30,144 nucleotides of DNA from the IMG/VR virus record IMGVR_UViG_3300032006_000053, positions 1 through 30,144 of that record; one strand, 5' to 3'. The position numbers and the translations under genes are program-made. Under the pieces are notes generated by a model. It was not told the origin of the DNA, ran no database searches, and saw only the letters and a program-made list of their open reading frames with translations. Source of the DNA: a virus. Shown here one piece after another: positions 1-30,144 of the stretch; position 1 is the first letter of the stretch, and every line of letters begins with the position of its first letter.

Positions 1-1206
1 CCTGCACTCAATGGTTCTAATCTTACAAGTTTACCAGCAGGGAATCTTACAGGAACTGTTGCTGACGCAAGAATTTCTACATTGACATCATCAAAATTAT
101 CTGGTGCCTTACCTGCAATTAGTGGTGCTAATTTAACTGGTATTAACCTTACTCCAGCCTATACAAAAAGTGCTAGTGATCCTGTTATAACAACAAATCC
201 TTCTGGTGGTGTAGGAACTGTTTGGGTTAATACGACATCAGGTGAAGCCTTTGTTTGTACTGACGCAACTAGTAACGAAAATGTTTGGACTAATGTAGGA
301 TCAGGATCAGGAGATGTATTACCTTGGAGTTTTCCAGGTACAAGTCATGGTTATGTCGCAGGCGGACAACCAGCAACTACAACGATTGAAAAATATGCTT
401 TTGCGTCAAATACAACAGCTGCTAGTCATGGTGATTTGATTGGGGTTGATGGTGGAACATATTGGGCTGCAAATCATAATGGAGAAACACATGGTTTTGA
501 AGCAGGTGGTATTTGGGACAGTAGTTATACAGATAGAATAGAAAAAATTGCTTTTGCTTCAAACACAAACGCTGCAGATCATGGTGATATGTCTGTAGGA
601 AGGGCTTCACCTATAGCATCATCTACTAGTACACATGGCTACACAGCAACAGGTCGTTTGGGAAGTGGTGCTAATACGACAGTTGTTGATAAATATTCTT
701 TTGCATCTAATACAACAGCAGCATCACATGGAAGTTTTAGAGATGCAGTTAAACACTATGGTTGGTCATCTCATTCTTCTGCAACTCATGGTTTTGGGAC
801 AGGAAGTGATGCACAAGATACCCGTATAGAAAAATTTTCTTTTGCTTCAGCAGCAGAAAGTACAGATCATGCTGATTTGCTAAATGGTCGAAAAGCTCCA
901 ATCGGTTGTTCATCCTCAACAGATGGGTTTGTTTGTGGTGGTAATGAGAGCCCCACATCAAACGACATACAAAAATTTTCTTTTTCATCTGGCTCAACAG
1001 CTACAGATCATGGTGATTTAACTTATGCAAACCATGAATCATGGGGTGCATCATCAACGACTGATGGATTTACTGCTGGTGCTCGGGCAAGTTATAGTAC
1101 GAATAATTATGTGCAAAAATTTACTTATTCGTCTGGTGGCGCATCAGCAGATCATGGTGATTTGCAACAATCAAAACATAGAGGTGGAAACGGATTTCAT
1201 CAATGA
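1..1206 (+). CDS. Tail-fibre-like protein with six kelch-like repeats (5' truncated)
   Basis: The reading frame is open from base 1, so the gene begins upstream of the window and the in-frame TTG at 82 is not a credible start; 401 codons are visible. The N-terminal part carries fibre-type repeats (NLTGTVADARIS, SKLSGALPAI) and a short module with TTNPSGGVGTVWVNTTSGE. From about base 340 to the end there are six units of about 47 residues, each following HGY/HGF-xxGG ... IEKF-sFAS-N ... DHGDL. This resembles kelch-like beta-propeller blades seen in fibre proteins of marine T4-like phages. The next gene is a close paralogue with the same architecture. It is probably a virion adhesin or distal fibre subunit; the receptor is unknown. 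The fold is inferred from repeat spacing only. Confidence 0.75.
   Translation, partial: PALNGSNLTSLPAGNLTGTVADARISTLTSSKLSGALPAISGANLTGINLTPAYTKSASDPVITTNPSGGVGTVWVNTTSGEAFVCTDATSNENVWTNVGSGSGDVLPWSFPGTSHGYVAGGQPATTTIEKYAFASNTTAASHGDLIGVDGGTYWAANHNGETHGFEAGGIWDSSYTDRIEKIAFASNTNAADHGDMSVGRASPIASSTSTHGYTATGRLGSGANTTVVDKYSFASNTTAASHGSFRDAVKHYGWSSHSSATHGFGTGSDAQDTRIEKFSFASAAESTDHADLLNGRKAPIGCSSSTDGFVCGGNESPTSNDIQKFSFSSGSTATDHGDLTYANHESWGASSTTDGFTAGARASYSTNNYVQKFTYSSGGASADHGDLQQSKHRGGNGFHQ
17..120 (+). repeat. Direct repeat, copy 1 (pairs with 1623-1726)
   Basis: This segment of the first fibre gene is nearly identical to 1623-1726 of the second. Bases 17-50 match 1623-1656 exactly (34 nt) and 89-120 match 1695-1726 exactly (32 nt), with scattered third-position changes between. 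The offset is constant at 1606 bp. It encodes the NLTSLPAGNLTGTVADARIS and SKLSGALPAI modules. Confidence 0.9.
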
Positions 1207-1219
1207 TAAGGAATAATAA

Positions 1220-2797
1220 ATGCCATACATAGGTAAACATTATAAAACCATTAAAAGTGGATTGAGTCTTACTCAACAGGCCAAAGTCGTAGATACTATG
1301 ACCGGTAATGGTTCTGCTACTACACTTTCATTGTCTACTTCACCCGGTACTGTAAACAATGTAAGAATTTGGATTGATGGAGTTTTTCAAACACCCGGTA
1401 CTGAATATACTTTATCTGGTAGTACAATTACATTTACAACTGCACCTTTTAATGGTGCTGTTGTATTGGCAATTAGTGGTGCAACAATTAATATAAGTAA
1501 AACTATAGGCCATGAAAAACCTTTTAGTATTTCAAAACTTGCTAATAGTGCAGTAACAAATGATAAGATTACTGCTCTGGCATCAAGTAAACTCACAGGT
1601 ACTTTGCCTGCTATTAGTGGTGCTAATCTTACAAGTTTACCAGCAGGGAATCTTACTGGAACGGTAGCAGATGCTAGAATTTCTACTTTAACAGCATCAA
1701 AATTATCTGGTGCCTTACCTGCAATTGATGGAAGTAATCTTACTAATCTTCCTACAACTGTAGGTTTTGATACAAAAAATTCTAGTGATCCTGCTGTTAC
1801 TACTAATCCTTCTGGTGGTGTAGGTCATCTTTGGGTTAATACAACTTCAGGTGAAGTTTTTACTTGTACTGACGCAACTAGTAACGAAAATATTTGGACT
1901 AATTGGGGAGCAGGAACAGGTGATGTAGAACCTTATGTTCTTGGTGGTACACAACAGGGTTTTTGTTCTGGTGGGTATCAGTCTGGAAGTAGAATGGATG
2001 TTATAGAAAAGTACAGTTTTACAGCTGATGGAAATTCTTCCGACCACGGAGATTTGACAGCGACTCGTGATGCCCTTACGGGTACTCATTCTAAGACTCA
2101 TGGTTATGCGAATGGTGGTGAAAGTCCCAAAGTCAATGTAATTGACAAATTTGTTTTTTCTGCAAATGCAAACGCTACCGACGTAGGTGATTTAACTGTT
2201 TCAAGAAGTAAAGGTGCAGGAAATTCTTCTATATCATATGGATATGTTTCTGGTGGTGAAAACGGAGGAAATTCAAATGTTATTGATAGACATTCTTTTT
2301 CGGCAGACGGAAACGCTACCGACGTAGGTGATTTAACAGTAAGTCGGGCATATGTTTCTGGATCGTCATCATCGGATCATGGTTATAGTAATGGAGGTAC
2401 TACAGGTTCAGTAAATAATACTATTGATAAGTTTGCAACAGCAAGTGGCGGAAGTGCTAGTGACGTAGGTGATTTACAAGCTGCAACTAACACGACAGCA
2501 GGAACATCATCATCAACACATGGTTATGCTAGTGGGGGTTATACAAGTACTTATGATAATATGATTCAGAAATATACTTTTGCTTCAAATAATAATAGTA
2601 CGGATGTTGGAAATATAACAGTTAATAGAGCTAATGTAGCTGGTACTTCCTCACGAACTTTTGGATATACGCATGGTGGTTGGACAGGTTCTTATCACAA
2701 TGTAATAGACAAGCATAGTTTTAGTTCAGACGGAGACGCGACGGACGTAGGTGATTTAACAGGAACAAAATTTAATATTGCAGGTCAAAGTTTTTAG
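1220..2797 (+). CDS. Tail-fibre-like protein with six kelch-like repeats, full length
   Basis: A 525-residue fibre or adhesin protein. Residues 1-75 form a small beta-rich domain (WIDGVFQTPGTEYTLSG, as in phage fibre N-terminal domains that mount on a partner). Next comes a fibre stalk region with NDKITALASSKLTGTLPAISG and VADARISTLTASKLSGALPAI. A TTNPSGGVGHLWVNTTSGE module follows at about residues 194-212. From about base 1953 there are six repeats of 46-48 residues (GYxxGG ... VIDKxSFSADGNATDVGDLTVSR), compatible with a six-bladed kelch-like propeller. It starts at ATG 1220 after AAGGAAT, 13 nt behind the paralogous gene. The shared modules mark a tandem duplication with diverged repeats. 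Structural role is confident; receptor and exact virion position are not known. Confidence 0.75.
   Translation: MPYIGKHYKTIKSGLSLTQQAKVVDTMTGNGSATTLSLSTSPGTVNNVRIWIDGVFQTPGTEYTLSGSTITFTTAPFNGAVVLAISGATINISKTIGHEKPFSISKLANSAVTNDKITALASSKLTGTLPAISGANLTSLPAGNLTGTVADARISTLTASKLSGALPAIDGSNLTNLPTTVGFDTKNSSDPAVTTNPSGGVGHLWVNTTSGEVFTCTDATSNENIWTNWGAGTGDVEPYVLGGTQQGFCSGGYQSGSRMDVIEKYSFTADGNSSDHGDLTATRDALTGTHSKTHGYANGGESPKVNVIDKFVFSANANATDVGDLTVSRSKGAGNSSISYGYVSGGENGGNSNVIDRHSFSADGNATDVGDLTVSRAYVSGSSSSDHGYSNGGTTGSVNNTIDKFATASGGSASDVGDLQAATNTTAGTSSSTHGYASGGYTSTYDNMIQKYTFASNNNSTDVGNITVNRANVAGTSSRTFGYTHGGWTGSYHNVIDKHSFSSDGDATDVGDLTGTKFNIAGQSF
1623..1726 (+). repeat. Direct repeat, copy 2 (pairs with 17-120)
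   Basis: Second copy of the stalk-module repeat described at 17-120, in the same reading frame of the paralogous fibre gene. The exact blocks of 34 and 32 nt are long enough to serve as a homologous recombination substrate. Confidence 0.9.
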
Positions 2798-2830
2798 AGA
2801 AGGCATAGCGGGTCAACAATTTTAATCACT

Positions 2831-2838
2831 TATAAATA
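2831..2838 (+). promoter_or_regulatory. Late promoter (TATAAATA) immediately upstream of a fibre gene
   Basis: An exact match to the T4-family late promoter -10 octamer, in the short gap between two fibre genes and followed by AATACAAATG. It matches the gp19 promoter at 15164 almost base for base. The start codon at 2846 lies only 7 nt beyond the octamer, so transcription from it would begin 0-2 nt before the ATG. Confidence 0.6.
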
Positions 2839-2845
2839 AATACAA

Positions 2846-3991
2846 ATGGCAAACGTAATCAAATTAAAAAGAAGTGAAACAGCTTCAGCTGTACCTGGGA
2901 CTAGTGATATAGCTGTTGGTGAAGTTTGCATGAATATTGCAGATCAAAAAATATATACCAGAAAATCAGATGATTCAATTATCACAATTGCAAGTCATGC
3001 GTCTGGTGGGTCTACACCTTTAGATGGTTCTGTAACTACAAACAAACTAGCTGATGGTGCAGTAACAACAGTTAAATTAGCGGGTGATGCCGTTGATGGA
3101 ACTAAACTCGCAGACAACGCCTGTAATAGTGAGCATTATACAAATGGTTCAGTAGATGATGCTCATATTAGTGGAATGGCCGCAAGTAAATTAACGGGAA
3201 CTATAACTCCTTCTGATAATACTGTTACTGGAGCAAAGATCGCACTTGGAAGTGATGCTGCTGGTGACGTTATGTATTATGACGGAACTAATTATGTTAG
3301 ACTTGCAAAAGGATCTAACGGAGAAGTATTAACACTTGCAAGTGGAGTACCAAGTTGGGCTGCTGATTCTACTAATGTTGGTGCTACATCGGTTGGTGGT
3401 GATGTTACTGGTACAGTTGCAAATATTCAGATTGCTTCTGGTGCAGTAGGTACTACGGAATTGGCTGCTGACGCAGTTGATGGAACTAAAATAGCAGATG
3501 ACGCAATCAATTCGGAGCATCTTGTAAATGGTTCCGTTGATGATGCGCATATTAGTGGAATGGCGGCAAGTAAATTATCAGGAACTATAACTCCTTCTGA
3601 TAATACTGTTACTGGTGCTAAGATAGCACTTGGTTCTGACGCAGCAGGTGATGTCATGTATTATAATGGAACTGATTATGTTAGACTTGCAAAAGGAACT
3701 GCTGGTCAAGTTCTTACAATAAACTCTGGTGCAACAGCACCTGAATGGGCTGCTGATTCTACTAATGTTGGTGCTACATCGGTTGGTGGTGATTTATCTG
3801 GTACTGTTAGTAATGCACAAGTAGTTGCCAATGCAGTTGGTATTACAGAATTAAATGTTTCTGACGGATCAAACGGACAAGTATTGAAAACAAATGGTAG
3901 TGGTACTTTAAGTTTTACAACAATAACACCCGGAGTATCAGAGGCCACAGCAACTGCAAAATCAGTTACAATGGCAATCGCCTTAGGATAA
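2846..3991 (+). CDS. Tail fibre protein with internal tandem duplication
   Basis: A 381-residue fibre protein. The N-terminus (MANVIKLKRSETASAVP ... GEVCMNIADQKIYTRKSDDSI) is the conserved virion-attachment module of many marine phage fibres, which supports the ATG at 2846 although no Shine-Dalgarno sequence precedes it. Residues from about 70 to 325 consist of two near-identical units of roughly 128-130 residues (NGSVDDAHISGMAASKL, TITPSDNTVTGAKIALGSD, DVMYY-G-YVRLAKG, WAADSTNVGATSVGGD). The C-terminus ends with SEATATAKSVTMAIALG, a short tail that could be a trimer foldon or a mount for the next subunit. It lacks the kelch-like repeats of its two upstream neighbours. It is probably a trimeric shaft segment; the exact role is inferred. 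Confidence 0.75.
   Translation: MANVIKLKRSETASAVPGTSDIAVGEVCMNIADQKIYTRKSDDSIITIASHASGGSTPLDGSVTTNKLADGAVTTVKLAGDAVDGTKLADNACNSEHYTNGSVDDAHISGMAASKLTGTITPSDNTVTGAKIALGSDAAGDVMYYDGTNYVRLAKGSNGEVLTLASGVPSWAADSTNVGATSVGGDVTGTVANIQIASGAVGTTELAADAVDGTKIADDAINSEHLVNGSVDDAHISGMAASKLSGTITPSDNTVTGAKIALGSDAAGDVMYYNGTDYVRLAKGTAGQVLTINSGATAPEWAADSTNVGATSVGGDLSGTVSNAQVVANAVGITELNVSDGSNGQVLKTNGSGTLSFTTITPGVSEATATAKSVTMAIALG
3050..3820 (+). repeat. Two-unit in-frame tandem duplication inside fibre gene
   Basis: Two consecutive units, about 3050-3430 and 3434-3820, are highly similar. The offset is 384 bp at first and becomes 390 bp after a 6-nt indel. The longest perfect block I found is 3356-3403 against 3746-3793 (48 nt). 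Third-position differences elsewhere show the copies have begun to drift. Confidence 0.85.
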
Positions 3992-4009
3992 AAAGGAGAA
4001 AGAAAAAAA

Positions 4010-4513
4010 ATGAGTATAACACAAATCACAAGTACTGTTATTGCCGATGACGCAGTAACAGCAGCAAAGATACCAAATGATGCAGTAACATCTGCCAAGA
4101 TAGCACCAGTTGATGCCACTCCCGATACAGACCATACTGCGAATGGCCCACAAACCAATACACTTAATTCTGGATATAGTTCCACAATCATGGATTTAGT
4201 TTACCTTGGTAGTTCTTCCAAATGGTTAGAGGCTGATGCAGATGCTACAGGTACTTCAATTAATTTATTAGGAATTGCATTAGAAGCAAAGACCGATACA
4301 CAAGCTATGAATGTCGCACTTGCTGGTAGTTTTGTTAGAGATGATACTTGGAGTTGGACACCCGGCGTTCCTTTATATGTAAGTGGAACACTCGGAGCAA
4401 TTACAGCAACTAAGCCTTCTGGATCGGGTGATGTTGTTAGAACTGTCGGTTATGCTGTGACTGCTGATGTAATATTTTTTAATCCTTCAAGTGATTATGT
4501 CACTTTAGCATAA
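4010..4513 (+). CDS. Phage structural protein with DUF2190-like C-terminal part
   Basis: A 167-residue protein. The N-terminus has the pseudo-repeat AVTAAKIPNDAVTSAKI, a fibre-stalk motif shared with neighbouring fibre genes. From about residue 60 to the end the sequence (LGIALEAK, VPLYVSG-LGAITATKPSGSGDVVRTVGYA ... IFFNPSSDYVTL) resembles small beta-barrel phage structural domains found in fibre and capsid-decoration proteins (DUF2190-like). The start is ATG 4010 after a strong AAAGGAG. The gap to the upstream fibre gene is 18 nt, so the two are co-transcribed. It is likely a small fibre-tip or fibre-associated protein. The domain assignment is by eye. Confidence 0.55.
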   Translation: MSITQITSTVIADDAVTAAKIPNDAVTSAKIAPVDATPDTDHTANGPQTNTLNSGYSSTIMDLVYLGSSSKWLEADADATGTSINLLGIALEAKTDTQAMNVALAGSFVRDDTWSWTPGVPLYVSGTLGAITATKPSGSGDVVRTVGYAVTADVIFFNPSSDYVTLA

Positions 4514-4522
4514 GGATATTTT

Positions 4523-5827
4523 ATGCCAAACATAGCAACAATCAATGGAATAGATGAAGATGATATAGCAACACATAATGGTACTACTGCTTCAACTATA
4601 TTATCAAAAAACGCTGACACATGGGAGCATTTAACTACTTTTAGTGGTGGTAATCAAAGTGCTACTGATTTAAAAACATTCTTTGATACTAATTTCATAA
4701 ATTCATTTGCAGTTAATTCTCCAACCGCGGGTGGTACTTTAACTCTTAATGGACAAAATTGCGGATCTTATGATTATGTTTTGAAACGCTCTGATATTAC
4801 TTTATCATCTGTAACTTCTTCTGAATGGTTTACAACTACAAAAGATACTCGTTCTGCAATTATTGGAGTCGTAGGTAATTTGACACTTAATGCAGGTGTG
4901 TTTTTAAGACCACCTGATCGTAAATTATTTATGGCAATTTATGTTGATGGTAATTTAACAGTTAATGGAAATATTAGTATGTCAGCGAGAGGTGCTAATC
5001 ATAGTGGAAGTGGTACTTCTGGTGGAGCAACAACAGCGGTAGCAATTCGTTTAGCAACTGGAACATTTGGAAGTGTATCAAATCCAGAAGTACCTGCAGC
5101 AGGTAGTGCTGGTGCTGCTGGTTCTGTTTTAAGTAGTGGGACTGATAACAATGCTTCGGCCCCGAATGGAGCCTCTGCAGCTACTGGTGGTGGAACAGGT
5201 GGTGGAGGCATGGGTGGAGGTGGATGGCTCGGAGGATCATCTGGAAATGCTACATTAGGTTCTGGTGCAACTGGTACTTGTTTTAGTTCTGGACCCGGAG
5301 GTGGAGGTATGTATAATAATAATGGAGGAAATCAAACTGCTGGTTCTGGTGGTGCAAATGGTGGAGCTGGTGGTGATAGTTGGATAAATGCAAGTGGTTT
5401 TGGTGGACCCGGTGCTGGTAATCCAGCAGGTTTTTATGCAGGTACTGGAGCATGGGGAAATGTGCCATCCACATCAACTTCTTGGAAATCATATCGTGAT
5501 GCTGGTACGCAAGTTCATTCTTCTCAGCCACACACTTCAGTTGTGATCGGAAAATCAGCAATGGAAGGTTATGCTAATGGTACTGCCGGAACTGTCGTAG
5601 TTTATGTTACTGGAACATTGAGTGGTTCTGGTAATATTGATTCTTCTGGTTTAGATGGAGGTTCTGATGGTGGAGGAGGTTCGGGTGGTGGTTCAATAAC
5701 AGTATTCTATAATACAGATTCAAGTTCTATTACACCAAGAGCACCGGGACAAAGAGGAAATGCTTATAATGCGTGGAATGGTGGTTTGGGTGGAACAGGA
5801 ACAGCAAGAAAACTTAGTGGATTATAA
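4523..5827 (+). CDS. Polyglycine-rich probable tail-tip adhesin
   Basis: A 434-residue protein. Residues 1-100 are an ordinary beta-type domain (virion attachment?). Residues 100-155 contain short repeats LTLNAGV and LTVNGNISM that look like beta-helix rungs. Residues 155-305 and 370-425 are extremely glycine rich (TGGGTGGGGMGGGGWLGG, GPGGGGMYNNNGG, GGSDGGGGSGGGS), interrupted by short beta segments (GTVVVYVTGTL, SITVFY). Glycine-rich motifs stacked as polyglycine II helices form the receptor-binding tip of T-even gp38-type adhesins; the composition here suggests an analogous design but I see no direct homology to gp38. No signal peptide or membrane segment. The stop overlaps the next start (TAATG), indicating translational coupling. 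Confidence 0.6.
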   Translation: MPNIATINGIDEDDIATHNGTTASTILSKNADTWEHLTTFSGGNQSATDLKTFFDTNFINSFAVNSPTAGGTLTLNGQNCGSYDYVLKRSDITLSSVTSSEWFTTTKDTRSAIIGVVGNLTLNAGVFLRPPDRKLFMAIYVDGNLTVNGNISMSARGANHSGSGTSGGATTAVAIRLATGTFGSVSNPEVPAAGSAGAAGSVLSSGTDNNASAPNGASAATGGGTGGGGMGGGGWLGGSSGNATLGSGATGTCFSSGPGGGGMYNNNGGNQTAGSGGANGGAGGDSWINASGFGGPGAGNPAGFYAGTGAWGNVPSTSTSWKSYRDAGTQVHSSQPHTSVVIGKSAMEGYANGTAGTVVVYVTGTLSGSGNIDSSGLDGGSDGGGGSGGGSITVFYNTDSSSITPRAPGQRGNAYNAWNGGLGGTGTARKLSGL

Positions 5828-6150
5828 TGAGATATTTATTTCATAACATATATGGAGATGCACAATCTCTTTTAGATACTTTACCATCGGATGTTGAAGC
5901 TATTCCGTTTGGTTGGGATGAAGAAACTGAAACCGTACGAAATAACAAAATAGCCGAATTAAATAATGTTGTAATTGGTGAATTACCTAGTTTAGTGTTT
6001 TGGAGAGAGGCATGGGATTCTTCTTTTGAGATTGATGGAGAAACAACTACTGTAAATAATCCTGCGTGTTGGTGGCCAGTTAATTTTTCTGAACTTGAAG
6101 GCGACTGGACATGGGCAAAGATGGATAAATATATTAAAGATAATACTTAA
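5827..6150 (+). CDS. Unknown 107-aa protein coupled to the adhesin gene
   Basis: I do not recognise this family. It is acidic and rich in Trp (FWREAWDSSF, CWWPVNFSELEGDWTWAKMDKYI), soluble, with no signal peptide or membrane segment. Its ATG overlaps the stop codon of the glycine-rich adhesin by one base (TAATG), so it is translated by re-initiation and probably acts with that protein. By position it could be a fibre-tip assembly chaperone or an additional fibre component; T4-like phages often place a small chaperone next to the adhesin. This is inference from context only. Confidence 0.6.
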   Translation: MRYLFHNIYGDAQSLLDTLPSDVEAIPFGWDEETETVRNNKIAELNNVVIGELPSLVFWREAWDSSFEIDGETTTVNNPACWWPVNFSELEGDWTWAKMDKYIKDNT

Positions 6151-6161
6151 AGGAATAATGA

Positions 6162-6503
6162 ATGGCTTCAGTAAAATGGAATTTAGATGTTAATGCAGGT
6201 CAAGATTGGATGGCCGACATTAATCTTTTAGATACAAGTGGTGCAAACAGAAATGTTACAGGACATACGTTTGCATCAAAAATAAAAAGACATTACAAAT
6301 CTGTTAATGTCAAAGAATCTGTTACTGCATCAGTACAAAATGCCGCTGGTGGTAATATTCGTTTATCTTTATCTAATACACAAACAACGAATTTAAAAGA
6401 TGGAATATATCTTTATGATGTTGAAATGACTAATACATCTACTGGTGCAAAAGAAAGAGTAATAGAAGGAAAGATAACAGTTAGACCGGAGGTAACAACC
6501 TAA
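6162..6503 (+). CDS. Small fibre/baseplate-associated beta protein
   Basis: A 113-residue protein that looks like an immunoglobulin-like or BppU-N-like beta domain: WNLDVNAGQDWMADINLLD near the N-terminus, then alternating beta segments ending in LKDGIYLYDVEMTNTSTG and GKITVRPEVTT. Small domains of this kind in Gram-positive and marine phages attach receptor-binding proteins to the baseplate. It starts 12 nt after the previous gene, preceded by AAAGGAAT, and its stop overlaps the next ATG (TAATG). The family assignment is tentative; a structural role is likely from its location between fibre genes. Confidence 0.55.
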   Translation: MASVKWNLDVNAGQDWMADINLLDTSGANRNVTGHTFASKIKRHYKSVNVKESVTASVQNAAGGNIRLSLSNTQTTNLKDGIYLYDVEMTNTSTGAKERVIEGKITVRPEVTT

Positions 6504-6739
6504 TGCCTATACTAATAAATTCAAATAATGGTAATGCTACTTTTTCACCAACTCCTAGTAGTGGTGTAGTAGCAGGGTTTCAAGGAACAAACACAGAACA
6601 TCCACCTTTAGTAGATTTATCTGATGTTAATAAGGCAGGATTAAATGATAATGATGTTTTAGTTTATGACCAAGATTCAGGCAAATTTGTTGCTATGGAT
6701 ATTACAACCGTAAATGATAATGACGGCGGAGAATTTTAA
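6503..6739 (+). CDS. Unknown 78-aa protein, fibre-region
   Basis: A short acidic protein translationally coupled to the preceding gene by a TAATG overlap. It contains HPPLVDLSDVNKAGLNDNDVLVYDQDSGKFVAMD, which matches the recurrent phage-fibre phrase in which a value is declared and then tested (compare LSDVN-GL-DG-VLVYD in other fibre proteins). This suggests a fragment of a fibre shaft module expressed as a separate polypeptide. No catalytic motif, signal peptide or membrane segment. The function is not known; a minor virion component is the best guess. Confidence 0.55.
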   Translation: MPILINSNNGNATFSPTPSSGVVAGFQGTNTEHPPLVDLSDVNKAGLNDNDVLVYDQDSGKFVAMDITTVNDNDGGEF

Positions 6740-6765
6740 CTAAAAGATTATAAAAGGAATAAAAC

Positions 6766-7983
6766 ATGGCTAGCACAATACAAATAAAAAGATCAACGGG
6801 GACTTCCGCACCATCATCATTGGCAAAAGGTGAAATGGGCTGGGCCGATCATGGTAGTGGTGGCGCTGCTGGTAATCTATATATTGGAGATATGACTCCT
6901 GCCGGTGCTGTAGTTCGTAAAATTGGTGGAACACTTAATTCAACTTTTGTAAGTGACATTTTAAATAATACTTCATTAACAGGCACACCTGTAGCACCAA
7001 CACAAAGTGCTAATAATAATTCAACAAGAGTTGCAACGACAGCATATGTTGATAATCAAGTAAATGCCCATGTTGATACTCTTGCAGAAGCAAGTGATAC
7101 AAATATTGCATCATTGGGTGCAGGTCATGTATTAATTTGGGATGGTACTGATTCATTTGATAATAAATTTCTTTCTGGTGATGTTACTATGACTGCTGGT
7201 GGTGTAGTTTCAGTTAATAGTGTACAAAATAATTCAGTAACAATGGGAACTGATACAACTGGTGCATATATTTCAACTATCGTAGGTACTACAAATGAGA
7301 TTGAAGTTTCAGGTAGTGGTGCAGAGACAGCACAGGTAACGATTGGTTTACCAGATAATGTAACGATTGCAGGAAATTTAACAGTATCAGGAACAACGAC
7401 AACAGTTAATTCAACAACAGTTTCAATTGCAGATCCTGTTTTTGTTCTAGGACAAAATGCTTCTGATGATAATAAAGATCGTGGTATTGAATTTAAATAT
7501 AATGATGGTGTCGCAAGAGTTGGTTTTTTTGGAATGGATGATACCGATTCAAAATTTAAATATCTTACTGCCGCAACAAATAATACGGAAGTTTTTTCTG
7601 GTACATTAGGCAACGCAGCATTTGGTACTATTGATGGGACATTAACAACTGCATCCCAAACTAATATTACAGGTGTTGGAACAATTTCAACTGGTAACTG
7701 GAACGCAACTAGAATTTCAAGTACCTATGGTGGTTTGGGTATTGATACTTCTGGTTCAACTGGTGTTGCTTCTGTATCTTCTGGAACATGGAGTATTCAA
7801 GCACATTTACCAGTTTCTTTAGGTGGTACTGGAATAACATCCGTAACTGCACAGGGTCTTTTAGTTGGTGCTGGTACAAATGATCTGACTACTTTAACAA
7901 TAGGTACTGCAGGACAATTTTTGAAAGTTTCTTCGGGTGGAGCACCTGCATGGGAAGATGCAATTGATGGTGGTACATTTTAA
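6766..7983 (+). CDS. Tail fibre protein with ATTAYVD motif
   Basis: A 405-residue fibre protein. The N-terminal module (MASTIQIKRSTGTSAPSSL ... GEMGWAD ... NLYIGD) is a paralogue of the attachment module in the fibre encoded at 2846. Residues 75-95 contain TGTPVAPTQ and STRVATTAYVD, the hallmark of the Phage_fiber_2 repeat. The middle holds LSGDVTMTAGGVVSVNSV and VTIAGNLTVSGTTTTVNSTTV (triple beta-helix style), then a DPVFVLGQNASDDNKDRGIEFKY module known from marine phage fibres. The C-terminus has LPVSLGGTGITSVTAQGLLVGAG and ends WEDAIDGGTF. AAAAGGAAT precedes the ATG. It is the last gene before a strong terminator at 8028, so it closes the adhesion unit. Confidence 0.75.
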   Translation: MASTIQIKRSTGTSAPSSLAKGEMGWADHGSGGAAGNLYIGDMTPAGAVVRKIGGTLNSTFVSDILNNTSLTGTPVAPTQSANNNSTRVATTAYVDNQVNAHVDTLAEASDTNIASLGAGHVLIWDGTDSFDNKFLSGDVTMTAGGVVSVNSVQNNSVTMGTDTTGAYISTIVGTTNEIEVSGSGAETAQVTIGLPDNVTIAGNLTVSGTTTTVNSTTVSIADPVFVLGQNASDDNKDRGIEFKYNDGVARVGFFGMDDTDSKFKYLTAATNNTEVFSGTLGNAAFGTIDGTLTTASQTNITGVGTISTGNWNATRISSTYGGLGIDTSGSTGVASVSSGTWSIQAHLPVSLGGTGITSVTAQGLLVGAGTNDLTTLTIGTAGQFLKVSSGGAPAWEDAIDGGTF

Positions 7984-8027
7984 TTTCATTTTTATTATTA
8001 ATACAATAAGAACGACTTAACACACTC

Positions 8028-8057
8028 GGGGATGGGGAAAACCCCATCCTCTTTTTT
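8028..8057 (+). terminator. Rho-independent terminator after the fibre cluster
   Basis: A 10-bp, G-C rich stem (8028-8037 with 8042-8051, one G-T wobble at the base) with an AAAA loop, followed directly by six T residues (8052-8057). It sits 44 nt after the last fibre stop codon. Confidence 0.92.
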
Positions 8058-8063
8058 CATAGT

Positions 8064-8078
8064 AACAGGTAAATAGAG
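8064..8078 (+). promoter_or_regulatory. Atypical RBS leader AACAGGTAAA-N5-ATG
   Basis: The 10-mer AACAGGTAAA lies exactly 5 nt before the ATG at 8079, in place of the usual AAGGAG. The same 10-mer at the same spacing precedes gp20 (15837-15846), and in both cases a terminator-like hairpin lies just upstream. Confidence 0.5.
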
Positions 8079-8378
8079 ATGGAGCTAGAACAAACTGCTG
8101 ATCTTGTTGAAAAATTAGGTGTCCCGGTTGTAGGTTTATTATTAGTTGGTTGGGCATTTTGGAAAATTGTTAAATGGTTACAAGATTCTATGACAGGAAA
8201 AATAAGTTATCAAACAGATATACTTATACAACTTATAGATAGAATTAGAGTTTTACAAACTGATATTTTAAAATTAGATACTATGATAAGAACAAGATTT
8301 GGATTAGAAGCAGATCAAGAACGTATTGCAAGAGCAGATGAACCTAGAAAACAAATTAAAAAAAGAAGTAGAGATTAA
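8079..8378 (+). CDS. Small one-TM membrane protein, holin candidate
   Basis: A 99-residue protein. A single hydrophobic segment spans about residues 14-33 (VPVVGLLLVGWAFWKIVKWL). It is followed by a long amphipathic, probably coiled-coil helix (ILIQLIDRIRVLQTDILKLDTMI) and a highly basic C-terminus (PRKQIKKRSRD). This plan, one N-terminal TM segment then a charged coiled-coil tail, resembles BhlA/UviB-type small holin-like proteins. No endolysin is visible in the window to support the lysis assignment. An alternative is a membrane anchor for head or tail assembly, given gp13 two genes downstream. It is the first gene after the fibre terminator, with an unusual leader (AACAGGTAAA). The membrane topology is seen; function is inferred. 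Confidence 0.55.
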   Translation: MELEQTADLVEKLGVPVVGLLLVGWAFWKIVKWLQDSMTGKISYQTDILIQLIDRIRVLQTDILKLDTMIRTRFGLEADQERIARADEPRKQIKKRSRD

Positions 8379-8407
8379 TTATAATTTTATATTAAGGAGT
8401 ATATGAC

Positions 8408-8650
8408 ATGACTGAACCTGTTAAAAATAAAAAAGTAAAAAAAACAGAACAAGTTGATAAGAAAATTTCTGAAGATAATGAATTAAAAAATCAATTAAAT
8501 TATGCACAAAAATTGATTAATATTCTTCAAAATAAAGTAAATGAACTTAATGCAACAACAGTTCAACTTGAAGCACAACTTATTCTTGTTAATGAAGATA
8601 AACAAAATATCTTAAAACAAGTAGAAGGATTTGGAATTACACCACAATAA
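8408..8650 (+). CDS. Small coiled-coil protein, unknown
   Basis: An 80-residue, Lys/Glu/Asn-rich protein with no recognisable family. Residues 1-25 are basic and probably disordered (KNKKVKKTEQVDKK). Residues 25-72 have clean heptad spacing of Leu/Ile (LKNQLNYAQKLINILQNKVNELN ... LEAQLILV), predicting a parallel coiled coil. It starts at ATG 8408 after TAAGGAG and ends 15 nt before gp13. Small coiled-coil proteins beside neck genes could be assembly factors or a fibritin-like whisker element, but nothing in the sequence specifically says so. Confidence 0.65.
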   Translation: MTEPVKNKKVKKTEQVDKKISEDNELKNQLNYAQKLINILQNKVNELNATTVQLEAQLILVNEDKQNILKQVEGFGITPQ

Positions 8651-8665
8651 TAAAAGGAAAATAGT

Positions 8666-9412
8666 ATGGCTAGTGTAACGTCAAGACAAGGATTAATAGA
8701 TTATTGTTTAAGAAGATTGGGACAACCTGTTGTTGAAATTAATATAGACGAAGATCAACTGGAAGAAAGAGTTGATGACGCATTAGAGTTTTTTCAAGAA
8801 TATCACTTTGATGGTGTTGAAAAAGTTTTTCTTAAACATACTCTAACGGCAACTGATATTACAAATGAATATATAGCAATGGCTGATCCTGTTATTAGTG
8901 TAGTTAGGGTTTTACCTATTCCAAGTTTTGATTCATTTCAAGGTGGATTTTTTAACGAAGAATACCAAGCAAGATTAAATGATTTAAATTCATTTACAGG
9001 ATCTTCTTTAATTCAATGGTCTATGACACAAACTAATTTTTCATTGGTTTCTAATCTTTTTAATATTGCACCGACAGTACTTTTTAATAGAAAACAAAAT
9101 AGATTATATTTGGAAACTGATTGGAATGAAAAATTTAATGCAGATGATATTTTAATTGTTGAAGCATATAGAATATTAAATCCTGCAACATATACCGAAG
9201 TATGGAATGATATGTTTCTTAAAAAATATACTACGGCATTGATTAAAAGACAATGGGGAGAAAATTTAAAAAAGTTTACTGGTGTAGTGTTACCCGGAGG
9301 TATCACACTTGATGGGAAAACTATATATGATGAGGCAGTAGAAGAACTTACAAAAATAGAAGAAGAAATGAATCTTAAATACGAATTACCTGTAGACTTT
9401 AATGTAGGTTAA
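8666..9412 (+). CDS. 13: Neck protein gp13
   Basis: A 248-residue protein. In T4, gp13 joins gp14 at the head-tail neck after DNA packaging and makes heads competent for tail attachment. Recognised by its N-terminus (LIDYCLRRLGQPVVEINIDEDQLEERVDDALEFFQEYHFDG), the central FNRKQNRLYLETDW and a C-terminal half with NDMFLKKYTTALIKRQWGENLKKF and LPGGITLDGKTIYDEA, all conserved in marine T4-like neck proteins. It is shorter than T4 gp13 (309 aa) and similar to marine homologues. AAAAGGAA precedes the ATG at 8666. The gene is separated from gp14 by one base. It opens the canonical 13-14-15-16-17-18-19 block. Confidence 0.88.
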   Translation: MASVTSRQGLIDYCLRRLGQPVVEINIDEDQLEERVDDALEFFQEYHFDGVEKVFLKHTLTATDITNEYIAMADPVISVVRVLPIPSFDSFQGGFFNEEYQARLNDLNSFTGSSLIQWSMTQTNFSLVSNLFNIAPTVLFNRKQNRLYLETDWNEKFNADDILIVEAYRILNPATYTEVWNDMFLKKYTTALIKRQWGENLKKFTGVVLPGGITLDGKTIYDEAVEELTKIEEEMNLKYELPVDFNVG

Positions 9413-9413
9413 T

Positions 9414-10265
9414 ATGGCAACGAATAATTATTTTAAAAATTTTAATTCCACACCACAACAAGATTTACTTAATAGTTTAACTAAAGAAGTAATTCAAATG
9501 AGTGGTATGGATTGTCTGTATGTACCAAGAGTTGATGTCAATAAAGATGATATTCTTGGTGAAGATTCTTTGTCAAAATTTACATCGGCAAAAGAAGTAG
9601 AAATGTATATTAATACACCAGAAGGATTTGGTGGTGCTGGTGATATTATTTCTAAGTTTGGTTTAGATGTTCAAGATGAAGTAATATTGGTTGTAAACAA
9701 AGAAAGATTTTTTGATTGTACTGCCATGTCACTTCCAAGAGAAGGTGACTTAGTTTATCTGCCTTTAAATAAAGGTTTATTTGAAGTAAAATTTGTCGAA
9801 CACGAAAAACCATTTTATACATTAGGAAAAAATACTGTATATGAATTAACTTGTGAATCTTTTCAATATAGTAATAATGTTTTTGATATACCTGCATCTG
9901 AATCAGGTGCAATCTTTGATAAAATTGAAAGAGAAAATGCAACCAGTATTTTATTGACAATGAGTGCAAACACAGGTTATACTGTTAGTGAAGTTGTTTA
10001 TCAAGGTTCTAGTCTTGCTAATGCAACTGCTACTGCCAAAGTAGCAACACAAGTAGGTGATTCACTTAGTTTGTATCGTGTGTCTGGTACTATTGCTACG
10101 GGAACAAACTTAAAAGGTGTTACCAGTACAACATCTGTCAATGTGGTTAAAGTCGATAACCAAGATAGTACAACAACTAAATTTGACGATAATAAAGTAT
10201 TTGAAACTGACGGTGATGCTATATTAGATTTTAGTGAATTTGATCCGTGGACTGATAATATATGA
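9414..10265 (+). CDS. 14: Neck protein gp14
   Basis: A 283-residue partner of gp13 in the head-tail connector. The N-terminal half (QQDLLNSLTKEVIQMSGMDCLYVPR, EDSLSKFTSAKEVEMYINTPEGFGG) and the middle (FGLDVQDEVILVVNKERF, PREGDLVYLPLNKGLFEVKFVEHEKPFY, YELTCESFQYSN) are characteristic. Residues about 184-248 form a Thr/Ala/Val-rich segment with GYTVSEVVYQGSSLANATATAKV and VSGTIATGTNLKG, a beta-sandwich-like element that appears as an insertion before the conserved C-terminal FDDNKVFE ... FDPWTDNI. The start ATG overlaps the region just after the gp13 stop (TTAATATGG) with weak RBS, suggesting coupling to gp13. Confidence 0.88.
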   Translation: MATNNYFKNFNSTPQQDLLNSLTKEVIQMSGMDCLYVPRVDVNKDDILGEDSLSKFTSAKEVEMYINTPEGFGGAGDIISKFGLDVQDEVILVVNKERFFDCTAMSLPREGDLVYLPLNKGLFEVKFVEHEKPFYTLGKNTVYELTCESFQYSNNVFDIPASESGAIFDKIERENATSILLTMSANTGYTVSEVVYQGSSLANATATAKVATQVGDSLSLYRVSGTIATGTNLKGVTSTTSVNVVKVDNQDSTTTKFDDNKVFETDGDAILDFSEFDPWTDNI

Positions 10266-10281
10266 TTAACGGAGAACTATA

Positions 10282-11280
10282 ATGTTCGGCACACATTTTT
10301 ATAATAAAAATATTAGAAATATTGTTATCTTGTTCGGAACACTATTTAACGATATTAATATAAAGAGAACGGATTCTGCTGGTACAGTACAATCTCAATT
10401 TAAGGTTCCTATTAATTACGGACCTTCAGAAAAATATTTAACAAGATTAGCAGGTCCTACACTTGACGATCAAGAAATTGTTGGTATTACTTTACCACGT
10501 TTGTCATTTGAAATTACTACAATGGCATATGATCCTACAAGAAAATTACAAACAATGAAAAAAATCCGAGAGACAAAACCTCTTGGAAGTTTGGATGGTA
10601 TTACAATAGTAACTGGTGGTTCAGGATATACTTCAGCACCGACAGTAACAGTTGCAGCTGCACCTACGGGAGGGACAACAGCAACAGCAACAGCAACTAT
10701 TGTAGGTGGAGTTGTTACTGCTATTACAGTTACTAATGTAGGTGCAGGTTATACTACGACACCAAATGTTAGTATAACAGGTGGTGGTGGAACAAAGGCA
10801 ACAGCAACAGCAAATATGGATGCTAATACCACTACTTTATTAACTGCTTATACACCTGTTCCATATAATTTTGAAATTGATCTTGCTATTATGGTTAGAA
10901 ATAGTGATGACGGAGCACAAATACTTGAACAAATTTTACCATATTTTACACCTGAATTTCATGTTACTTTAAATGAAATGCGTACACTTGGAATTAAAAG
11001 AGATATTCCAGTTATAATGAATAGTATGTCAACGGAAGATACATATGAAGGTGATTATATTTCAAGACGAGCATTAATTCATACTTTATCTTTTACGGTA
11101 CAAGGTTTTCTTTATGGTCGAACTTCCGATCAAGGTATCATTCGAGAGGTTGATGTTAATGCTGGAACTTCTTTTAATGATATAGATGAAAAATCAGTTA
11201 ATGTTGATGTTAAACCAGATCCGGCTACTGCTGATCCTAATGACAATTTTGGATTTAATGTTACGACAACAAATTTATAA
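10282..11280 (+). CDS. 15: Tail sheath stabiliser / tail terminator gp15, with inserted domain
   Basis: A 332-residue protein; T4 gp15 (272 aa) caps the completed tail as a hexamer and connects it to the neck. The N-terminus MFGTHFYNKNIRNIVILFGTLF, then LPRLSFEITTMAYDPTRKLQ and, after a break, YTPVPYNFEIDLAIMVRN, QILEQILPYFTPEFHVTLNEM and DIPVIMNSM are conserved gp15 blocks. The break (residues about 105-180) holds two GGSGYTSAPTVTV / GAGYTTTPNVSIT repeats with Ala-Thr rich linkers, a beta domain known from other marine phage virion proteins. The insertion explains the extra length. CGGAGAAC precedes ATG 10282. The gene lies 16 nt after gp14 and 3 nt before gp16. Confidence 0.88.
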   Translation: MFGTHFYNKNIRNIVILFGTLFNDINIKRTDSAGTVQSQFKVPINYGPSEKYLTRLAGPTLDDQEIVGITLPRLSFEITTMAYDPTRKLQTMKKIRETKPLGSLDGITIVTGGSGYTSAPTVTVAAAPTGGTTATATATIVGGVVTAITVTNVGAGYTTTPNVSITGGGGTKATATANMDANTTTLLTAYTPVPYNFEIDLAIMVRNSDDGAQILEQILPYFTPEFHVTLNEMRTLGIKRDIPVIMNSMSTEDTYEGDYISRRALIHTLSFTVQGFLYGRTSDQGIIREVDVNAGTSFNDIDEKSVNVDVKPDPATADPNDNFGFNVTTTNL

Positions 11281-11283
11281 TTT

Positions 11284-11721
11284 ATGAAAAGATATATGAA
11301 AAAAGAAACTGTACAAAAATTAAACGACATATTAGATATTGCTGGTAGTGAAATAAATAGAAATGTCATTGATGTGTCTGAGAATAAAGTAGAGAAAGCA
11401 CCAGCAGTAGAAACAAACACTACTGACTTGACAAATGATTATGATTTTTCAAGAGATCAATATCATAATCTTATTGAAAAGGGTAACACAGCACTTGAAG
11501 AACTTTTATCTATTGCTAAAGAGGGTGAGGCACCAAGAGCATTCGAGGTAGCAACACAACTCATAAATTCATTGGCTGCAACGACTAAAGAACTTTTGAT
11601 ATTACAAAAAACCAAAAAAGAAGTTGAAGGAACAGGTAAACCAACAAAGAATGAAAATAATCTTTTTATTGGTAGTACAACTGAACTTCAAAAACTTCTT
11701 GATATGAAAAAGAAAAAATAA
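11284..11721 (+). CDS. 16: Terminase small subunit gp16
   Basis: A 145-residue protein. In T4, gp16 (164 aa) forms an oligomeric ring that regulates the gp17 packaging motor and recognises DNA. Seen here: a basic N-terminus, an acidic linker, and the conserved central helical region beginning DYDFSRDQYHNLIEKGNTALEELLSIAKEGEAPRAFEVATQLINSL, followed by a Lys-rich tail (DMKKKK). Position directly before gp17 with one base between supports the call. An alternative in-frame start is ATG 11296 (MKKETV), giving a protein four residues shorter; the sequence does not clearly decide. Confidence 0.85.
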   Translation: MKRYMKKETVQKLNDILDIAGSEINRNVIDVSENKVEKAPAVETNTTDLTNDYDFSRDQYHNLIEKGNTALEELLSIAKEGEAPRAFEVATQLINSLAATTKELLILQKTKKEVEGTGKPTKNENNLFIGSTTELQKLLDMKKKK

Positions 11722-11722
11722 T

Positions 11723-13333
11723 ATGCCGGCAAATTATTTAGGAAATAGCCTACTTAAAGGTTTAGATGTAAAACATAAATTCACAAAAAAAGAAATCGAG
11801 GAATACATTAAGTGCAGTAATGATCCGATTTATTTTTTGGAAAACTATGTCAAAATTGTTCATGTTGATGAAGGTTTAATTCCTTTTAAATTGTATGATT
11901 TTCAAAAAGATTTAGTTGGTGCTATAACTCAAAATAGAAATGTTATTGTAAAAACTGGTAGACAGGTTGGTAAAACAACTACTACTATTGGTTGGGTTTT
12001 ACATTACATTCTTTTTAATACAGAAAAAACAGTTGGTATTCTTGCCAACAAAGCAATAACTGCTCGTGAAATTCTTAGTCGAGTTCAAACATCCTACCAA
12101 CATCTCCCCAAATTTCTTCAACAAGGTTTAAAAGAATGGAATAAAGGTTCATTAGAACTTGAAAATGGAAGTAAAGTTATTGCTTCCTCTACATCTTCAA
12201 GTGCAATTCGTGGATTTTCCTTTTCTTGTATTCTATTAGACGAGTTTGCTCACGTTCAAAGACATATTGCAAATGAATTTATCCGTTCGGTTTATCCGAC
12301 AATTTCATCTGGTAAGGAAACAAAAGTTATTATAGTATCTACTCCAAATGGATTTAATTTATTTTATAAGTTTTGGAATGATGCAGAAAATGGAAACAAT
12401 TCTTTTTATCCATTTAAAGTACATTGGTCAAATGTTCCTGGGAGAGATCAAGACTGGCATGAAAAAATTGTAAGTACTATTGGTGAATCTGCTTTTAGAC
12501 AAGAATATGAAGCAGAGTTTTTGGGTTCTACGAATACTTTAATTTCTACTGAAAGATTGCAGGAAATGTCTTATAATGCTCCATTATTTTCTAGAGAGAA
12601 TTTAGATGTTTTTGAGGAACCTAAAAAAGATCGTACTTATACTATAACGGTTGATGTGGCAAGAGGACAAGGAAACGATTATTCTGCTTTTTCAGTTTTT
12701 GATATTACAGAAATTCCGTATAAAATAGTTGCAAAATATCGTGATAATATGGTTGCACCCCTACACTTTCCCAATATTATAAATACTATAGGAAGAAGGT
12801 ATAATTATGCTTATATTTTAGTAGAGATAAATGATATTGGTTCACAGGTTGCTGATGTTTTACACCATGATCTAGAATATGAAAATTTATATTCAACATC
12901 ATGGTATGGAAGGCATGGTCAGCAATTAAGTAGTGGTGCTAAAAAGGATTCTTGTTTTGGTGTTAGAACAACTAAGGCTATGAAAAAACTTGGTTGTTCA
13001 AATTTAAAATCACTAATAGAAGAAAATAAACTTTTATTTAACGACTACGATATTATATCAGAACTAACAACATTTGTTTCGATTGGTGAGTCCTATGCAG
13101 GCGAAGAAGGTTCGCATGATGATTTAGTAATTACAATGGTGTTGTTTAGTTGGTTAGTAGACCAACAATATTTTAAAGATTTAAGTAATCAAAACATAAG
13201 AGATAATTTATATAAAAACCAATTAACACAATTGGAAGATATGACAACACCCTTTGGGATTATTGATAATGGTTTACAAAATAAAGAATATGAAATTGAC
13301 TCGGATGGGACGAGGTGGGAAACAGTTTCTTAA
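11723..13333 (+). CDS. 17: Terminase large subunit gp17 (ATPase and nuclease)
   Basis: A 536-residue DNA packaging motor with headful nuclease, acting at the portal vertex. ATPase domain: Walker A GRQVGKTT at residues 79-86, Walker B CILLDEFA at 169-176 with catalytic E174, coupling motif STPNG at 206-210. RNase H-fold nuclease domain: TVDVARGQGNDYSAF with D311, VEINDIG with E368, and SHDDLV with D466/D467, matching the acidic triad of T4 gp17 (D401, E458, D542). The protein is shorter than T4 gp17 (610 aa) mainly at the N-terminus, as in marine relatives. All catalytic residues are present, so it is expected to be active. It starts one base after the gp16 stop. Confidence 0.96.
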   Translation: MPANYLGNSLLKGLDVKHKFTKKEIEEYIKCSNDPIYFLENYVKIVHVDEGLIPFKLYDFQKDLVGAITQNRNVIVKTGRQVGKTTTTIGWVLHYILFNTEKTVGILANKAITAREILSRVQTSYQHLPKFLQQGLKEWNKGSLELENGSKVIASSTSSSAIRGFSFSCILLDEFAHVQRHIANEFIRSVYPTISSGKETKVIIVSTPNGFNLFYKFWNDAENGNNSFYPFKVHWSNVPGRDQDWHEKIVSTIGESAFRQEYEAEFLGSTNTLISTERLQEMSYNAPLFSRENLDVFEEPKKDRTYTITVDVARGQGNDYSAFSVFDITEIPYKIVAKYRDNMVAPLHFPNIINTIGRRYNYAYILVEINDIGSQVADVLHHDLEYENLYSTSWYGRHGQQLSSGAKKDSCFGVRTTKAMKKLGCSNLKSLIEENKLLFNDYDIISELTTFVSIGESYAGEEGSHDDLVITMVLFSWLVDQQYFKDLSNQNIRDNLYKNQLTQLEDMTTPFGIIDNGLQNKEYEIDSDGTRWETVS

Positions 13334-13368
13334 AATACATTATGAGATTGATGAAAAAAATATATCAA

Positions 13369-13376
13369 TATAAAAA
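13369..13376 (+). promoter_or_regulatory. Possible variant late promoter upstream of gp18
   Basis: TATAAAAA differs by one base from the late octamer and lies 28 nt before the gp18 ATG, a similar placement to the exact octamers before gp19 and gp3. The 71-nt gap between gp17 and gp18 is otherwise a very AT-rich spacer with a strong AAAGGAG at 13392. Confidence 0.35.
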
Positions 13377-13404
13377 ATGTAATTAATTGTAAAGGAGATT
13401 TAAA

Positions 13405-15159
13405 ATGCCATTTCAAGTAAGCCCAGGTATAGTTGTTACAGAGAGAGATTTAACAACAGTAGTACCTAATGTCGCTACTAGTATTGGTGGAATTGCTGGT
13501 AATTATCAATGGGGGCCAGTATTAGAAAGAGTATCCATCACAACGGAAAACGACTTAATAGAAACTTTTGGAAAACCAGACACATTAACTTTTCGAGATG
13601 TAATGACAGCATCAAACTATCTTGCATACTCGAATAATCTAATCGTAGTACGAAATGTATCATCCGCAGCAACCAATGCAGTAGTTGGTGATACTGATGC
13701 TGGTACAGCACTTGACGTACTGAATGATGACGATTATGAAGGAAAATCATTTACGGATCAATTATTCGTAGGAAAATACCCAGGAAGCATAGGAAATAGT
13801 CTTAAAGCATATGCTATTGACGGATTTGGTTGGGCTGCAACAGGCATGGGAGCTCCAGCAACTGCAATCCAAACTTTGTTCAAGAACAACTTTGATCGAG
13901 CACCTGGAACATCAAAATATGCCTCCGATAGAGGTGGTTCACTTGATGAAATGCACATTATCGTATGTGACGAAGATGGTTTATTTACTGGTGTAAATAA
14001 TGAAATCTTGGAAAGATTTGAAAGTGTAAGTAAAGCAACTGATGCAAAACGTATTGATGGTTCTACTAATTATGTTTTAGATGTTTTGCGTAACGAATCA
14101 AAATACATTTGGTTGGGTGCTGTTGGACAATTAACAGCAGGTACATCTGATAGTAATACACATGCTGGTGCTGGTACTGGTAGTGCAACCTTTAATAGGT
14201 TGAATAGTGGAACTGAATTAAGTAGATTCCCCGGTGGTTCATTAACTGGTGGAGTTGCTAGTGCAGAACTTAGTGCTGGTGAATATACAGCAGCATTGGA
14301 TAAACTTGCAAATCCGGAAGTGGTTGACGTTACCATTTTAATGGCAGGTGGTTCTTCTGGAATAGCTGCAGCAGCTGATGCAAGAACAGTCGGTGCTCAT
14401 ATGATACAAAATATTGCCGAAGTTCGTAAAGATTGCGTTGGTTGTTATTCACCACATAGTAGTTCCGTTGTAAGAACTACTGGTCAAGCAGCAAAAGTAA
14501 TTACAGACAAAACAGTTGCATCTAGTTATGGAATTATGGACTCTGCATGGAAATACCAATACGACCGATACAATGATGTTTTCCGTTATGTTCCATTAAA
14601 CGGTGATGTTGGTGGTATGCTCGCAAGGACAGATTTTACGAATGATCCTTGGTGGTCACCTGCAGGTTATAACAGAGGTGCTACTAAGAATATTGTAAAA
14701 CTTTCATGGGAACCAACTAAGGCAGACCGTGATCTTTTATATCAATCAAGCATTAATCCTTTTATCACACAAACAGGAGCAGGAGTTTTACTCTTTGGTG
14801 ATAAAACAATGCAACTACTTCCAAGTGCATTTGATAGAATCAATGTACGAAGATTGTTTATTGTTTTGGAAAAAGCAATTTCGATTGCTGCCAAAGCATT
14901 ATTGTTTGAGTTTAATGATGAGTTTACAAGAGCACAATTTGTAAATATTGTTTCTCCTTTCTTGAGAGAAGTACAGGGACGGCGTGGTATTACAGACTTT
15001 AAAGTAGTTTGTGATACTTCCAATAATACTGGACAAGTTATTGATACGAATAATTTTGTTGGTGATATTTACATTAAACCAGCAAGGTCAATCAACTTTA
15101 TTCAGTTGAACTTTATTGCCGCACGAACTGATGTTTCTTTCTCAGAAATTGGTGGATAA
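13405..15159 (+). CDS. 18: Tail sheath protein gp18
   Basis: A 584-residue contractile sheath subunit that assembles around the gp19 tube. Recognised by the N-terminus MPFQVSPGIVVTERDLT and SIGGIAGNYQWGPVLERV, the internal ADARTVGAHMIQNIAEVRKDCVGCYSP and the C-terminal sheath core KADRDLLYQSSINPFITQTGAGVLLFGDKTM, INVRRLFIVLEKAI, VNIVSPFLREVQGRRGI and FIQLNFIAARTDVSFSEIGG. The C-terminal domain is the conserved polymerisation part shared with other contractile tails; the middle (residues about 120-320) is the variable outward-facing domain. It is somewhat shorter than T4 gp18 (659 aa). A strong AAAGGAG precedes ATG 13405, as expected for a protein needed in many copies. Confidence 0.95.
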   Translation: MPFQVSPGIVVTERDLTTVVPNVATSIGGIAGNYQWGPVLERVSITTENDLIETFGKPDTLTFRDVMTASNYLAYSNNLIVVRNVSSAATNAVVGDTDAGTALDVLNDDDYEGKSFTDQLFVGKYPGSIGNSLKAYAIDGFGWAATGMGAPATAIQTLFKNNFDRAPGTSKYASDRGGSLDEMHIIVCDEDGLFTGVNNEILERFESVSKATDAKRIDGSTNYVLDVLRNESKYIWLGAVGQLTAGTSDSNTHAGAGTGSATFNRLNSGTELSRFPGGSLTGGVASAELSAGEYTAALDKLANPEVVDVTILMAGGSSGIAAAADARTVGAHMIQNIAEVRKDCVGCYSPHSSSVVRTTGQAAKVITDKTVASSYGIMDSAWKYQYDRYNDVFRYVPLNGDVGGMLARTDFTNDPWWSPAGYNRGATKNIVKLSWEPTKADRDLLYQSSINPFITQTGAGVLLFGDKTMQLLPSAFDRINVRRLFIVLEKAISIAAKALLFEFNDEFTRAQFVNIVSPFLREVQGRRGITDFKVVCDTSNNTGQVIDTNNFVGDIYIKPARSINFIQLNFIAARTDVSFSEIGG

Positions 15160-15163
15160 GTCT

Positions 15164-15171
15164 TATAAATA
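15164..15171 (+). promoter_or_regulatory. Late promoter (TATAAATA) for gp19
   Basis: An exact late octamer in CTTATAAATATATACAAAC, just after the gp18 stop and 27 nt before the gp19 ATG, leaving room for an AAAGGAG at 15183. It gives the abundant tube protein its own late transcript. Confidence 0.75.
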
Positions 15172-15198
15172 TATACAAACATAAAGGAGTAATAAAAA

Positions 15199-15792
15199 AT
15201 GTCAAGTATCTCAAATTTTAAAAACAATTTTCAAGGTGGTGTAAGACCTAATCAGTTTAGGGTCAATATTACTGCTGCGGTTTTCGGTGGTGCCGATCTT
15301 GAATTCTTATGTAAGGGTACTAGTATTCCATCTTCCGTGATTGGAAACATTGATGTTAATTATCGTGGTCGAATCTTAAAAGTCCCGGGTGATCGAACTT
15401 ATGAAGATTGGACAGTAACGATTTTGAATGATCCTAATTGGCAGAATAGATCATTCTTTGAAAGATGGATGGATGGTATTCAAGATCATACTTTTCCAGT
15501 TAGAAATGTAAGATCAACTGCTGTATATGGTACAGGTACGGTACGTCAACTAGGCCGTGATGGTAACACTATTGCAACCTATGTTGTAGAAGATATATAT
15601 CCTACTAATCTGGCCGCTATGGAATTAGATATGAGTACCAATGATACAGCACAAGATTTTGCTGTAACATTTGCAGTTAATAATTGGAGAAGTTCAGCAA
15701 GTAATGCAATTAATCCTAGTGGTACTGGTGTTAATGTTGATTTTAATGTTAATGCAAGTATTGGTGGAGTAAATATTGGATTCGGAACTTAA
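15199..15792 (+). CDS. 19: Tail tube protein gp19
   Basis: A 197-residue tube subunit forming the hexameric-ring DNA conduit inside the sheath. Characteristic N-terminus (SNFKNNFQGGVRPNQFRVNI), then LEFLCKGTSIPSSVIGNIDVNYRGRILKVPGDRTYEDWTVTILND and FFERWMDGIQDHTFPVRN. T4 gp19 is 163 aa; the extra length is at the C-terminus, a Gly/Asn/Val-rich extension (about residues 165-197, ending VNASIGGVNIGFGT). It has its own late promoter at 15164 and is followed by a G-C rich hairpin at 15801. Confidence 0.94.
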   Translation: MSSISNFKNNFQGGVRPNQFRVNITAAVFGGADLEFLCKGTSIPSSVIGNIDVNYRGRILKVPGDRTYEDWTVTILNDPNWQNRSFFERWMDGIQDHTFPVRNVRSTAVYGTGTVRQLGRDGNTIATYVVEDIYPTNLAAMELDMSTNDTAQDFAVTFAVNNWRSSASNAINPSGTGVNVDFNVNASIGGVNIGFGT

Positions 15793-15800
15793 TTTTTGAC

Positions 15801-15822
15801 AAGGGGGAGTTTTCTCCCCCTT
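15801..15822 (+). terminator. Hairpin terminator after gp19 (weak T-tract)
   Basis: A perfect 9-bp stem (15801-15809 with 15814-15822) with a TTTT loop and five consecutive G-C pairs, 8 nt after the gp19 stop. The following bases (CACTTTTAAT) are only partly T-rich, so termination may be partial or the hairpin may chiefly stabilise the gp19 mRNA 3' end. Confidence 0.7.
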
Positions 15823-15836
15823 CACTTTTAATATTA

Positions 15837-15851
15837 AACAGGTAAAGATTT
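15837..15851 (+). promoter_or_regulatory. Atypical RBS leader AACAGGTAAA-N5-ATG before gp20
   Basis: Identical 10-mer and identical 5-nt spacing to the leader of the gene at 8079, again downstream of a terminator-like hairpin. AGGT takes the place of the AGGAG core seen in most other genes here. Confidence 0.5.
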
Positions 15852-17384
15852 ATGGCTTTTGACTTATTTGGTTTTACAGTTTCAAAAAAAACTACGCAGA
15901 AAACATTTGTAACACCAGAGAATGATGATGGTGCTATTACTTATGTTGACGGTGGTGGATTTGTAGGAACATACCTCAACACCGATATTGATGCAAAAGA
16001 TGAGAATATTCTCATTCAAAAATATCGTGAAATGTCTATGACGCAAGAAGTTGATCTTGCAGTTACAGATGTTGTTAATGAGGCAGTATTAAATGAAGGT
16101 GGACAAGTTGGTAAGACTACAGTATCTTTGTCATTGAGTTCTTTATCTCAAAGTGATAATATTAAGAATAAAATCAAAGATGAATTTAAAAAAATTATTA
16201 GACTTTTAGATTTTAATAAAACTGGTTATGACACATTCAGAAAATGGTATGTTGATGGTAAAATATATCATCATATTATAATTGATGAGGCCAATAGAAA
16301 AGATGGTATAAAAAGTTTAATTCCAGTTGATGCTCTTGATATTAAAAAAGTAAGAGAAATAAAAAGATCAAAAGATCCTGTTTCAAATATTGAATATACA
16401 GATGACATAGAAGAATATTTTATTTACAAACCAGATCAAACTACTGGACAATTTTTTCCTCATGGTAAACATAGTGAAGAAATAAAAGTTGCACCAGATT
16501 CTATTTCTTATGTTCATTCTGGTATAATTGATTCTGAAAAACAATTTGTTATTGGTTATCTTTATAAAGCAGTTAAACCTTATAACCAATTAAGGATGAT
16601 TGAAGATTCACTTGTTATCTATCGTATAGCAAGAGCACCCGAAAGACGAATATTTTATATTGATGTTGGTAACTTACCAAAAATAAAAGCAGAACAATAT
16701 TTACGTTCTGTTATGGATAAGTACAAACAAAAAGTTGTATACAATGCAACTACAGGCGAAGTAGAAGATCAGAAAAAACAGATGTCAATGCTGGAAGATT
16801 TCTGGTTGCCAAGACGAGAAGGTGGTAGAGGTACTGAAATCAGTACTTTGCCGGGTGGACAATCTTTAGGTGAAATTGAAGATATAGAATATTTTAGAAA
16901 GAAACTTTATCAGTCTTTGAATGTTCCTATTTCAAGGATTGAAGGAACTGAATCAACTGCATTTAATCTTGGAAGAACATCTGAAATAAATAGAGATGAA
17001 ATAAAGTTTGCAAAATTTATTACAAGATTAAGACAAAGATTTTCAGAATTATTCACAGATTTATTGAGAGTACAACTTCTTCTTAAAGGTATTATTAAAG
17101 AGGAAGATTGGTTTGATATTAAAGATTCCATAGATTATGTTTGGACAAAAGATTCTCATTATGTAGAATTAAAAGAAAATGAAATTTTAAGAGAACGATT
17201 AGAAGTTCTTTCACAATTAGACGAATACATTGGAAAATATTTCTCTAATGAATGGGTTAGAAAAAATCTATTGAGACAAACTGATGCAGAGATTAGAGAA
17301 TTAGACAGTCAAATCAAAAGAGAAACAGGTACAGACCCAGATGATGCAGAAATCAATCCTGATCTCTTGGACTTTCAGGCTTAG
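15852..17384 (+). CDS. 20: Portal vertex protein gp20
   Basis: A 510-residue portal protein (T4: 524 aa); the dodecamer occupies one capsid vertex, initiates prohead assembly and docks the gp17 motor. Diagnostic segments: ILIQKYREMSMTQEVDLAV and VVNEAV near residues 53-80; the long clip/wing region with YRIARAPERRIFYIDVGNLPK and AEQYLRSVMDKYKQKVVY; WLPRREGGRGTEISTLPGGQSLGEIEDIEYF; and LNVPISRIEG. These are among the most conserved sequences in T4-like phages. The C-terminus is acidic (TDPDDAEINPDLLDF). Starts with the AACAGGTAAA leader and ends 2 nt before the next gene. Confidence 0.96.
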   Translation: MAFDLFGFTVSKKTTQKTFVTPENDDGAITYVDGGGFVGTYLNTDIDAKDENILIQKYREMSMTQEVDLAVTDVVNEAVLNEGGQVGKTTVSLSLSSLSQSDNIKNKIKDEFKKIIRLLDFNKTGYDTFRKWYVDGKIYHHIIIDEANRKDGIKSLIPVDALDIKKVREIKRSKDPVSNIEYTDDIEEYFIYKPDQTTGQFFPHGKHSEEIKVAPDSISYVHSGIIDSEKQFVIGYLYKAVKPYNQLRMIEDSLVIYRIARAPERRIFYIDVGNLPKIKAEQYLRSVMDKYKQKVVYNATTGEVEDQKKQMSMLEDFWLPRREGGRGTEISTLPGGQSLGEIEDIEYFRKKLYQSLNVPISRIEGTESTAFNLGRTSEINRDEIKFAKFITRLRQRFSELFTDLLRVQLLLKGIIKEEDWFDIKDSIDYVWTKDSHYVELKENEILRERLEVLSQLDEYIGKYFSNEWVRKNLLRQTDAEIRELDSQIKRETGTDPDDAEINPDLLDFQA

Positions 17385-17386
17385 TT

Positions 17387-17620
17387 ATGAAATCTAGTTT
17401 TTTAAAAAATTATAAAAAGAAAATTATATCTTCAACGGATATAGAAAAAATTGATGAAGCAATTGAATATGCTTTTAGACTTACAGATTTATATGGAATT
17501 GAAAGAATCAATAAGTCAATTTTAGAAGCTTCTATCATGTATAAGATTGATGAGAACATATTGAGAGAAAGAATAAATGATGAATCTTTTATATTAAACG
17601 AAAGGAAAAATAATGAGTGA
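17387..17620 (+). CDS. Small protein between portal and core genes, unknown
   Basis: A 77-residue, charged, mostly helical protein. It occupies the position of prohead core gene 67/68 in T4 (between 20 and 21) but I see no clear similarity to either. Motif-like stretches are IDEAIEYAFRLTDLYGIERINKSILEASIMYKI. The N-terminus is basic (MKSSFLKNYKKK). It starts 2 nt after the gp20 stop without a strong RBS and overlaps the next gene by 8 nt, so translation is coupled on both sides. Possibilities are a minor core or assembly protein; this rests on location only. Confidence 0.6.
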   Translation: MKSSFLKNYKKKIISSTDIEKIDEAIEYAFRLTDLYGIERINKSILEASIMYKIDENILRERINDESFILNERKNNE

Positions 17621-17822
17621 GCCTACACAAGATTTAAAACAAAGTATTATACAAAGTGTTCTTGATAGAAAATTCTCAAGGGCAAATGTTGAGTTTGCCA
17701 ATCTAATGAAAGACAAAGCATACGCAGCAATTGATGATTATAAGAAAGCATTTAAATATGTTGCTATTCAACAAAAAGAAGCAGAAAAAGAACCTGAAAA
17801 AAAAACTAAGAAGGAAAAATAA
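17613..17822 (+). CDS. Prohead core protein, gp67-like
   Basis: A 69-residue protein with the pattern DLKQSIIQSVLDRKFSRANVEFANLMKDKAYAAIDDYKKAFKYVA, then a Lys/Glu-rich tail (EKEPEKKTKKEK). The arrangement of a short helix pair with a repeated LM..K...AID..K element is shared by small prohead core proteins encoded between portal and protease in marine T4-like phages, and size and place match T4 gp67 (80 aa). In T4, this protein is an internal component of the scaffold later cleaved by gp21. The RBS is AAAGGAAA within the end of the preceding gene. The ortholog assignment is moderate. Confidence 0.6.
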   Translation: MSEPTQDLKQSIIQSVLDRKFSRANVEFANLMKDKAYAAIDDYKKAFKYVAIQQKEAEKEPEKKTKKEK

Positions 17823-17824
17823 AA

Positions 17825-18448
17825 ATGAAACTAATAACAGAACATTCAAACGAAATTGAATATATTGTTGAAGGAAAAGATAAACAACAATATATCAAAG
17901 GAATCTTTATGCAATCTGAAATTAAAAACCAGAATGGTAGAGTTTACCCCTTTTCGGTTCTTAAAAAACAAGTAAGAAAATTTAATGAGAATTTTGTAAA
18001 AAAAGATAGAGCATTAGGAGAATTGGGACATCCGATGGGTCCAACTGTTAATCTTGATCGTGTTTCTCATATCATTACAGAATTGTACGAAGATGGAAAA
18101 AATTTCATCGGAAAAGCAAAAGTTATTGATACACCAAATGGAAAGATTGTAAAAAATCTTCTTGAGTCTGGTGTTCGTTTAGGTGTTAGTTCAAGAGGTC
18201 TTGGTTCAATAAAAACAAATAAGGCTGGTGTAAATGAAGTGCAAGATGATTTCGTTTTATCTACTGTCGATATTGTTGCTGATCCTAGTGCTCCTGACGC
18301 ATTTGTTAATGGCATCATGGAAGGAAAAGAGTTTAGTTTAACGGGAGAAATTGAATATGACATTAAAAATGAAATTAAAAATACCGTAAAATCAAGACTT
18401 GAACAAAAAAAGATTGAGTTATTTAAGGAATTTATTGGAAAACTCTAA
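17825..18448 (+). CDS. 21: Prohead core protease gp21
   Basis: A 207-residue serine protease (T4 gp21: 212 aa) of the herpesvirus-assemblin-like fold that cleaves scaffold and capsid proteins during head maturation. Seen: GIFMQSEIKNQNGRVYPFSVL, the catalytic His in GELGHPMGP (H69), the catalytic Ser in GVSSRGLGS (S122 or S123), and VDIVADPSAPDAFVNGIMEG following. All key residues are present. The start ATG 17825 is 2 nt after the preceding stop with AAGGAAAA upstream. It precedes the scaffold and capsid genes it processes, separated from gp22 by a late promoter. Confidence 0.93.
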   Translation: MKLITEHSNEIEYIVEGKDKQQYIKGIFMQSEIKNQNGRVYPFSVLKKQVRKFNENFVKKDRALGELGHPMGPTVNLDRVSHIITELYEDGKNFIGKAKVIDTPNGKIVKNLLESGVRLGVSSRGLGSIKTNKAGVNEVQDDFVLSTVDIVADPSAPDAFVNGIMEGKEFSLTGEIEYDIKNEIKNTVKSRLEQKKIELFKEFIGKL

Positions 18449-18451
18449 TCT

Positions 18452-18459
18452 TATAAATA
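18452..18459 (+). promoter_or_regulatory. Late promoter (TATAAATA) for gp22-gp23
   Basis: An exact late octamer in TCTTATAAATACTATAAG, 3 nt after the gp21 stop and 38 nt before the gp22 ATG. No other late octamer was seen before gp23, so this promoter probably drives both scaffold and major capsid genes. Confidence 0.75.
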
Positions 18460-18497
18460 CTATAAGTACGTTTAAATATATTTAAAGGAGTAGTATA

Positions 18498-19508
18498 ATG
18501 GCTAATAAAAAAGCTGAAGAAAATGGACAAGTTGAAGAAGCTGAGACTATGGAAGATGCGGAAATTGAAAAAAAGATTGAAGAATCTGCTGAATTAGAAG
18601 AAGCAAAAAAAGAAGAAAAAAAGAAAGCAGAAGTAGAAGAGGAAGAGCACGAAGATGAGGAAGAAGCAGAAGAATCTAAAAAAACAAGCAAAAAAGAAAA
18701 TAAAAAATCAAAGAAAGTAGAAGAGGAAGAAGAAGAGGAAGAAGCAGAAGAAGAATCTAAGAAAGAAGAAATCGAAGTTAATGTAGACGAAGATGTTGCT
18801 GCATTAGTTGATGGTGAAGAACTTTCTGAGGAATTCAAAACAAAAGCTGCTACAATCTTTGAAGCTGCTGTTAAGTCTAAGATTGCTAAGATTCGTAAAC
18901 AAATCCGGGAAGAAAATAAGAAAGAGCAAGACGAAAGAATTGCTTCCATGCAAGAAGAAATGACTGATAATATGGATAAGTATCTCAGTTATGCAACAAA
19001 AGAATGGATGGAAGAAAATAAACTTTCAGTTGAAACTGGTGTACGCAACGAAGTTACAGAAAGTTTCATCAAAGGTTTAAAGAAATTGTTTGAAGAACAT
19101 TATATTGATGTTCCAGAAGAAAAAGAAGATGTATTTGAAAGTCTAGTAGTCGAAGTTGCAGAACTCGAAGAAAAACTAGACGCACAAACCGAGAAGCATA
19201 TGGATACTGTGAAAGAATTAAATAAATATAAAGCTACTCATATTTTTCAGACTGTTTCAGAAGGAATGGTCGATACTGATATTGAAAAGTTTAAAGAGTT
19301 GACAGAAGATGTTGATTACGATACTGATGAACAGTATGCAGAAAAACTTAATGTCATCAAGAATAGCTATTTCAAATCAGACAAAAAAGATGAAGTTGTA
19401 GATAAAAAGAAAACTGCTGGCACTAACAATCCCGTTGTAGATGGAAAAGGTGATACTCGAATGGATAGTGTTATGAGTGCAATTTCTAGTTTATCTAAAA
19501 AGAAATAA
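18498..19508 (+). CDS. 22: Prohead scaffold core protein gp22
   Basis: A 336-residue major scaffold protein on which gp23 assembles; it is degraded by gp21 afterward. Residues about 10-95 are an extreme low-complexity Glu/Lys stretch (for example EEEEEEEAEEESKKEE). Residues 100-230 are the conserved helical part (EEFKTKAATIFEAAVKSKIAKIRKQIREE, YLSYATKEWMEENKLSVETGVRNEVTESFIKGLKKLFEEHYIDVPEEKEDV) characteristic of T4-like gp22. A long coiled coil follows, and the C-terminus is MDSVMSAISSLSKKK. It is longer than T4 gp22 (269 aa) because of the charged N-terminal stretch. A strong AAAGGAG precedes the ATG. Confidence 0.93.
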   Translation: MANKKAEENGQVEEAETMEDAEIEKKIEESAELEEAKKEEKKKAEVEEEEHEDEEEAEESKKTSKKENKKSKKVEEEEEEEEAEEESKKEEIEVNVDEDVAALVDGEELSEEFKTKAATIFEAAVKSKIAKIRKQIREENKKEQDERIASMQEEMTDNMDKYLSYATKEWMEENKLSVETGVRNEVTESFIKGLKKLFEEHYIDVPEEKEDVFESLVVEVAELEEKLDAQTEKHMDTVKELNKYKATHIFQTVSEGMVDTDIEKFKELTEDVDYDTDEQYAEKLNVIKNSYFKSDKKDEVVDKKKTAGTNNPVVDGKGDTRMDSVMSAISSLSKKK

Positions 19509-19517
19509 TGGAATGGG

Positions 19518-19559
19518 TGAGTTATAACTTAAATTAAAAACTCAACAAGGAGTTGTAAA
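19518..19559 (+). promoter_or_regulatory. gp23 leader with alternative hairpins around the RBS
   Basis: The gap holds GAGTT (19519-19523), AACTC (19539-19543) and a second GAGTT (19550-19554) that overlaps the AAGGAG Shine-Dalgarno sequence. AACTC can pair with either copy, so the SD could be free or partly covered. The stems are short (5-6 bp) and may not be stable. Confidence 0.3.
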
Positions 19560-20834
19560 ATGTATTTATCCGAAACTATTTCTGAGAAGTGGCAGCCCGT
19601 AATGGAGCACAAAGACCTTCCAGAAATTAAAGACGCATATCGTAGAGATGTTACCTTGCGTTTGTTGGAAAATCAAGAGAAGTTTCTTCAAGAAGCTGCT
19701 CCAACAAACTCTACTGGTGGTAATGTTGACAACTGGGATCCTATTCTGATCTCTTTGGTTAGACGTTCTATGCCTCAAATGATCGCTTATGACGTTTGTG
19801 GTGTTCAACCTATGACCGGTCCTACTGGTTTGATTTTTGCCATGAAGGCACATTACACAAGTCAAGGTGGTGCAGAAGCATTTGGTGCTGCTGGAACTGG
19901 TGCAGACGAATCAGATACGGACTTTTCTGGACGTAATGCTGCTGGTAATGTTGGTTCTACTAATGCTCATGTAACGACTGACGGAACGAATAATCCGTTT
20001 GCTGGTACATGGACACATGGAACTGGTATGACAACTGCCCAGGCTGAAGCACTTGGTGATGCTTCTGGTAATGCTTTCGCCGAGATGGCATTCAGTATTG
20101 AAAAAACTTCCGTAACTGCTAAGTCGCGTGCATTAAAGGCTGAGTATTCAACGGAGTTGGCTCAAGACTTGAAAGCTATTCATGGTCTGGATGCTGAAAC
20201 AGAATTGGCAAACATTTTGTCAACTGAAATTCTTCAGGAAATTAATCGTGAAGTTATTCGTACTATCTACACCGTTGCTAAAGATGGTGCTCAAACGGAT
20301 ACTACTTCTGCTGGTACTTTTGATCTTGATACTGACTCTAACGGACGTTGGTCTGTTGAGAAGTTTAAAGGTTTGATGTATCAAATCGAGCGTGACCGAA
20401 ATGAAATCGGACATCAAACTCGACGCGGCAAAGGTAACTTTATGATTTGTTCTGCTGACGTTGCTTCAGCAATGTCAATGGCAGGTATGTTGGAATCTGG
20501 TCATGCACTTAATGTAGACGATACAATGTCAACTTATGCTGGTACAATGAACGGCATGAAAGTTTATGTTGATCCTTACTACGCTACTGCTGCTGGTCAA
20601 TTCTATGTACTTGGTTATAAGGGTGCAAGTCCTTATGATGCTGGTATCTTCTATTGTCCATACGTTCCACTACAAATGGTTCGTGCTATGGGTGAAAACA
20701 CCTTCCAACCGAAAATCGGTTTCAAGACCCGTTATGGAATGGTCAAGAATCCTTTTGTTGGTTCTGGTGGAGAAACCATGACGGCAGATCAAAACCAATA
20801 TTACAGAAAAGTTAAAGTTAATAACTTGATGTAA
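19560..20834 (+). CDS. 23: Major capsid protein gp23
   Basis: A 424-residue HK97-fold capsid precursor. Recognised by NWDPILISLVRRSMPQMIAYDVCGVQPMTGPTGLIFAMKA near the N-terminus, MAFSIEKTSVTAKSRALKAEYSTELAQDLKAIHGLDAETELANILSTEI in the middle, and C-terminal DAGIFYCPYVPLQMVRAMGENTFQPKIGFKTRYGMVKNPF. A likely gp21 cleavage site is FLQE/AAPTN after residue 45 (L-x-E consensus), giving a mature protein of about 379 residues. It is shorter than T4 gp23 (521 aa), lacking much of the insertion domain, as in small-headed marine relatives. Arg is mostly encoded by CGT, unlike the AGA-rich neighbours, consistent with high expression. Followed by a strong terminator. Confidence 0.97.
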   Translation: MYLSETISEKWQPVMEHKDLPEIKDAYRRDVTLRLLENQEKFLQEAAPTNSTGGNVDNWDPILISLVRRSMPQMIAYDVCGVQPMTGPTGLIFAMKAHYTSQGGAEAFGAAGTGADESDTDFSGRNAAGNVGSTNAHVTTDGTNNPFAGTWTHGTGMTTAQAEALGDASGNAFAEMAFSIEKTSVTAKSRALKAEYSTELAQDLKAIHGLDAETELANILSTEILQEINREVIRTIYTVAKDGAQTDTTSAGTFDLDTDSNGRWSVEKFKGLMYQIERDRNEIGHQTRRGKGNFMICSADVASAMSMAGMLESGHALNVDDTMSTYAGTMNGMKVYVDPYYATAAGQFYVLGYKGASPYDAGIFYCPYVPLQMVRAMGENTFQPKIGFKTRYGMVKNPFVGSGGETMTADQNQYYRKVKVNNLM

Positions 20835-20852
20835 TCTTAGTTTTACCAAATT

Positions 20853-20889
20853 GAGGGATGGGGAATTTTCCCTGTCCCTCTTTTTTTTT
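20853..20889 (+). terminator. Rho-independent terminator after gp23
   Basis: A stem of about 12 bp (20853-20864 with 20869-20880, two G-T wobbles) rich in G-C pairs at its base, then nine T residues (20881-20889). It lies 18 nt after the gp23 stop. The T-tract runs directly into the GGAG Shine-Dalgarno of the next gene. Confidence 0.92.
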
Positions 20890-20899
20890 GGAGATAAAT

Positions 20900-21328
20900 A
20901 TGTATGAATATAGATCGAAAGTTGTAAAAGTTATTGACGGTGATACAATAGATGTTGATATTGATCTCGGGTTTGATGTTATTCTTTCAAAACAAAGAAT
21001 TCGATTGTATGGAATTGATACTCCTGAATGTCGTACAAGAGATGAAAATGAAAAATTTTATGGAAAACTCTCCTCAGATTTTCTCAAAAAATACTGCCGT
21101 AAAGGTTCGTATATAATCCTAAGAACACATTTAGATAAAAAAGGAAAATTTGGTAGAATACTCGGTGAGGTTATAGTTGATGATGTTAATATAAATCAAC
21201 TAATGGTTAAAGAAAACATGGCTGTTGAGTATCACGGACAATCTAAAACTATAATAGAAAAAGAACATCTTTCAAATAGATCAATACTTATGAGAAGAGG
21301 ACATCATTATTTAAATCCAAAAGGGTAA
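20900..21328 (+). CDS. Staphylococcal-nuclease-like (thermonuclease family) protein
   Basis: A 142-residue SNase-fold nuclease. Motifs are VIDGDTIDVDIDLGF (residues 11-25) and RIRLYGIDTPECR (33-45), with R35, D40, T41 and E43 at the same spacing as the catalytic and calcium ligands of staphylococcal nuclease, then KFGRILGEV with R86 corresponding to the second catalytic Arg. The key residues are intact, so Ca-dependent cleavage of DNA or RNA is plausible. No signal peptide, so it acts in the infected cell, perhaps in host DNA breakdown. The ATG at 20900 is chosen because GGAG lies 6 nt upstream; an upstream in-frame start would fall inside the terminator stem. A promoter is not visible between terminator and start. 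Confidence 0.85.
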   Translation: MYEYRSKVVKVIDGDTIDVDIDLGFDVILSKQRIRLYGIDTPECRTRDENEKFYGKLSSDFLKKYCRKGSYIILRTHLDKKGKFGRILGEVIVDDVNINQLMVKENMAVEYHGQSKTIIEKEHLSNRSILMRRGHHYLNPKG

Positions 21329-21336
21329 CTTTTTCC

Positions 21337-21365
21337 TTGACAGGCTGCTTTTTTTATGTTATTGT
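21337..21365 (+). promoter_or_regulatory. Sigma70-type (early/middle) promoter upstream of gp3
   Basis: TTGACA at 21337-21342, 17-nt spacer, TATTGT at 21360-21365. It belongs to the group of sites sharing CCTTgaca with the -10 box 25 nt from the CC (also at 21958 and 25236). Confidence 0.6.
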
Positions 21366-21387
21366 TTCTATGTGGGTAGGTTGATAT

Positions 21388-21395
21388 TATAAATA
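21388..21395 (+). promoter_or_regulatory. Late promoter (TATAAATA) for gp3
   Basis: An exact late octamer 30 nt before the gp3 ATG, only about 22 nt downstream of the -10 of the sigma70-type promoter at 21337. The gene therefore appears to have tandem early/middle and late promoters. Confidence 0.7.
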
Positions 21396-21425
21396 CATAT
21401 ATAATAATAATTAGAGAGTTATAAG

Positions 21426-21950
21426 ATGGCTTTAACACCAAATGAAATAAATCAATTAAATGTTGTAAGCTTTCAAACGAATTTTACAAGAATACCAAAT
21501 GTAAATTTCTTTTGTCAATCTGTCAACATTCCCTCAATGTCTCTAGGATCATTTATGCAACCTACTACATTTATGGATCAACCTGTTGAGGGTGATACAT
21601 TAACATTAGAACAGCTTAATGTGAGTTTTTATGTTAATGAAGATTTATCAAATTACTTAGAGATATATAATTGGATGATTGCTCTTGGTTTTCCAGATAA
21701 TTATTCCCAGTTTGCTTTGAAGGAGAATGTTAATGATGCTGGAAACACTACGTCAATATTAAGATCCGATATGAATATTATATTGAATACCAATAAATCT
21801 AATCCAAATTTTTCCGTTACATTCAAAGACGCATTTCCTGTAAGTTTAGGCGCAATTGCTTTGGACGTACAGAACACTACTTTAGAACCAATCGCAGTAG
21901 AGGCTTCTTTTGCCTATTCCGGTTCATTCACAATCGAAAAAACAACTTAA
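21426..21950 (+). CDS. 3: Tail completion protein gp3 (tail tube terminator)
   Basis: A 174-residue protein, close to the T4 gp3 length (176 aa). gp3 forms a hexameric ring ending the gp19 tube before gp15 binds. Supporting features: RIPNVNFFCQSVNIPSMSLG near residues 26-45 (T4 gp3 has a similar AQSVPIPGI segment), EQLNVSFYVNEDLSNYLEIYNWMIALGFP at about 67-95, similar to the VRFIVDEELKSWIGMYEWM region of T4 gp3 as I remember it, and a beta-rich end. The fold is related to gp19, so a tube paralogue such as gp54 is an alternative, but those are much longer. The same place, before uvsY, is expected for gp3 in marine T4-like phages. Confidence 0.7.
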   Translation: MALTPNEINQLNVVSFQTNFTRIPNVNFFCQSVNIPSMSLGSFMQPTTFMDQPVEGDTLTLEQLNVSFYVNEDLSNYLEIYNWMIALGFPDNYSQFALKENVNDAGNTTSILRSDMNIILNTNKSNPNFSVTFKDAFPVSLGAIALDVQNTTLEPIAVEASFAYSGSFTIEKTT

Positions 21951-21957
21951 TTTTTCC

Positions 21958-21986
21958 TTGCATAATATATATTTTTTTGTTATACT
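21958..21986 (+). promoter_or_regulatory. Sigma70-type (early/middle) promoter for uvsY-uvsW
   Basis: TTGCAT (21958-21963), 17-nt spacer, TATACT (21981-21986); the first residue of uvsY follows 7 nt after the -10 hexamer. The -35 match is weak, but the CCTTG core and the geometry equal those at 21337. Transcription would start at or next to the ATG at 21993, again a nearly leaderless mRNA. Confidence 0.5.
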
Positions 21987-21992
21987 TATCGT

Positions 21993-22430
21993 ATGAAAAT
22001 TGAAGAAATAAAAGAAATGATTGACAAGGATGCAAGATTTCTCAGAGAAGAATCTAATATTGATGTGGCATCATTATCTGTGCCAGAGTTATGTGCGAAA
22101 TACCATCAACTTATATATGATGAAACAATGTCTTTGAATTATTTCAGAACCGAACATAAAATTATAAAAAAGAATAGATGGTTATATTATACAGGAAAGG
22201 CAGATCCTGAAGTATATGAAAAACACCCATTCAATTTAAATATATTAAAAGCAGACATAGATAAATTTTTAGATGCTGATGATGAATTAAATGTTATTAC
22301 ATTAAAAGTAAAAGCACAAGAAGAAAAAATAAATCTATTAACAGAACAAGTCAAATCTATTATGAATTTATCTTTTAATGTTAATAATGTTATAAAATGG
22401 AAAAAGTTTTTAAGTGGTGAAATAGGATGA
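21993..22430 (+). CDS. uvsY: Recombination mediator UvsY
   Basis: A 145-residue protein (T4 UvsY: 137 aa) that helps load UvsX recombinase on gp32-coated single-stranded DNA. Recognised by the N-terminus (KIEEIKEMIDKDARF), the central LCAKYHQLIYDETMSLNYFRTEHKIIKKNRWLYYTGKADPEVYE and the C-terminal helix (QEEKINLLTEQVKSIMNLSFNVNNVIKWKKFLSG), which matches the UvsY pattern where a final helix ends IKW-KF--G. The UvsX partner is not in this window. The stop overlaps uvsW by 4 nt (ATGA). No strong RBS precedes the ATG. Confidence 0.92.
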   Translation: MKIEEIKEMIDKDARFLREESNIDVASLSVPELCAKYHQLIYDETMSLNYFRTEHKIIKKNRWLYYTGKADPEVYEKHPFNLNILKADIDKFLDADDELNVITLKVKAQEEKINLLTEQVKSIMNLSFNVNNVIKWKKFLSGEIG

Positions 22431-23932
22431 TTACTGTAGGAAAATTAAATGAAACTTTTTTACAAGTGTCTTGTGAAAGGCATATTGCATATGAATTGAA
22501 TGAATATTTTTCATTTAAAGTTCCTAACTTTCAATTTCATCCAAAATTTAGAGCAAAAATATGGGATGGAAAAATACGTTTATTCAATATACAAACAGGT
22601 CAAATGTATCTTGGATTATATCCTTATTTAAAAGAATGGGCAATTAAACATTCCTACAAATTACAATCCGACATAGTAGAAGTAACAAGTAATAATACTG
22701 ATTATGATAGTTGTTACAAATATATGCTTGATTTAAAACCCATGGCAAAAGGTGAAAACATATCTGCCAGAACATATCAAATTGAATCTTTTGGTCATTG
22801 TGTTAGACAAGAAAGAGCATTATTACTTTCTCCAACTTCATCAGGAAAAAGTTTAGTTATCTATTCTTTAATAAGATGGCATCAGGAATTTTTAGATAAT
22901 GATAAAATTCTTATCTTAGTTCCTACTACTAATCTAGTTACACAAATGTATAATGACTTTAAGGATTATTCTACAAAAACAAAATGGAATGTAGAAGATA
23001 ATTGTCATATAATTTATTCAGGAAAAGAAAAAGATTCTGATAAACAGATATATATTAGTACATGGCAATCTTTGTTTCGTTTAGGCGCACAATATTTTAA
23101 GAAATTTGGTATGGTTGTTGGTGATGAAGCACACCTTTGTAATGCCCAGAGTCTTAAAGGTATTCTGGAAAAAATGACTAATTGTAGGTATCGTTTTGGA
23201 ACTACAGGAACTATTACTGATTCCAAGACGCATAAATTAGTGCTAGAGGGGTTATTTGGTAAAACATATCAAGCAGTAACTTCTAAAGAATTAATGGAAG
23301 ATAAACATATATCTGATTTAAAAATTGAGTGTTTATTATTAAAATATAATGATGAAGAAAGTAAGGCATTAAAGAACGCAACATATAAAGAAGAAATAGA
23401 TTTTATAGTTTCCAGTAAGAAAAGAAATGAGTTTATTGCAGACCTGGCATTAGCAAGAAAAGGTAATATTTTAATTCTATTTAATTATGTAGAAAAACAT
23501 GGTAAAGTTTTAGAAAATATAATTAAACATAAATTGCAATTAAATATTGCTTTAGCTAATCACGAAGATAGAAATGTATTTTTTATTGCAGGTGAAACGT
23601 CTGTTGAAGATAGAGAGAACATAAGACGGATGGCAGAAGTTGAAAATTCTATTATAGTTGCATCATCTGGTGTTTTATCTACTGGTGTTAATATTAGAAA
23701 CTTACAATCATTAATATTTGCACATCCGTATAAAGGTAAGATCAGAAATCTTCAATCTATTGGTAGAGTTTTACGATTAGATGATAAAGACAACAAGGCT
23801 ATCTTGTTTGATTTGGTTGATGATTTATCATGGAAGAAGCATCAAAATTATGGTATTAAACATTGGAAGGAAAGGGTTAAAACATATACTAGTGAGCAGT
23901 TTGATTATAATTTCAGAGAAATAACTTTATAG
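22427..23932 (+). CDS. uvsW: UvsW helicase (superfamily 2)
   Basis: A 501-residue ATP-dependent RNA-DNA and branched-DNA helicase that in T4 unwinds R-loops, ends origin-dependent initiation and processes recombination intermediates. The N-terminal domain (residues 1-95) is the UvsW-specific substrate-recognition part. Helicase motifs: Q-like RTYQIE (115-120), Walker A SPTSSGKS (135-142), motif Ia LVPTTNL (164-170), DEAH (233-236), motif III GTTGT (255-259), and motif VI SIGRVLRLDD near residue 444. The T4 protein is slightly over 500 aa. Start overlaps uvsY by 4 nt. All motifs are intact. Confidence 0.95.
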   Translation: MITVGKLNETFLQVSCERHIAYELNEYFSFKVPNFQFHPKFRAKIWDGKIRLFNIQTGQMYLGLYPYLKEWAIKHSYKLQSDIVEVTSNNTDYDSCYKYMLDLKPMAKGENISARTYQIESFGHCVRQERALLLSPTSSGKSLVIYSLIRWHQEFLDNDKILILVPTTNLVTQMYNDFKDYSTKTKWNVEDNCHIIYSGKEKDSDKQIYISTWQSLFRLGAQYFKKFGMVVGDEAHLCNAQSLKGILEKMTNCRYRFGTTGTITDSKTHKLVLEGLFGKTYQAVTSKELMEDKHISDLKIECLLLKYNDEESKALKNATYKEEIDFIVSSKKRNEFIADLALARKGNILILFNYVEKHGKVLENIIKHKLQLNIALANHEDRNVFFIAGETSVEDRENIRRMAEVENSIIVASSGVLSTGVNIRNLQSLIFAHPYKGKIRNLQSIGRVLRLDDKDNKAILFDLVDDLSWKKHQNYGIKHWKERVKTYTSEQFDYNFREITL

Positions 23933-23944
23933 AAGGATAATTAG

Positions 23945-24115
23945 ATGGGAAAAACATATAGAAACATTATTAAAAATAAGTTTGAAAAGAAAAAATTTAA
24001 TAACCTTAAAAAGAAACAAAAACAAAATTTTGTAGAGGGTGAAGAAGATGAATTTATATTGGACGAGCTCGAAGAAGTGCGAGAGGTGCAAGAAGAAAAC
24101 GAAACACGAAAATAG
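23945..24115 (+). CDS. 56-aa basic/acidic small protein (overlaps next gene)
   Basis: A short reading frame starting at ATG 23945, 12 nt after uvsW, preceded by AGAAGGATAA. The first 27 residues are strongly basic (KTYRNIIKNKFEKKKFNNLKKKQKQ) and the last 25 strongly acidic (EGEEDEFILDELEEVREVQEENE). No family is recognised. It overlaps the zinc-ribbon gene that begins at 24048 by 68 nt in another frame. The good RBS and tight spacing suggest it is expressed, and the bipolar charge would suit nucleic-acid or protein binding. It could instead be noise, as a 56-codon frame in AT-rich DNA is not strong evidence. Confidence 0.5.
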   Translation: MGKTYRNIIKNKFEKKKFNNLKKKQKQNFVEGEEDEFILDELEEVREVQEENETRK

Positions 24116-24239
24116 GTCTGAAGGTTTTGCAGGAACGACTTATTATGAAGATTGGGTTTGTGTTAAGTGTGGAAGTTATAATTTAATTCCGAAAAAAGGT
24201 GAACCAAAATTTGTTACAGAATTTTGTATTAACGTATAG
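24048..24239 (+). CDS. Small zinc-ribbon protein
   Basis: A 63-residue protein with two CxxC pairs (C11-C14 in KKCERCKKK and C38-C41 in WVCVKCGSY), a typical zinc-ribbon layout, and aromatic residues between them (TTYYEDW). ATG 24048 is chosen because AGAGGG lies 8 nt upstream; GTG at 24039 would add three residues. It overlaps the preceding 56-aa frame. Similar ribbons bind nucleic acid or RNA polymerase, and the location between uvsW and dut/gp55 would suit that, but the sequence gives no specific partner. Confidence 0.65.
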   Translation: MNLYWTSSKKCERCKKKTKHENRSEGFAGTTYYEDWVCVKCGSYNLIPKKGEPKFVTEFCINV

Positions 24240-24247
24240 GGGATAAA

Positions 24248-24700
24248 ATGATTGATTTAAAGTTATATCCTACATTGAAAGTTAAAATTATTAATAAGAG
24301 TGATAATCCATTACCAAGTTATGCAAAGAAAGGTGATGCTGGTATGGATTTGCAAGCAAGTGAAGATGTTTGGATAAGACCATTTAATAAAGCAATTATT
24401 CCTACTGGAATTTATTTAGAGATACCAGATGGTTATGAATGTCAAATTAGATCAAGGTCTGGTTTGGCAGCTAAACATGGTCTTAATGTTATGAACTCAC
24501 CTGGCACTATTGATTCGGGTTATCGTGGTGAGATTAAAGTAATATTACATAATCATCATTTTCAATCTTATGATGTGAAAAAAGGTGATAGAGTTGCACA
24601 AATGGTTTTTGCACCAGTAACGATTGCGGAGTTTGTTAATGTTGAAGAATTAACTAATAGTGAACGTGGTGAAGGTGGACTAGGGAGCACAGGAACATGA
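24248..24700 (+). CDS. dut: Trimeric dUTP pyrophosphatase
   Basis: A 150-residue homotrimeric dUTPase that hydrolyses dUTP to dUMP and pyrophosphate, limiting uracil in DNA and feeding thymidylate synthesis. All five motifs are present: AGMDLQA (31-37), RSRSGLA (68-74), GTIDSGYRGE (86-95, with catalytic-water D89 and base-stacking Y92), GDRVAQMV (113-120) and RGEGGLGSTG (140-149). This is the all-beta type, not the all-alpha dCTPase/dUTPase gp56 of T4. It starts after GGGGATAAA, 8 nt after the zinc-ribbon gene, and overlaps gp55 by 4 nt (ATGA). Confidence 0.95.
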   Translation: MIDLKLYPTLKVKIINKSDNPLPSYAKKGDAGMDLQASEDVWIRPFNKAIIPTGIYLEIPDGYECQIRSRSGLAAKHGLNVMNSPGTIDSGYRGEIKVILHNHHFQSYDVKKGDRVAQMVFAPVTIAEFVNVEELTNSERGEGGLGSTGT

Positions 24701-25227
24701 CAGAAAAAAAAGACAAGTCAAAACATTATGTAGATAATGATAAGTTTTTTGTTGAAATGAAAAAATGGAAGCAGAGAGTTCTTGACAATCGTGAAGTTGA
24801 AGAAGATGATCCCCCAACAACTGAATACATGGGTGAGTGTTTTCTAAAGATATGTGAACATCTTGTCATGCGTCCTAATTTTATAAATTATACATTTCGA
24901 GATGATTTGATTTCTGACGGTATTGAGAATTGTTTGTTATACGCCCATAATTTCAATCCAGAAAAATCGAAGAATCCTTTTTCATATTTTACACAAATTA
25001 TTCATCATGCTTATGTTAGGAGGATTGTTAAAGAGAGAAAATTGATGCACATTAAATACCTTCTTGTTGAACGGGAAGGTATATTAAATGAAATAAGTCC
25101 TGATGGCGAGGATAATAAAAAAATGACAAAAGATTGGGTTGATTATTTACGAACCCATGAAAAGTATGCTGTAAATCCGAGTAAAAAGAAGAAAAATAAG
25201 TCTAATTTGGAATTATGTTTTAAATAA
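24697..25227 (+). CDS. 55: Late transcription sigma factor gp55
   Basis: A 176-residue sigma-family protein (T4 gp55: 185 aa) that directs RNA polymerase to the TATAAATA late promoter. The core is LKICEHLVMRPNFINYTFRDDLISDGIENCLLYAHNFNPEKSKNPFSYFTQIIHHAYVRRIVKERK, equivalent to sigma region 2; the RDDLISDGIENC and NPFSYF...AYVRRI segments are highly conserved in gp55. No region 4 is present, as in T4, since gp33 supplies the second contact. The end is basic (SKKKKNKSN). The gene overlaps dut by 4 nt. The exact TATAAATA octamers in the window fit its presence. Confidence 0.93.
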   Translation: MTEKKDKSKHYVDNDKFFVEMKKWKQRVLDNREVEEDDPPTTEYMGECFLKICEHLVMRPNFINYTFRDDLISDGIENCLLYAHNFNPEKSKNPFSYFTQIIHHAYVRRIVKERKLMHIKYLLVEREGILNEISPDGEDNKKMTKDWVDYLRTHEKYAVNPSKKKKNKSNLELCFK

Positions 25228-25235
25228 TATTATTC

Positions 25236-25265
25236 CTTACATTTTTATAAAACTTGTAGTATAAT
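25236..25265 (+). promoter_or_regulatory. Sigma70-type promoter for the gp47-gp46 operon
   Basis: CTTACA (25236-25241) and a perfect TATAAT (25260-25265), spacer 18 nt. The preceding CC is 25 nt from the -10, as at 21337 and 21958. It lies between gp55 and the zinc-ribbon gene at 25284. Confidence 0.65.
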
Positions 25266-25283
25266 GTTTTCTTGGAGCATTAA

Positions 25284-25511
25284 ATGGATTACCATGTTAT
25301 GTGGTTTGAAGTATGTCCTAATTGTAAGCCTAGAAATTCTGGATTTACAGTAGAGAACAAATTAGATGGTACTGTAGTTCAAAAATTTGAATGTGCAGAA
25401 TGTAATCATACATGGGAAAGGAAATATGAAAGTAGCATTAATAACGGATCAGCATTTTGGGGGAAAGCAAGACAGCTTGAACTTTTTGAATCATATAAAG
25501 AAATTTTATGA
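25284..25511 (+). CDS. Small zinc-ribbon protein overlapping gp47
   Basis: A 75-residue frame that begins 19 nt after a good promoter -10, with TTGGAG 8 nt before the ATG. It has CPNC (11-14) and CAEC (36-39) pairs flanking a short beta turn (GFTVENKLDGTVVQKFE) and ends with NHTWERKYE, features of RNA-polymerase or TFIIS-type ribbons. Its last 86 nt overlap the start of gp47 in another frame. The ribbon itself is complete before the overlap, so the C-terminal 28 residues may be unconstrained. Real from promoter, RBS and Cys pattern; role unknown. Confidence 0.65.
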   Translation: MDYHVMWFEVCPNCKPRNSGFTVENKLDGTVVQKFECAECNHTWERKYESSINNGSAFWGKARQLELFESYKEIL

Positions 25512-26496
25512 AGAACAATTTTTTCCATATCTTTCTGAAAATAATATTCATACTGTTATTGATCTTGGCGATACTTTTGATCGTAGAAAATTTGTTAATT
25601 TTAATATCTTAAATGAAGTAAGACAATTTTATTTTGATGTATTTTATGAACTTGGTATTAAATTACATTCTATTGTAGGTAATCATTCTACATATTATAG
25701 AAATACAAACTTTGTTAATAGTTCTGAATTGCTTTATGGACATTATCCTAATATTGAAGTATATCCAGAAGTTTCAACAATATCTATTGATGGTACATTG
25801 ATTGATTTAATTCCGTGGATTAATTCAGAGAATTATGATAGAACCATTGACTTTATTAAAAGATCACCATCGCATGTTGCTTTCGGTCATTTAGAAGTTG
25901 CTGGATTCGCAATGTATAAAGGATATAATGCAGAGGATGGTATTGCAAAAGATATATTTAAAGGATATGAAATAGTATGTTCTGGTCATTATCATCATAA
26001 GTCAAGTAAAGATAATATTCATTATCTTGGTGCTCCATACGAAATTACATGGAATGATTATGACGATCCTAGAGGGTTTCATGTATTCGATACAGAAACT
26101 AGAGAAATAGAGTTTATTCGTAACAGATTTAGATTGTTTGAAAAGATTTATTATGATGATAAAAACGTAGATTATGCAGAGGTTGATACTAATTATTATA
26201 AGAATAAGATTGTAAAACTTATTGTAGAAAAGAAAAACAATACAGATAAATATGAAACTTTTGTAGATAGATTATACAATTCAGATTTAGCCGATCTTAC
26301 TATATTAGAAGATTTATCAGAATATAGTGCAAGATATAATGAAGATGAAAATGAAGATGTTGAAATTGGAAACACATCAGATTTTTTAGAAGAATATGTA
26401 GATCATATGTCGGATAGTGGGAAGGAGGATGAAAAGGTTAAACTTAAAAAGTTATTAAAAGTGATATATGATGAAGCTCTTAACATGGATGAATAA
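25426..26496 (+). CDS. 47: Recombination nuclease subunit gp47 (SbcD/Mre11-like)
   Basis: A 356-residue metallophosphoesterase (T4 gp47: 339 aa) that with gp46 resects DNA ends for recombination-dependent replication. Motifs: DQH (D8, H10), LGDTFDRR (D49), GNHS (N86, H87), FGHLE and SGHYHHK, the full two-metal site. ATG 25426 is chosen because the protein then begins MKVALITDQH, as usual for the family, with AAAGGAAAT just upstream; an upstream frame start at 25387 would add 13 unrelated residues. The C-terminal 60 residues are acidic (NEDENEDVEIG). It overlaps the zinc-ribbon gene by 86 nt, and overlaps gp46 by one base (TAATG). Confidence 0.94.
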   Translation: MKVALITDQHFGGKQDSLNFLNHIKKFYEEQFFPYLSENNIHTVIDLGDTFDRRKFVNFNILNEVRQFYFDVFYELGIKLHSIVGNHSTYYRNTNFVNSSELLYGHYPNIEVYPEVSTISIDGTLIDLIPWINSENYDRTIDFIKRSPSHVAFGHLEVAGFAMYKGYNAEDGIAKDIFKGYEIVCSGHYHHKSSKDNIHYLGAPYEITWNDYDDPRGFHVFDTETREIEFIRNRFRLFEKIYYDDKNVDYAEVDTNYYKNKIVKLIVEKKNNTDKYETFVDRLYNSDLADLTILEDLSEYSARYNEDENEDVEIGNTSDFLEEYVDHMSDSGKEDEKVKLKKLLKVIYDEALNMDE

Positions 26497-28196
26497 TGAT
26501 TAGATTAAAAGTTGTAAGATGGAAAAATTTTCTTTCTACGGGAAATCAGTTTTTAGAAGTAAAATTAGATAAAGAACCAATGACATTGATTGTTGGTAAG
26601 AATGGTGCTGGTAAATCAACATTGATTGATGCTATCACCTTTTCTTTGTTTGGGAAACCTTTTAAAAGAATTAATAAAGGGCAGTTGGTAAATACTGTCA
26701 ATGAGAAAAATCTCTTAACAGAGGTGGAATTTTCTTTAGGTAAAAGTGAATGGAAAGTAAGGCGAGGAATTAAACCTGCTGTTTTTGAAATATATAATAA
26801 TGGAAAAATAATTAATCAGGATGCAAAGAGTACAGATTATCAAAAGTATCTTGAAGATAAAATTTTAAAATTAAATTTTAAATCATTTACTCAAATTGTT
26901 GTATTAGGTTCAGCATCATTTGTTCCTTTTATGCAACTATCAGCAAATGATCGTAGAGTTATTATTGAAGATATATTAGATATTGGTATATTTTCTATTA
27001 TGAAGAATTTACTCAAGGATCGTTTTTCTGTTTTAAAAGAAGAATTGGATGAACTTGAATATGAAATTAAATTGCTTCAGGAGAAAATTAAATTACAAGA
27101 AAAACACTCGAAGGAATTAGAAGAGGAAACGAAGCAAAAACGTAAGACAAGTTTAGACAAAATAAAAGAAACAGAACAAGAGATAGTAAAATTAAATAAA
27201 GAGATAGAAGAGCATCAAGTAAGAGTAAAAGATATTTTAGATTCTATTCAAGATAGATCCTCTATTGATAAACAACATTCGGAATTAGATAAGTATCGTT
27301 CACAAATTAAAAAGAATTTAAAGAAACTTAATAAGGATAAAAAGTTTTTTGAGAATAATGAAAATTGTCCGACTTGTGAACAAGATATTGATGAAACATT
27401 TAAAAAAAGAAAACTTATTGATGTTTCTGATGATATTGAAGAAATGGATGATGGCTTAGAAAAGATAGATGTTGAATTAGATAAAGTATATGAAAGAATA
27501 AAAGAAATATCTGACTTTACTCAAGAAATACAAACGGAAGAATCACAGGTAGTTCAAAAGACAAGTAATATACAGGCTCATAATAATTTTATTAAACATT
27601 TAAAAGAAGATATTGAAGCTACGATTGAAGATATTGATATAGATAAAGAAAATTTGTTAAATAGAGAACTGGAAGAAACCAAAACAACTAGAACACAATA
27701 TATGGAGCAGAAAAGATATTATAATATTCTTGCTACTATATTAAATGATAAAGGGATTAAAACTAGGATTATAAAAAAATATTTACCAGTTATTAATAAT
27801 CATGTAAATATGTATTTAAAAGATATGGATTTCTTTGTGAATTTTCAGTTGGATGAAAATTTCAACGAAACTATTAAGAGCAGACATAGGGACGATTTTT
27901 CATATTATTCTTTTTCTGAAGGAGAGAAAAAGAGAATTGATATTGCATTGTTGTTGACTTGGAGGCATATTGCTTCAATGCGTAATTCAGTTAATGTAAA
28001 TCTTTTAATATTAGATGAAGTATTTGATGCAAGTTTAGATCAGGCTGGTGTTGATGATTTAATGAAATTATTTAATATATTGAATAAAACAAATTTATTT
28101 ATTATTTCACATAAACTGGATGTATTGGATGATAAATTTCCTGCAAAGATTACAGTTGAAAAATATAAAAATTTTACTACTATGGAATACAGATGA
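26496..28196 (+). CDS. 46: Recombination nuclease ATPase gp46 (SbcC/Rad50-like)
   Basis: A 566-residue SMC-like ATPase (T4 gp46: 560 aa) forming the end-processing complex with gp47. Walker A GKNGAGKS (34-41), Q-loop region TQIVVLGS (132-139), long coiled coils of about 180-290 and 300-420 flanking a zinc hook CPTC (291-294), ABC signature FSEGEKKR (473-480), Walker B LLILDEVFD (503-511), H-loop ISHKLD (537-542). All elements for nucleotide-driven dimerisation are intact. The start overlaps the gp47 stop by one base, and the stop overlaps the next start (ATGA). Confidence 0.96.
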   Translation: MIRLKVVRWKNFLSTGNQFLEVKLDKEPMTLIVGKNGAGKSTLIDAITFSLFGKPFKRINKGQLVNTVNEKNLLTEVEFSLGKSEWKVRRGIKPAVFEIYNNGKIINQDAKSTDYQKYLEDKILKLNFKSFTQIVVLGSASFVPFMQLSANDRRVIIEDILDIGIFSIMKNLLKDRFSVLKEELDELEYEIKLLQEKIKLQEKHSKELEEETKQKRKTSLDKIKETEQEIVKLNKEIEEHQVRVKDILDSIQDRSSIDKQHSELDKYRSQIKKNLKKLNKDKKFFENNENCPTCEQDIDETFKKRKLIDVSDDIEEMDDGLEKIDVELDKVYERIKEISDFTQEIQTEESQVVQKTSNIQAHNNFIKHLKEDIEATIEDIDIDKENLLNRELEETKTTRTQYMEQKRYYNILATILNDKGIKTRIIKKYLPVINNHVNMYLKDMDFFVNFQLDENFNETIKSRHRDDFSYYSFSEGEKKRIDIALLLTWRHIASMRNSVNVNLLILDEVFDASLDQAGVDDLMKLFNILNKTNLFIISHKLDVLDDKFPAKITVEKYKNFTTMEYR

Positions 28197-28375
28197 AAAT
28201 ATTTATTATGATGTGGATAATATACTTACATGATTTATCTAGTGAGAAAATAATTTATGATGGTAGTTTGCATGATTGTTTACATGAAGCCCTCTCTTTT
28301 AATTTTAAAAATGAAAATAAAGCATATGCAGGATGTTATGCTGAAGTTAAACAGCCAAATTATTTAGAGGAATGA
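28193..28375 (+). CDS. 60-aa unknown protein in the gp46 operon
   Basis: A small protein translated by coupling to gp46 (ATGA overlap). The start (MKIFIMMWIIYLHD) is hydrophobic, then SEKIIYDGSLHDCLHEALSFNFKN, a polar region with Cys and His. It could be a short soluble protein with a beta-alpha-beta start or a membrane-associated peptide; the hydrophobic run of about 11 residues is too short for a certain TM helix. No family recognised. The tight position between gp46 and an FmdB-like ribbon supports expression. Confidence 0.6.
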   Translation: MKIFIMMWIIYLHDLSSEKIIYDGSLHDCLHEALSFNFKNENKAYAGCYAEVKQPNYLEE

Positions 28376-28376
28376 A

Positions 28377-28589
28377 ATGCCGTTATATAGTTATTATTGT
28401 GAAAAATGTAACGAGGTTTATGAAAATCTTAGAAGTATTAAACAAAGAGATATAAAATTAACCTGTCCTATTTGTAATGAAAATTGTGATCGTATTTTGG
28501 ATTTATCGGATTTTCATTTAAAGGGTGGTGGGTGGTTTAAAGATGGTTATGGAAATCAAAAACCAAAACCAAAAGGAGAAGAAAAATGA
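28377..28589 (+). CDS. FmdB-like zinc-ribbon protein
   Basis: A 70-residue protein with the FmdB-type start MPLYSYYCEKCNEVYE, then a second CPIC pair (CPICNENC) and a C-terminal GGGWFKDGYGN, the arrangement of FmdB/CxxC-type regulatory zinc ribbons. Cys residues at 8, 11, 30 and 33 would bind zinc. AGAGGAA precedes the ATG. It overlaps the proline dehydrogenase start by 4 nt (ATGA), so the two are translated together. The biological role of the family is unclear (putative regulatory proteins); here it may act on transcription or host enzymes, which is inference. Confidence 0.75.
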   Translation: MPLYSYYCEKCNEVYENLRSIKQRDIKLTCPICNENCDRILDLSDFHLKGGGWFKDGYGNQKPKPKGEEK

Positions 28590-29497
28590 AATGGCTATTT
28601 CCGTTAGCCAAACGGTTTATTGCTGGACATGATTTTGATTCTGCAAAACCAGTTATAGATAAACTTATTAAAGATGGTTATAGAGTTTCAATAGATTATC
28701 TTGGTGAATTGAGTAAGACGGCTAATGATTGTGAGGTTGCATATGCCCAGTATTCAAAAATAATAGCATACTATCAATATTTGCAACATTATAAAAATAA
28801 TGATTTTGGAATAGATATATCAGTTAAACCATCACAATTAGGTTTAAAACTTGATAAGAGTCGTTGCTATGAATATATGCACTCATTAGTTGCACAGGCA
28901 AGAACATATGGAATGACTGTTAGATTGGATATGGAAGATGATTCTTTGGTTGAGGATACTGTTGATTTATGTTTGCATTTGAAAAAAGAACATCCTAACA
29001 TAGGTGTTGCTCTTCAAACAAATATGTATCGTACAAAAGAAGATTTACAAACATTGATGAATAATAATATATCTATTCGTTTAGTCAAAGGTGCATATAA
29101 AGGTAATAATAAAATTGCATATCAGAATAAGAAACAAATAAAAGATTTATTTTTAAAACAATCTTTAATGATGCTTTCTGAAAGATGCCGTTCATATTAT
29201 TTTTTAAAAGATAAAGGATCACCAATTCATGCAATAGGTACACATGATCTTGAATTAATTAAAAGTATCAATGGTTATTTAAAAACTATTAAAATTGAAA
29301 AGAGTGATTTTGATTTTGAGTTGTTATATGGAATTAGACGAGATTTAAGTAAAGAATTAAAAGATAAAGGTCATAGAGTTCGGTTATATGTGCCGTTCGG
29401 AACGGAGTGGTTGCCCTATACTTTAAGAAGATTAAAAGAAATTAAGAACTTGAAATTCGTTGTTTTTAATATAGTTAGAGAGATTTTTCGATTTTGA
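28586..29497 (+). CDS. Proline dehydrogenase (PRODH), phage-borne metabolic gene
   Basis: A 303-residue FAD-dependent enzyme oxidising proline to pyrroline-5-carboxylate and passing electrons to quinone. The length matches bacterial monofunctional PRODH (about 305). Motifs in order: GYRVSIDYLGE (31-41), ISVKPSQLGL (78-87, K81), VRLDMED (112-118), ALQTNMYRTKEDL (142-154), IRLVKGAY (164-171, R165, K168), AIGTHD (216-221, H220), FELLYGIRRDL (244-254) and RVRLYVPFGTEWLPYTLRRLKE (264-285, substrate-carboxylate pair R281/R282). All these (beta/alpha)8-barrel features are present, so activity is plausible. The pyrroline-carboxylate dehydrogenase half of PutA is absent; the host would have to supply it. 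Translation is coupled to the FmdB-like gene. Base composition is like that of the neighbours, so the transfer is not recent. Confidence 0.88.
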   Translation: MKWLFPLAKRFIAGHDFDSAKPVIDKLIKDGYRVSIDYLGELSKTANDCEVAYAQYSKIIAYYQYLQHYKNNDFGIDISVKPSQLGLKLDKSRCYEYMHSLVAQARTYGMTVRLDMEDDSLVEDTVDLCLHLKKEHPNIGVALQTNMYRTKEDLQTLMNNNISIRLVKGAYKGNNKIAYQNKKQIKDLFLKQSLMMLSERCRSYYFLKDKGSPIHAIGTHDLELIKSINGYLKTIKIEKSDFDFELLYGIRRDLSKELKDKGHRVRLYVPFGTEWLPYTLRRLKEIKNLKFVVFNIVREIFRF

Positions 29498-29499
29498 CC

Positions 29500-29538
29500 T
29501 TGACATTTGAAATTTAGATGTTATTTATATAGTATAAC
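29500..29538 (+). promoter_or_regulatory. Possible promoter for hsp20
   Basis: A perfect TTGACA (29500-29505) in CCTTGACAT resembles the other early/middle sites. The -10 is less clear: TTTATA (29524, spacer 18) is the best-spaced option, while TATAGT (29528) and TATAAC (29533) are better -10 matches but too far away. The spacing leaves this assignment uncertain. Confidence 0.4.
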
Positions 29539-29563
29539 AATAATTTTTCAAAGGAGACAAGGC

Positions 29564-29986
29564 ATGAGTTTACTAACAAAGTATAATACAAGTAATATGG
29601 ACATTTTCCCGAATTGGATGAATTTTGATCGTTTTGATAACTTTCTTTTTGATCCTCTGGTAGAAACAGCATTGGAACAACGGCCTAAGAATAAGTATCG
29701 TTGGAGTGAAACAGACGATAACTATAAAGTCGATATTGTTATGCCAGGAATGACAAAGAAAGATATTGAACTTTTATACAAAAATGATACATTGACTATT
29801 AAATGTACCAAAGAAGTATCGGAAAAAGATAAAAGTTTTTTTGGTGTAAAGACTGAACAAGTTTTTAATAATTTTCCAAGACGTATTGATTCAACCAGTA
29901 TCACGGCTGAAATGGTTGATGGTGTTTTAACAGTAGTATTACCAAAGCAGGAGTCTGAGAAGTCTAAATCTATTGATATTAAATAA
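29564..29986 (+). CDS. Small heat-shock protein Hsp20
   Basis: A 140-residue ATP-independent chaperone of the alpha-crystallin family that holds unfolding proteins; common in marine T4-like phages. The alpha-crystallin domain spans about residues 48-135: YRWSETDDNYKVDIVMPGMTKKDIELLYKNDTLTIKC near its start and DGVLTVVLPK near its end (the GVL hallmark). The C-terminal SIDIK carries the I-x-I anchoring motif. ATG 29564 is chosen because AAGGAG lies 7 nt upstream; a longer frame starting at 29507 would run through the promoter region and lacks an RBS. It stands alone between PRODH and talC, 9 nt before the latter. Confidence 0.93.
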   Translation: MSLLTKYNTSNMDIFPNWMNFDRFDNFLFDPLVETALEQRPKNKYRWSETDDNYKVDIVMPGMTKKDIELLYKNDTLTIKCTKEVSEKDKSFFGVKTEQVFNNFPRRIDSTSITAEMVDGVLTVVLPKQESEKSKSIDIK

Positions 29987-29995
29987 GGAGGTCTT

Positions 29996-30144
29996 ATGAG
30001 GTTTTTTGCTGATACAGCGGATATTGTAGAAATCCGTGATTTACAAAATGCAAATCTGATACAGGGTGTTACTACAAATCCAACACTTGTTCAACGTGCA
30101 GGTCGAAAAGATTTTACAAAATGTATGGAAGAAATCTGCGACAT
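29996..30144 (+). CDS. talC: TalC-like transaldolase / fructose-6-phosphate aldolase family (3' truncated)
   Basis: The first 49 codons of a small transaldolase. MRFFADTADIVEIRDL and LIQGVTTNPTLVQRAG are the family's opening strand-helix and the GVTTNPTL signature. The TalC/FSA class is about 215-220 residues; the Schiff-base Lys lies beyond the window end. The enzyme transfers a dihydroxyacetone unit in the pentose phosphate pathway; cyanophage TalC is a well known auxiliary metabolic gene. RBS AAGGAGG (29985-29991) with 4-5 nt to ATG 29996; 9 nt after hsp20, so they share a transcript. Whether it acts as a transaldolase or an aldolase cannot be told from this part. Confidence 0.88.
   Translation, partial: MRFFADTADIVEIRDLQNANLIQGVTTNPTLVQRAGRKDFTKCMEEICD

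Follow-up and report, generated by a model that had tools for sequence, protein, structure and literature searches.

The 30,144-nucleotide stretch of viral DNA analyzed here (the window) encodes a full-length, monofunctional proline dehydrogenase (PRODH) of the Thermus type, a metabolic gene that belongs to a genuine phage genome and is kept there under selection. Its placement as a probable auxiliary metabolic gene follows from the phage genes on both flanks, purifying selection on the viral PRODHs (pairwise dN/dS of 0.08–0.34 for all listed pairs with dS >0.1), and retention of the gene across a clade of related phages.

The window phage is T4-like, with gp23 (capsid match of 460 bits), portal (641 bits), terminase, UvsW-type helicase, the SbcD/SbcC-like gp47/gp46 pair, and a late sigma factor in T4-like order; PHROGs also identify a dUTPase. 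By gp23, its nearest isolates are Methylophilales phage Melnitz (66.8%) and the Pelagibacter phages Mosig and HTVC008M. Melnitz has the same gp55-gp47-gp46 order but lacks PRODH. The gene order in the window is gp55, a small orf, gp47, gp46, orf28193, FmdB, PRODH, Hsp20, and a transaldolase-family gene, and the features are as follows.

24697–25227, plus strand: gp55-like late sigma factor (synteny with the annotated Melnitz late sigma factor)
25426–26496, plus strand: gp47/SbcD-like recombination nuclease subunit (phrog_100, 366 bits)
26496–28196, plus strand: gp46/SbcC-like recombination nuclease subunit (phrog_77, 581 bits)
28193–28375, plus strand: small conserved orf28193 of 60 aa, overlapping gp46 by 4 nt
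28377–28589, plus strand: FmdB-like zinc-ribbon protein (Pfam Zn_ribbon_8, 40 bits; phrog_1076, FmdB-like)
28586–29497, plus strand: monofunctional PRODH of 303 aa (Pfam, PDB, fold, and active-site basis)
29564–29986, plus strand: Hsp20 small heat-shock protein, downstream of PRODH (Pfam HSP20, 58 bits; phrog_432)
29996–30144, plus strand: 5' portion of a transaldolase/TalC-type gene, truncated at the end of the window (PF00923, 37.7 bits on 49 aa)

The longest ORF of gp47 begins at 25387, with the likely start ATG at 25426. Pfam and PHROG searches return no match for orf28193, homologs of which, up to 88% identical, occupy the equivalent place by gp46 in related phages. The initial annotation had placed PRODH inside the gp47-gp46 pair, which the gene order contradicts; it was right, though, that PRODH is packed tightly in a run with DNA-end-processing genes and that its start overlaps the stop of the FmdB-like gene, which ends at 28589, by 4 nt (ATGA). 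A promoter and terminator scan gave no signal above shuffled sequences, and no tRNA genes were found in the window. At the other end of the window, positions 1–2797 hold successive long tail-fiber-like ORFs that are mutually similar and carry repeated HGY/GG motifs.

The PRODH ORF runs from an ATG start to a TGA stop with no internal stop codons. It matches Pfam PF01619 (Pro_dh) over residues 23–285 with an E-value of 3.9e-29 and a score of 102.5 bits, exceeding the cut-off of 27. The top NCBIfam model is the Thermus-type NF045947 at 180 bits, far below its curated cut-off of 500, while the PutA model reaches 69 bits against a cut-off of 747. The protein is a single-domain, stand-alone enzyme without an ALDH domain, and the nearest solved structures by sequence are the PRODHs of Thermus thermophilus (6e-37) and Deinococcus radiodurans (3e-32), represented by 2ekg, 5m42, and 4h6q. 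An AlphaFold model built from 13 phage relatives (pLDDT 81, pTM 0.83) matches the Deinococcus and Thermus PRODHs with Foldseek E-values of ~1e-20 and superposes on 4h6r, 2g37, and 2ekg with VIA-align Z-scores of 32–33 and an rmsd of ~2.1 Å over 266–270 residues. In the alignment, K81, R165, K168, R281, and R282 of the window protein correspond to Thermus K99, R184, K187, R288, and R289, and D115, Y171, Y268, and Y278 correspond to D133, Y190, Y275, and Y285. The catalytic, substrate-binding, and FAD-binding roles of these nine residues are presumably those of their Thermus counterparts, and all nine are invariant, alignment gaps aside, in 39 viral sequences from two lineages. Thermus Y165, on the other hand, is replaced by N146 in the window and by asparagine in all 39 viral sequences.

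These results bear out the claim of the initial annotation that the PRODH is complete, with intact FAD and substrate motifs. The profile search and structure prediction that it had proposed gave a significant Pro_dh match and a PRODH fold (Z ~33) with the five basic residues K81, R165, K168, R281, and R282 present, and neither of the outcomes it had named as grounds for rejection, an absent profile match or missing active-site residues, was encountered. It had proposed a comparison with marine bacterial putA, but the sequence belongs with the monofunctional, Thermus-type enzymes (180 versus 69 bits) and lies within a virus-only clade. The PRODHs of T. thermophilus (2g37, 2ekg) and D. radiodurans (4h6q) share the fold, catalytic-domain length, and active-site residues of the window protein, which differs from them in its ~30% identity, its lack of the N-terminal extension, and its position in a separate viral clade; in most T4-like members, a short insertion also precedes the GTHD motif. 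The PRODH domains of PutA from E. coli, Geobacter, and Bdellovibrio belong to the same fold family (Z 27–29) but are less similar in sequence, and the window protein has neither the fused P5C dehydrogenase nor the DNA-binding domain of PutA. No PHROGs family matches the window PRODH, and a viral structure library returns only two clear matches to its model, one of them a Mimiviridae protein.

Relatives of the window PRODH were collected from three viral scans and fall into several groups. In group 1, the T4-like phages, PRODH follows FmdB in the window and in L002, L004, L109, L110, and L112–L114, while in most other members it lies directly after gp55 and before gp47 with a short overlap; at both sites its start overlaps or abuts the preceding gene. 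The gp55-like factor, 66–97% identical within the PRODH clade, served as an independent probe for the presence of PRODH. PRODH is found in 19 of 34 contig fragments whose gp55 is at least 64% identical, a lower bound because many fragments stop short of one PRODH site, and in four of the five contigs of the same gp55 clade (≥64%) that span both sites. All 46 contigs with a more distant gp55 are devoid of it. PRODH is common in the uncultivated T4-like clade of the window phage. The one exception among the spanning contigs, L246, covers both sites without PRODH and offers a natural comparison for its loss.

Group 2 (L126–L133, L135–L139, and L141–L143; contigs up to 178 kb) has a backbone that differs from the T4-like one, with no detectable gp23, and its 178-kb record brings a terminase, a DNA polymerase, and a ribonucleotide reductase of its own. 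Group 3 (L219–L224; contigs up to 127 kb) has PRODHs that are 32–36% identical to that of L127 in group 2, and a divergent gp23 occurs in one of its records. Groups 1 and 2 come out as a single clade (SH-aLRT 100), whose stem measures 1.0 change per site, in a tree in which cellular PRODHs were represented by the best 80 loci among the matches listed together with a small number of Fidelibacterota sequences. In a second tree with about half of those best 80 cellular loci, groups 1–3 form one clade (SH-aLRT 99.9). A fourth PRODH, from a 245-kb record, is too divergent for placement, but the AU test does not reject a clade shared with the other groups (AU 0.62). Judged from these trees, the phage PRODHs appear to be an old virus-only branch outside all sampled cellular PRODHs, to which an unsampled cellular sequence may be closely related. 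The single viral clade outside the sampled cellular sequences argues against a recent copy from a host.

Five phage isolate records match PRODH, and the three that were included in the tree group with cellular PRODHs. In Microcystis phage MaAM05 (MW495066.1, 103223–104131) the neighbors of PRODH are fliM, murJ, bioD, and acdA, and in Staphylococcus UPMK_1 (MG543995.1, 88093–89094) the neighbor is ribBA. These isolate-record copies were rejected as phage genes, since their chromosomal-looking neighbors and cellular tree placement point to bacterial DNA. No match was found in a genuine phage isolate record.

In groups 2 and 3, PRODH is accompanied by further putative enzymes of amino acid metabolism. 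A gene of the OCD/mu-crystallin family occurs in 9 of the 16 group-2 records (PF02423, 210–223 bits versus 24) and adjoins PRODH in five of them, ~0.9 kb midpoint to midpoint. The top NCBIfam model for its product is the archaeal alanine dehydrogenase, which scores below its cut-off; as no substrate-specific NCBIfam model exceeds its cut-off, assignment as a certain ornithine cyclodeaminase was dropped. An aldehyde dehydrogenase is present in nine group-2 records of 46–178 kb, which are exactly the nine with a saccharopine-dehydrogenase-family gene, and one copy adjoins a nucleotide-sugar-type gene, as judged by reading the sequence. Three of the six group-3 records (L221–L223) also encode an aldehyde dehydrogenase, a few genes upstream of PRODH. 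Against the P5C dehydrogenase models PRK03137 and TIGR01237, the aldehyde dehydrogenases of the two groups score 256–405 bits, with cut-offs of 648–660, and they pass no substrate-specific cut-off; assignment of the group-2 enzyme as a P5C dehydrogenase was consequently dropped. The saccharopine-dehydrogenase-family gene lies downstream of PRODH in four of the six group-3 records (L221–L224), with a gap of a few to ~15 nt. It also adjoins PRODH in the 245-kb record, which has an aldehyde dehydrogenase as well.

The three saccharopine-dehydrogenase-family proteins tested have 3abi, the L-lysine 6-dehydrogenase of Pyrococcus horikoshii (PMC10413350), as their best PDB match by sequence. A low-confidence structural model (pLDDT 63) has Z-scores of 20–23, without a clear preference, to carboxyspermidine, lysine, and saccharopine dehydrogenases and was too weak to choose among the three by structure, so that choice was abandoned. 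In group 3, genes for a protein with a TPP-enzyme C-terminal domain and for a ferredoxin (L221, 1167–2545; L223, 2–1191) lie just ahead of those for the aldehyde dehydrogenase and PRODH, joined in L223 by a partial ORF resembling the alpha subunit of 2-oxoacid:ferredoxin oxidoreductase.

Among T4-like records, the saccharopine-dehydrogenase-family gene is present only in G012, the 74-kb contig of L109, which is one of the nearest PRODH relatives of the window, and it lies elsewhere than PRODH. The OCD-family gene is absent from the window and seven other T4-like records searched, and an aldehyde dehydrogenase was not found in any T4-like record searched. Because of these absences, the putative amino-acid-degrading set that includes PRODH is documented for the other phage lineages and not for the T4-like lineage of the window. 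By comparison with Melnitz, a complete group-1 genome would be expected to measure ~140 kb.

A phage contig of the group-1 type, L029, has been assigned by binning to UBA2980, a MAG of Candidatus Marinimicrobia (Fidelibacterota) and the only MAG that contains such a contig. This binning is weak evidence that suggests Fidelibacterota/SAR406 as the host, and PRODH-like matches occur in 80 of 120 Fidelibacterota genomes. Besides a PRODH of its own (30% identical), the MAG encodes a P5C dehydrogenase that exceeds its cut-off (TIGR01236). The statement in the initial annotation that P5C dehydrogenase is missing and host-supplied stands for the window, with a candidate host that has one; related phages, however, themselves encode aldehyde dehydrogenases, albeit ones that score below the P5C dehydrogenase cut-offs. 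The hosts of the PRODH phages are probably heterotrophic bacteria.

Taken as a whole, the data are best explained, quite probably correctly, by an active route from proline via P5C to glutamate that delivers electrons to quinone and is encoded in part by an old viral gene, which in related phages belongs to a larger set. The T4-like marine phage would express an FAD-dependent L-proline dehydrogenase during infection and convert host proline to P5C, which equilibrates with glutamate semialdehyde, while PRODH would hand two electrons from proline to the quinone pool of the respiratory chain. P5C would then be taken to glutamate by the P5C dehydrogenase of the host, and the route would yield NADH and 2-oxoglutarate as well as amino groups on which nucleotide and protein synthesis could draw. 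The role suggested in the initial annotation, in which proline electrons enter host respiration or the proline/glutamate pool is shifted, is accordingly plausible. In related phages, PRODH would act within a small amino-acid-degrading set together with the OCD-family protein, the saccharopine/lysine-dehydrogenase-like enzyme, and the aldehyde dehydrogenase.

The fate of P5C could also be different. Together with the P5C reductase of the host (ProC), phage PRODH could form a proline-P5C cycle, a chemistry known in mammalian proline metabolism, that carries electrons from NADPH to quinol and raises NADP+; with the TalC-type gene of the phage, this would drive the oxidative pentose phosphate pathway and supply ribose for nucleotides. 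Such a cycle would run without a phage P5C dehydrogenase, an enzyme not found in the T4-like records searched; in addition, the transaldolase-family gene begins 0.5 kb downstream of PRODH. However, this closeness is weak evidence because TalC is widespread among marine T4-like phages, and the other groups pair PRODH with amino acid dehydrogenases and an aldehyde dehydrogenase, which argues for onward oxidation and makes the cycle unlikely. A PRODH fold with another cyclic imino acid or analog as its main substrate, such as pipecolate or a hydroxyproline, is quite improbable. A shifted substrate is nevertheless possible from the sequence, given that the score (180) is well below the Thermus equivalog cut-off (500). 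The long stem branch of the viral clade and the asparagine in place of Thermus Y165 would also fit, as would the lysine/saccharopine-dehydrogenase-like gene adjoining PRODH in two lineages; the reaction product of the encoded enzyme would cyclize to P6C and provide the link to such a substrate. The mapped carboxylate- and FAD-contacting residues, in contrast, are all as in known PRODHs.

The base composition of the gene (28.5% GC versus 33% for the window, i.e., more AT-rich) would suit a gene that is functionless in the phage, whether as a passenger or as a decaying host gene. That reading is already disfavored and very remote, considering the purifying selection, the conserved active sites, the near-constant presence of PRODH in the clade where contigs cover both sites, and its retention at two separate sites. 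Proline oxidation by way of P5C to glutamate is the preferred reading.

It is in phages with photosynthetic hosts that auxiliary metabolic genes are best understood, and those of cyanophages include psbA, talC, zwf, and gnd. Cyanophages share with the window phage a T4-like backbone and the proposed propping-up of host energy and reductant during infection, but with PRODH the source of electrons would be an amino acid, and the host is probably a heterotroph. On a broader and tentative reading, several unrelated ocean phage lineages may share a virus-evolved catabolic module that powers replication by breaking down proline, lysine, and either ornithine or alanine. Its parts would be PRODH, the lysine-dehydrogenase-like enzyme, the OCD-family protein, and a semialdehyde dehydrogenase, to which group 3 would add the 2-oxoacid:ferredoxin-oxidoreductase-like genes and ferredoxin. 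If true, this module would be a dark counterpart, in heterotrophic hosts, of the cyanophage photosynthesis genes. An old, conserved, virus-specific PRODH suggests that amino acid respiration can be a viral target, and, through a phage PRODH, infection would be connected with energy supply at the quinone level as well as with the marine flux of proline/glutamate and ammonium. The PRODH clade, its two insertion sites, and the partner enzymes lead to concrete predictions.

Virus-borne PRODH has a precedent in marine plankton: Ostreococcus virus OtV5 and haptophyte viruses carry an apparently complete proline dehydrogenase (PMC2386258, PMC11953307). The hosts of these viruses are eukaryotic algae, and the OtV5 enzyme is host-like, being highly similar to that of Ostreococcus, whereas the phage clade lies outside the sampled cellular PRODHs. 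Phages are known to steer arginine, proline, and polyamine metabolism indirectly (PMC11898732). No paper on a phage PRODH was found in the open-access full texts searched; provisionally, phage PRODH is new to the literature, in agreement with the initial annotation, which had not counted it among the commonly discussed phage metabolic genes.

The related contigs carry several other genes of note. G012 encodes a periplasmic binding protein, possibly of the urea/amide type (L165, 13362–15674; PF13433, 560 bits), followed by GAPDH. A group-1 T4-like phage has a fatty-acid desaturase (L007, 5101–5889, minus strand; PF00487, 70 bits), and a group-3 phage has a class-II tRNA-synthetase-like protein (L221, 11182–12096, minus strand; PF00152, 65 bits).
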